A stretch of DNA of 46,801 nt, from positions 1 through 46,801 of the forward strand of contig CAINNJ010000030.1 in assembly GCA_903851195.1 (NCBI GenBank). The letters are read 5' to 3'. The translations under genes were made by a program, and so were the position numbers. Shown here in pieces: positions 1 to 46,801 of the stretch; position 1 is the first letter of the stretch; every line of letters starts with the position of its first letter. Source of the stretch: an uncultured Acidobacteriia bacterium. GTDB taxonomy: Bacteria > Acidobacteriota > Terriglobia > Bryobacterales > Bryobacteraceae. The notes under the pieces were generated by a model, which saw nothing but the letters and a program-made list of their open reading frames with translations, made no database searches and had not been told where the DNA came from.

Positions 1-284
1 AGGTCGGCTTCGACGTTGGCGCAGCGGCGGAGACGCCAGGTGGCGCGGAGGATTTCGATGGCGTAAGCGCCTTCGAGAGCGTCCTGGGGATTGAGGCGAT
101 CCCAGAGCGCGGTGGTGAGTTCGCTGTATTCGGCTTCGTCTTGCGGGAGGACGAAGTTGCGGGTGGAAAAGAGGTGGAGTTTGCAGGCGTTTTGGGACGA
201 GGCTGCTTTTCCGGCTTCTGTGCGGGGGCCGGTGGAGGCCTGGGCGTTGCGGCGATTGGCGTCGGTTTGTGCGGTGGTCGGCAT
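1..284 (-). CDS. Conserved hypothetical protein, 3' end cut by window edge
   Basis: The reading frame runs off the left edge with no stop, so only the first 94 codons are seen. The ATG (complement of 282-284) has a good ribosome binding site, AGGAG about six bases upstream. The N-terminus reads MPTTAQTDANRRNAQASTGP and continues with R-T-E-A-G-K, the hallmark of a widespread family of unknown function (ANRRNAQ-STGPRT-EGK), common in Acidobacteriota and Planctomycetes, often in many copies per genome. The later part (NPQDALEGAYAIEILRATWRLRR) is a charged helix also typical of that family. No function is known. The family call rests on the N-terminal motif only. Confidence 0.75.
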   Translation of the reverse strand, partial: MPTTAQTDANRRNAQASTGPRTEAGKAASSQNACKLHLFSTRNFVLPQDEAEYSELTTALWDRLNPQDALEGAYAIEILRATWRLRRCANVEAD

Positions 285-716
285 GGTGGTGCTCCTGGGG
301 TGAGGATGGCACAGGGGAACGGGGGATAGGCCGTATGTTGTTGATTTTGCGGGCGAAAATTGTTGTCACCGGGCAAATTGGCGGATTCGGCGGGCCGACT
401 GGATGGCCGGCCCCTTACCGGCAGGACGGCTGTGCCGCAATCCCCCACGACGTTTGCAACGGAATTCGCCGTATTCAATTTCCGGAAAGCGCGTGATCCG
501 ACCGGAGCATCTCAAACCGTCCGACGGAGCGCCCGGTAAACCCTTCGCGACCAAGCAGGAGTTTGCCCAGCGATCTGCCTTTGATCGCCTGGTTTCCGGT
601 AACCGGACTCTTCGGGCGCAACGGCCAAACCGCTGGCCACATGTCGGCAATGCGCGTTTTACAGCAATTTGAACCGCGTCAGTCGGCCAACCGTTTCTGC
701 ATGGTTCCGTGAGAAA
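285..716. other. Gap without a convincing gene
   Basis: About 430 bases between the divergent starts of the partial gene on the left and the TIR-like gene on the right. Short open frames exist on both strands but have no ribosome binding site or recognisable motif. The region presumably holds both promoters; I could not assign one with confidence. Base composition drops from about 345 on, as in the accessory patch to the right. Confidence 0.5.
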
Positions 717-2093
717 ATGACAAGCGCCGGGAGAATGCACCCAAAACATTTATTGAAGGAGGTCGAAGAGGTATTGCGGACCGTACCGCCCGTCGAAACA
801 CGGCGTCACCCCGAACCTGAGAACAATGCTTGGCTCGGCCGCACTGCGAACGTTATTCAGCAGTGGGATTCGTCGCGCAGCTCTGAATTCCGGGAACTCG
901 TCAAGCGTTTTCATGCCCCGATGGCACGTGAGGCTGGCGAGGCATTTCAGGAGATGATAGTGCTGCTCAACCAAGCTCAATTCGATCTTCACGCTCAAGC
1001 TCGCGTATTCAACCTAAACGACTATCGACGCAAGCTGGAGGCACAAGACGAGGTAATCCGGAGCGCCGCAGGACGCGTAATTCCGATTGGGGTGTCGCAC
1101 ACGCTGATAAATCTGTTCGGCGAGATGGCTCAGGCGTTTCCAGAACTCAACTTACGATCATTTGAGGGGCACGGGAATGGAGATTATCTTCGGAGTCAGA
1201 TTTCCATAGCGGTTGAAAGCCTGTCATCCTTGATCGGGGCGGCGGCCCAGCCGCGGGATGCAGGGACCGGAGGACAAAAGCCCACCAACCCGGCCTTAGT
1301 ATTTGTGATCCACGGGAGACAGCTTCTTGGCGATTTTCACAACTTTCTGTACGCATTGGGACTAAAGCCGTTGGAATGGTCGGAAGCTCGGAGAAGAACT
1401 GGCAAACCCAACCCCTTCACATGGGAAATCGTTGATATAGCGTTGAAGGAAGCGGGCGCAGTAGTCGCTTTGATGACTCCGGACGACGAGGCGAGACTGC
1501 TTGAGCATCTCTGGACCAGTGCCGAAAACGGCCTGGAAAAGCAATTTCTTTCTCAGCCAAGGCAGAATGTATTATTCGAAGCCGGGGTTGCATATGGAAG
1601 AGACCCGCAACGAACCGTGTTGATTCGTGTGGGCGCGCAGCGCCCTTTGAGTGACTTGGCCGGACACCATATTCTGACGCTCGACAATTCGGCTCAGTCA
1701 AGACAGGCGATTGCCGACGCGCTCCGCGCCGCGGGCTGCCCTGTGGATGTCTCTGGCACAGGCTGGTTCAAGTCCGGCGATTTTACCGTGGCAGACGCAC
1801 CGGTGAAGGCGCTGGGGGCGTCAGCCCGACTCAAGCAGGATGTTGCTAAATTGCAACTTTACAAAGTACAGCTAAAGGGGTTTTCGGAGTTGTTAGACGC
1901 AGCTAACATAGTCGCAAGTATCCACACCTTCTTTTCAGCCACACCGGAATATCTTAATGACGCCAGTGGGCGATTTCTGGAAAAATATCCACTGAACTTC
2001 AAAGAGCAACTTGCATTTAACGTTCAGGAATCCATGAAGAGGTGGACCTTGGATGAGTTACGTGCTGACGTGGACGCCCTCGTTATTGAATAG
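717..2093 (+). CDS. TIR-like (CAP12/PF10137-type) nucleotide-binding domain protein, possible NADase effector
   Basis: About 458 residues. The middle third (roughly residues 194-345) matches the predicted nucleotide-binding TIR-like family: a first strand LVFVIHGR, then GLKPLEW, the strand/loop AVVALMTPDDEAR, the signature QPRQNVLFEAGVAYGR, and LSDLAGHHIL. The Glu in NVLFEAG is at the position of the catalytic Glu in TIR NADases. Such domains act as NAD-degrading effectors in CBASS and Pycsar antiphage systems, but are also found alone. The N-terminal 190 residues are helical and unrecognised; the last 110 are also helical and unknown and may be a sensor or oligomerisation part. No cyclase gene lies beside it. 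An in-frame TTG at 669 and ATG at 735 are alternative starts; none has a strong ribosome binding site. GC is lower than in the core genes around it. Confidence 0.75.
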   Translation: MTSAGRMHPKHLLKEVEEVLRTVPPVETRRHPEPENNAWLGRTANVIQQWDSSRSSEFRELVKRFHAPMAREAGEAFQEMIVLLNQAQFDLHAQARVFNLNDYRRKLEAQDEVIRSAAGRVIPIGVSHTLINLFGEMAQAFPELNLRSFEGHGNGDYLRSQISIAVESLSSLIGAAAQPRDAGTGGQKPTNPALVFVIHGRQLLGDFHNFLYALGLKPLEWSEARRRTGKPNPFTWEIVDIALKEAGAVVALMTPDDEARLLEHLWTSAENGLEKQFLSQPRQNVLFEAGVAYGRDPQRTVLIRVGAQRPLSDLAGHHILTLDNSAQSRQAIADALRAAGCPVDVSGTGWFKSGDFTVADAPVKALGASARLKQDVAKLQLYKVQLKGFSELLDAANIVASIHTFFSATPEYLNDASGRFLEKYPLNFKEQLAFNVQESMKRWTLDELRADVDALVIE

Positions 2094-2553
2094 CGGCAAA
2101 ACAAGCGCCCTCCAAGACTGATCAAAGAAGGCGAAACCCTTCGGCGGAGCTAGCCATAGAGCCCTTCCACGCCAAGAAGCGACTCCCGTGGCTGCGCCCC
2201 GAATTGGTATCGTTTCTCGCCGCCCCTGACAAAAGCTGCTCACAAGCTGCTCAAAACCACCCCGCCTTTGACTGCTGACTGATATGAATAATTCAGGCAT
2301 CATGCAAACGCCAGCCTCGCCGCGCTCCTGTCTTTATTCGCACCCCCGGAATCGTTATTCACATCGTCGAATACGCATTGGTTGAATCGGATCTCTCATC
2401 CTCCAGCACGACCGCTGTCCAATCCGGCATGCCAACAGGCTGCCTTGTTTCGGAAAAGAGAACAGTTTGAGCTGGAAGTTACTACGATCTCGCACAAAAG
2501 ACCTTTTCGAGACAGTGCCTCGTAATCCGGTTGGCATTGATATTCTTAAGCTC
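2094..2553. other. Gap without a convincing gene
   Basis: Roughly 460 bases after the TIR-like gene. A ten-base direct repeat AAGCTGCTCA occurs at 2233-2242 and 2244-2253. An in-frame TTG at 2467 could extend the next gene upstream. I see no RNA gene or clear terminator. Confidence 0.4.
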
Positions 2554-3165
2554 ATGGTCCGGTGCATTGAATGTGGTTGCTCCCGGTTTGACGTACAGGG
2601 CTTCTGCTGCGCCCTGTGTAGAAAGCCCCATGGGATCCGCAGCGAACCCTGCCACATAACGGCGGAAACACAGCGCGTCCTAGTGGCGCACGCCGCCGAG
2701 TTGCAGCGGTTCGGCGTAGCGCTCACTGAAGCGGAACAAATAAGAAAAGACGCTGGCACCTTAATGAGCGCCGTAGGCTTAGTGGTAAGCCTCTCAGAGG
2801 CAGTGTTTCCCGGCTCGCTGAGAAAAGCGGTCTTCTTTCTGTACCACGAACTGACGATCCCCCGGAATGAAATTCTTCGGCTCCGCCTCAGTGAGCCGGA
2901 AGAAATAGACCAAATCCTCGTCGATATGCAATGCGCGGAACAGGACTGGCTGGAAAAAGAGTACCGGGGAAAGTTAAACGCTGAGTGTTTCATCCTGATG
3001 CCATACAGTCACTTGCGAAAACGCTCGAATGCGGAACGAACAGCCGCGACCTCCGAGAGAGTGGTCGCCGAACGCCGCTTGATGTACCATCGGGGGTCTT
3101 GTCCTATTTGTAGAAGCAACGGGCAACCCACGTGGGAAGTAGACGCCAGTCCAATTACCCGCTGA
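2554..3165 (+). CDS. Hypothetical protein with N-terminal Cys cluster and C-terminal CPxC
   Basis: About 203 residues from ATG 2554; a TTG at 2467 in the same frame would add 29 residues. The protein opens with a dense cysteine cluster, C-x2-C-x-C-x7-CC-x2-C (MVRCIECGC...GFCCALC), which could bind zinc, and closes with a second pair CPIC. Between them is a mostly helical, charged stretch. I do not recognise the family. It lies between the TIR-like gene and an integrase remnant, in lower-GC sequence, so it is probably accessory DNA. The opposite-strand frame here is serine/arginine-rich shadow sequence. Confidence 0.5.
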   Translation: MVRCIECGCSRFDVQGFCCALCRKPHGIRSEPCHITAETQRVLVAHAAELQRFGVALTEAEQIRKDAGTLMSAVGLVVSLSEAVFPGSLRKAVFFLYHELTIPRNEILRLRLSEPEEIDQILVDMQCAEQDWLEKEYRGKLNAECFILMPYSHLRKRSNAERTAATSERVVAERRLMYHRGSCPICRSNGQPTWEVDASPITR

Positions 3166-3169
3166 GCTA
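3156..3169 (-). other. tRNA D-arm-like 14-mer (not a gene)
   Basis: On the minus strand this reads TAGCTCAGCGGGTA, identical to a common tRNA D-arm. The sequence that follows does not form an anticodon arm or a TTC-type T-loop. It sits directly before the integrase remnant, so it could be a scrap of an attachment site, or chance. Confidence 0.2.
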
Positions 3170-3170
3170 A

Positions 3171-3429
3171 AACAGCATTGCAGTATACGAGGCGGCTGCG
3201 TGTGACCTGCTCAGCGCCGATCTGGCCGCCGGAATCAAGCGAGTCAAAGGCCTAAAAGAAGGTGGAAGTCAGATTGGGCAACTGGTTGACGGCGGAATAT
3301 GGGTACGCAGTTTGGCAGGCACCAGATGCTGAACGGCTGAAGGGCAAACGCGGCCGGGCGCTGCTCAGCTTCCTGGTGGCCTGCGGACTTCGGCGTCACG
3401 AGATGGCCGATTTGTCCCTGCGGCGTTAG
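3171..3429 (+). pseudogene. Tyrosine recombinase (phage-type integrase) remnant, frameshifted
   Basis: Two reading frames together spell the middle of a tyrosine integrase. From 3171 one frame gives AVYEAAACDLLSADLAAGIK then RVKGLK; after about 3255 the adjacent frame takes over with KKVEVRLGNWLTAEYGYAVW then QAPDAERLKGKRGRALLSFL, and VACGLRRHEMADL with a stop at 3427. The start of the catalytic domain, including the first catalytic Arg in the GLRRHE motif, is present. The N-terminal arm-binding domain and the later H-x-x-R and Tyr box are missing. It is therefore a dead, truncated copy with one frameshift. It marks the accessory patch 669-3430 as a likely old integrated element. Confidence 0.8.
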
Positions 3430-4771
3430 CGAAATCGCGCAGGACACGGGCGAGGCGGTCGAGCCTGCCGGCCATGAGCGTTGCCACCCGTTCTCAGCGC
3501 CTTCGCGCGCCCGCGGCGGAACAGGAGGGACTTTCACAACCAAAGTGGTAGAGTGTCCCTTCGCATGAAACTTCGCAACTTGCTGCCCGCTGCCCTGCTT
3601 TTGGTCGTCAGGGCGTTTTCCCAGACCGTTTCCGACCCCGCTTATTCCGCCGAGCGCCTCGCCCGCGTCGACCGCCTGCTGCAGCAGTACGTCGACCAGA
3701 AGAAGATCGCCGGCGCGGTCGCGCTGGTTCTTCACGACGGCAAACCGGTTTACCAGAAAGCCGTCGGGTGGAGCGATAAAGAGGCGAACCGTCCCATGAC
3801 GGCCAACACGCTGTTCCGCATCGCTTCCCAGACCAAAGCGCTCACCAGCACCGCCGTTCTGGCTCTGGTTGAAGAAGGCAAGATCGGCCTGAGTGAGCCG
3901 GTCAGCCACTTCATCCCGACGTTCACGAAAACCACGGTGCTGGCCGCCGGCGCTTCCACGCCGGTTCCGGCCAAACGCGCGATCACGATTCAGGATTTGC
4001 TCACGCATACCGCCGGTATTTCGTACGGCACGGACCGGCAGGTCGCCGCGCTCTATGAAGCGAAGGGTCTGGGGCCCGCCGCCGGCAACGGCTGGTACAC
4101 CGCGGATAAAGACGAACCGATCTGCGAGACCATGGAACGGCTCGGGACGCTGCCCTTCGTCGCCCAGCCCGGTGAGGCGTTCGTTTACGGCTACAACACC
4201 GACATTCTCGGCTGCGTGGTGGAAAAGGCCTCCGGGATGTCGCTGGCGGAGTTTATCCGGACGCGCATCACCGCGCCGCTCGGTCTGAAGGACACACGGT
4301 TCTTTATCCCGGCCGCGGAGCGCGACCGCCTCGCAGCCGTTTATGCCAGCGGCCCGGATGGTCTGGCTGTGCGCGCGCCCGATGGATCCAAAGGCCAGGG
4401 CTCTTATGTGGATGGACCGCGGAAGAGCTTCGCCGGGGGCGCGGGCCTTACCTCGACGGCGGCCGACTATGCGCGCTTCCTCGAAATGATCCGCAATGGC
4501 GGCGCTTTGGGCGGCACGCGCATCCTCTCGCCGCGCACCGTGGACCTGATGACCACGAACCAGTCGGGTAGCCTGCATTCGACCACCGGCCTGGGCTTCG
4601 GACTGGGTTTCGAGACCGTGGATCGGTATGGCGCGAGCGGGATGGCCGGAGTGGGCGCGTTTGGCTGGGGCGGCGCTTACGGCACCACGTATCAGGTGGA
4701 CCGCCAGAGCCACTCCGTCCTGGTATTGATGATTCAGCTGATGCCGAATGGGACGGATATCCAGGCCAAAT

Positions 4772-6534
<1,763 letters not shown>

Positions 6535-6538
<4 letters not shown>

Positions 6539-7344
6539 GGCAGGCCCACGCGGAAGAAGTCCTGCGCGCCGGCGGCGTGTCCGGCGAATGGAAGTCCGAA
6601 GTGCGCGAACAAAGGCGCGCACGCCGCTGTCGCGGGGTCGGACTCACAGGCCCCGCCACGCTCCACATCGGAATCGCGCAGGAGGGCACCCAGATCCGCC
6701 TGCACCACACTCCGGCCCGGCTCGAAGTCCTTCAGTTCCACTTCCGCGCGGTTGGGCGACACGCACTTTGCCGGCGGACTGTTCGGCGCATCCGGGGTGC
6801 AGCCCGTGCTGCCCAGATGGATGGAAAATGCGCGGGTTGCGGTCGCCAGTTCGATCCGGGCAAATCGCCGCCCCGCATTCCACACCCAGCCCATCGCCGT
6901 GAGATTGAGGGGAGACGGCATCGCCATCAGATCCGAGTGATTCTTCGCGAATGGCACGCCCAGCGTGAAGCGCAGTCCCCGATAGACATGCCCCGCGGGA
7001 ACCGTCCCGGTCACCACGCGGTTCGTCTCCGGCGACCCGTTCCTGCAACCTGCGCTGCCGTCTTCGAAATCGAGCAGCGCCACGTCGTCCAGCACCCATT
7101 TGCCGTCCTGCGCGAGGTCAACGGGCCACTCTTTCCCGGCTTCGTCCAGCAGGCGAACGTTGTGGATGTAAAACCGGAAGTCACGCGGCGTGATCACGGA
7201 TTTCGAAAGCCCCACGCCGGCGTATTTCCGCCCGCAGGCCAGTTCCTCCGAACCGACGACGGCGCGGAACGGAATGGAAACCGTTTCCGCCGCGTTCGCG
7301 GCCGCAGCAGCCAATAGCAGCAGAATCACGCCCGCGCTTCTCAC
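6535..7344 (-). CDS. mbnP: MbnP-like exported copper protein (metallo-mystery pair four-Cys family)
   Basis: 269 residues with signal peptide (about 1-19). It has the landmarks of the TIGR04052/MbnP family: ELACGRKY, RDFRFYIHNVRLL, DGKWVLDDVALLDFEDG, SAGCRNG, FTLGVPFAKNHSDL, PLNLTAMGWVWNAGRRFARI, HLGSTGC, and a late Cys pair (C233, C242). W153 and W155 in GWVWN are candidates for the Trp that MbnH-type enzymes turn into kynurenine; H136, H176, H248 and H256 are possible copper ligands. The start overlaps the stop of the multicopper oxidase gene as ATGA, and its own stop overlaps the MbnH-like start as GTGA. Function (periplasmic Cu(I) binding) is inferred from the family. Confidence 0.88.
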
Positions 7345-9836
7345 GGCTTGATCACAATAAACTGGCCCATCATGCCTTCATCCTCGTGGTTCGAGAAATG
7401 GCAGTGGTACATGTACGGATTCACGACGTCGGCGAAATCGTCGAACCTGGTCACGAAGGTCACGGACTCGCCCTTCGGCACCGACACCGTATCTTTCCAC
7501 CCCTGCTCATACGCGGCGATGGTCCCGGAACTTCGCGAGACGATTTTGAACTGCACGTCATGGATATGGAAGGCGTGACTGAACGTCTGTCCGTTGGAAA
7601 TGGTCCACGCTTCCACGCCGTTCAGGCTCACCGTCTGGTTGATTTTGTCGGGATCGTAGGCGGAATTATCGAAATTGAAGGGCGTTCCGGGGCCTTTATC
7701 GGTAATCTGGACGGTCCGCGATTTCGTGGCATCCGCTTTCGACAGATAGGTATTTGTGACCAGTTTCGCGGGCAAAGCCGTAATTCCGTTGCCCGTCGCC
7801 GCGCCGACGTTGATATGCAGCACATTGAACGTCGTATTGTTCAGCAGACTCCCGAAGGTTCCGCTCGTCTGCGCTTCGCCGCCTGGAAAGCCGAAGAACA
7901 GTCCGTTGTTGTAAGCTTTCAGATCCAGCTGGGCGCCGGGCGCATCTTTGGACAGATCGACCAGAATTTCGTATCGCTCGCCGACATAAACCTGCAGACG
8001 CGTCACCGCGACGGGCGCATCCAGCAGCCCGCCATCGTTGCCGATGACCCAGAACGTCCGGCCGTCGCTGAAGCCGAGGTTATAGGCGCGCTCAATCTCG
8101 GCATTCAGGATGCGAAGGCGCACGAACTGGGCGGGCAGACTCACCTGCGCGTTCAGCGTCCCGTTCGTCACTTCGTAATCGCCGTAGGGCGACACCGTCA
8201 CGTCCTTGTTGATCTGGTTGCCGCCCGCGATGAAACTGCGGCTGGTGAGCACCAGAGGCAGATCGTCCACGCCGTAAGTTCGGGGCAGCGCGAGCGCGGC
8301 CTCGGCCGGATCTTTCACAATGATGAAACCGCCCGCGCCATAGATCAGGTGCTCCACTGTTTTCATGTGCAGGTGCGGGTGATACCAGTACATGGCGGCG
8401 CTGTTTTTGACCTCGAACGAAGGCGACCAGGTTTCGCCCGCCGCGATTGGCTGGTGCGGGCCGCCATCGGTCACGGGAGGGATGTGGAAACCGTGCCAGT
8501 GCGTCGTGGTGGCCTCGCTCAGCTGGTTCGTGACATTCATCTGCACCACGTCGCCTTTGTTCATGATGAGCGTGGGGCCCCAGAAGCCGGAATCGTTGTA
8601 GCTGTAGGTATTCGTCAGGGCGCCGGACCGCATTTGTTTCGTGCCCGGCGCCAGCGTCAGGTTGAAGGTTTTTCCGGTCAGCGTATCGGGAATCCACAGC
8701 GTGTTGTAAGTGGTGGACGATCCCGTTGAGGGCGTCACCGAGACGGTTGCCGACGCGGCGCCCGTGCCCGCGTCGTTCGTCGCCGTCACCGAGCAGTTGT
8801 ACGTGGCGCCGTTCACCAGGCCCGCGATGAGGAACGGGCTCGATGCGCCCGTCGCGACCTTCGTGACCGCTCCCGCCGTGCAGGTTGCCGTGTACTGCGT
8901 GACGGCCGAACTGCCGCTCGTCGCCGGCGGAGTAAACGCGATCACCGCCGTGGTATTGCCCGCCGTGGCGCTCACCCCGGTGACCGCGCCGGGCAATCCG
9001 CTGAGCCCCGCCACGGGAAGGTAGAGCGTCTGTCCGCCGGTCGCGCCGTTGAGCGTCGTCTGGAGCGGCACGTCGCCGGAGCCGAGAATCACCGGCGGCA
9101 CGACGTTGAACTGATACAGCCCCACCAGTCCAGGCGCGAGGCCCGCATAGTTCACCGTTGCCGCCGTGCCGCCGATGGTGACGCTGAGCGAGCTGGTCAG
9201 CGCCGTCTGCCCCGATGCCTGCTTACCCGCCACGGCGCCCGGCGTGACCGTTCCGAAGCCCACGCCGTAGAGCACGAGGGTCTCTCCCGCCACCGCCGGC
9301 GCCGCGGGGACTCCGGAAATGCTGCCATTCCCCACGAAAGCGCCGGTTGCCGCGTGCACCGCCACCACGTACTGCTTCCCGTTCACGCTGAAGGTGGAAG
9401 GCGCCAGGAGCCCCGGTTTCTGCGGCTGAATCGTCAGGCTGGCGCCCGCGCTCTGCAGGCCCTGGAAGCCGGCCACGACTGTCGCCGTTCCCGTGGCCAG
9501 GCCGTCGGGAAGCTGCAGGTTGATTTGGGACGGGCTCACGTAGCTGATGAAGCCTGGCGTGCCGTTGATGGTTACGGTGACGCCGTCGAGAGAGGTCGGG
9601 GCCGCCGATCCGGTGAAGTCGGCGGTCGCCCAGGTGCGGGTGGTTCCCGCCAGATTGGCGCCGTAGATTTCGATCCACGAACCGGGCGCGGCCACGCCCG
9701 CATAGCCGCCGAATCCGCTGGCCGTGATGATGTGATCGATGGAGGGCGGGGTCGCGGCCGCCGCGCAGATCGGCAGCAGGGATAATGTCGCCGCCAAACG
9801 AAGAAGCACCGGCGGGAAGGAAGAGTGGATTCGCAT
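7341..9836 (-). CDS. Exported multicopper oxidase with N-terminal TIGR03437 and Fn3 domains
   Basis: 831 residues. A signal peptide (1-27) is followed by a Solibacter-type TIGR03437 domain (about 30-278; GSWIEIYGANLA, QINLQLP, GLYQFNVVPP), a fibronectin III domain (about 283-368) and three cupredoxin modules (378-831). All copper motifs are present: H446-W-H448-G, H486-P-H488-L-H490, H754-AF-H757-I-H759, and H811-C812-H813...H817...M822/823. An active laccase/CueO/bilirubin-oxidase-like enzyme is therefore likely; the substrate (phenolics, Cu(I) or other metal ions) is unknown. It is the first gene of a three-gene operon with the MbnP/MbnH pair. The TIGR03437 and Fn3 parts suggest surface attachment or protein contacts. 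Confidence 0.93.
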   Translation of the reverse strand: MRIHSSFPPVLLRLAATLSLLPICAAAATPPSIDHIITASGFGGYAGVAAPGSWIEIYGANLAGTTRTWATADFTGSAAPTSLDGVTVTINGTPGFISYVSPSQINLQLPDGLATGTATVVAGFQGLQSAGASLTIQPQKPGLLAPSTFSVNGKQYVVAVHAATGAFVGNGSISGVPAAPAVAGETLVLYGVGFGTVTPGAVAGKQASGQTALTSSLSVTIGGTAATVNYAGLAPGLVGLYQFNVVPPVILGSGDVPLQTTLNGATGGQTLYLPVAGLSGLPGAVTGVSATAGNTTAVIAFTPPATSGSSAVTQYTATCTAGAVTKVATGASSPFLIAGLVNGATYNCSVTATNDAGTGAASATVSVTPSTGSSTTYNTLWIPDTLTGKTFNLTLAPGTKQMRSGALTNTYSYNDSGFWGPTLIMNKGDVVQMNVTNQLSEATTTHWHGFHIPPVTDGGPHQPIAAGETWSPSFEVKNSAAMYWYHPHLHMKTVEHLIYGAGGFIIVKDPAEAALALPRTYGVDDLPLVLTSRSFIAGGNQINKDVTVSPYGDYEVTNGTLNAQVSLPAQFVRLRILNAEIERAYNLGFSDGRTFWVIGNDGGLLDAPVAVTRLQVYVGERYEILVDLSKDAPGAQLDLKAYNNGLFFGFPGGEAQTSGTFGSLLNNTTFNVLHINVGAATGNGITALPAKLVTNTYLSKADATKSRTVQITDKGPGTPFNFDNSAYDPDKINQTVSLNGVEAWTISNGQTFSHAFHIHDVQFKIVSRSSGTIAAYEQGWKDTVSVPKGESVTFVTRFDDFADVVNPYMYHCHFSNHEDEGMMGQFIVIKP

Positions 9837-9880
9837 GAAACCACGAGATTAGCGCCGGATTGTAAAGTTTTCGTGTGCCG

Positions 9881-9924
9881 CGGCGGATTTTCTGTAAATC
9901 CGCCGGAATTTTCCTTTACGTAAA
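9881..9924. promoter_or_regulatory. Cluster of inverted repeats upstream of the copper operon
   Basis: Within 45 bases: a perfect ten-base inverted repeat CGGCGGATTT (9881-9890) / AAATCCGCCG (9896-9905) with a five-base loop, a GGAATTTTCC element (9905-9914) and a perfect palindrome TTTACGTAAA (9915-9924). They sit 45-90 bases before the multicopper oxidase start and about 85-130 before the divergent cytochrome gene. They could be an operator or a leader stem-loop. No binding protein can be named. Confidence 0.45.
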
Positions 9925-10008
9925 ATCACGTCAACACATCGCCCGGTTCGCCCGCCGCGCTTCGAACTGGTATATCGTAAGCGAAGGCCGAACCCCCGAA
10001 CCGTACCT

Positions 10009-10917
10009 ATGTCAAACCGAATTTTGTTGAAAAGTCTTGTAGTCAGCGCCGTGCTTGCCGCCGGCCTCGTCGCACAACCCCCCGTCGCGCCCCAGGCCGG
10101 CGGACGCGGTGCCGGCGGCGGTCGTGGTGGTCGCGGCGGCGGTGGTGGCGGCGGCAATCGCGGCTTTCCCCAGCATTCCCGCCCTCTCGCCCCCGCCGAG
10201 ATCCTGGCACGCGGCAAAGCCGTTTATGAAACCAACTGCGCGCGCTGCCATGCCACCGATCTCCGCGGCAATCCGCCGGACGGCCACAGCCTGCTGCACT
10301 CGATCATCGCGCTCGACGACAAGAAGGGTGAACTGATCGGCGATTCTCTGATGAAGCACGACGCACCGATCAATCTTGCCGGCGGTGATCCGGTCGCGGT
10401 CGCCGAATACGTCCACAGCATTCTCGCGACTGTCAGTGGCCAGGGCAGCCCGCCCAACCGGCCCGACGGTTCCGACCTCAACATCCTGGTCGGCGATGCG
10501 AAAGCGGGCCAGGCGACCTTTGCCAAAGCCTGCGTCGCCTGCCACTCCGCCACGGGCGATCTGAAGACCATCGCGACGAAGTACGCCGACGTCCGCGCGC
10601 TCCAGAACGGCTGGCTGCAGGGCACCAGCGGACCCGTGCGTTTCGGCGGCCGGGGCGGCGGCGCATCCGGCTTTCCCGCCACCGTGACCATGCCGAACGG
10701 TCAGAAATTCGAGGGGAAGATCGTCCGCAAAGACGATTTCCTGGTGATTCTCACTCTGGCCGACGGCACCCGCAAATCCATCGCCCGCAACGGCGATGTT
10801 CCGAAAGTGGAGGTGAAGGATCCGAGCGAAGCCCATAAGAAAATGGCGCTCGCCATCGACGACCCTGAAAACAAGAACCTCCACGACATTACCGCTTACC
10901 TCGCCACCCTCAAGTAG
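10009..10917 (+). CDS. Exported di-heme cytochrome c
   Basis: 302 residues. Signal peptide 1-22, then a glycine/arginine-rich linker (31-51) and two heme c sites, C77-ARC-H81 and C175-VAC-H179. A final part (about 220-270; VTMPNGQKFEGKIVRKDDF) resembles the small beta domain often fused to cytochromes partnered with PQQ enzymes. The next gene, 15 bases on, is a PQQ dehydrogenase without its own heme, so this protein is the likely electron acceptor. The heme sites are certain; the partnership is inferred from spacing and from similar gene pairs in Acidobacteriota. Confidence 0.88.
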   Translation: MSNRILLKSLVVSAVLAAGLVAQPPVAPQAGGRGAGGGRGGRGGGGGGGNRGFPQHSRPLAPAEILARGKAVYETNCARCHATDLRGNPPDGHSLLHSIIALDDKKGELIGDSLMKHDAPINLAGGDPVAVAEYVHSILATVSGQGSPPNRPDGSDLNILVGDAKAGQATFAKACVACHSATGDLKTIATKYADVRALQNGWLQGTSGPVRFGGRGGGASGFPATVTMPNGQKFEGKIVRKDDFLVILTLADGTRKSIARNGDVPKVEVKDPSEAHKKMALAIDDPENKNLHDITAYLATLK

Positions 10918-10932
10918 AGGAGAAACACGACG

Positions 10933-12666
10933 ATGAAAAATTTCTTATCCGTGACGCCGCTTGTCACCCTGCTTGCTCTCACACCCGCGTTGCTCCCTGC
11001 TCAGGCAGGCGCGAATAAGATCGGTCTGGAACGGAACGGTGTGGATCCCGCCGACGCCAACAAACCGCTCGGTGACCAGTGGATCACCTACTCCGGCGAT
11101 TACAGCGGCAAACGCTTCAGTTCGCTCAAACAGGTGAACGCGAATACGGTCAAACATCTCAGCCTCGAATGGCTGCAGCCCAACATCACCACTGCCTGCG
11201 GACCCACCGGCACGGCTCCGGCCGGTCCTGGCGGGGCTTTCGGCGGCGGATTTGGCGGCGGCGGTGGCGGGGCGGCGGCGCCCATTATTATCGGCGGCCT
11301 CGGCACTGGTGAAGCGAACAACTGCGGCCCGGCGCGCCTTGGCGGCGGCATTCTGTTTGTCGACGGCATCATCTACGCCTCATCGCCCGATAATGTCTGG
11401 GCCATCGACGCCCGCGACGGCGCGATCCTTTGGCATTACTACTGGAAGACCCGCGGCGGCACGAGCCTCGCCACGCGCGGCCTGGGCATGTGGCACAACC
11501 GCATCTACTTCGAACTGCATGACGACTGGATGGTCTGCCTGGACGCCAAGACCGGCAAGGAAGTGTGGAAGAAGGAAATCTCCAGCTTCGACGCGCAGTA
11601 CTTCTCGTCGAACGCGCCCATGGTGCTCGGCAACCACATCATCGCCGGCACGGGCAATGACATGGACGCGCCCGGCTTTATTAAGTCGTATGACCCGGAA
11701 ACCGGCGAACTGCAGTGGACGTTCTTCACCACGCCGCAGAAGAAGGGCGACCCGGGCCTGGACACCTGGGCCAGCCTTGATGCCGCGAAACACGGCGGCG
11801 CGATGACGTGGATCCCCGGCGCTTACGACCCCGAAACGCACCTCTATATTTTCGGCACCGGCAACCCCACGCCCGGTTACACGGTCGGCCGCGGGGAAGG
11901 CGACAATTTGTATACGTGCTCGCTGGTGGCCGTCAACGTCGATACCGGCAAGATGGCCTGGTATTACCAGACATCCCCGCACGACACCCACGACTGGGAT
12001 TCCACGGAGACGCCCGCGCTCGCCGACATGAATTTTAACGGCAAGATGCGCAAGCTCGTCCTCACGGGCACGCGTAACGGCTACTTCTTCGTGCTGGACC
12101 GCGTCACCGGCGAACACCTGGTCACGAGCAAGTTCGGCGTGGTGAACAACTGGGCGCAGGGTCTCGACGCGAAAGGCCAGCCGAAGCGCAATCCCGCCAA
12201 GGACGCGACGATTGCCGGGTCGCTGGTCAACAACGACGTGACCAATTACTGGCCGCCTACGTTCTCGCCGGACACCGGTCTGTTCTACATCCAGGAAAAT
12301 AACAGCCTGCGGATCAGCTATCTGCTCGACACCGACCCCCGCGGTTCCATGGGTCTGGGCGGCATCGGCGGCGGCGCGAGTCTGTCTTATGGGTCGTTCA
12401 TCGATGCCATCGATTACAAGACCGGAAAGACGGTTTGGCGTCATGAACTGAACGGCACCGGCCCGGGCCTGCTCTCCACCGCCGGAGGCGTGGTGTTCGG
12501 CAGCGACGGCCCGAATCTTCTGGCACTCGATGCAACCACCGGCAAAGCGCTCTGGCATTCGCAGATCGGCGCGCTCTCCGCACCGCCGGAAACGTTCATG
12601 CTGGACGGCAAACAACACGTGCTGGCGGCTACCAGCGGGTCGTTGTTCATGTTTGTGCTGAATTAA
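10933..12666 (+). CDS. PQQ-dependent dehydrogenase, quinoprotein alcohol dehydrogenase-like propeller
   Basis: 577 residues with signal peptide (1-22; ATG 10933 follows AGGAGAAACACGACG). The eight-bladed propeller shows the family strings DQWITYSGDYSGKRFSSLKQ, GHL-type Trp-docking repeats (VWAIDARDGAILWHY, GELQWTF, GKTVWRHEL, GKALWHSQ), SPHDTHDWDSTETPAL and TRNGYFFVLDRVTGE. A glycine-rich insert (about 95-115) is unusual. No heme domain is present, so electrons should pass to the cytochrome encoded just before. Substrate (alcohol or sugar) cannot be assigned. It probably forms a two-gene operon with the cytochrome gene. Confidence 0.88.
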   Translation: MKNFLSVTPLVTLLALTPALLPAQAGANKIGLERNGVDPADANKPLGDQWITYSGDYSGKRFSSLKQVNANTVKHLSLEWLQPNITTACGPTGTAPAGPGGAFGGGFGGGGGGAAAPIIIGGLGTGEANNCGPARLGGGILFVDGIIYASSPDNVWAIDARDGAILWHYYWKTRGGTSLATRGLGMWHNRIYFELHDDWMVCLDAKTGKEVWKKEISSFDAQYFSSNAPMVLGNHIIAGTGNDMDAPGFIKSYDPETGELQWTFFTTPQKKGDPGLDTWASLDAAKHGGAMTWIPGAYDPETHLYIFGTGNPTPGYTVGRGEGDNLYTCSLVAVNVDTGKMAWYYQTSPHDTHDWDSTETPALADMNFNGKMRKLVLTGTRNGYFFVLDRVTGEHLVTSKFGVVNNWAQGLDAKGQPKRNPAKDATIAGSLVNNDVTNYWPPTFSPDTGLFYIQENNSLRISYLLDTDPRGSMGLGGIGGGASLSYGSFIDAIDYKTGKTVWRHELNGTGPGLLSTAGGVVFGSDGPNLLALDATTGKALWHSQIGALSAPPETFMLDGKQHVLAATSGSLFMFVLN

Positions 12667-12718
12667 GCCTGGGCCCATCGAGGATGGCGCGCAGGAATTC
12701 AACGCGTGTCAACCGTGC

Positions 12719-12744
12719 GGGGGAGGCATCAGCTTGCCTCCTCC
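12719..12744 (+). terminator. Hairpin after the PQQ dehydrogenase gene, possible terminator
   Basis: A ten-base stem GGGGGAGGCA / TGCCTCCTCC with a six-base loop (one G-T pair). No T run follows, so it may be a weak terminator or a mRNA-end hairpin between two convergent operons. A second perfect seven-base hairpin (CTATGTC-ATCC-GACATAG, 12783-12800) spans the stop codon of the convergent gene. Confidence 0.45.
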
Positions 12745-12787
12745 GGTCACTCTAAAAACGGTTAACGGTCACTCGGATATGTCTATG

Positions 12788-13312
12788 TCATCCGACATAG
12801 CGGAGCGTGGGTCTTAGTTCGGGAAGTTCCTCGATTGCGGCATCTTCTTCTTGTACGGGACCCGCCCAGGAAAGTTTTTGAGCTTTGGTCATTCCGAGTT
12901 CCTGCATAACTTCGCCCAGACGACCTGGATCCGAACTCAAGTCTTGAGCGAACATTACCCTCCACTCGGTGCTCAGGTTTTCCTCGGCAACCCATTCATT
13001 AAAGGTCCTGATCAAACCCTGGACCTCCGGAGCGATTCCTTCTCGCCATTGCCGCGAATCCACCGTGATCTCCTTCACGCTGATGCTGTGTATCGACCAA
13101 TCTATGGAAAGTCTTATTCCAACCATAGCCTCGCCTGATGAGTTCATGCCATAAACCTGCACGCTCTTAACGTATTGCTTGCGGATACCCAGCAGGATGC
13201 GATTAACCACGTCGTCGTCGGCGCCTGTAGTACGGCGCAGCAAGCGATCAATGTTCAGGCTCATCAGGCGCAAGCGCGTATGCGTTTCTGAATTAGTGCC
13301 CGTGCGAGCCAA
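12788..13312 (-). CDS. Unknown partner of the Rubisco-activase-like ATPase; possible HORMA-like protein
   Basis: 174 residues from a TTG start with a strong AGGAG six bases upstream, inside the end of the ATPase gene (20-base overlap). No confident family match. The order helix (TRLRLMSLNIDRLLRRTTG), helix (VVNRILLGI), then YVKSVQVYGMNSSGEAMVGI and RLSIDW loosely parallels bacterial HORMA domains (helix, TG, helix, GYL-x-V strand, SG-x turn, strand). HORMA proteins are remodelled by AAA+ ATPases of the TRIP13 type, which fits an ATPase neighbour, but the likeness is by eye and weak. The acidic tail ends in LRPTLRYVG. Lower GC than the flanks; part of an accessory operon. A structural adaptor or substrate of the ATPase is the cautious reading. 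Confidence 0.65.
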   Translation of the reverse strand: MARTGTNSETHTRLRLMSLNIDRLLRRTTGADDDVVNRILLGIRKQYVKSVQVYGMNSSGEAMVGIRLSIDWSIHSISVKEITVDSRQWREGIAPEVQGLIRTFNEWVAEENLSTEWRVMFAQDLSSDPGRLGEVMQELGMTKAQKLSWAGPVQEEDAAIEELPELRPTLRYVG

Positions 13313-14159
13313 TGGAATCTCCTAAATGATTGACCATTTGAAGTTCTGCCTCAATTCTTGCTGCGAGTTTCGAGAGGTACGAAATGTCGGCAGGAAGTCG
13401 AACGGAAAACTGCTGGTTGCGTACTACCTTTATCAGATCCTTAGGCTGGTATCCCGAAATCGCTGTCCAGATAAAGCCGTCGAGTGCGCTCGCCCTCAGG
13501 TCTGCAAAGAAAGAAGCCGGTTGTCGCCGAAACTCGTCGACGAGTCGCAAGATAGATGGCTGGTCGTACTCGGGAAAGATACTCGCCACAATTTGCGTCT
13601 TTTCTTCGATAGTTGGCTTCCACTCAAACCGCTTCATCCGCCCGGGCCGCACCAGCGGACCGTAAAGTTTAGTAAGGTCGTTCGCCGTAACTATTATTGG
13701 CACCCGAATCGTCGGCTGATTTTCGACAACCGTCGGAAAATCGGAAAGGTGGAGCAACTGAGCCAACACATTCTGGCGGTTCACCGTGTACTGCGTGAGG
13801 CTGCCCCAATCCCCCAGGGCCGCATCGATATCGTTCAGAATGAGACAGCTACCCACATCGCCGTGTTTCATGGCACGACTTGCTTCAAGGTATCGCCGCC
13901 GGATCAGACTCGACGGTTCCCCTGCGTCGGCGTTTTCCAGTTCACCGCCTGCGATGAGCCACGACCTAATCCCATAGTTCTCCAGTATTCGCTGGCAAAT
14001 GAATGTCTTGCCTTCCCCCGGAGGTCCGTGAATTCCCAAAATGAGAGGCGATTCCCAAAGACCTTGCCTGCAATAGTTTTTGGCAAGGTGAAGCCCAATC
14101 TCTTTTGCAAACCGCTCCGGAACAAATGGATTTCGTTGACGGGCCGCAGCTTCGTTCAT
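13293..14159 (-). CDS. Rubisco-activase-like (Rca-type) AAA+ ATPase
   Basis: 288 residues. The AAA+ core is complete: Walker A G45PPGEGKT52, Walker B LILND110ID, sensor-1 PIIVTAN160D, and arginines R171 and R174 in [10 protein letters not shown]. The stretches [30 protein letters not shown] and [20 protein letters not shown] follow plant and cyanobacterial Rubisco activase almost residue for residue (there [49 protein letters not shown]). There is no Rubisco gene in the window and none is expected to be served here, so the client is likely another protein. Its ATG overlaps the stop of the upstream gene (ATGA), and its end holds the ribosome binding site of the downstream gene. Not CbbX- or CbbQ-like. 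GC is visibly lower than in neighbours, suggesting transfer. Confidence 0.9.
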   Translation of the reverse strand: [288 protein letters not shown]

Positions 14160-14680
14160 ATGACAGGTAATCCGGTTCTTATTCGGGCAATCTCCTCCCG
14201 AAGTTGCCCGATGCGCCGATGGGTCGTCGCGGGTTCTGCCGTCGGGCCGTGAGAATTCAGGAAATCTCGATCCGGCGCCGAACTCAGGACGTTACCGTTT
14301 GAGGACGGGGTCTGCGGAGGGGCTGTGTTGGACTGCTGATTTGCAATTTCGAGTCTTCGGTCCGCGATAAGAAACCGGAATCTTTCAAGGCGTCTCTCGA
14401 CAGCCTCTGACGACGACTGAACGGCACGCTCATCGCCGGTTTCCCACTGAATCTCTTCGGGCACGGAGTTCGAAAACCGTTCTGCGAGCAGCCTGGTTTC
14501 AGCAAGGATTGCAGTCATAATTCGCAGACTGTCCTGTTCCCTGACCTGCTGCGAGGCCATTAAATGGTTGGCGATTGCCTCAATTTCATCCGCTGTCGCC
14601 GCGCCCGGCTTCTCAGTAACTTTTTCCGTTATTAAAGTAGAAATAACCTGACCAGCAATACCGAGTACGAAGTCAATCAT
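14156..14680 (-). CDS. Hypothetical helical protein, first gene of the ATPase operon
   Basis: 174 residues from ATG (complement of 14678-14680); a TTG four codons upstream is a possible alternative. The N-terminus (MIDFVLGIAGQVISTLITEK) is an amphipathic or membrane-touching helix. A long charged helical stretch (about 30-115) likely forms a coiled coil, followed by a Ser/Pro/Asn-rich linker and a short C-terminal helix (HRRIGQLREEIARIR). No family recognised. It overlaps the ATPase start by four bases, so the three proteins are probably made together. The layout suggests a membrane-near scaffold or sensor, but this is inference. Confidence 0.7.
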   Translation of the reverse strand: MIDFVLGIAGQVISTLITEKVTEKPGAATADEIEAIANHLMASQQVREQDSLRIMTAILAETRLLAERFSNSVPEEIQWETGDERAVQSSSEAVERRLERFRFLIADRRLEIANQQSNTAPPQTPSSNGNVLSSAPDRDFLNSHGPTAEPATTHRRIGQLREEIARIRTGLPVI

Positions 14681-14719
14681 GCACTTTCCCAAATAGTGAA
14701 GGAATCAACCTTTGAAAAA

Positions 14720-14747
14720 TGATAACCGGTATTGAGGCTCGAAGCAA
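14720..14747 (-). promoter_or_regulatory. Candidate sigma-70-type promoter for the ATPase operon
   Basis: On the minus strand TTGCTT (complement of 14742-14747), 16 bases, then TTATCA (complement of 14720-14725), about 35-40 bases before the first start codon. A moderate match only. Confidence 0.3.
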
Positions 14748-14802
14748 TAGGTTCGCATATTTTTCGAATCGGGCCGCAATAGCGGGAAAGTTGGCCCTCA
14801 AT

Positions 14803-15168
14803 ATGCTTAAAAAAATTAAAACACGGGCTCACACCTCACACTACCCCATGGCCCACCTTCGACAACCGTCAGCCAACCACCTTCCAAGAGGCGGAGGTAC
14901 CAATTATCGGACTTTTCACGAACGGGACGTAATATGCTGCCCGTATCGCCTCGCCCACGCTCAACAGCTCCGGTTGCACAATAGTCCTGTGCGCGGATTT
15001 CAGTCGAAGCACTGGGGTTGGTGGTACCTGTCTATCGGCGTGGGCTTTCTTTTGCTGGCGATCGTACATCAGCTGCAGGGCGCAAAGCTCGGCGCAGTGG
15101 TGCTTCGCATCATCGTCGCTATCGGTTTCGTCTTGCTCAGCTGGATGCAATTTCGCTTTGGCAGTTGA
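14803..15168 (+). CDS. Small membrane protein, hypothetical
   Basis: About 121 residues from ATG 14803; ATG 14719, ATG 14851 and GTG 14989 are other in-frame starts. The last 55 residues look real: a tryptophan-rich lead (KHWGWWY) and two membrane helices (LSIGVGFLLLAIVHQL and LGAVVLRIIVAIGFVLLSW) ending in MQFRFGS. The N-terminal part is poor in sense, so the true protein may begin near 14989 with only about 59 residues. No family recognised. It diverges from the ATPase operon. Confidence 0.45.
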   Translation: MLKKIKTRAHTSHYPMAHLRQPSANHLPRGGGTNYRTFHERDVICCPYRLAHAQQLRLHNSPVRGFQSKHWGWWYLSIGVGFLLLAIVHQLQGAKLGAVVLRIIVAIGFVLLSWMQFRFGS

Positions 15169-15255
15169 TCTTTTTCGGGGCGCGGTCGATTTCCCCCGCC
15201 CCCACTCGTCTCCTTCATGTAGGTCGAAACCGACTTACCGAAAAGGAGACTGACG

Positions 15256-15720
15256 ATGGATACGAAACCCACGCACGAACAAGCTCAGTTGCAACTTCAG
15301 GTTTTCGAACAGCGGCGCGACGATCGCCTGCGGCAGGCGCGCGACTGGTTCTTCCGGAACTACATGCCCCAGACCTTCGAGGAATCGATGAAAATCGCGG
15401 CCCCCGGCACCGAAGGCGGCACGAATTTCATGATGGTGACCGGTTACTGGGAGCAGACGTGCGCGTTGCTCAATTACGGACTGCTGCACGAGGATCTCTT
15501 CTTCGAGACCACCGGCGAATTCTTCGGCGTCTTCGAGCGCGTCCGGCCGGGCTTGCAGCAGGTCCGGGACGCGTGGAAGAACCCGCGGTTTCTGGTTCAT
15601 CTGGAAAAGGCCGCGACGCGCTTTGAAGCCTGGACGGAAGAACGCGCGCCGGGCCAGATCGCCGCGATGCGCGGCTTTATGAGCCAGATGCAGGAGCAGA
15701 GCAAAGGTAAGTCGGCGTAG
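15256..15720 (+). CDS. Conserved hypothetical helical protein
   Basis: 154 residues; ATG follows AAAAGGAGACTGACG, a strong ribosome binding site. Soluble, mostly helical, with many aromatic residues (RDWFFRNYMPQTFEE, VTGYWEQTCALLNYG, LFFETTGEFFGVFERVRPG). The arrangement resembles small DUF4760-like proteins of Acidobacteriota, but I cannot name a function. It stands alone, convergent with the DUF1080 gene, with a strong hairpin between. Confidence 0.75.
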   Translation: MDTKPTHEQAQLQLQVFEQRRDDRLRQARDWFFRNYMPQTFEESMKIAAPGTEGGTNFMMVTGYWEQTCALLNYGLLHEDLFFETTGEFFGVFERVRPGLQQVRDAWKNPRFLVHLEKAATRFEAWTEERAPGQIAAMRGFMSQMQEQSKGKSA

Positions 15721-15733
15721 GTGCCGGGGAGGT

Positions 15734-15758
15734 GCGCGGCTCCTTGGGGGAGCCGCGC
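15734..15758. terminator. Hairpin between convergent genes, likely bidirectional terminator
   Basis: Perfect ten-base stem GCGCGGCTCC / GGAGCCGCGC with a five-base loop in the 45-base gap between two convergent genes. No long T run follows on either side. Confidence 0.5.
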
Positions 15759-15765
15759 GGGTTCC

Positions 15766-16671
15766 CTATTTCGGAACCGAGATCGTGATGTTGCGGAACT
15801 TCAGGCCGCCGGTGTGGTCGCCCTGAATGTAGAACGGGCCGGGGTCGCCTTCGCGGGCGTCGAGCGCGCCGCCGGTGATACCTTCAATCTCTTTGTTGTC
15901 GATGGTCTTCACACCGTTGCGCACGATGGTCACATTGCGACCCACCAGCGTAATATCGAAGGTCTCCCACTCGCCGGGCTTGCGCGGCAACTCGACTTTC
16001 GAACCAATCCGGCCATAAATGGCGCCCATCGAGCGCTCCGGCGGCTCGGTGCCGGCCGGCTCATATTCCATTTGGACTTCATAACGACCACGCAGATAAA
16101 CGCCGCTATTCGCTTTGTCCGGGCAGTTTACTTCGAAGTGCAGGCGGAAATCGGTGAAGGTGCGCGTGGTCTTCAGATTCGCGCCGTGTTCTTCATTCAC
16201 CAGCAGGCCGTCTTTCACGATCCAGTGGCTCTTCGAGGGATCGCCGATGGGCTCCCAGCCTTCCAGATTCTTACCGTTGAATAACGCTTCGGGCTTCGAC
16301 CAACTCTTCGGCGCGGCGCGCTTCAGATCGGGCGCACGCAGGCCGGTCAGGGCCAGAGTCCTCTCGCCGCGCTTCTGCTGTCCGGTGAGTTTATCGCCTT
16401 CGGCGTCGAGATCCCAGGACATGTCGCCCTGACGGAAGCTGAGGTGATTGCCTTTCACCTGGACGTCTTTGACCTGCACGACATGGCCGCCGGTCGGCTG
16501 GAACCAGACTTCGAGAGCGTCGCCTTTTTCCGTGACGCCCAGCCAGTTGGCGCCAACGCCTCCGGGTGTGGTGGTGGTGAAATCCCAGCGGCCCGCGAAG
16601 GGGCTGGCGGCCCAGGTGAGTGCGGGGGCCAAGAGCAGCGCGGAGAATAAAGCAGTCGATCGCAATGACAT
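15766..16671 (-). CDS. Exported DUF1080 protein (3-keto-disaccharide hydrolase/lyase family)
   Basis: 301 residues, signal peptide 1-21. A lipocalin-like first part (SPFAGRWDFTTTTPGG to about 95) precedes the DUF1080 jelly-roll (about 110-300): PEALFNGKNLEGWEPIG, WIVKDGLLVN, FTDFRLHFEVNCPDKANSGV, YLRGRYEVQM, GEWETFDITLVGRNVTIVRN, PFYIQGDHTGGLKFRNITI. Family members cleave glycosides oxidised at C3. It is followed upstream (same strand, 25 bases) by a sugar isomerase/epimerase, and then a divergent Gfo/Idh/MocA dehydrogenase: the trio known from 3-keto-glycoside breakdown in Bacteroides. Role in that pathway is inferred from context. Confidence 0.88.
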   Translation of the reverse strand: MSLRSTALFSALLLAPALTWAASPFAGRWDFTTTTPGGVGANWLGVTEKGDALEVWFQPTGGHVVQVKDVQVKGNHLSFRQGDMSWDLDAEGDKLTGQQKRGERTLALTGLRAPDLKRAAPKSWSKPEALFNGKNLEGWEPIGDPSKSHWIVKDGLLVNEEHGANLKTTRTFTDFRLHFEVNCPDKANSGVYLRGRYEVQMEYEPAGTEPPERSMGAIYGRIGSKVELPRKPGEWETFDITLVGRNVTIVRNGVKTIDNKEIEGITGGALDAREGDPGPFYIQGDHTGGLKFRNITISVPK

Positions 16672-16696
16672 GACCGCAAGTCTAATACACCGGTGT

Positions 16697-17572
16697 CTAA
16701 CTGGCGAAGATTTTGTCCATCCCGGTGGCGAGGTTCTTCAGTCCTTCGGGCGAATTCGCGCCGCCCTGCTCGGCGATCCCCCAGCCGGTATAGCCGATTT
16801 CGTCCAGCGCGGCCATCACGGCGGGCCAGTCGTTGTCGCCCGTAAGGAACTCCGCCTGAAAGCCGGCGTACGGCCCCTGCTTGTCGCGTTTCGCGCGGCT
16901 GTACTCCTTAATGTGCAGCTTCACGATGCGCTTGCCGAGGACACGGATCCACTGCTCCGGAAAGCCGTAGTTCACCACGTTGCCGATGTCGAAATGCCAG
17001 CCGACGGCAGGGCTTTCGAACTCGTCCACGTAGCGCGCGGCTTCGAGCGGACTGAGCAGGAACTGGTTCCACACGTTTTCGATGGCGATCTTCACGCCGG
17101 TCTCGCGGGCCAGCGGAATCGCCTTGCGAATTTCGGCCTGCGAGCGGGTCCAGGCGTCGGAGTAAGAAACGTTCTTGTTGACCACGGCCGGCACCAGCAG
17201 GACCGACGAAGCGCCATACGCCTTCGCCTCCCGCAGCGACTGCATCAGGCCATCAAGACCGGCTTTGCGGACGGCCGGATCGGGATCCGAAAGCGGCTGC
17301 TTCCAGTGCGTGTTGCAGCAGACGCTGGCGGCCTTCAGGCCGGTGGCGGCGAAGGCATCCAGAACCTCGTTTTGCGGCATGTGGCTCATGGGCTCGATGC
17401 CTTCGAAACCCGCGTCCCTGACGGCTTTGAACTTCGCCAGAATGGGGACGTCCATCTGAATGGTGCCGTACATGATGGCCTTGTGGAGATCGCGGGTTTT
17501 CCCGAACGCGGGGGCGGCGAGAGCGGCGGTTCCGGCAAGAAGAAAGTGGCGTCGGTTCACGAGGTTCATCAT
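16697..17572 (-). CDS. Exported sugar phosphate isomerase/epimerase-like TIM barrel
   Basis: 291 residues with a Tat-type leader (NRRHFLLAGTAALAAPAFG). TIM-barrel AP-endonuclease-2 fold: AGFEGIEPMSH, KAYGASSVLLVPAV, GVKIAIENVWNQFL, VGWHFDIGN, IVKLHIKEYSR and GYTGWGIAEQGG give the metal-site Glu/Asp/His residues. Hydroxypyruvate isomerases and 3-keto-sugar hydratases or lyases share this fold. Its start is only 18 bases from the divergent start of the Gfo/Idh/MocA gene, so promoters must lie inside the coding parts or overlap fully. It probably forms an operon with the DUF1080 gene. Confidence 0.87.
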   Translation of the reverse strand: MMNLVNRRHFLLAGTAALAAPAFGKTRDLHKAIMYGTIQMDVPILAKFKAVRDAGFEGIEPMSHMPQNEVLDAFAATGLKAASVCCNTHWKQPLSDPDPAVRKAGLDGLMQSLREAKAYGASSVLLVPAVVNKNVSYSDAWTRSQAEIRKAIPLARETGVKIAIENVWNQFLLSPLEAARYVDEFESPAVGWHFDIGNVVNYGFPEQWIRVLGKRIVKLHIKEYSRAKRDKQGPYAGFQAEFLTGDNDWPAVMAALDEIGYTGWGIAEQGGANSPEGLKNLATGMDKIFAS

Positions 17573-17590
17573 ATCCGTTAAGATGGTCGC

Positions 17591-18886
17591 ATGAACCCGC
17601 CGAATCAGGCATCACGCCGCGATTTCTTTATTCAGGGCGCCACGGGCGCTCTTCTTGCCGGCGCGCCGGCGATTCTGCGGGGCGCGCCCGCCGGACAGGC
17701 TATTAAGGTCGGACTGGTGGGATGCGGCGGACGCGGCACGGGCGCGGCCAGCCAGGCCCTGCACGCCGACGATTATTCGGTGCTGACCGCGGTGGCCGAC
17801 GTGTCGCAGGAGAAGATCGACACCTGCCTCGACACCTTGCGCAAGCAGCAGGGCGACAAGGCCGATATGAAGGTCGCGGTGGAGAAGCCGAAGCAGTTCG
17901 TCGGTCTCAACGCTTATGACCAGCTGATCCAGAGCGGCGTGGACGTGGTGCTGCTAGCCACGCCCCCCGGCTTCCGGCCGATGCATCTGCGTAAAGCGAT
18001 CGAGGCCAATAAGCATGTGTTCTGCGAAAAGCCGATCGCCACGGATGCGCCCGGCGTTCGCCATGTGCTCGAAACGGCGAAGATGGCGAAGGAGAAGAAC
18101 CTGAATCTCGTGGCCGGCTTCTGCTGGCGTTACGCGAATCACATCGTCGCCACGTTCGATCAGGTGCACAACGGCGCGCTGGGCGATCTGGTGGCCTACT
18201 ACGCCACCTATTACACGAGCCCGGTGAAGCCGATGCCGCCCGCCAGCACGCGGCCCGCGGGGATGAGCGATATCGAGTGGCAGATCCGCAACTGGTACAA
18301 CTTCACGTGGCTCTGCGGCGACAGCATCGTGGAGCAGGCGGTGCACAGCGTGGATAAGATTGCCTGGGCGATGAAGGATCAGCCGCCAGTGAGTTGCGTC
18401 GCGGTGGGCGGGCGGCAGATTCCGGCCGAAGGCGGCAATATTTACGACCATTTCGAGGTCAATTACATTTATCCGAACGGGGTGCGCGCGTTTCTGGCCA
18501 ATCGCCAGATCGAAGGCTGCTACAACGAAAATTCGGACTACATTCTGGGGACGGAAGGCGCCTGCACCATCGGCCGCGGTCCCTCGCCCCGCATTACCGG
18601 CAAGACGAAATGGACGTTCGAAGGCCAGAAATACGACATGTACCAGAAGGAGCATGACGAACTCTTCGCGGCGATCCGGAAGAATCAGCCGATCAACGAC
18701 GGGCAGCGCATGGCCACCAGCACCATGCTGGCGATGATGGGCCGGATGGCGGCCTACACGGGGCAGCAGATCACGTGGGAGCAGGCGCTGAACTCGCAGG
18801 AAAAGCTGTCGCCCGATACGGTCGACTGGACGGGCAGCTTCCAGCCCGCGCCCCTGGCACGGCCGGGAATCACGAAGTTCCTGTGA
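17591..18886 (+). CDS. Exported Gfo/Idh/MocA-family oxidoreductase
   Basis: 431 residues. A Tat leader (SRRDFFIQGATGALLAGAPA) suits export with bound NAD(P). Rossmann fold start VGLVGCGGRGTGAASQAL; the family EKP motif is in NKHVFCEKPIATDAPGVRHV; then GFCWRYANHIV and SIVEQAVHSVDKIAWAM of the catalytic domain. In 3-keto-glycoside breakdown such enzymes oxidise the sugar C3 hydroxyl, which fits its divergent neighbours. The stop overlaps the next gene's GTG start (GTGA), so the FGE-cytochrome protein is probably co-translated. Confidence 0.9.
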   Translation: MNPPNQASRRDFFIQGATGALLAGAPAILRGAPAGQAIKVGLVGCGGRGTGAASQALHADDYSVLTAVADVSQEKIDTCLDTLRKQQGDKADMKVAVEKPKQFVGLNAYDQLIQSGVDVVLLATPPGFRPMHLRKAIEANKHVFCEKPIATDAPGVRHVLETAKMAKEKNLNLVAGFCWRYANHIVATFDQVHNGALGDLVAYYATYYTSPVKPMPPASTRPAGMSDIEWQIRNWYNFTWLCGDSIVEQAVHSVDKIAWAMKDQPPVSCVAVGGRQIPAEGGNIYDHFEVNYIYPNGVRAFLANRQIEGCYNENSDYILGTEGACTIGRGPSPRITGKTKWTFEGQKYDMYQKEHDELFAAIRKNQPINDGQRMATSTMLAMMGRMAAYTGQQITWEQALNSQEKLSPDTVDWTGSFQPAPLARPGITKFL

Positions 18887-20169
18887 GACCGTTCGGGCTG
18901 CTGTTGGCCTACGCCGCACTGCTGCAAGCGGCGGATTTCCGCAAAGACGCGCTGCCGGTGCTGGAGCAGAACTGCACCTCCTGCCACGGCGCGATCAAAC
19001 AACTGGGCGGCGTCCGGTTAGACACGCCGTCCGGATTTGAAAAGGCGAAGCCCGCGGTGGTACTGGCGTCGGTGGAGTCGGGTTCCATGCCGCCCGGAGA
19101 GAAGCTGACCGCGGCGGAACTGGCGGGCTTCCGCGACTGGCTGAAGAGCGGCGCGGCCTGGCCGGCGGGAATCGTGGCCGCGACAGGCGGGGCAGGCGCG
19201 GGCGGTGCGGATAATATGGCGCTGGCGCGGCGGATTCATGACAAGATCGCGGCCGCTCCGGCGACTGCCGCGCCGCTGAAGGCCTACAAGACCACCATTC
19301 CCGGCACTGCCGTTTCCTACGAGATGGTTCCCATTCCCGCGGGAGCGTTTCGCATGGGAACGCCGGACGCGGAGCCGGGGCATCGCAAAGACGAGAGTCC
19401 GGTGCATCCGGTGCGAATCGAAGCGTTCTGGATGAGCGCCCACGAAGTGACCTGGGACGAGTATCGACTCTTCATGTTCGCGAATCAGGCCGGGGAGAAC
19501 GTGAACAAGGACGCGCAGGTGGACGCGGTAAGCCGCCCCACCCGGCCCTACGTCGAGATGAGTTTCGGCATGGGGATCGACGGCTATCCCGCGATCAGCA
19601 TGACGCAGCATGCGGCCAATAAGTACGCGGAATGGCTGAGCGCGAAGACCGGGCAGTTCTACCGGCTGCCGACCGAGGCGGAGTGGGAGTATGCGTGCCG
19701 GGCCGGATCGCAGACCGCGTTCCCCTGGGGCGACGATGCTTCAAAGATCGGTGAGTACGCGTGGTTCACGGACAACGCGGACGGCAAGTACCAGAAAGTG
19801 ATGTCGAAGAAGCCGAACGCGTGGGGGCTTTACGACATGCTGGGCAACGTGATGGAGTGGACTCTGGATCAGTACGCGCCGTATGCCGCTTCGACCGGCG
19901 CGGTCACTGAGCCGTGGGTGAAAGCGACGAAGCCCTATCCACATGCGGTGCGCGGCGGTTCCTGGGCGGACGATGCGGAGAAGTGCCGGTGCGGCGCGCG
20001 CGTGGGTTCCGATGCCACGTGGAAGCAGCAGGATCCGCAATTGCCGAAGAGCATCTGGTATCACACCGACGCGCAGGGGTTGGGCTTCCGGCTGGTGCGT
20101 CCGCTGCAGGTTCCAGGGCCGGACGAGATGTTCCGGTACTGGAATAGCGGTGTCGAGCACGATCAGTAA
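18883..20169 (+). CDS. Exported cytochrome c / formylglycine-generating-enzyme-like (SUMF1) fusion
   Basis: 428 residues from GTG 18883, which overlaps the TGA before it. Signal peptide, then a planctomycete-type single-heme domain (CTSCHGAIKQLGGVRLDTPSG, about 25-50), a linker, and an FGE-sulfatase domain (about 140-420): MVPIPAGAFRMGTPDAEPGH, SAHEVTWDEYRLFM, PAISMTQHAANKYAEWLSAK, YRLPTEAEWEYACRAG, WGLYDMLGNVMEWTLDQY, VRGGSWADDAEKCRCGAR. True FGEs oxidise a sulfatase Cys; many bacterial relatives do other chemistry or only bind ligands. No sulfatase is in view, so activity is open. The heme on the same chain suggests a redox role. Confidence 0.87.
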   Translation: MRPFGLLLAYAALLQAADFRKDALPVLEQNCTSCHGAIKQLGGVRLDTPSGFEKAKPAVVLASVESGSMPPGEKLTAAELAGFRDWLKSGAAWPAGIVAATGGAGAGGADNMALARRIHDKIAAAPATAAPLKAYKTTIPGTAVSYEMVPIPAGAFRMGTPDAEPGHRKDESPVHPVRIEAFWMSAHEVTWDEYRLFMFANQAGENVNKDAQVDAVSRPTRPYVEMSFGMGIDGYPAISMTQHAANKYAEWLSAKTGQFYRLPTEAEWEYACRAGSQTAFPWGDDASKIGEYAWFTDNADGKYQKVMSKKPNAWGLYDMLGNVMEWTLDQYAPYAASTGAVTEPWVKATKPYPHAVRGGSWADDAEKCRCGARVGSDATWKQQDPQLPKSIWYHTDAQGLGFRLVRPLQVPGPDEMFRYWNSGVEHDQ

Positions 20170-21100
20170 CGTGCTGCTCTGCTGTGCTCTGTCGCTTCCC
20201 CTGGCGGTGGCGCAGGAGCGGATCGAGGCGTTCGAACCGCATATGGGCACGATGTTTCGCATCGTGCTTTATGCGGATGATGCAGAGCGCGCGAACCACG
20301 CGATTCGGGCGGCCTTCGACCGCGTTGCCGATTTAGACAACAAACTCTCCGATTACAAGCCGGACAGCGAACTCAACACGGCGTGCCGCGTGGCGGTCGG
20401 CCGGGTGGTAACGATCTCCGCGGATCTGGCGACCGTGCTGCAGGCCTCGCAAGCGCTTTCCGAAGCCACGGACGGCGCCTTCGATGTGACGGTGGGGCCG
20501 CTGATCCGCTTGTGGCGAAGGGCTCGGCAGACGCGCGTGCTGCCCTCGCCCGAGGCACTGGCCGAGGCGCGGCGGCTGAGCGGGTATCGGAAATTGCGGG
20601 TGGGCGAGCGTACCCTGCGCGTGGAAATACCCGGAATGCAGCTTGACCTGGGCGCTATCGCCAAAGGCTATGCGGCCGATGAGGCGTTGCGGCTTTTGGC
20701 GGGACGAGGCTTCCCGCGGGCGCTGGTGGCGGCGAGCGGCGATCTCGCCATCGGCGACGCGCCTCCGGGCAAAGCGGGCTGGGACATCGGGGTCGATTCG
20801 CTGAATTCGCCGGACAAAGATTTCACGCGAACCCTGCAACTGCACAACGCGGGCGTTTCCACGTCGGGCGATACCGAACAGTACGTGGAGATCGAGGGGG
20901 TGCGGTATTCGCATATCGTCAATCCGGCTACCGGAAAGGGCCTGACGCGCCGGATCGGTGTCACGGTGGTCGCCGCGAAGGCGATCGATTCCGACGGCCT
21001 CGCAACCGCCGCGAGCGTGGTTACCGAACAGCGCGGAGCGGCCGCCGCGATGGCGCTGATCGAAGCGCGCGGAGCTACCGGCTACATCACCGTAAAGTGA
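20150..21100 (+). CDS. apbE: FAD:protein FMN transferase, ApbE family
   Basis: 316 residues from GTG 20150, overlapping the previous gene by 20 bases; GTG 20171 is an alternative. Signal peptide (VSSTISNVLLCCALSLPLAV). ApbE motifs: AFEPHMGTMFRIVLY, DLDNKLSDYKPDSEL, DGAFDVTVGPLIRLW, LDLGAIAKGYAADEAL, AASGDLAIGD, GVSTSGDTEQYVEI, YSHIVNPATGKGL and DSDGLATAASV (metal and FAD site). The enzyme attaches FMN to a Thr/Ser of exported proteins. The target is not obvious in this window; an acceptor might be one of the exported redox proteins nearby. The 3' end overlaps the convergent PQQ gene by 14 bases. Confidence 0.92.
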   Translation: MSSTISNVLLCCALSLPLAVAQERIEAFEPHMGTMFRIVLYADDAERANHAIRAAFDRVADLDNKLSDYKPDSELNTACRVAVGRVVTISADLATVLQASQALSEATDGAFDVTVGPLIRLWRRARQTRVLPSPEALAEARRLSGYRKLRVGERTLRVEIPGMQLDLGAIAKGYAADEALRLLAGRGFPRALVAASGDLAIGDAPPGKAGWDIGVDSLNSPDKDFTRTLQLHNAGVSTSGDTEQYVEIEGVRYSHIVNPATGKGLTRRIGVTVVAAKAIDSDGLATAASVVTEQRGAAAAMALIEARGATGYITVK

Positions 21101-23333
21101 ACGAAAGGATCGTGGATCCCGCCGCGATGCCGATGTACTGCTGGTTATCCACGGTGTACGTCATCGGGCCCGCTTTCCATGTCTGGCCGGCATTGAAGTG
21201 CCAAAGGAGTTTGCCGGTCCGCGCATCGGCCGCGATGAACGCGCCGTGGCCATCGCCGTAAAATACCAGCCCGCCCGCGGTAACCAGAAGGCCGCTGCCG
21301 AGGATGCCACCGCCGACATCCGGAATCTCCCACTTCGCTTTTCCTGTCTGGATATCGATTGCTTTCAGGAATTTTCCGCCGTTCTGGCCAGGCGCTCGTT
21401 TGGTATCGCCGCCATAGAAGGACTCCCCGGCCTTCCAGACGTCGTCCTTCTTCGAATAGACGCTGCAGGATTCCTCGGCGAACAGGTAGTAGAGACCGGT
21501 CTGGGGGCTGAAGGCCGAAGAAGGCCAGTTTGCCGCGCCCGCGACAGAGGGACAGACCACCTGGCCGTCCGCTGTCGGCTCATTGCCGGGCAGCAGAACC
21601 GGACGCCCGTCCGGTCCGATGCCGCTCGCCCACGTCAGTTGCTTCACAAAAGGCTGGGCCAGCAGAACCTTGCCAGTCAACCGGTCCAGCACGTAGAAGA
21701 AGCCGTTGCGATTGCCTTGCAGCAGCAGTTTACGCGGTTCACCGCGGAAGACGGCGTCCACCAGGACCGGGGTTTCCGTGGCATCCCAGTCGTGCAGGTC
21801 ATGCGGGGTGAACTGGTAGTGCCAGCGCAGCTTTCCCGTGGCGGGCTCCAGCGCGATCACTGAAGACGTGTAGAGATTGTCGCCTGCGCGTTCGGTGCCG
21901 TTGTAATCGGGGCAGGGATTGCCGACGGGCCAGTACAGCAGGTTCGCGGCGAGATCGTAAGTGCCGGTCAGCCACGTGGCGCCGCAGCCGTGTTCCCAGG
22001 CCGTTCCGCGCCACGTTTCCGAGCCGGGCTCGCCGGGCGCGGGAACGGTCCAGAAGCGCCAGACGCGTTCCCCGGTGGATGCTTTGTAAGCATCGAGGAA
22101 ACCGCGAATTCCCTCGTCGCCGCCGGAGACGCCGGCAATCACGAGATCGTTGACCACGAGCGGCGCGCCGGTCGCGCCATAGTTCTTCGAGGCTTCCGCC
22201 ATTTCGGTTTCCCAGAGCAGTTGGCCTGTGAGGCGGTGCAGCGCGAGCAGGTGGGCGTTATCGGTTTCGAAAAAGACGCGGTCGCCCAGCAGGGCCACGC
22301 CGCGGTTGATGCCTCCGGCGGCGTCTCCGGCGAGCCCGGGCGTGCGCGGGCGGGTGAAGTGCCAGACCTCGCGTCCGCCGCGCGCGTCGACCGCCCAGAC
22401 CTGATTGGCGGCCGTTACGTACATGACCCCGTCTTTTACGACTGGTGTGGTCTGCAGATGGCCGGGCGAACCCGGCAGCGTGAAGATCCAGGCTGGGGCA
22501 AGCAGGTTGACGTTGGAAGGATCAATCTGTTGCAGCGGGCTGAAGCGGTTGCCGGTGTGAGAGCCATCGTAAGTTGGCCATTCGGTTGGTTTCGGGCGAA
22601 TGATCTCGCCGAAGTCTCCAGCCGGACCGGCTCCGGCATGATTGAGCCCCAAATACGCGATCAGATCGCGCCGGTCCCCGGCTAAAATTCCGGCGTGCGG
22701 AGAGACAGCGGGTTCGCGGGTGATCCGAAGGATGTCCGTCTTTACGAGCAGATGCAGCCGGTTGTCGTCGCCCATCAACTGGAGTTCGAAGGCACTCTCA
22801 CTCCGGGCGATACCGCGAAGAACCGGACCGCCGCCGCGCAGTCGAACACTGATGATTTTCACCGGTGCGGGAGCAAGAAAGGCCTGTTCCAGCTCAGCGG
22901 AACCGCGGGTTTTTCCAAGATTCGAGAGATCGGGGCCGAGCAGGCCGCCCGTCCCGCTGACCATGTGACAGGTCTTGCAATCGCCCTCTCCGTAGAAAAA
23001 CCGCTGCCCGGCGGCGGGGTCTCCGGACTTGGCCCGCTCCGCGGCCGTCGCCCGGGGAGCCCGCAGGGAGAGCACAAATTCCGCCAGGCGTCCGGCTTGC
23101 TCCGAGTCCAGTGGAAAGGCCGGCATGCCGCTGCCCGGAATGCCGCGCAGAATGACCTCGCGAATCTGGTCGGCCGTGACCGCGCGAAACTGCTTCAAGC
23201 CAACGATTGCCGGACCGTGACCGCCACCGGTCCCGTCCGCGCCATGACATCCCGCGCAGCGTTCCCGGAACTCGTTCTGTTGCCCGTATAAAAGAGCGGC
23301 GAAAGCGAAGATCAAAAGGAATCGGGCGGGCAT
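21087..23333 (-). CDS. PQQ-dependent dehydrogenase with two N-terminal cytochrome c domains
   Basis: 748 residues, signal peptide 1-18. Two heme c sites precede the propeller: C26-AGC-H30 and C119-KTC-H123. The second cytochrome is followed by an SCO-like beta segment (about 150-215) as found near Acidobacteriota cytochromes. The PQQ propeller (about 245-748) has EWPTYDGSHTGNRFSPLQQI, NQVWAVDARGGREVWHF, TPHDLHDWDATETPVLVD, NRNGFFYVLDRLTGK and GGGILGSGLLVTAGGLVFYG. Domain order (heme first) is the reverse of classic quinohemoprotein alcohol dehydrogenases. Substrate unknown. Paralogue of the heme-less enzyme at 10933. Confidence 0.9.
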   Translation of the reverse strand: MPARFLLIFAFAALLYGQQNEFRERCAGCHGADGTGGGHGPAIVGLKQFRAVTADQIREVILRGIPGSGMPAFPLDSEQAGRLAEFVLSLRAPRATAAERAKSGDPAAGQRFFYGEGDCKTCHMVSGTGGLLGPDLSNLGKTRGSAELEQAFLAPAPVKIISVRLRGGGPVLRGIARSESAFELQLMGDDNRLHLLVKTDILRITREPAVSPHAGILAGDRRDLIAYLGLNHAGAGPAGDFGEIIRPKPTEWPTYDGSHTGNRFSPLQQIDPSNVNLLAPAWIFTLPGSPGHLQTTPVVKDGVMYVTAANQVWAVDARGGREVWHFTRPRTPGLAGDAAGGINRGVALLGDRVFFETDNAHLLALHRLTGQLLWETEMAEASKNYGATGAPLVVNDLVIAGVSGGDEGIRGFLDAYKASTGERVWRFWTVPAPGEPGSETWRGTAWEHGCGATWLTGTYDLAANLLYWPVGNPCPDYNGTERAGDNLYTSSVIALEPATGKLRWHYQFTPHDLHDWDATETPVLVDAVFRGEPRKLLLQGNRNGFFYVLDRLTGKVLLAQPFVKQLTWASGIGPDGRPVLLPGNEPTADGQVVCPSVAGAANWPSSAFSPQTGLYYLFAEESCSVYSKKDDVWKAGESFYGGDTKRAPGQNGGKFLKAIDIQTGKAKWEIPDVGGGILGSGLLVTAGGLVFYGDGHGAFIAADARTGKLLWHFNAGQTWKAGPMTYTVDNQQYIGIAAGSTILSFTLR

Positions 23334-23438
23334 CAGCCGTTAGTGTAACGGCAAAAGCCGCCCGATCTATTCCGGCCGGAGAAGCCCCGTCATGTGGGGC
23401 CTCCGGAACGTTTCACTTTGTTGAAGCGGCTGCGGAAC

Positions 23439-24008
23439 TCAGGAGGAAAAGCCGCCGCCGCGAGTGGCCGGGCGATCGCTCACGGCAAAATCGGCACCGG
23501 ACTCCGAAGAGGAAGAAACGTCTTCCGCGCCGGTGGATTCGAGAATGCTCTTGGCTCGTTTTGTCCAGTCGGCGTCATCCGAATGAACCGAGAGAAGAAT
23601 GCCGCCTTTCTTGATTCGGCCTTCGTAGCGTTTCGCCTCGTACTCCGGAATGCCCAGCCCGACGAGCACGCCTACCAGGCCACCCGCAACCGCACCGGTG
23701 CCGATGCCGGCCAGAGCGCCCATGATGGGTCCGGCAGCAATGAACGGACCGATGCCCGGAATGGCGAGAGCGCCGATGCCCGCCAGCCAGCCGAGTGCGC
23801 CCCCCAGCAAAGCGCCCGACGCCGCGCCCGTGGCCGCGCCTTCCGGCGCCTTGGTGTTCTTTTCATGCGCGAAATCTTTCGTGCCCTGGTTTTCGGGGAA
23901 GAGCGCCGAAATGTCCGTATTTCTGAAACCGGCGGCGCGGAGTGTATCCACTGCCCGTGAAACCTGCTCCGTCGATGAATAGATGCCGAATACCGATGTG
24001 TTAGCCAT
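23439..24008 (-). CDS. YflT/GsiB-17M-like stress protein with glycine-rich membrane core
   Basis: 189 residues; ATG follows AGGAGAACAAAC. An N-terminal ferredoxin-like part (SVFGIYSSTEQVSRAVDTLR AAGF, then DISALFPEN) is the YflT-type (general stress protein 17M) start. A glycine/alanine-rich double hydrophobic hairpin (about 58-120) follows, then EAKRYEGRIKKGGILLSVHS and a serine-rich tail. Such proteins are induced by stress in many soil bacteria; mechanism unknown. It lies 43 bases after the BON-domain gene on the same strand and probably shares its sigma-54-type promoter. Confidence 0.8.
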   Translation of the reverse strand: MANTSVFGIYSSTEQVSRAVDTLRAAGFRNTDISALFPENQGTKDFAHEKNTKAPEGAATGAASGALLGGALGWLAGIGALAIPGIGPFIAAGPIMGALAGIGTGAVAGGLVGVLVGLGIPEYEAKRYEGRIKKGGILLSVHSDDADWTKRAKSILESTGAEDVSSSSESGADFAVSDRPATRGGGFSS

Positions 24009-24051
24009 GTTTGTTCTCCTGTTGAATGATGCTCGTCTTCGTGCGGCCCCC

Positions 24052-24429
24052 CTACTTAGAGGGCGTCACTTCCAGCTGGTTGACAACTTTTCCGTCGCCC
24101 GCAACGGCGGTCGCTTTCTTCATGACCGAGTCTTTCTCCTCATCGGACCGGACCGGGCCCTTCAGCGTGACACTGCCGTCCTGCACGATGATTTTGACGT
24201 TGTGAGCGTAAGTGGAAAGCGACTTATCCTTGACGATGGACTGACGGATCTGGCGAGCGGTCTCCCGATCCGGCTTATTCATCTTCTGCTGATCGGCGGT
24301 GACCGCGCCGGGTTCCCGATCCCGCTTATTCATTTTGGTGTTGTCAGGCGCCGGAGTTTGACCGAAACCCGCGGATACCAGCAGGACGCCGGCAATCAGG
24401 GCCTGCGCAACGTGCTTCTTACTTTTCAT
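24052..24429 (-). CDS. Exported BON-domain protein
   Basis: 125 residues, signal peptide 1-23; ATG follows GGAGAACTT. The BON domain is about 55-122: DRETARQIRQSIVKDKSLST, NVKIIVQDGSVTLKGPVRSD, VNQLEVTPSK. BON proteins (OsmY-like) bind phospholipid or other envelope parts and are commonly stress-induced. An internal repeat, MNKRDREPGAVTADQQKMNK then PDRE, precedes the domain. A well-matched sigma-54 promoter lies about 65-80 bases upstream. Confidence 0.88.
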   Translation of the reverse strand: MKSKKHVAQALIAGVLLVSAGFGQTPAPDNTKMNKRDREPGAVTADQQKMNKPDRETARQIRQSIVKDKSLSTYAHNVKIIVQDGSVTLKGPVRSDEEKDSVMKKATAVAGDGKVVNQLEVTPSK

Positions 24430-24492
24430 AAGTTCTCCAATGAAAGGCTCTCCGCGCGAAAGTCATTCGCGTGGCCACCTTAACCGCAAGTG

Positions 24493-24510
24493 CAGCAAGT
24501 GAGTAGCCAG
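24493..24510 (-). promoter_or_regulatory. Sigma-54 promoter candidate upstream of the BON gene
   Basis: Minus strand CTGGCTACTCACTTGCTG: TGGC at -24 and TTGCT at -12 with GG-N10-GC spacing exactly right. It would start transcription near 24483, 54 bases before the BON gene. An NtrC-type activator is encoded at 26111-27592. Confidence 0.6.
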
Positions 24511-24766
24511 CGGAAGAAGTAACTCATCCGTGCGCGGCGTTGCCCGGCCAGCGCCAACCCTGTCAGACCGGGCGATTCGGCCTGACTCAGCCCCTTGATC
24601 CGCATCACACCGACGGGTAGCGTCGGGGCCGAAAACCTGAAGGAAGTTTTTTCTAAGGACATGTGAAAATACGAACCTTTTTCCCCGGTTTTCGTGCTTT
24701 TCCTAGCAAAACGGGTGCCCGGCCTGTCCGACACGGTAAGTTTCACTCGATATTTTTCAGCGGGAC

Positions 24767-24786
24767 TGTTGGCCCGGTGATTGCAA
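24767..24786 (+). promoter_or_regulatory. Sigma-54 promoter candidate upstream of the Rcp1-like receiver gene
   Basis: Plus strand TGTTGGCCCGGTGATTGCAA: GG at 24771-24772, ten bases, GC at 24783-24784, inside TTGGC and TTGCA boxes. The start would be near 24796, about 50 bases before the receiver gene. The rest of the 24430-24848 gap holds no convincing gene; an 88-codon minus-strand frame was judged a chance open frame. Confidence 0.6.
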
Positions 24787-24848
24787 AGTTGAGAGATGAA
24801 TAGATTCTTTACATTCCATTAGGAAGAGGGAAGGTTGCTAAGCGTCAA

Positions 24849-25388
24849 ATGGAGTACTTCCTGGAACCCCCGGGCCAAATGACAGTAGCCAGTTTCATGG
24901 GAACGATTCCTGGGCCGATCACCAAGTCCGCTACCGCACTGAACGCGCCGCCTCTGGAAATCCTGATCGTGGAGGATAATCCGTCGGATGTGGAACTACT
25001 GAAGACCGCGTTCCGGGAATGGCGGCACCGGGCAAATCTGCACGTCGTTGCGGATGGCGAGGAAGCGCTGGCGTGGATGTTCCGCAAGGGCGCGTACACG
25101 GCCGCGGTGCAGCCGGATCTGATCCTGCTCGATCTGAATCTGCCCAAGAGGAGCGGCACGGACGTGCTGCGCACCCTGAAACAAACGCCGGAACTGCAGC
25201 ATATCCCGGTTGTCGTGCTGACCACGTCCGATCGCAGTGAAGATGTGTCGCGGGCCTACCAGTTGCATGCCAACTGTTACCTCACGAAAACCATCGATAT
25301 GTACGAGTTTTTCTCCAAGATCCGGGCGCTGGAGGAGTTCTGGTTTTTCGCGGTCCGTCTGCCCTTCGATCTGCGCGCCGGCCACTAA
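24849..25388 (+). CDS. Single-domain response regulator, Rcp1-like
   Basis: Up to 179 residues; later ATGs at 24879 and 24897 are possible starts and none has a good ribosome binding site. The receiver spans about 36-165: ILIVEDNPSDVELLK (acidic pocket), LILLDLNLPKRSG (phosphorylated Asp), VVVLTTSD (Thr/Ser), and CYLTKTID (Lys). The pattern and the long last loop are those of Rcp1-type regulators paired with phytochrome-like kinases. No output domain. It is convergent with the histidine kinase gene, ends overlapping by four bases, and carries an upstream sigma-54 promoter candidate. Confidence 0.9.
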   Translation: MEYFLEPPGQMTVASFMGTIPGPITKSATALNAPPLEILIVEDNPSDVELLKTAFREWRHRANLHVVADGEEALAWMFRKGAYTAAVQPDLILLDLNLPKRSGTDVLRTLKQTPELQHIPVVVLTTSDRSEDVSRAYQLHANCYLTKTIDMYEFFSKIRALEEFWFFAVRLPFDLRAGH

Positions 25389-26107
25389 GCCCGCGTCGAG
25401 GCGGGCACCAGCATGCGGACCGTGAGTCCTCCGCCGGGGGTCGGTTCCGCCGCAATCGATCCTTGATACGCGGTCAGAATGCGGCGGGCGATCGCGAGTC
25501 CCATCCCGTGCCCCGGATATTCGGCGCGCGAAAGCAGGCGCTGGAACGGGGCGAAGATGCGTTCCGTGTCGGCTGCCGGAACGCCGGGCCCATTGTCCGC
25601 GACGGCCATTTCCACATGGTCGTTGTCTCCCCGCCGGGCCGTGATCGCGATTCGCAAACGGGTATCGGCGCGCCGGAACCGGACCGCGTTGGACAGAAGC
25701 TCTTTAAACACGCCCTGCAGCGCCACGGGCACGTGGATACCGGCTTCCGCGATGTCGTTGGCAACCACCACCTCCGCCTCCGCGGCCTGCAGCGTCCCCT
25801 CATTCGCGATCAGCACGCCCCGCAGCAGAATGCTCAGGGGTAGTGAGTCGCTTTTCGCCGTCACATCGCCGTAGCTCACCAGCGCTGTCAGCAGGCCGTT
25901 CATGTCCCCGGCGGCGGCCGCCGCTTCTGTCAGGAACGCCTTTTCGGCTTCGGGAAGCGTGGCGCCGGCGCCCGCCTGCACTAACTGGATCCGCGTCAGC
26001 ACCGTTCGCAGGTGCGAACGCATATCGTGAGTGAATGCGAACAGGAACCGGCTGTCGTCGAAGACGAAGCGGTCGGGGGCGGCGCCGTTTTCCGCGGACA
26101 TGGGCAT
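25385..26107 (-). CDS. Sensorless histidine kinase
   Basis: 240 residues, no signal peptide, membrane or sensor domain. FAFTHDMRSHLRTVL holds the phospho-accepting His (H27); KELLSNAVRFR is the N box, VADNGPGVP the G1 box, GHGMGLAIARRI the G2 box, and GGLTVRMLVP the end. It resembles the kinase core of phytochrome-type sensors, which fits the Rcp1-like regulator next to it. It starts three bases after the end of the NtrC-type gene and is surely co-transcribed. Input may come from another protein. Confidence 0.9.
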   Translation of the reverse strand: MPMSAENGAAPDRFVFDDSRFLFAFTHDMRSHLRTVLTRIQLVQAGAGATLPEAEKAFLTEAAAAAGDMNGLLTALVSYGDVTAKSDSLPLSILLRGVLIANEGTLQAAEAEVVVANDIAEAGIHVPVALQGVFKELLSNAVRFRRADTRLRIAITARRGDNDHVEMAVADNGPGVPAADTERIFAPFQRLLSRAEYPGHGMGLAIARRILTAYQGSIAAEPTPGGGLTVRMLVPASTRA

Positions 26108-26110
26108 CGA

Positions 26111-27592
26111 TTAAGCCAGCACTTCTTCGTCGCCGGGTGCGTCCCCGGAAAGCAACTGGTACTGCCGCAGCTTGGTATGGAGGGTCTTGGTGCTGATGTC
26201 GAGGATGGAAGCCGCGCGTGTCTTGTTCAGACCGGCATGCACCAGAGTCGCTTCAATCAGCACCCGCTCCGCCTCGCCGATCGTCATGCCGACATGCACC
26301 GGCAGCGCGCCGGGCTCGATTGGCGCAGGCAGGGGCGGCGGCGGCGGGAGATGTGGCGCCTCCGCTTCCACGCCGTGCGCGAGGGGGTGCGGCATCAAAT
26401 GCGCCGCATCGGCAGCCGCGGCGGCGGCTTTCAGCCCAAACGGCACGTGCGATGGCCGGATGGGCCCGGAACCCGCGAGAATGATGGCGCGCTCCACAAT
26501 ATTGCGCAACTCCCGCACGTTGCCTTCCCAGTTCCGTTCCTGCAGGCCGGCCAGAAACTCCGGACTGGCATGTGTCACGCGGGTGTCGTGTTTGCGGTTC
26601 AGACTGTGAATCATGGATTCGACAATCAGAGGAATATCTTCCTTGCGGTCCCGCAACGGCGGCAGTTCGATGTGGAACACATTGACACGGTAGTAAAGAT
26701 CTTCCCGCAGTTTTCCTTCCTGAATCGCTTTCAGGGGATCGCGGTTGGTAGCCGCCACCAGCCGCACGTCGGCCTTCAGTTCCTGCCGCGAGCCGAGGCG
26801 GCGAAACTGGAAGTCTTCAAGGACGCGCAGCAGTTTGGCCTGCATCGCCATGGGCATTTCGCCCAATTCGTCCAGAAACAGCGTGCCGCCCTTGCCCGAT
26901 TCCAGCGCGCCGATGCGGCGTTCCACCGCGCCCGTGAAGGCGCCCTTCTCATGCCCGAACAGTTCGCTTTCGATCAGTGTCTCCGGCATGGCCGCGCAGT
27001 TCAGTGCAATGAACGGGCCGCCGCTGCGGCGGCTGTTGTCATGCAGCGCGCGGGCCACCAGTTCCTTGCCCGTGCCGCTCTCGCCGGTGATCAGCACGGA
27101 GGCGCTGGTCGGCGCCACCTGACGAATCACGTCGAACACGTGCAGCATGGGCGCGGACCGCCCGATCAGATTTCCCAATACGCCGCGAAAGGCCAGTTCG
27201 CGCCGCAGTTCCTCATTTTCCGCCGCCAGACGGCTCTGCGCGCCCGCCCGCGTCAGCAGCACCTGCAACGCCGGAATGTCGATGGGTTTTTCGAGAAACC
27301 AGTAGCCGCCCAGTTCGTGCACTGTATCCAGAGCTTTTTCGAGGCTCCCGAAGGCCGTCATCACGATGGAAGGCGGCAGTCTGCCCTCCGCGCCCAGAGT
27401 GCGAAGCAACTCGAAACCATCCATGCGGGGCATCATCAGGTCCGTGATCATGACGTTGACCACGGACCCGGAGAGGATCTCGAGCGCTTCCCGTCCATCG
27501 CCGGCCTCACTGACTTCATGACCCCAGCTCTGGATGACCTGCGCGAGATATTGACGATGATCGACTTCATCGTCCACAACAAGAACTTTCAT
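26111..27592 (-). CDS. NtrC-family sigma-54-dependent response regulator
   Basis: 493 residues from ATG (complement of 27590-27592); an upstream in-frame start at 27649 adds an unlikely leader. Receiver 1-115 (KVLVVDDEVDHRQYL, VMITDLMMPRMDGFE, and PIDIP with a preceding K). AAA+ domain about 140-370: Walker A GESGTGKE, sigma-54 loop GAFTGA, Walker B GGTLFLDELGEM, RVNVFHIELPPLRDR. C-terminal Fis-type helix-turn-helix (GLNKTRAASILDISTKTLHT KLRQY). The Ala/Pro-rich linker before it (about 380-430) is long. It likely activates the sigma-54 promoters at 24493 and 24767, and perhaps its own. Confidence 0.94.
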   Translation of the reverse strand: MKVLVVDDEVDHRQYLAQVIQSWGHEVSEAGDGREALEILSGSVVNVMITDLMMPRMDGFELLRTLGAEGRLPPSIVMTAFGSLEKALDTVHELGGYWFLEKPIDIPALQVLLTRAGAQSRLAAENEELRRELAFRGVLGNLIGRSAPMLHVFDVIRQVAPTSASVLITGESGTGKELVARALHDNSRRSGGPFIALNCAAMPETLIESELFGHEKGAFTGAVERRIGALESGKGGTLFLDELGEMPMAMQAKLLRVLEDFQFRRLGSRQELKADVRLVAATNRDPLKAIQEGKLREDLYYRVNVFHIELPPLRDRKEDIPLIVESMIHSLNRKHDTRVTHASPEFLAGLQERNWEGNVRELRNIVERAIILAGSGPIRPSHVPFGLKAAAAAADAAHLMPHPLAHGVEAEAPHLPPPPPLPAPIEPGALPVHVGMTIGEAERVLIEATLVHAGLNKTRAASILDISTKTLHTKLRQYQLLSGDAPGDEEVLA

Positions 27593-27622
27593 GCGAATGG
27601 CCTCAGTATGCCACGTTGCACG

Positions 27623-27638
27623 ACAACGATAGTGCCAC
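27623..27638 (-). promoter_or_regulatory. Weaker sigma-54-like site upstream of the NtrC-type gene
   Basis: Minus strand GTGGCACTATCGTTGT: a perfect TGGCAC at -24, ten bases after GG the -12 is GT rather than GC (TTGTC). Roughly 30 bases before the start codon. It may indicate self-regulation. Confidence 0.3.
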
Positions 27639-27747
27639 TTCACCAACAATGCGGCAAGGGATGTGCGAAGCCGTACTTCTGCATTGGAGGAGCAGCCCGA
27701 AATGGTGCTTCATTCCTCTGAAACACCCGTGGGCGAAAATAGTGAGA

Positions 27748-29208
27748 ATGCGCCGTTTCCATCTTCCCCTTCTTTTGGTTCTCGCCGGTCTGGCCAAAGG
27801 ACAGCTTCCGGGCACAGCACCCGCCACATCACCGGTCACCCCACCCGGTACATTCGTGGAGCTGCCCTATCTCCAGCTGGGCGATGCGCCGGCGCTGGCG
27901 AAGCAGGAAAGCATGATGGTTCTGTGGCATACCGAAACAGCCGGAGTCTGGACGGTGCAGGTCCGCGCGCCGAAAGAAAAGACTTGGCGTCCCATGGCGG
28001 CGCCCACCGTGCAGACCGTGGACGCCCCCGGCATCGCGAAGCATCAGGTCTATCGCGCGCGCCTGACCGGTTTGAAGCCGGGTGAAGCCTTTGCCTATCA
28101 GGTTCTGAAAGACGGCCAGGCCGTATTTCAGGCCGAAGGGCGCGCCCGCAAATCGGCCGCCCAACCGGTGCGATTCGCGCTCTTCGGCGATTCCTCGCAG
28201 AACACACCGGGACAGCGCGCCATCGCTTACCAGACCGCTCTCACGAAGCCCGATTTCGTGTTCGTGACCGGCGATATCGTCTACACTTCCGGCCGCATTT
28301 CGGAATATCGGGAGAAATTTTTCCCGATTTACAATGCCGAGACCGCGAGCGCGACCACCGGCGCGCCGCTGATCCGGTCCGTGCCCATGATCGCGGCGCC
28401 GGGCAACCACGACACGGTCCTGCAGAACTTCGCGCGCTTCCCGGATTCGCTCGCCTATTTCCTGTATTGGGACCAGCCGCTCAACGGCCCGCGCGTGAGC
28501 TCCGGCGCGCCGAAAACGGTTCATCAGCTCACCGGCAGCGAAGCCGCGCAGCCTGCTTTCCGCGCCGCCGCCGCGCCGCGCTATCCCGTTATGGCGAATT
28601 TCTCTTTCGATTACGGCAATGCGCACTGGACCGTGCTCGATTCCAACAACTACATGGACTGGAATAACCCGGAACTCCGCGCCTGGGTCGAGAAAGATCT
28701 GGCGTCGGCAAGCGGCGCGACATGGCGCTTCGTGGCGTTTCACCACCCGGGCTTCAACTCGTCCCACAGCCATTTCACGGATCAATGGATGCGCAGCCTG
28801 GCTCCCGTTTTCGAAAAAGGCAAAGTCGACGTGGTGTTCGCAGGACACGTGCACAACTACCAGCGCAGCTTTCCGCTCACCTTCACCCCGAAACCCCAAC
28901 CGGACGGCAGCGCAATGGGTTCCAAAGGCGAGGTGGCGGGCGACTGGAAACTCGACAAGCAGTTCGGCACGGCCGCCGACACCGCCCACAAACCGAACGG
29001 CGTCCTATACATCGTCAGCGGGGGCGGCGGGGCCGGGTTATACGACCCCGCGCAGATGAATGAGCCGGCCTCCTGGCAGAGCTTCACGGATAAGTTCATC
29101 TCCAACACGCACTCGTTCAGCCTGGTGGATATCGACGCGAAGAGTTTCCGGTTCCGCCAGATCAGCGAAACCGGTGAGGAACTCGATTCGTTCCGGATTC
29201 AGAAGTAA
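27748..29208 (+). CDS. Exported purple acid phosphatase-like metallophosphoesterase
   Basis: 486 residues from ATG 27748, chosen for its signal peptide (MRRFHLPLLLVLAGLAKG); an upstream frame extension to 27616 is unlikely. An N-terminal fibronectin-like part (about 30-130) precedes the catalytic domain. All metal motifs of the purple acid phosphatase type are seen: FALFGDSSQN, VTGDIVYTSG, APGNHDT, VAFHHPGFN and FAGHVHNYQRS. It likely releases phosphate from organic esters in the periplasm or outside. Convergent with glcD, only three bases between stops. Confidence 0.9.
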   Translation: MRRFHLPLLLVLAGLAKGQLPGTAPATSPVTPPGTFVELPYLQLGDAPALAKQESMMVLWHTETAGVWTVQVRAPKEKTWRPMAAPTVQTVDAPGIAKHQVYRARLTGLKPGEAFAYQVLKDGQAVFQAEGRARKSAAQPVRFALFGDSSQNTPGQRAIAYQTALTKPDFVFVTGDIVYTSGRISEYREKFFPIYNAETASATTGAPLIRSVPMIAAPGNHDTVLQNFARFPDSLAYFLYWDQPLNGPRVSSGAPKTVHQLTGSEAAQPAFRAAAAPRYPVMANFSFDYGNAHWTVLDSNNYMDWNNPELRAWVEKDLASASGATWRFVAFHHPGFNSSHSHFTDQWMRSLAPVFEKGKVDVVFAGHVHNYQRSFPLTFTPKPQPDGSAMGSKGEVAGDWKLDKQFGTAADTAHKPNGVLYIVSGGGGAGLYDPAQMNEPASWQSFTDKFISNTHSFSLVDIDAKSFRFRQISETGEELDSFRIQK

Positions 29209-29211
29209 CGG

Positions 29212-30684
29212 TTAGAGAAGCGGCGCGCCGGCGCGCAGCGGGGCCTGACGGATTTCGAGGCAGCCCCGCCCGGTCGGCAGAACCTTACCCGGGTTCAGCC
29301 GGCCCGCCGGGTCGAAGAGCGTCTTGAATCGACCGATGTAATCGAGCGAATCCGGCGAGAACAGCTTCGCCATCAGTTCGTTCTTTTCCATGCCGACGCC
29401 GTGCTCGCCGGTGATAGACCCGCCCACCGAGATGCAGTAGGTGAGGATGTCCTCACCCGCGGCTTTCGCGCGTTCCAGTTCGCCTTCCACGTGCGGATTG
29501 AACAGGATAATCGGGTGCATGTTGCCATCCCCCGCGTGGAAGATGTTGCTGATGCCCAGACGGTGCTTCTTCGCGACCTCCGCGATATGGCGAAGGGTCG
29601 GCGCGATCTGCGTACGCGGCACCACGCCATCCTGCACGTAATAGGACGGGCTGACCCGGCCCACCGCGCCGAACGCGTTCTTCCGGCCCTTCCACAACAG
29701 GTCGCGCTCTTCGGCCGTTTTCGCCACGCGGAACTCACGGGCGCCACAACGTTCGCAGGCCTCGCGGATCTGCAGCGTCTGCGCCTCTACCGCTTCGACG
29801 AGACCTTCGAGTTCGATCAGGAGCACGGCGGCGGCATCCAGGGGATATCCGGCATGCGTCGCCTCTTCCACCATGCGCAGCATCTCGCCATCCAGCATCT
29901 CCACCGCGACCGGCGTAATGGCGCGCGCCGTGATGTCCGCGATGGTGTCGGCGCAGTCGGAGGCGGAGTTGTAGATCGCGAGAATCGTCTTGATCTTTTC
30001 CGGCTGCCGCATCAGGCGCACAATGACCTTCGTCACCAGCACCATGGTGCCTTCGGAGCCCGTCAGCAAACCCACCAGGTCGTAACCCGGCGAATCGAGT
30101 TCCTTGCCGCCCGTGGTGTGCACGGAACCATCCGGCAGCACGAACTCGAGGCCCATCACGTGATTCGTCGTGACGCCGTAAGCCAGGGTGTGCGGGCCGC
30201 CCGCGTTTTCCGACACGTTGCCGCCGATGGTGCAGGCGCGCTGGCTGGAGGGATCGGGCGCGTAGAAATAGTTCAGCGCCGCCACGGCCAGCGAAATATC
30301 CAGATTCACCACGCCGGGCTGCACCACCATGCGTTCGTTTTCCAGATCGATTTCGAGGATCCGGTTCATGCGCGAAAAGCCGATGGTCACGCCGCCCGCG
30401 CGCGGAATGGCGCCGCCGCTCAGCCCCGTGCCCGCGCCGCGGCCGACAATGGGAACGCCGTACTCCGCCGTGATCTTCACGATGGCCGAAACGTCCTCGG
30501 TAGTCCGCGGAAACACGACCATCTCCGGCCGCGCCTTATCCACGCTGCCGTCGTATTCGTAAAGACTCATGTCCTCCGGACGGTCCAGATAGCCTTTCGG
30601 ACCGAGGAGTTGCACGAGGCGCTTCTTTGCCGCCGCCGGAAGCGGGATGCGGCCGAAGACCTGTTCAGAGGAGTGACTGGACAT
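29212..30684 (-). CDS. glcD: Glycolate oxidase subunit GlcD-like FAD-linked oxidase
   Basis: 490 residues. FAD-binding type-4 domain about 40-215 (VVFPRTTEDVSAIVKITAEY, PIVGRGAGTGLSGGAIP, CTIGGNVSENAGGPHTLAYG), and C-terminal cap to about 475 (NIFHAGDGNMHPIIL, GSITGEHGVGMEKN, LFDPAGRLNPGKVLP). Oxidises glycolate or D-lactate, passing electrons onward; usual partners GlcE and GlcF are not in the window, so D-lactate or another 2-hydroxyacid dehydrogenase is possible. The start overlaps the end of the TlpA-like gene by 20 bases, so the two are co-transcribed. Confidence 0.9.
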   Translation of the reverse strand: MSSHSSEQVFGRIPLPAAAKKRLVQLLGPKGYLDRPEDMSLYEYDGSVDKARPEMVVFPRTTEDVSAIVKITAEYGVPIVGRGAGTGLSGGAIPRAGGVTIGFSRMNRILEIDLENERMVVQPGVVNLDISLAVAALNYFYAPDPSSQRACTIGGNVSENAGGPHTLAYGVTTNHVMGLEFVLPDGSVHTTGGKELDSPGYDLVGLLTGSEGTMVLVTKVIVRLMRQPEKIKTILAIYNSASDCADTIADITARAITPVAVEMLDGEMLRMVEEATHAGYPLDAAAVLLIELEGLVEAVEAQTLQIREACERCGAREFRVAKTAEERDLLWKGRKNAFGAVGRVSPSYYVQDGVVPRTQIAPTLRHIAEVAKKHRLGISNIFHAGDGNMHPIILFNPHVEGELERAKAAGEDILTYCISVGGSITGEHGVGMEKNELMAKLFSPDSLDYIGRFKTLFDPAGRLNPGKVLPTGRGCLEIRQAPLRAGAPLL

Positions 30685-31177
30685 GCTGAATCATCTGCGG
30701 CGAAGACCAGGGCTGCACGGAGATATATTTTTCGATCACTTTGCCGTTCCGGTCAATCAGATAACTTTCGGGATACTGCACGGTGCCATAGCTCAGATTG
30801 ATGTTCTGCTCGGGATCCCGCGCGGTGAGATAGGCGAGCGGATTGCGCGCCAGGAACTGTTTGTACGCCGCTTCGTCCTTATCGACGCTGACGCCCAGAA
30901 TCACCAGGCCCTTCGGTCCCAACTGCCGCGCCATCTCGTTCAGGCCCGGAATTTCTTCGATACAGGGAGGGCACCAGGTGGCCCAGAAGTTGAGCAGCAG
31001 CAGTTTGCCGCCGTACTCGCGGGCCGTGACGGACTTCCCGTTATCGGCGCGGATGCTGAAATCGGGAGCGCGGTCCCCGGCATTGACCACCGTCTCATGC
31101 AGGGAGTTGTAGAGGGCGAAGCAGAACGCGGCCATCATGAGCGCGAGCGCGGCCTTCAGAATTCGGTCTGACTTCAT
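30665..31177 (-). CDS. TlpA-like thiol-disulfide oxidoreductase
   Basis: 170 residues with an N-terminal signal/anchor helix (about 7-24). Thioredoxin fold of the AhpC/TSA-redoxin type: GDRAPDFSIRADNGKSV, LLLNFWATWCPPCIEEIPGL (active CPPC), LVILGVSVDKDE, and cis-Pro QYPESYLIDRNGKV. Periplasmic, membrane-tethered; such proteins reduce apocytochrome c before heme attachment or act in envelope redox repair. Many c-type cytochromes are encoded in the window. It is the first gene of an operon with glcD. Confidence 0.9.
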   Translation of the reverse strand: MKSDRILKAALALMMAAFCFALYNSLHETVVNAGDRAPDFSIRADNGKSVTAREYGGKLLLLNFWATWCPPCIEEIPGLNEMARQLGPKGLVILGVSVDKDEAAYKQFLARNPLAYLTARDPEQNINLSYGTVQYPESYLIDRNGKVIEKYISVQPWSSPQMIQHVQSLL

Positions 31178-31232
31178 ATAGTGTGCGGTTTCCTATAATT
31201 CTATCGGACGCAGTGATAACAAAAATTCTTCC

Positions 31233-31649
31233 ATGATCATTTCAAAAAAGGTGGAGTTCTCCGCCTCTCATATCTGCCGGTCCGAACACCTCTCCGACGA
31301 GGACAACGAGCGGCTCTACGGGGCGGCCTCCAACCCGCTCGGCCACGGTCACAACTATATCGTCGAGGTGGCCGTCTCCGGCGATCCGGAGCCTGTCACC
31401 GGGATGATTCTCGATCTGAAACATCTCAAAGACATCCTCGAAGAACGGGTGCTGAGCGTTTACGACCACCGGCTGCTGAACCGCGAAGTGGCGCCGTTCG
31501 ACCGCGTGGTCCCGACGGTCGAAAACATCGCGATCGACATCTGGAACCGCCTGGAACCGCATATCGACCCGACCGGCCGCGCGAGACTCTGGTCCGTCCG
31601 CGTGCACGAAACGAACGATTTGTTTGTGGAATACCGGGGCGAAAAATGA
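31233..31649 (+). CDS. PTPS/QueD-family protein, copy 1: keeps Asp-His, lacks catalytic Cys
   Basis: 138 residues of the 6-pyruvoyl-tetrahydropterin synthase fold. Zinc ligands are present (H13 in FSASHICR; H38 and H40 in GHGHNY) and so is the pterin-anchor Glu (E97 in PTVEN). In rat PTPS the catalytic triad is Cys42 from one subunit and Asp88-His89 from its neighbour. Here the Cys position in GAASNPLGHGH is Ala32, but Asp78-His79 (VYDHRLLN) is intact. Copy 2, overlapping by four bases (ATGA), has the opposite pattern. A joint enzyme is proposed. Alternatively this copy may be a PTPS-like protein with changed chemistry. Confidence 0.92.
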   Translation: MIISKKVEFSASHICRSEHLSDEDNERLYGAASNPLGHGHNYIVEVAVSGDPEPVTGMILDLKHLKDILEERVLSVYDHRLLNREVAPFDRVVPTVENIAIDIWNRLEPHIDPTGRARLWSVRVHETNDLFVEYRGEK

Positions 31650-32065
31650 CCGTTTACCTGAGCCGCCGCTACGGTTTCGCGGCCTCCCACCGTCTGCATT
31701 CCCCTGCCCTGAGCGAAGCCCGCAACCGCGAGATCTACGGCAAATGCAATAATCCCAACGGGCACGGCCACAACTACGAAGTGGAACTGACCGTCCGGAG
31801 CGCGGTGGATCCGGTCACGGGACTGGCGGTCGACCTGGCCACCCTGGACGGGCTTGCCGAGACGCATATCCTGAAACCCTTCCGGTACCGGAATCTGAAC
31901 GAGGAGATCGACGTATTCCGGCTGGCCGTTCCAACCACGGAAAACATGGCGGCGGAAGTGGACCGCCGTTTGAGAGCCGCATGGCCGGAGACCTTCCCCG
32001 CCGATGGACCGCGGCTTGAAAAGGTTCGCATCTGGGAAACGGAGCGAAACATCTGTGAAGTCTGA
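31646..32065 (+). CDS. PTPS-family protein, copy 2: keeps catalytic Cys, lacks Asp-His
   Basis: 139 residues. Close to animal 6-pyruvoyl-tetrahydropterin synthase: [20 protein letters not shown], then [20 protein letters not shown], with Cys34 and zinc ligands H15, H40, H42, and anchor Glu99 in PTTEN. The second half of the triad is changed: where the rat enzyme has P-L-D-H-K-N-L this has P-F-R80-Y81-R-N-L, so both Asp and His are gone. Its start overlaps the stop of copy 1 and it is followed at once by FolE. Together: GTP to dihydroneopterin triphosphate (FolE), then tetrahydropterin formation by the pair. Confidence 0.92.
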
Positions 32066-32072
32066 GACCCTT

Positions 32073-32678
32073 ATGAAGAGGAAGCGCGCCGAGATCAAAA
32101 TTCTGGAGCCTGGCAGGACCGGCAAACCAATTGCCCCGCTGATCGCCTCGGTGCTCGATTCGCTCGGCGAAGATACGCAGCGGGATGGTTTGCTGCGCAC
32201 GCCGGAACGCGTGGAGAAAGCGCTGCGCTTTCTTACCAGCGGCTACACCACGGACATCGACAAACTGGTGAACGACGCCATTTTCGACGTCAAATACGAC
32301 GAAATGGTGATCGTGCGCGACATCGAGTTCTTCAGCATGTGCGAACACCACATGCTGCCGTTCTACGGCAAGATGCACGTCGCCTATATCGCGAAAAGCA
32401 AGGTCATCGGCCTCAGCAAACTGCCCCGCATCGTGGACGCCTTCGCGCGTCGCCTCCAGATCCAGGAGCGGCTCACCCAACAGGTAGCGGAGTGCATTCA
32501 GGAAAAGCTGGAGCCGATGGGCGTCGGCGTGGTGGCCGAAGCCCAGCACTTCTGCATGATGATGCGGGGCGTGGAGAAACAGCACTCCGGGACGGTGACC
32601 AGCGCGATGCTGGGGGCGTTCCGGGAGAACAAGGAGACGCGGGACGAGTTTTTGTCCCTGATCCGGAACGGGAAATAG
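32073..32678 (+). CDS. folE: GTP cyclohydrolase I (FolE type)
   Basis: 201 residues from ATG 32073; GTG 32055, overlapping the previous stop, is an alternative. Signature sites: [20 protein letters not shown], the zinc and active region [44 protein letters not shown], and [20 protein letters not shown] with the second zinc Cys. Converts GTP to 7,8-dihydroneopterin triphosphate. As the third gene of an operon with two PTPS paralogues it probably feeds a tetrahydropterin (BH4-like) route rather than only folate or queuosine; no sepiapterin reductase or QueE is in view. Confidence 0.95.
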
Positions 32679-32707
32679 CCCGCCGCTAACCCGTTATCCC
32701 CACCGGA

Positions 32708-33976
32708 TTACCCCCACCAGACTTCGCCGGGCGCCAGATGCGCCTTCGCCACGTCCGGATTGAGTTCTACGCCATACCCCGGCTTGTCCTGAATGGTGAA
32801 GTAACCCTTCTCCCAGAACGGGCCCTCGCGGACCACCAGGTCCGGCCACCAGTCGATGTAGTTCGCCAGTTCGTGCACGCGGAACTCCCGCATCGATGCG
32901 GCGGCGTGGGCGCTCGCGATGGTTCCGAGAGGGCTTGCCGGGTTATGCGCCGCCGTCCAGATGTAATACATCTCTGCCAGATCGGAGATTCGCTTCGATT
33001 CCAGCAGCCCGCCCGATTTCGGAATGTCGATGTGCACGCCGCTGGTGGCCTGCATCTCGATCAGCCGCCGGAAGCCCTGCCGGGTGTAGAGGTTCTCGCC
33101 CGTGCAGACCGGGACGTTGACTGCATGTGTCACGCGCGCCATGGCTTCGATGTTGTCCGGCGGAACCGGATCCTCCAGCCACATCGGCTTCACGTGCTCC
33201 AGCGCGTTGGCGAGCGTAATCACGTCCCGCACATCGTAGCGCCAGTGGGCTTCCACGGCGAAATCGGCGTCCGGCCCCAGGGTCTCCCGCACAGTCTCCA
33301 TAGCCGTGACAATCCGCCGCACGTCCTTGTGGCTCAGGTTGCGGGCATACGGGTCGTGGCCGGGTTCTTTGAATTCCGGGTCCGCGGCGGGAGGAATGCC
33401 GTCGCCCTGAAACTTGAACGCCGTCCAGCCCCACTTCTCGCCCTTCACGGCCGCGACCTGATCTTTCCAGGACTGCATGTCTTCCACGTGCGCGGCCGGC
33501 TTCGACATGGTCCGGTAGAAGCGCACTTTGTCCCGGAAGCGGCCGCCGAGCAGGTTGCAGACCGGCGTTTCGAGGATCCGGCCCGCCAGATCCCACAGAG
33601 CGATCTCGATGCCGCTGGCCGCCGTGACTGTCACACCCGCAATGGCGCCGGCGCCCGCGCTGCGCATCAGCATCTTCGTGTAGAGCTTATCGACGTTCAG
33701 CGGGTCCTCGCCGATGATGTGCTGCTTCAGCTGGTTCAGCACGAGATCTTTGACGCCCGGTCCCCAGTACGCCTCGCCGATGCCGTAGAGCCCCGGCTGG
33801 TCCGTCTCGATCTTGATGAGGTTCCAGTCCCAGGTGCCGCGGACGATCATCACCTTCACGTCGCGGATTTTGACTTTGTTCTTCAACGCCGCGGCGGCCT
33901 TCCAGCGCGCGCCGGAGAAGAGGAATCCCGCGGAGGCGGCACGGGTCAGAAAGTCCCTGCGATGGAAATTCGGCAT
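32708..33976 (-). CDS. Exported mandelate racemase/muconate-lactonising-family enzyme (sugar-acid dehydratase-like)
   Basis: 422 residues from ATG (complement of 33974-33976), which opens a Tat-type leader (FHRRDFLTRAASAGFLFSG); a frame extension to 34048 is less likely. Enolase-superfamily barrel: WGWTAFKFQG (Lys region), FAVEAHWRYDVRD, PMWLEDPVPPDN, VPVCTGENLYTRQGF (metal Glu residues) and WTAAHNPASPLGT (catalytic His). Closest in layout to galactonate/gluconate dehydratases. An exported member is uncommon and may bind or dehydrate sugar acids outside the cytoplasm. Convergent with folE; 29 bases between. Confidence 0.87.
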   Translation of the reverse strand: MPNFHRRDFLTRAASAGFLFSGARWKAAAALKNKVKIRDVKVMIVRGTWDWNLIKIETDQPGLYGIGEAYWGPGVKDLVLNQLKQHIIGEDPLNVDKLYTKMLMRSAGAGAIAGVTVTAASGIEIALWDLAGRILETPVCNLLGGRFRDKVRFYRTMSKPAAHVEDMQSWKDQVAAVKGEKWGWTAFKFQGDGIPPAADPEFKEPGHDPYARNLSHKDVRRIVTAMETVRETLGPDADFAVEAHWRYDVRDVITLANALEHVKPMWLEDPVPPDNIEAMARVTHAVNVPVCTGENLYTRQGFRRLIEMQATSGVHIDIPKSGGLLESKRISDLAEMYYIWTAAHNPASPLGTIASAHAAASMREFRVHELANYIDWWPDLVVREGPFWEKGYFTIQDKPGYGVELNPDVAKAHLAPGEVWWG

Positions 33977-34054
33977 TGCAGAAAGTCTATCGCGAACCGG
34001 CAGCGCGCGGCGGGCAGCGATCATGGCGCGGAGCGAGGCAGCTATCATGAAACG

Positions 34055-34873
34055 ATGCGTTCTTTTACCGGCGTAGTGTGCCTGTTCCTTCTTGCCTTAA
34101 CCAGCGCGGCACTTCTCCACGCCTCCCTTATTCCCACGGTTCATCTGGACGAAGATACCGTAAAAACTTATCAAAGCTACGTGGATGTTTTCGAGAAATC
34201 CGTTGTCGATCAGTTCAACAAGACCGGCAGGATGTGGATCGACTCGGAGAACAACGGCAAGCGCAACGCGTTCGAGGCTTCCAAACCGGTGGTCGAACCG
34301 CGGCGCAACGAAGATATCGCCCATGGCAGCATCCACCACTTCTCGGGCGCCATCCACATCAACAACGCGACCATTGAATCGGTCCGGCACGTGATGGAGG
34401 ATTACCCCCACTACGTGCAGATTTTTAAACCCGATCTTGGCGCCGCCTCCGGCACGAAGGAAGCGGACAGCACCCCGGAAGATGAGCACTTTCTTTCGAA
34501 ACTGCTGCTGGTGCAGAGCACCATCTGGATGAGTGTCACGTACGACACCATTTACGACACCCATTACCGCCGCGTGGCAAAGGATCGGTGGACCACCCGT
34601 TCCGTCGCGCTCAGCATTAAGGAATGGAAGGACCCGAAAAACCAGACCGCCGGCACTATGCCCGAGGGCGACGACCACGGCTTCCTCTGGAAGACCAACA
34701 CGTACTGGTTTGCACGGAAACGCAATGGCGGGCTTGATCTGCAGGCCGATTCGATCGCGCTTTCGCGGACCAACCCGGTCGGTTTCGCGTGGTGGGGGAC
34801 GCGCCGCTCTCGCGACGCCGTTGACAAGATGCTGAGGGACGTCCAGAACGCCATCGAAGCGAACCGGAAATAA
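34055..34873 (+). CDS. Exported hypothetical protein, START/SRPBCC-like
   Basis: 272 residues, signal peptide MRSFTGVVCLFLLALTSAAL. ATG 34055 is chosen for that leader; the frame extends far upstream as a shadow of the enolase-family gene. HHFSGAIHINNATIESVRHV MEDYPHYVQIFKPDL followed by SKLLLVQSTIWMSVTYDT and a C-terminal amphipathic helix (SRDAVDKMLRDVQNAIEANR) resemble lipid-binding START-type domains seen in exported acidobacterial proteins. Function unknown. It ends in a 15-base tandem duplication. Confidence 0.78.
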   Translation: MRSFTGVVCLFLLALTSAALLHASLIPTVHLDEDTVKTYQSYVDVFEKSVVDQFNKTGRMWIDSENNGKRNAFEASKPVVEPRRNEDIAHGSIHHFSGAIHINNATIESVRHVMEDYPHYVQIFKPDLGAASGTKEADSTPEDEHFLSKLLLVQSTIWMSVTYDTIYDTHYRRVAKDRWTTRSVALSIKEWKDPKNQTAGTMPEGDDHGFLWKTNTYWFARKRNGGLDLQADSIALSRTNPVGFAWWGTRRSRDAVDKMLRDVQNAIEANRK

Positions 34874-34899
34874 TTGTCAGCGAAATAATCGTCAACGAA
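34870..34899. repeat. 15-base tandem duplication at a convergent gene junction
   Basis: ATAATTGTCAGCGAA followed by ATAATCGTCAACGAA, two mismatches. The first copy includes the TAA stop of the START-like gene; the second lies on the end of the convergent small gene. Same unit length and setting as the repeat at 4798-4840, different sequence. Confidence 0.7.
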
Positions 34900-35167
34900 G
34901 ATGGCCGGGCGTCCAGCGCAGTTTCCAGCCCGGCCGGGCCCGCAGAGTGGCGTTCACCTCTTCGAGCGAGCCGAAGAAGCCGGCAAAACTCCGCTCCAGA
35001 TGCGCGGGTCGGCGACGCACCTGCGTGAAATCGCGATGCCGGAACTGATCGGTGCAGGCGATCACCGCGGTTCCCATGGGCCGGTACTCGTGCGTGCCCT
35101 GTGCCCAGGCCAGGCTGCTTTCTTTATCGATCCATACCGCGAAACCCATCTCTTTATAATTTGCCAT
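34892..35167 (-). CDS. Small hypothetical protein
   Basis: 91 residues from ATG (complement of 35165-35167). Reads like a folded small protein: MANYKEMGFAVWIDKESSLA, TAVIACTDQFRHRDFTQVRR, GFFGSLEEVNATLRARPGWK, LRWTPGHLR. No family recognised and no clear ribosome binding site; a start at 35284 would add a low-sense Arg/Cys-rich leader. Kept because the opposite-strand frame is poorer. Confidence 0.45.
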   Translation of the reverse strand: MANYKEMGFAVWIDKESSLAWAQGTHEYRPMGTAVIACTDQFRHRDFTQVRRRPAHLERSFAGFFGSLEEVNATLRARPGWKLRWTPGHLR

Positions 35168-35253
35168 TCGCGGCGCGGCGCGTGCACGCTGGTTCGCGCA
35201 GGAGTCGCAATGATAGTCTCGCAGTGAAACGTTTTCCGCAAAGGACACCCTGC

Positions 35254-36357
35254 ATGAAGCCCTCGTTCGCCGCTCTGACGGCACTCCTTATCAGCAGCAT
35301 TCCCCTCCCCGGAGCCACCACGGTGAAAAAATCCGATTTCGGCAAAATGCCCGACGGCACGCCCGTTGCGCTTTACACACTGACCAGTTCCACCGGCCTC
35401 GAAGCCCGCATCATTACTTACGGCGGGATTCTGGTTTCTCTCAAAACGCCGGACCGCAAAGGCGTGGCGGCCGACGTCGTGCTCGGCCATGACGACCTCG
35501 CCGGATACCTTGGCGATAAGGGCACCTACTTCGGCGCCCTGATCGGCCGTTACGCCAACCGCATCGGCCATGCGGCCTTCACGCTGAACGGCGCGGCCTA
35601 TAAACTGCCGAAGAACGACGGGGACAACTCCCTCCATGGCGGCACGATGGGCTTCGACAAGCGTGTGTGGACGGCGAAGGAGGTACCCGGCGGTCTGGAA
35701 CTCACCCTGTTAAGTAAGGACGGCGAAGAGGGGTATCCCGGCAATCTGAAAGCGGTGGTCACCTACTCGCTGAACGGCAATAACCTGCAGATCCACTACA
35801 CGGCGACCACCGATAAAGCTACCGTCGTGAACCTGACGAACCACTCGTACTGGAATCTGAAGGGGGACGGCGACATCCTCGGCAACCTGCTCACGATCAA
35901 CAGCGATCGTTACACGCCCGTCGACGCCGGCCTGATCCCCACGGGGGAACTGAAGCCGGTGGCGGGCACACCCTTCGACTTCCGCAAGCCCACTGCCGTT
36001 GGCGCCCGCATTGCCCAGGACGATGCGCAGCTGAAACTGGGACATGGCTACGATCACAACTGGGTTCTGAACCGCACCGGCAAAGGTCTGGAACTCGCGG
36101 CACGCGTGGAAGATACCGCCTCCGGCCGCGTCATGGAAGTCTATACGGACCAGCCCGGCGTGCAGTTTTACACGGGCAACTTCCTGAACGGAACGGTAAA
36201 GGGCAAAGGCGGAAAACTCGCGGCCATCCATTCCGCCCTGTGTCTTGAAACGCAGCACTACCCGGACACGCCGAATAAGAAGTCCTTCCCCACCGCGGAG
36301 CTGAAGCCCGGCGAGAAGTATGACACGACCACGGAATTCCGCTTCAGCGTGAAATAG
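35254..36357 (+). CDS. galM: Exported aldose 1-epimerase (galactose mutarotase)
   Basis: 367 residues, signal peptide MKPSFAALTALLISSIPLPG; ATG 35254 follows AAAGGACACCCTGC. Mutarotase landmarks: ARIITYGGILVSLKTPDRKG, GRYANRIGHAAFTLNG, NGDN-type loop, LHGGTMGFDKRVW, VNLTNHSYWNLKG (catalytic His), LGHGYDHNWVL and LCLETQHYPDTPN (catalytic Glu). Interconverts alpha and beta anomers of free sugars; the exported form suggests a role in extracellular sugar breakdown. Convergent with the Sel1 gene with a strong hairpin between. Confidence 0.93.
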   Translation: MKPSFAALTALLISSIPLPGATTVKKSDFGKMPDGTPVALYTLTSSTGLEARIITYGGILVSLKTPDRKGVAADVVLGHDDLAGYLGDKGTYFGALIGRYANRIGHAAFTLNGAAYKLPKNDGDNSLHGGTMGFDKRVWTAKEVPGGLELTLLSKDGEEGYPGNLKAVVTYSLNGNNLQIHYTATTDKATVVNLTNHSYWNLKGDGDILGNLLTINSDRYTPVDAGLIPTGELKPVAGTPFDFRKPTAVGARIAQDDAQLKLGHGYDHNWVLNRTGKGLELAARVEDTASGRVMEVYTDQPGVQFYTGNFLNGTVKGKGGKLAAIHSALCLETQHYPDTPNKKSFPTAELKPGEKYDTTTEFRFSVK

Positions 36358-36387
36358 CCCGACGCCAGAGCCGAAAAAACCAAAGCC

Positions 36388-36425
36388 GAAGCGCCACCCG
36401 GGTGACAGACACCGGGCGGCGCTTC
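36388..36425. terminator. Bidirectional terminator-like hairpin
   Basis: GAAGCGCC / GGCGCTTC outer stem (36388-36395 and 36418-36425) with a further CCCGG/CCGGG inner stem after one mismatch. It sits in the 73-base gap between convergent galM and the Sel1-repeat gene. An A run (36375-36379) precedes it; no strong T run follows. Confidence 0.5.
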
Positions 36426-36430
36426 CCTTG

Positions 36431-37291
36431 TCAGCGGCCTGCCGCGACCACCACGGGTTTCCATTCCGTGGCGGACTGCTTCACTTTGGAAGCCTCGTCT
36501 CCCGGTAACCGCGCAGCCATGGCGGCGAGCCGCCGTTCCGCATTCTTCTCGTTCTGTTTGGCCGCCAGAGTGGACCAGAAATAGGCCTGCGAAGCGTCCG
36601 CCGTGACGCCGGCCCCCGTCGCGTACATCTGCCCGACTCTTTCCTGTGCCGGGGCAAAGCCCTGTTCCGCGGCGGATTTATACAGTGCAAACGCTTCTGT
36701 CAGATCCCTCTTTCCGGCTTTGCCCTTCTCCAGAATCTGGCCGAGATCGTATTGCGCCTCGGCCACGCCTTTCGCGGCAGCCAGCCGGTAGTAATGCATG
36801 GCCTTCTTCAGATCCTGCGGAACACCGTAGCCATCTTCATAAAGCGATGCGATCCCGGTCAGCGCGGCACCGTCTCCCTGATCCGCCGCCATTTGGTACC
36901 AGCGGGACGCCTCCGCGTAATCCTGCTGGACGCCCCAGCCGTGCGCGTATCGGAATCCGAGCCGGTACTCTGCCTGCGAATGCCCCTGCGCCGCGGCGAG
37001 GTGATACAGGCGCATGGCTTCCTCGATGTCCTGGTGCACTCCCAAACCTCTCGCATAGAGGATTCCAAGGTTGAACTGGGCGTTGGCATCGCCCTGGTCG
37101 GCGGCCGCTTTCCATTCCCGGTAGGCGGTGGCATAGTCTTTCTCCAGAAAGGCCTTTCGGCCCGCGGCGGAATCGGCTCCGAGCAGCATCCCGGATGAGG
37201 ATGCCATACCCCCGACCACGACTACAGAAGTAAACAACAGGCACGCCACCCGCTTTGCGGACGGCTTCTTCCCGGCAAAAAGGCTTCGCAT
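36431..37291 (-). CDS. Exported Sel1-repeat protein
   Basis: 286 residues from ATG (complement of 37289-37291), which has GGAGGGACC just upstream. A signal/anchor segment (VACLLFTSVVVVGGMA) precedes at least five Sel1 repeats of about 36 residues (DANAQFNLGILYARGLGVHQ; SQAEYRLGFRYAHGWGVQQD; AALTGIASLYEDGYGVPQDL; AEAQYDLGQILEKGKAGKRD; APAQERVGQMYATGAGVTAD). Sel1 arrays are protein-protein scaffolds in the envelope. Partner unknown. Confidence 0.9.
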   Translation of the reverse strand: MRSLFAGKKPSAKRVACLLFTSVVVVGGMASSSGMLLGADSAAGRKAFLEKDYATAYREWKAAADQGDANAQFNLGILYARGLGVHQDIEEAMRLYHLAAAQGHSQAEYRLGFRYAHGWGVQQDYAEASRWYQMAADQGDGAALTGIASLYEDGYGVPQDLKKAMHYYRLAAAKGVAEAQYDLGQILEKGKAGKRDLTEAFALYKSAAEQGFAPAQERVGQMYATGAGVTADASQAYFWSTLAAKQNEKNAERRLAAMAARLPGDEASKVKQSATEWKPVVVAAGR

Positions 37292-38217
37292 GGTCCCTCC
37301 TTCAAAAGGACTGAGCTTTACGATCATTTACACTACTCCTGTCGCGCTCCAAGCGCAATGCCCCCCTTTCCTGGGTTCCCCGACGGCCGATCAAGCGATT
37401 TCGTTTTATTCCCTAAGCTCAAACGGAAACCTACCCCTCATTTTTAATAAAGACCGGTAATGCTGGCGCTTTTCACGAGGACATCAGGCGGGGCCGAAGG
37501 TTTTCGGAACCGGGGGCGGAAAACGGGACAATTCCCCATTTGAAACGGACTGTGCGGAACACTCGCCACTTTGAAACCGATGGGCCATAGATAACTCTGT
37601 ATACGAAAGACGACGCAGTACTATGCGGAAACGTAGCCGATGACACTTTAATACAAAAAAATTGCGCCAATATGTCACAGAGAAACGAAATATTTGCGGT
37701 TATCGCGGAGAAGCCCGGCATTCGGGTATTTTTGAAAAATTCGGCAACCGGAACTGCCTTTTGGTCGGGAATGCAGCCGGTGGCGGAAGGGATCCTGGGG
37801 GCTGTGGTTTCGGATTTCACTGCCCGGGCAAACAGAACATATTTAAAGGATAAGAAATCCGGCTGGAATTTCCGGGCAGCCTCGCGGAAGTCGGTGGATC
37901 CCATCGCAAACAGGCGTGGAACCTATGATATTCGTCGTTGGCGGCAGGATGCCCAGGTCCGGCAGACCGAACCGGATTTCGTCCTTGCCGCAGGCACCGT
38001 GACGCATTACAGTTAGTTAACATGACGGATATCATTGAGCACAATGGACGTTCACGCGGAATACGGAGCAGGGCGCGGCCCGGCTGCGCCAACCTGACCA
38101 CCATCGTGTGACAACCTGGCACTTCCGATTTCCGCCTGTATTTCGTCTCAGTACTAGAACCAACAGGTTAGGCGCATCAGCCAGGATTGGCCCTTATTTT
38201 GCTTCACTAGGATTTGC
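37292..38217. other. Long gap, possible worn-out IS end
   Basis: About 925 bases with no convincing gene; two frames (37473-37904 minus and 37672-38016 plus) lack family motifs and ribosome binding sites. An imperfect direct repeat, CCCCATTTGAAACGG (37534-37548) and GCCACTTTGAAACCG (37565-37579), is like the multiple short end repeats of IS21-type elements, but no transposase sequence is seen. The promoters for the Sel1 gene and the subtilase should lie here. Confidence 0.4.
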
Positions 38218-40158
38218 ATGGATACGTCCAAATTATTTCGAACTCTGTCACATCACGTTATGTGCCTCACGGTTCTGAGTTGTCCGGCGCTGGCCGGGAC
38301 GCTCTCGCCGGAATTCAAAACGCTACCCTCCAACAGAACGCTGGACGTGATTGTCCAGTACGCGCAGGGTCATCAGCCCTCACTTTCAACCGGCCTGAAA
38401 CTGGCCAGCATCAACGGCGGCGCCATTTACCGCATGACGGCAGCGCAGGCGGCGATTGTTGCGGCGCATCCGGAAGTTTACTCGGTCACGCCGGGCTCTC
38501 GTGCCGTGTTTGCCAGTGACAGCGGCAATGGAAATTCACAGGGCGAGGATCGCCCCTACGATTTCATGCCGCAAACCATCCAGCCGAATTCGAATGTGAA
38601 CAACGCGACATTCCAGGGATTCGGGGTGGGTGTAGTCGTTATCGACAGCGGCATCAATGTTAATAATGACCTGCAGTACCTCGTCGTCGACGCGGAGAAC
38701 TTCTCCAGCGACTCCGATACCGCCGATCATTATGGACACGGCACGCATGTGGCTGGCCTGATCGCCGGCAAGGGCGTGAATTCTCTGGGCGCCGATCACA
38801 TCATTCATGGCGTTTCTTCCGGCGTCAAACTGATCAGCCTCAAGGTTCTGAACAGCTCCGGTGCGTCCACCGACAGCCAGGTGATTCTCGCGATTAACCG
38901 CGCGGTGGCCCTCAAGAAGCTGCATCCGGAATGGAACATCAAGGTGATCAACCTTTCGCTGGGCCGCCCTGTATACGAAGTCTCGGCGCTCGATCCGCTG
39001 TGCCGGGCCGTTGAAGACGCCTGGATGAACGGCATCGCGGTGGTGGTTGCGGCAGGCAACCAGGGTCGCCTGAACACGGCGAACACCCAAGGCTACGGCA
39101 CCATTGCCTCTCCGGCCAACGATCCCCTCGTCATCACGGTTGGTTCGCTGAACACGAATAACTCCGCGAAACTGAAAGACAATCTGATGACGAGCTACAG
39201 TTCGAAAGGTCCGACGCTGATCGAGCATGTGGTGAAGCCCGATCTGGTGGCCCCTGGCAACAAACTGGCGGCCGTCCTTGCGCAGGGTTCTTACCTCGGC
39301 CTGCAACCCCAGTCCGTGGTCTTCTCGGATCGTGGCAGTTCTCCGGATTACCTGCTCCTGAGCGGCACCAGCATGGCTGCCGCGGTAACCAGCGGCGCGG
39401 CCGCGGCGGTTTTCCAGAATGAAAACCTCACGCCGGATCAGTTGAAAGCGCGCCTGATGATGACGACGACGAAGCTCCCCGCGACTACGTATCCGGTTGT
39501 CGTCACCGATCCGACCGGGGCTACGGCGCCCGTCACCTACACGGTGCGCAACGACCTGTTTACGGTCGGCGCGGGCTCATTGAACCTCGATAAAGCCCTG
39601 GCCGCGAAAGGCCAGCACATCCCGGCCAACCAGAACGCGGCCTCTCCGGTTGCGGTGGTGACTTATTCCGCGAAGGGTGTGATCCGGATCGCGCTGAAAA
39701 ATTACTCCACGGTCTGGGGCAGCAACGGTTCCACGGTTTGGGGCAGCGGCGGTTCCACCGTCTGGGGAAGTTCCGATTCCACGGTCTGGGGCAGCGGCGG
39801 TTCCACGGTCTGGGGCAGTGGCGGCGATGGCTCCACGGTCTGGGGCAGCGACGGCTCCACCGTCTGGGGCAGCGGCGGTTCCACGGTCTGGGGCAGTGCG
39901 GATTCCACGGTCTGGGGCAGCGGCGGTGATGCTTCCACGGTCTGGGGCAGTTCCACCGTGTGGGGCAGTTCCACGGTCTGGGGTTCCAGCGTTCAAAGCC
40001 CGACCGGCGATTCCGCCGCGTTCGGCTCGCTCTGGGCTCTCGACGGCTCCACGGTCTGGGGCAGTTCCACGGTCTGGGGCAGTTCGACCGTTTGGGGTAG
40101 TTCTACCGTCTGGGGCAGCACCCTGGGTGGCGACCCCGACAGCGGCAGCACCGATTAA
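38218..40158 (+). CDS. Exported subtilase (S8 peptidase) with STVWGS-repeat tail
   Basis: 646 residues. Signal peptide 1-26, a short inhibitor-like propeptide (about 42-100), then the S8 catalytic domain with the full triad: D143 (VVVIDSGINV), H174 (HYGHGTHVAG) and S385 (LLSGTSMAAAV), plus the oxyanion Asn in VVAAGNQG. After about residue 495 the protein is a low-complexity array of S-T-V-W-G-S units, 16 in all, spaced by Gly/Ser/Asp. Similar T-V-W-G arrays end other secreted subtilases of Acidobacteriota and relatives; role may be surface anchoring or assembly. A strong terminator follows. Confidence 0.93.
   Translation: MDTSKLFRTLSHHVMCLTVLSCPALAGTLSPEFKTLPSNRTLDVIVQYAQGHQPSLSTGLKLASINGGAIYRMTAAQAAIVAAHPEVYSVTPGSRAVFASDSGNGNSQGEDRPYDFMPQTIQPNSNVNNATFQGFGVGVVVIDSGINVNNDLQYLVVDAENFSSDSDTADHYGHGTHVAGLIAGKGVNSLGADHIIHGVSSGVKLISLKVLNSSGASTDSQVILAINRAVALKKLHPEWNIKVINLSLGRPVYEVSALDPLCRAVEDAWMNGIAVVVAAGNQGRLNTANTQGYGTIASPANDPLVITVGSLNTNNSAKLKDNLMTSYSSKGPTLIEHVVKPDLVAPGNKLAAVLAQGSYLGLQPQSVVFSDRGSSPDYLLLSGTSMAAAVTSGAAAAVFQNENLTPDQLKARLMMTTTKLPATTYPVVVTDPTGATAPVTYTVRNDLFTVGAGSLNLDKALAAKGQHIPANQNAASPVAVVTYSAKGVIRIALKNYSTVWGSNGSTVWGSGGSTVWGSSDSTVWGSGGSTVWGSGGDGSTVWGSDGSTVWGSGGSTVWGSADSTVWGSGGDASTVWGSSTVWGSSTVWGSSVQSPTGDSAAFGSLWALDGSTVWGSSTVWGSSTVWGSSTVWGSTLGGDPDSGSTD
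39706..40119 (+). repeat. Coding repeat array, 16 STVWG units
   Basis: Twelve units (39706-39990) with two- to four-residue spacers that shrink to none, a 19-residue spacer (VQSPTGDSAAFGSLWALDG), then four back-to-back units. The DNA core is TCCACGGTCTGGGGCAG with few synonymous changes (TCC/TCT/TCG, ACG/ACC, GTC/GTT/GTG), showing recent expansion. Confidence 0.93.
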
Positions 40159-40187
40159 TCGCAGCGTTCGCGCGAGTATCCATACGT

Positions 40188-40227
40188 CGAAAAAGGCCTC
40201 GTTCCTCACGGAGCGGGGCCTTTTTCG
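40188..40227. terminator. Bidirectional intrinsic terminator
   Basis: An 18-base stem (CGAAAAAGGCCTCGTTCC / GGAGCGGGGCCTTTTTCG, two G-T pairs) with loop TCAC. The A run on the left and the T run on the right serve both strands, between the convergent subtilase and GDPD genes. Confidence 0.9.
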
Positions 40228-40239
40228 TGCTTGCCGGAA

Positions 40240-41112
40240 TTACCGGATTCCCTGCCCTTTGAGCCAGGAGATCAACGCCGCCGGATCGTCCGAGATCACG
40301 GCATCGGACCCGGCTGCCGCCAGCTTCGCCCATTCCGCCGGAACGTTCGATGTCCACGGCACTACCTGTAAACCAGCGGCATGCGCAACAGCGACCAGTT
40401 CCGGAGTCACCAGATGATACTCCGGACTCAGCAACGTCGCCTCAAACTCCCTCGCCACTTCCGTCCAGTCTGACGCCTTCTCAAACAAGGCCGCGCGCGG
40501 GACCGACGGATCCAGCTGCTTCATCGCGCGCAATGTCCGGGGGTCGAAACTCTGCAGGATGAACCGCTTCTCCATCCCGTTGCGCCGCGCGGAATCCAGA
40601 ATGAGCCGCACAAAATCTTCCGGCCCGGGCGTCAGCTCCGGCTTATCGGCAAAGATCTTGGTTTCCACGTTAAACCACACCGAATTCCCGCGACCCAGCG
40701 CAAACACCTCATCGAGCGACGGCACGCGCGTTCCCGGCACCGGAACCTGCTCGGGAAAACGCGGATTCTTCTTCGCGCCGCAGTCATACCGGTCCAGTTC
40801 CTTCCGGGTAAGGCCGCGAATCGGAATATCCAGCTTTGGCCCGGAACAGATTGTCGAGTTCAGCAGCGGATCGTGCGAGACCACCGCGACATTGTCTTTC
40901 GTCACGGCGACATCCAGCTCCAGCACGTCCACGCCCTCGGCGATCGCGTAACGGAACGCGGGCAGCGTATTCTCCGGACGGCGCGCCCGCGCTCCGCGGT
41001 GCCCGTGCACCTGAATCCGGCGTGGCCCGTCAGCCGGCAAGGCAATCCCCGCCGCCGCCAGACCCACTGCGCCCGCCGTAAACGAACGTCTCGAAATTCT
41101 TCGTGAAATCAT
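40240..41112 (-). CDS. Exported glycerophosphodiester phosphodiesterase
   Basis: 290 residues from ATG (complement of 41110-41112), chosen for the Tat leader SRRISRRSFTAGAVGLAAAG; a start at 41160 is possible. GDPD barrel with catalytic H38 (VHGHRGARARRPENTLPAFR), E47, metal E65 and D67 (VLELDVAVTKD), and H80 (VVSHDP); later VWFNVETK and VVPWTSN-type ending. Splits glycerophosphodiesters to glycerol 3-phosphate. A Tat-exported form suggests phosphate or lipid headgroup scavenging, like the phosphatase at 27748. Confidence 0.92.
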   Translation of the reverse strand: MISRRISRRSFTAGAVGLAAAGIALPADGPRRIQVHGHRGARARRPENTLPAFRYAIAEGVDVLELDVAVTKDNVAVVSHDPLLNSTICSGPKLDIPIRGLTRKELDRYDCGAKKNPRFPEQVPVPGTRVPSLDEVFALGRGNSVWFNVETKIFADKPELTPGPEDFVRLILDSARRNGMEKRFILQSFDPRTLRAMKQLDPSVPRAALFEKASDWTEVAREFEATLLSPEYHLVTPELVAVAHAAGLQVVPWTSNVPAEWAKLAAAGSDAVISDDPAALISWLKGQGIR

Positions 41113-41161
41113 AGAGGAATATCGAGTCTCGCACGCTCCGGCCCCGGCTATCCATAACAAT

Positions 41162-42400
41162 TCAATGAACCGTACGCGTTTTCCGGTTCATGTAGTCCAT
41201 CAGCAGATACTGCCCCAGCGTGTGCGGAGTCGTGAAATACGCCTTGCCCCGGCACAGTTCGGTCACCTTGCGGACGAAGTTGATCAGCCCGTAATCGCTC
41301 GCCAGCATGAACGTGTTGATCAGAATCCCCTGTTTCTTGCAGCGGTTCACCTCTTCCAGGGTCCGGCTGATCACCAGCGGATCCAGCCCGAACGCATTCC
41401 GGTAGGTGCTCCCGTCGTCCAGCGTCAGCGCCGAAGGCTTCCCGTCGGTAATCATCACGATCTGCTTCATGTCCTTGCGTTCCTGCTGCAGCAGCCGCTG
41501 CGCCAGAATCAGGCCATCCCGCGTATTCGTGTAGTAGGGCCCCACCTGCACGCGCGCCAGTTCCCCGATCCGCACCTCTTCTGCCGAATCGTGGAACAGC
41601 ACGCAACGCAGACTGTCGCCCGGATACTGCGTCCGGATCAGATGCGCGAGCGCCATTGCGACCCGTTTTGCGGGCGTAAACCGGTCCTCGCCATACAGGA
41701 TCATGCTGTGGCTGCAATCGAGCATCAGCACGGTGGCGCAGGAACTCTGGTACTCCGACTGGTGCACGTGCAGGTCGGAATACTCCAGCTCGATGGGGTC
41801 GGAAGTCCCGGGCTTGACCCCGCCCCGCCGCACGGCCGAGAACAGCGTCTCGCTGATATCCAGGTTCAGCGTGTCGCCGAATTCATACTGCTTTGAAGAC
41901 CCCGAGGTCTCGATACCGGTCGACAGATCGCGCGTGTCGTGCCGCCCGAAACTCGCTTTGCCCAGCGACCCCAGCAGGTCCTTCAGCGTTTTAAAGCCGA
42001 GAAAATCGAGGGATTTATCGGTCACCTCGAAGCGGGCCTGCCCGGATCCTCCCCCCTGTTCGCCGTTCGCCTCGTCACCCCGGTCCACGGAAATGTGGCC
42101 TTCGTCGGCGAGCTTCTGCACCAGGCTCTCGAGCAACTGATCGAGTTGCTCGGGCGACATCGCCGCGAGCTTCTCCAGAATCTCCTGCAGACGCTCGTCC
42201 GGAAACAGGTCGCCGCTTTCCAGAGCCTGGCGGATCGCCTCTTTAAGGTCCTCCAGACTGTTCTGGTTCCACTCGGAGAACCGCATGAACTGCGTGTTGT
42301 AACCGCTTTCCAGAAAGAAATCGGCCAGAGCCTGCATCAGGTCCTGGGCGTCGATGCCGAAATCGTCACCGTCGTATTTCGAGAACCGGACCCACTTCAT
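41162..42400 (-). CDS. VWA-domain protein partnered with a MoxR/chelatase-type ATPase
   Basis: 412 residues from ATG (complement of 42398-42400) preceded by GGGGAGGCAGCGC. N-terminal helical part (about 1-130), then a von Willebrand A domain (about 215-410) with MIDAS motif D228-C-S230-H-S232, TNTRDG loop and MITDGKPS. Cytoplasmic; no signal. The gene lies 35 bases after the AAA+ gene; such ATPase/VWA pairs act as chaperones that insert metals or mature enzymes. Client unknown. Confidence 0.88.
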
Positions 42401-42435
42401 GCGCTGCCTCCCCGGCAAACTCCGTTCGACAAGCC

Positions 42436-43950
42436 TTAGTTGAACTGACGGCGCTGCCGCTGGCGCGGCGTTTCTTCCGGTTCCGGGGCGGGGCGCTTCC
42501 GCTCTTCGGCCGCGAAACCACGCTCCTCGCTCCGGCTCAGCCGCTTGTGGGCGTAGAGCCCCTCGAGGATGAACTCCCCGGCGGAGGCGCGTACCGGATC
42601 CGGCTCGTTCGCCGTCAGACCAAGCGCGCGCGTCTTCTCCATCAGCCCCTGAATCGACATCAACTGCACCAGCAGCCCGGCGGAATCCACGTCGGCGCCA
42701 AGTTTCAGCGACCCGCCCAGATCGAACCACTGCACAATCGGCTGCATGTTCACGCCTTCGAAGTACCGGTCGAAGACTTTGCCCACGGCCGCGCGGATCA
42801 GTTCCCGCCCGACGGTATCGCCGCCCTTCAGTTCGCCCTCGTACTCCAGTTCGATCTTGCCGGTGATGGCCGGCAGCGCCGCGTAAATATCCAGAACGCG
42901 CGGCACGGCGGTATCTTCGCCGTTCTGCAGAGCGCGCCGCTCCGCATTCGAAATCACATTCTCCGTCACCGAGATCGGCAGGCGCTGCGAGACGCCGGAT
43001 CGCTTGTCCACCCGCTTATCGTCGCGCGCGGAAAACGCCAGTTGCTCGATCACCTCGGCGATGTAAGACGGCAACCGCACCGCAACCGCGGCGCCGGCAC
43101 CGTCCCCCCCTGCCCGGTCGATCCAGGCCTCGCTGCGGGTGATCTCGATGCCATGCTCGATGGTGGCCGGATAGTGCGTGCGGATCTCGCTCCCGATGCG
43201 GTCCTTCAATGGCGTGATGATCTTGCCGCGCGCCGTGTAGTCCTCGGGATTGGCGGTGAACACCAGCAGCACGTCCAGAGGCAGCCGGACAGGATAGCCC
43301 TTGATCTGGACGTCGCCTTCCTGCATGATGTTGAACAATCCGACCTGGATCTTGCCCGCCAGATCCGGCAGTTCGTTAATCGCGAAAATACCCCGGTTCG
43401 CCCGCGGCAACAGCCCGTAGTGGACCGTCAGTTCATCCGAGATGTCCTGCCCGCGCCGTGCCGCCTTGATGGGATCGATATCGCCGATCATATCCGCGAT
43501 GGTGACATCGGGCGTCGCCAGTTTCTCGACGTACCGATCGTCCGCCGCCAGCCAGGCAATCGGCGTCGCGTCGCCTTCTTCCCCGATCAGCACCTTGCAA
43601 CGGCGGCAAAGGGGCGCATACGGATTGTCGTGGATCTCACATCCCGCCACGAACGGCGTCCACGGGTCGAGCAGCGTGGTGAGCATGCGGATCAACCGTG
43701 TCTTGGCCTGCCCGCGCAGGCCTAACAGGATGAAGTTATGGCGGGAGAGAAGTGCGTTGGTAACCTGAGGGACAACTGTATCTTCGTAACCGACGATTCC
43801 CGGGAAAAGTTTCTCCCCGCTTCGGAGTTTCGCGATCAGGTTCGAGCGAAGCTCTTCTTTTACAGACCGCCGGGCCAGATGATTCGCGGTAAACTCGCTG
43901 GCGCGCAAATCTCCCAGCGTGCGAGGCAACTCCAGAGAGGGTCGAGGCAT
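42436..43950 (-). CDS. MoxR/magnesium-chelatase-like AAA+ ATPase
   Basis: 504 residues. Walker A G77LRGQAKT84, a zinc-like insert (GCEIHDNPYAPLCRRC), chelatase-type MIGDIDPIKAARRGQ, Walker B GIFAINELPDL and sensor-1 VFTANPEDY. Ring-forming helper ATPase, in an operon with the VWA protein. The C-terminal tail is basic and rich in Pro/Gln/Arg. Resembles the ChlI-like branch. No substrate enzyme lies next to it. Confidence 0.9.
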   Translation of the reverse strand: MPRPSLELPRTLGDLRASEFTANHLARRSVKEELRSNLIAKLRSGEKLFPGIVGYEDTVVPQVTNALLSRHNFILLGLRGQAKTRLIRMLTTLLDPWTPFVAGCEIHDNPYAPLCRRCKVLIGEEGDATPIAWLAADDRYVEKLATPDVTIADMIGDIDPIKAARRGQDISDELTVHYGLLPRANRGIFAINELPDLAGKIQVGLFNIMQEGDVQIKGYPVRLPLDVLLVFTANPEDYTARGKIITPLKDRIGSEIRTHYPATIEHGIEITRSEAWIDRAGGDGAGAAVAVRLPSYIAEVIEQLAFSARDDKRVDKRSGVSQRLPISVTENVISNAERRALQNGEDTAVPRVLDIYAALPAITGKIELEYEGELKGGDTVGRELIRAAVGKVFDRYFEGVNMQPIVQWFDLGGSLKLGADVDSAGLLVQLMSIQGLMEKTRALGLTANEPDPVRASAGEFILEGLYAHKRLSRSEERGFAAEERKRPAPEPEETPRQRQRRQFN

Positions 43951-44022
43951 AGTTGCACGTCCGAAACTGTCCTGATCTTAGCAGGACACCTGTTGGATGC
44001 CTCTCCGCGCGGTTCGGTTGTC

Positions 44023-44643
44023 CTAATCGGAATTGAATTCGAAAATTTCGCCTTCGCACCGAAACACGAGACGTCCGCCGGTCAAAGTTTTGACTTCGTG
44101 GGTCAGCGGAATAAACACCGCGCCGTCGGTGGATTGGCCCGGCGGCAGCCGCGTCTGTCCCAGCGCGATCGCGGAAGCCGTAGCGGCCGCCTTCAGGCGC
44201 GTGGACATCCCGTAAGCCATGGCATTCTGCCGCCGCTGCTCATAACCGTTCGTCGAGCGCATATGCGGAATTCCATATAACGCCCCTTCGTAGGAGGAAA
44301 CCAGTTTCACCACGTCGGCGTGAGACGCCCGGTCCAGCAGCAGATCGACCACCTGATTGGCGGGCAGCCCCGGCATGGCCATCTCCTGCCGAACGTACGA
44401 GAACGCTTCCGGCTTCACCGTCCAGTAAATCTGCGACCCATTCGACACCGAGACCTGCACCAGCCCGAAACCCGCGACGTGATTCGGCAGATGCGTCACG
44501 ATGACGGTGAGCCCGCGTCGCGTGGCGGTCTGGTACCGCATGCCATTGGCTTCATACTCAATGACCTGCGCGGCCGCGGGCGCGGCCAGCAGCAGGGCCG
44601 CCGACTGCAGGAACCCGCGGCGATTTGGGCGAGGAATTTTCAC
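44023..44643 (-). CDS. Exported hypothetical protein
   Basis: 206 residues with Tat/Sec-like leader (NRRGFLQSAALLLAAPAAAQ). An alpha/beta pattern follows (GLTVIVTHLPNHVAGFGLVQ VSVSNGS; SYVRQEMAMPGLPANQVVDL; GGRLVFRCEGEIFEF). No family recognised. It starts a likely small transcription group with nothing else; GC and codon use match the core genome. Confidence 0.7.
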   Translation of the reverse strand: MKIPRPNRRGFLQSAALLLAAPAAAQVIEYEANGMRYQTATRRGLTVIVTHLPNHVAGFGLVQVSVSNGSQIYWTVKPEAFSYVRQEMAMPGLPANQVVDLLLDRASHADVVKLVSSYEGALYGIPHMRSTNGYEQRRQNAMAYGMSTRLKAAATASAIALGQTRLPPGQSTDGAVFIPLTHEVKTLTGGRLVFRCEGEIFEFNSD

Positions 44644-44686
44644 CAGGTTAATACCAGATTACCGCGCCGAATTTCCGGCATTGAAC

Positions 44687-45196
44687 TTATTTCAGCTCGG
44701 TAATCAGAAACGGCCCCGTCCCTTCCGGAAGCCTGTTCCACAGGACCGCGGCCGTCACCGGATCCACGGCCACGAAGTTCTTCGCGGCCGGACGGTGTGA
44801 ACTTCTGTAAACCCGCACCTGCGGGTTGTCGAGCAGCGTCTTCTCCGCGGACTTGCCGGCGGCAGCGCCACCCTGCGACCGCACCTCGATCTCCACAATC
44901 CGGATCGGTTTCGAGGAGACATTCTGGCTCGTATGCATCCCGCCACCGGGACTCCAGGCGACGTCCCCTGCCTTCCAGTGCTGGTTCTCCGCCTTGCCGT
45001 CCGCATACCGGATCTGAATGTCCCCCGGGTCCAGATAGATCATCACCCGGTTCTCCTTATGTTCATGCAGGACGCCGGGTTTCGACACCGGCTGATCCGT
45101 CACGGACAGCACGCGGACATACTCATTCTCAACCGGTATACTCCGGCCCTGACCCATCGCCAGAGCCAACGGAATGACAAACAGCAGCAGACGCAT
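44687..45196 (-). CDS. Exported cupin-like small protein
   Basis: 169 residues, signal peptide MRLLLFVIPLALAMGQG. One cupin-like barrel: VENEYVRVLSV, GVLHEHKENRVMIYLDPGDI, HWKAGDVAWSPGGGMHTSQN, IRIVEIEV. Histidines in LHEH and MHTSQN match cupin metal positions in part. The second half (about 110-169) is a short beta segment of unknown role. Sensor, binding or enzyme function cannot be told. Confidence 0.75.
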   Translation of the reverse strand: MRLLLFVIPLALAMGQGRSIPVENEYVRVLSVTDQPVSKPGVLHEHKENRVMIYLDPGDIQIRYADGKAENQHWKAGDVAWSPGGGMHTSQNVSSKPIRIVEIEVRSQGGAAAGKSAEKTLLDNPQVRVYRSSHRPAAKNFVAVDPVTAAVLWNRLPEGTGPFLITELK

Positions 45197-45315
45197 AAAG
45201 GCAGTCTATTACGCCACTGGCCACGGCAACTCCGGTTGCGGCCACGAATTGCGACAGCTTCGCCCCAAATGCGTTTCGTCCGCAAAAGGCGCGGCGCAGC
45301 ATGGCATCAGACGAT

Positions 45316-46665
45316 ATGCGTTTCCCTATCCTCCTCCTGTCGCTCCTCATGTCGCTGCTGGTTCGCGGCGCGCTGGTTCGGGCTGAAGATCCGGTTCGGG
45401 CTGAAGATTTCGACAACGTGATGCAGCAGGGCCGCACCGCACTGGCTGCCGGCAACCTCTTTCTTGCCGCCGCGCGCTTCGAGTCGGCCTGCGGCGATCG
45501 TCTTCCCGGCCAGTATTCCCCGGCCCGGGTCGCGTACTGTCAACACCATCTCGCGACGGTCCGGTCTGGCCTGGGCGACAATGAGGCCTCTCTGCACCTC
45601 TATCTTGCTGCCGTGGAGGCATGGCGAGCCACTGGCGACACCTGCCTTGTCTCTTTCAGCGCCACCCTGATGAACCTGGGCGAACTCTATCGCCGAATGC
45701 ATCGCCCGCAGGAAGCCGAAGACGCCTTCAAACAGGCGGCGGAACGGGCGCTGCGGGCGGAGCCCGAGTCCGGCTTCGTCTTCGCGGAAGTGCTCAGCCG
45801 CCTCGGCGCCATTTACCAGGAGACCAATCGTCTGGATTCCGCGATCGCCGTTCTTACTGAATCGGTGCGCCGCTTCGGCGCGCTCCCACCTGCAATCGCG
45901 GAGGGAGTCCGATCCGAGGAGGCCTTCGCGCGTAATGGTCTCGGCATGGTGCAGCTCGGCCTCGGCCTGCAGCGGGAAGCGGAAGCTAATCTCCGCGGCG
46001 CGGTGTCGCTCGCCACCGCGGTGCTGGGAGAGGACCATGTCGAGACGGCTTCGTACCAGACGAACCTCGCGCTTGCCCTCGTCGTGACGGGCCGTTTCGA
46101 CAGCGCCAACTCGCTTCTTCGTCGCGCCAAACTGACACTCGACAAGCGGGGCGGCGGCACCGGCTCCCAAATGGGCCTCGTGCTCGCGGAACTCAGCGCG
46201 GCCGCCGCGGGTGAAAACAAACCCGGCATGGCCGAAGACTTCGCGCAGCAGGCGCTCGCCGCGCTGCTGCGGCAGAAGGAGCCGAGCCCTGTCGCGATCG
46301 CGCTGGCCCGCGTGAATCTCGCCGACGTTTACCTGCGCGGAGGCCGCCTGGACGACGCGGAAAAACTGCTGCAGGACGCTCTCGCCACCGAACGGCACCT
46401 GGTGCCCGATACCCGCCTGCTCGCCGACGGCATTCGCCGGATGGCGGAACTGCGCGCTCTGCAGCACTCCTGGCGCGAGGCGCAGGATCTGTATCGCGAA
46501 GCGATCGCCATTTACGAACACCGGGTGGGCCCTGCGAACCCGGTGCTCGCTCCCGTGCTGCACGGCTACGCCGAAGCGCTCAAACACGGCGGTGGTTCCA
46601 AGGCGGACATCCGAACGCTGGAAGCGCGCGTCAAAGCGGTCTCCGCCCTGCTTCCCCGCAGCTAG
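45316..46665 (+). CDS. Exported tetratricopeptide-repeat protein
   Basis: 449 residues from ATG 45316 (signal peptide MRFPILLLSLLMSLLVRG); ATG 45301 is an alternative. TPR units run nearly the whole length (RVAYCQHHLATVRSGLGDNE; LMNLGELYRRMHRPQEAEDA; LSRLGAIYQETNRLDSAIAV; GLGMVQLGLGLQREAEANLR; ALARVNLADVYLRGGRLDDA). A scaffold protein of the envelope with unknown partners. An 18-base in-frame duplication (GGTTCGGGCTGAAGAT at 45375 and 45393) repeats VRAED just after the leader. Confidence 0.9.
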   Translation: MRFPILLLSLLMSLLVRGALVRAEDPVRAEDFDNVMQQGRTALAAGNLFLAAARFESACGDRLPGQYSPARVAYCQHHLATVRSGLGDNEASLHLYLAAVEAWRATGDTCLVSFSATLMNLGELYRRMHRPQEAEDAFKQAAERALRAEPESGFVFAEVLSRLGAIYQETNRLDSAIAVLTESVRRFGALPPAIAEGVRSEEAFARNGLGMVQLGLGLQREAEANLRGAVSLATAVLGEDHVETASYQTNLALALVVTGRFDSANSLLRRAKLTLDKRGGGTGSQMGLVLAELSAAAAGENKPGMAEDFAQQALAALLRQKEPSPVAIALARVNLADVYLRGGRLDDAEKLLQDALATERHLVPDTRLLADGIRRMAELRALQHSWREAQDLYREAIAIYEHRVGPANPVLAPVLHGYAEALKHGGGSKADIRTLEARVKAVSALLPRS

Positions 46666-46726
46666 TGTCATGTACGAGAAATGGGTTGCAATAACGGACG
46701 TGACGTGAGAACCTGGGTCTGGATAT
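46666..46726. mobile_element. Probable left end of an IS630-type element
   Basis: About 60 bases between the TPR stop and the transposase start, probably containing the IS end (TGTCATGTACGAGAAATGGG region). The right end is outside the window, so the inverted repeat cannot be confirmed. Confidence 0.4.
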
Positions 46727-46801
46727 ATGGCCAGACCGATTTCAAGGCTCGAATTGAAGCCGGAAGAGCGCGCCGAACTGGAGCGCCGGGTACGCGCGAA
46801 G
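46727..46801 (+). CDS. IS630-family transposase, N-terminus only
   Basis: 25 codons before the window ends: MARPISRLELKPEERAELER then R-V-R-A-K. This is the usual opening of IS630-type transposases (MARPI...L...ER..LE..VR), leading into the helix-turn-helix. The rest is outside the window, so whether it is intact is unknown. Confidence 0.65.
   Translation, partial: MARPISRLELKPEERAELERRVRAK

Follow-up and report, generated by a model that had tools for sequence, protein, structure and literature searches.

A Rubisco activase-type ATPase and a predicted HORMA-domain protein share a recurrent three-gene cassette

We found a three-gene cassette in which an AAA+ ATPase of the Rubisco activase (Rca) family is tied to a predicted HORMA-domain protein and a variable third gene. 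We consider it rather probable that this cassette is a self-contained HORMA switch, with the ATPase (gene B) resetting the HORMA protein (gene C) and with gene A as the partner. The support is computational: the family of B, the predicted fold of C, the recurrent gene order, and one carrier genome without a Rubisco match. Rca remodels inhibited Rubisco, and the HORMA fold, a shape-shifting fold used in cell-division checkpoints, is a classic client of AAA+ remodelling. The cassette lies in the window, a 46,801-nucleotide stretch from an uncultured Acidobacteriia bacterium that is a whole contig of a genome 99.66% complete.

A preliminary description of this DNA had claimed an operon of three overlapping genes. 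Minus-strand open reading frames sit exactly at positions 12788 to 14680, with A overlapping B by 4 nt (ATGA) and B overlapping C by 20 nt (Table 1). The TTG start of C was backed by alignment of its N terminus with homologues. The low GC content that had been described was also borne out, at 53.2% in the cassette versus 62.7% in the 5 kb on each side, and the reported Rca-type strings (...LYGPLVR) were all found in B.

Table 1. Features of the cassette in window coordinates; the 11/11 motif counts leave out the interrupted B of G1391.
Feature	Coordinates	Strand	Extent	Description
Gene A	14156..14680	-	174 aa	Predicted to begin with a hydrophobic helix, followed by long helices, a flexible linker, and a short helix at the C terminus; putative partner or ligand of C on the membrane side
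Gene B	13293..14159	-	288 aa	Rubisco activase-type AAA+ ATPase
Gene C	12788..13312	-	174 aa, TTG start	Predicted HORMA-domain protein, proposed client of B
Walker A of B	14004..14027	-	residues 45-52	GPPGEGKT; pattern in 11/11 trio ATPases
Walker B region of B	13824..13844	-	residues 106-112	LILNDID; two Asp conserved in 11/11
RPGRM of B	13635..13649	-	residues 171-175	R.GRM in 11/11; probable arginine-finger segment
N-terminal Thr-rich segment and first helix of C	13229..13312	-	residues 1-28	Putative handle that the ATPase pore would grip
C-terminal strands of C	12794..12856	-	residues 153-173	Putative safety-belt position, from the predicted fold

The likeness of the ATPase to Rca, which had also been claimed, proved to be far beyond chance. 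In phmmer searches, the best PDB sequences for B were Rca proteins, at E values of 2.2e-51 (6z1d), 2.2e-50 (3t15), and 7.1e-48 (a third Rca), and the first non-Rca match was AFG2 at 3.2e-13. We take 6z1d and 3t15 to be Nostoc and tobacco Rca. With a profile of eleven trio ATPases, Rca matched at 1.5e-74 and the first non-Rca protein at 1.4e-18. B thus has an Rca-type AAA+ sequence, with Rca far above the other PDB families. The resemblance to green-type Rca extends over the AAA+ core, the Walker motifs, and the TQYTVN and PIIVT-ND segments. TRIP13 was absent among the best 60 of 166 PDB matches to B and the best 60 of 246 to the trio profile. Since Walker A, the Walker B aspartates, and R.GRM, which we take to be the arginine-finger segment, are present in all of the trio ATPases counted, B should be, judging from its sequence, an active ATPase.

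In its build and its setting, B departs from green-type Rca. Among cyanobacterial relatives, 21 of 27 stop-to-stop open reading frames are 413 to 478 aa, whereas B, at 288 aa, lacks the long C-terminal extension, presumably SSU-like, that is typical of most cyanobacterial forms. The ATPases of loci L006, L010, L011, L064, and L077 are likewise short. Furthermore, the cassette has no Rubisco partner, and B is linked instead to two other genes, one of them for a HORMA-fold protein. B starts at the AAA core; prokaryotic Rca forms are described without the plant N-domain (PMC9951593), and TRIP13, in contrast to B, has a separate N-terminal domain (PMC4439613).

We modeled C with AlphaFold from a 12-row alignment (pLDDT, 87.2; pTM, 0.82). 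The model has helices at residues 4-28, 33-44, 95-110, and 129-139 and strands at residues 48-56, 62-70, 114-121, 153-157, and 166-173. Foldseek against the PDB gave 380 matches, 76 of them under 0.001, the best with an E value of 6.4e-6 and a probability of 1.00. The best 50 of the 380 were all HORMA-protein entries, each at 2.1e-4 or better, including Mad2, REV7 (some as polymerase zeta), HTP-1/HTP-2, and the E. coli CBASS HORMA protein (6p8v_H and 6u7b); we took the matched chains to be HORMA proteins from entry titles and general knowledge. TM-scores were moderate, at 0.42 to 0.56 by query length, with rmsd values of 5.2 to 9.6. From this predicted model of the window's C alone, as opposed to a solved structure, we predict that C is a HORMA-domain protein. 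The HORMA hypothesis had been drawn from the N-terminal motif of C before the fold search.

The moderate TM-scores would also be expected if C were not a true HORMA protein and the fold match reflected generic alpha/beta similarity. In keeping with that explanation, no HORMA match was seen at the sequence level. Pfam HORMA-family models, including bacHORMA_1 (PF18138), did not match any of the 12 C proteins at E values up to 5, in a search whose filters drop most matches above 0.1. None of the 12 matched a PADLOC model, and profile searches with the window's C gave no significant family match. However, the best 50 PDB matches were uniformly HORMA and came from several subfamilies, and the independent BFVD viral library returned an Atg13-like protein as its sole match under 0.001, with a large gap to the next. 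Atg13 is, we assume, a HORMA protein. We consider generic similarity a very improbable explanation. The fold search pointed consistently to one answer, and we therefore set aside weak profile matches of C to RrpB (NCBIfam, 0.055), a PHROG (0.044), and others as chance and a match to a designed helical repeat (PDB profile search, best 5.6e-5) as generic similarity between helices. The HMM and structure searches that the preliminary description proposed as a check thus placed B in the Rca family and gave a HORMA fold for C by Foldseek, but gave C no significant family match.

Two regions of C bear on its proposed role as a switch. A Thr-rich N terminus running into the first helix was identified by eye in nine of the 12 C proteins and is missing in L093, L097, and L100. 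The C-terminal region is conserved, with residues L163 and E165 nearly invariant. Kinship between the C subtypes was detected by hhalign at E values of 1.5e-17, 2.1e-7, and 1.3e-4, the last being for the phage copy at 54% probability.

TRIP13 acts on the N terminus of Mad2 by pulling, and it opens or resets Mad2 and the CBASS HORMA protein. In CBASS, the HORMA protein associates with the cyclase, and the active complex is taken apart by TRIP13 (PMC10419184). Nostoc Rca is described as threading the large chain of Rubisco, N terminus first, through the hole at its center (PMC9951593). Since both of these motors pull on a client, and the N terminus of C would make a fitting handle, our analysis points to an ATP-driven HORMA reset as the most likely function of the cassette. 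In this scheme, C would be able to close around a peptide, perhaps one in A. B would form an Rca-type AAA+ ring that pulls C with ATP, probably at the N-terminal segment, and the pull would open C and reset it or strip it from its ligand. A would most likely be the partner that C binds or holds, perhaps at the membrane. An Rca-type motor, instead of TRIP13, would then serve a HORMA protein, and the switch would be mobile. Its output may be to guard against phage or other stress. The preliminary description had suggested that the ATPase was re-used on a client other than Rubisco, most simply the downstream protein; the predicted HORMA fold of C and a Streptomyces carrier without a Rubisco match favor this, while the action of B on C is something that we infer.

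The third gene is the least uniform part of the cassette. Our AlphaFold model of A reached only a low confidence (pLDDT, 62.5). It consists entirely of helices, at residues 2-22, 30-72, 84-117, and 151-169, with a loose linker before the short C-terminal one. The most hydrophobic 19-residue stretch is N-terminal in 10 of 11 A proteins (score, 0.95 to 2.51); in the phage copy, it is at residue 58. Outside L093, L096, and L097, this stretch is weak (Kyte-Doolittle value under 1.8). We identified no closure motif and no recognized effector fold in A.

Homology between A proteins is firm among L007, L009, L091, and L092 (the Actinomadura/Streptomyces set). L096 joins this set with fair support (5e-7) and L099 with weak support (4e-4), and no homology to it was detected for L098 (0.15), L102 (0.2), L093 (0.077), or L097 (0.13). 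The A proteins of L093 and L097 have a stretch in common (5e-7), those of L097 and L101 are clearly related (50%, 2e-45), and these three make up a separate type. The window's A aligned with seven actinobacterial A proteins at an hhalign E value of 2.5e-6 versus only 4.6e-4 with the four surest. As judged by sequence, “A” in several loci is a name for position, size, and build rather than for a demonstrated family. The idea of A as a conserved family was thus only partly upheld, with L098, L102, L093, and L097 falling outside, and this lowered the likelihood that we assign to the HORMA-switch explanation.

We also considered that B might act on A, with C as an adaptor presenting A to B, like p31comet with TRIP13. 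HORMA proteins do serve as adaptors as well as clients, p31comet being one example, and the 4-nt overlap of A and B in the window would suit such an arrangement. However, B and C change much more slowly than A, and no result favors this arrangement over C as the client, so we consider it unlikely.

To survey how often the trio recurs, a check that had been proposed, we looked for further loci in which B and C are paired and preceded by a short gene at the position of A, and found 11, or 12 with the window. These comprise ten actinobacterial genomes (G586, G588, G1371, G1329, G1341, G1551, G1494, G1626, G1554, and G1391) and one IMG/VR phage contig. The three genes therefore do co-occur elsewhere, with the equivalent of A assigned partly by position only. 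In all 12 loci with a clear C, nearly all of which were found via B, B is directly before C and a short gene is in A's place. In G1391, B is split by a transposase gene.

We scanned the GTDB contigs with B aligned to two Rca proteins, which gave 420 relatives. Of the best 80, 76 carried cyanobacterial names, and the remaining four came from Campylobacteraceae (two), Actinomadura, and Streptomyces (one each). The A-B-C order was present in the Actinomadura and Streptomyces loci and absent from the two Campylobacteraceae loci, and in the loci found outside Cyanobacteria and Campylobacteraceae, B was always directly before C. The solo ATPases of the Campylobacteraceae metagenome-assembled genomes (MAGs; L005 and L008) are Rca-like in the AAA+ core, at 43 and 42% identity to B, and their genomes gave no match to the Rubisco large chain, but no A or C is nearby and no C was detected in these small MAGs. 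Overall, searches of six genomes with a solo B, from two Campylobacteraceae and four cyanobacteria, detected no C, and the C profile likewise gave no match in the cyanobacterial loci that were retrieved.

The distribution of B is patchy. B was present in 1 of 201 sampled genomes of relatives and 1 of 396 in the phylum, both being the window's own genome, and in 1 of 343 genomes in the genus of the Streptomyces carrier. Actinomadura had 4 of 65 in the genus and 7 of 298 in the family. A C-first search of 396 Actinomycetota returned the known Streptomyces and one weak match (8.6e-4), which the C profile did not recover at E values up to 1. Phage and plasmid collections gave no match to the B or C queries, and IMG/VR gave one contig only.

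The preliminary description had placed the ATPase away from Rubisco. A single PF00016 match was found in the window's genome, on another contig (C19), and the best PDB match of this protein is the Rubisco-like protein 3nwr at 5.3e-129, followed by Rubisco-like proteins at about 1e-57 to 1e-55 and by Rubiscos from 2e-55 down. Its gene adjoins one with SBD_N and NBD_C domains, which we take to be of the four-carbon sugar kinase type, formerly DUF1537. By its best match, then, the genome holds a Rubisco-like protein only, and no true Rubisco for the ATPase to serve. Our Rubisco check covered three carrier genomes: the window's, Streptomyces G588, which had no Rubisco match, and Actinomadura nitritigenes G586, which had one strong Rubisco large-chain match on another contig. 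The two Campylobacteraceae genomes, small MAGs (1.2 and 1.4 Mb) that may be incomplete, had no Rubisco large-chain match.

These data bear on whether B is a genuine activase of Rubisco or of a Rubisco-like protein and merely lies beside two unrelated genes. That B is closest to Rca would agree with this, as would the Rubisco-family protein of the window's genome and the strong match in G586. However, the window's protein is Rubisco-like, with 3nwr far above true Rubisco, and its gene is on another contig beside a sugar kinase-type gene. The Streptomyces carrier without a Rubisco match and the linkage of B to a gene with a predicted HORMA fold, directly before which it lies in every locus found outside Cyanobacteria and Campylobacteraceae, weaken the activase explanation further. 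We give it very little credence.

The cassette had also been described as a transferred accessory system, perhaps for defense, and the transfer was supported by the patchy distribution, by base composition, and by the surroundings of individual copies. GC content of the trio is below that of its flanks in 10 of 11 measured loci, by at least 7 points in six and by 1.7 to 3.7 points in four, the exception being L124. Around the IMG/VR copy, phage terminase/portal genes lie to one side and head-completion/terminase genes to the other; its trio is on the opposite strand, with 40% GC in a 58% GC background. In L122, a large serine recombinase and a pSAM2-type replication initiator are some 3 to 7 kb from the trio. 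No clean empty site was found among the matches listed when positions 11000 to 17570 were compared with 19 genomes of the genus, the window's own included; in relatives G009 and G018, the cassette-flanking genes match on separate contigs. Repeats at the cassette were short or imperfect only, with no convincing element ends.

We hypothesized that the trio could be an anti-phage abortive system, in which A would be a membrane effector held or triggered by a C-HORMA complex and B would set the threshold. This defense reading rests on the patchiness and lower GC, on the phage- and element-associated copies, and on the HORMA-AAA+ precedent in CBASS, and a fast-changing A would fit it. Across 46 chosen neighbors of nine trio loci, PADLOC matched 25 families with one member each, the strongest being the candidate defense families PDC-M05A (4.6e-46) and PbeA (1.4e-22). 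However, a PADLOC scan of B and C gave no match, and no CD-NTase model was found among those 25 families or in 10 window open reading frames. By Pfam, the first 25 of 62 families among the 46 neighbors were largely metabolic, transport, and regulatory; several copies adjoin the housekeeping genes rpe and msrA and riboflavin synthesis genes. A also shows no effector fold that we recognize. We therefore hold the anti-phage role as a tentative proposal only.

Compared with type III CBASS (E. coli MS115-1; 6p8v and 6u7b), the cassette likewise has a bacterial HORMA gene beside an AAA+ remodeller. However, its ATPase is of the Rca type and not the TRIP13 type, no CD-NTase or known effector was found, the third gene is new, and C does not match Pfam. 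The eukaryotic Mad2, REV7, and HORMAD proteins with TRIP13/Pch2 resemble it in the predicted fold of C and the adjoining AAA+ motor, but B, a member of the Rca family, starts directly at the AAA core, with no separate N-terminal domain ahead of it.

For the history of the Rca family, the cyanobacterial ATPases formed one clade in both of our trees (100/100 and 99/100), separate from the ATPases of the trio and of Campylobacter. When outgroups were included, this clade fell within a grade of trio ATPases, on long branches, and both trees carry long-branch warnings. The alternatives were not rejected, with p-AU values of 0.48 for trio and Campylobacter together and 0.46 for the trio alone. We speculate, at well below even confidence, that the Rca family began as a lineage of ATPases that remodel HORMA proteins, or are associated with them, in bacterial accessory systems. 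Photosynthetic Rca would then have branched off when cyanobacteria recruited a motor already pulling the N terminus of a switchable client, and the trio would be both a HORMA switch of a new class and a surviving relative of the pre-Rubisco state.

Among the papers listed in our searches of the PMC literature, which leaves most subscription papers outside its coverage, none reported a link between Rca and HORMA proteins; those listed for the two together were plant papers, and searches for Rca with Streptomyces or with phage defense likewise gave no such report. A paper on conflict systems treats HORMA/TRIP13, and makes no mention of Rubisco or activase (PMC7159879). The history of the activase has been described as beyond reconstruction for want of close characterized relatives (PMC5437159). 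The cassette is a lead toward these missing relatives. Rca gains a close bacterial relative with a plausible and testable client, and its pre-Rubisco job becomes testable. The cassette also suggests that a HORMA-fold protein can be coupled to an AAA+ family distinct from TRIP13. If this is true, HORMA remodelling would be convergent, and the set of bacterial HORMA switches would be wider.

Rca-like ATPases also occur apart from the cassette. Two Campylobacteraceae MAGs each encode a solo one, and neither a Rubisco large-chain match nor the HORMA-domain protein C was detectable in either MAG. In our trees, short cyanobacterial Rca-like proteins that lack a long C-terminal extension (L006, L010) form the sister branch to the remaining cyanobacterial sequences. 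In the genome of the window itself, the gene for the Rubisco-like protein is adjoined by a sugar-kinase-type gene (SBD_N/NBD_C).

Features inside and outside the window
Feature	Location	Strand	Match
CAP12/Pycsar-type TIR domain protein	window 669-2093	+	PF10137, E 1.3e-17; PADLOC PDC-S35, E 2.9e-13
DUF4760 protein, adjoins cassette	window 15256-15720	+	
Rubisco-like protein (L004)	G000:C19:137271-138110		top PDB match 3nwr, 5.3e-129
Solo Rca-like AAA+ ATPase, Campylobacteraceae MAG	L005:1018-1986		
Solo Rca-like AAA+ ATPase, Campylobacteraceae MAG	L008:5977-6864		
Short cyanobacterial Rca-like protein without long C-terminal extension	L006:2101-3051		
Short cyanobacterial Rca-like protein without long C-terminal extension	L010, match 6001-6708		

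In the actinobacterial genome G1391 (loci L100 and L101), gene B of the trio is broken up by an oppositely oriented transposase gene; the A-position gene and C each form an open frame. A 420-residue open reading frame from another actinobacterium (L088, genome G668) matched C weakly (8.6e-4, 28% identity over 75 residues); a C profile search at E values up to 1 did not pick up this match. On the IMG/VR phage contig that carries a trio (L102), a terminase large subunit flanks the trio on each side, and the two subunits differ, as if two phage modules had been joined or the trio had split one.

Within the window, the TIR-domain gene lies about 10.7 kb from the trio, and its product is, judging from sequence, a candidate defence effector.
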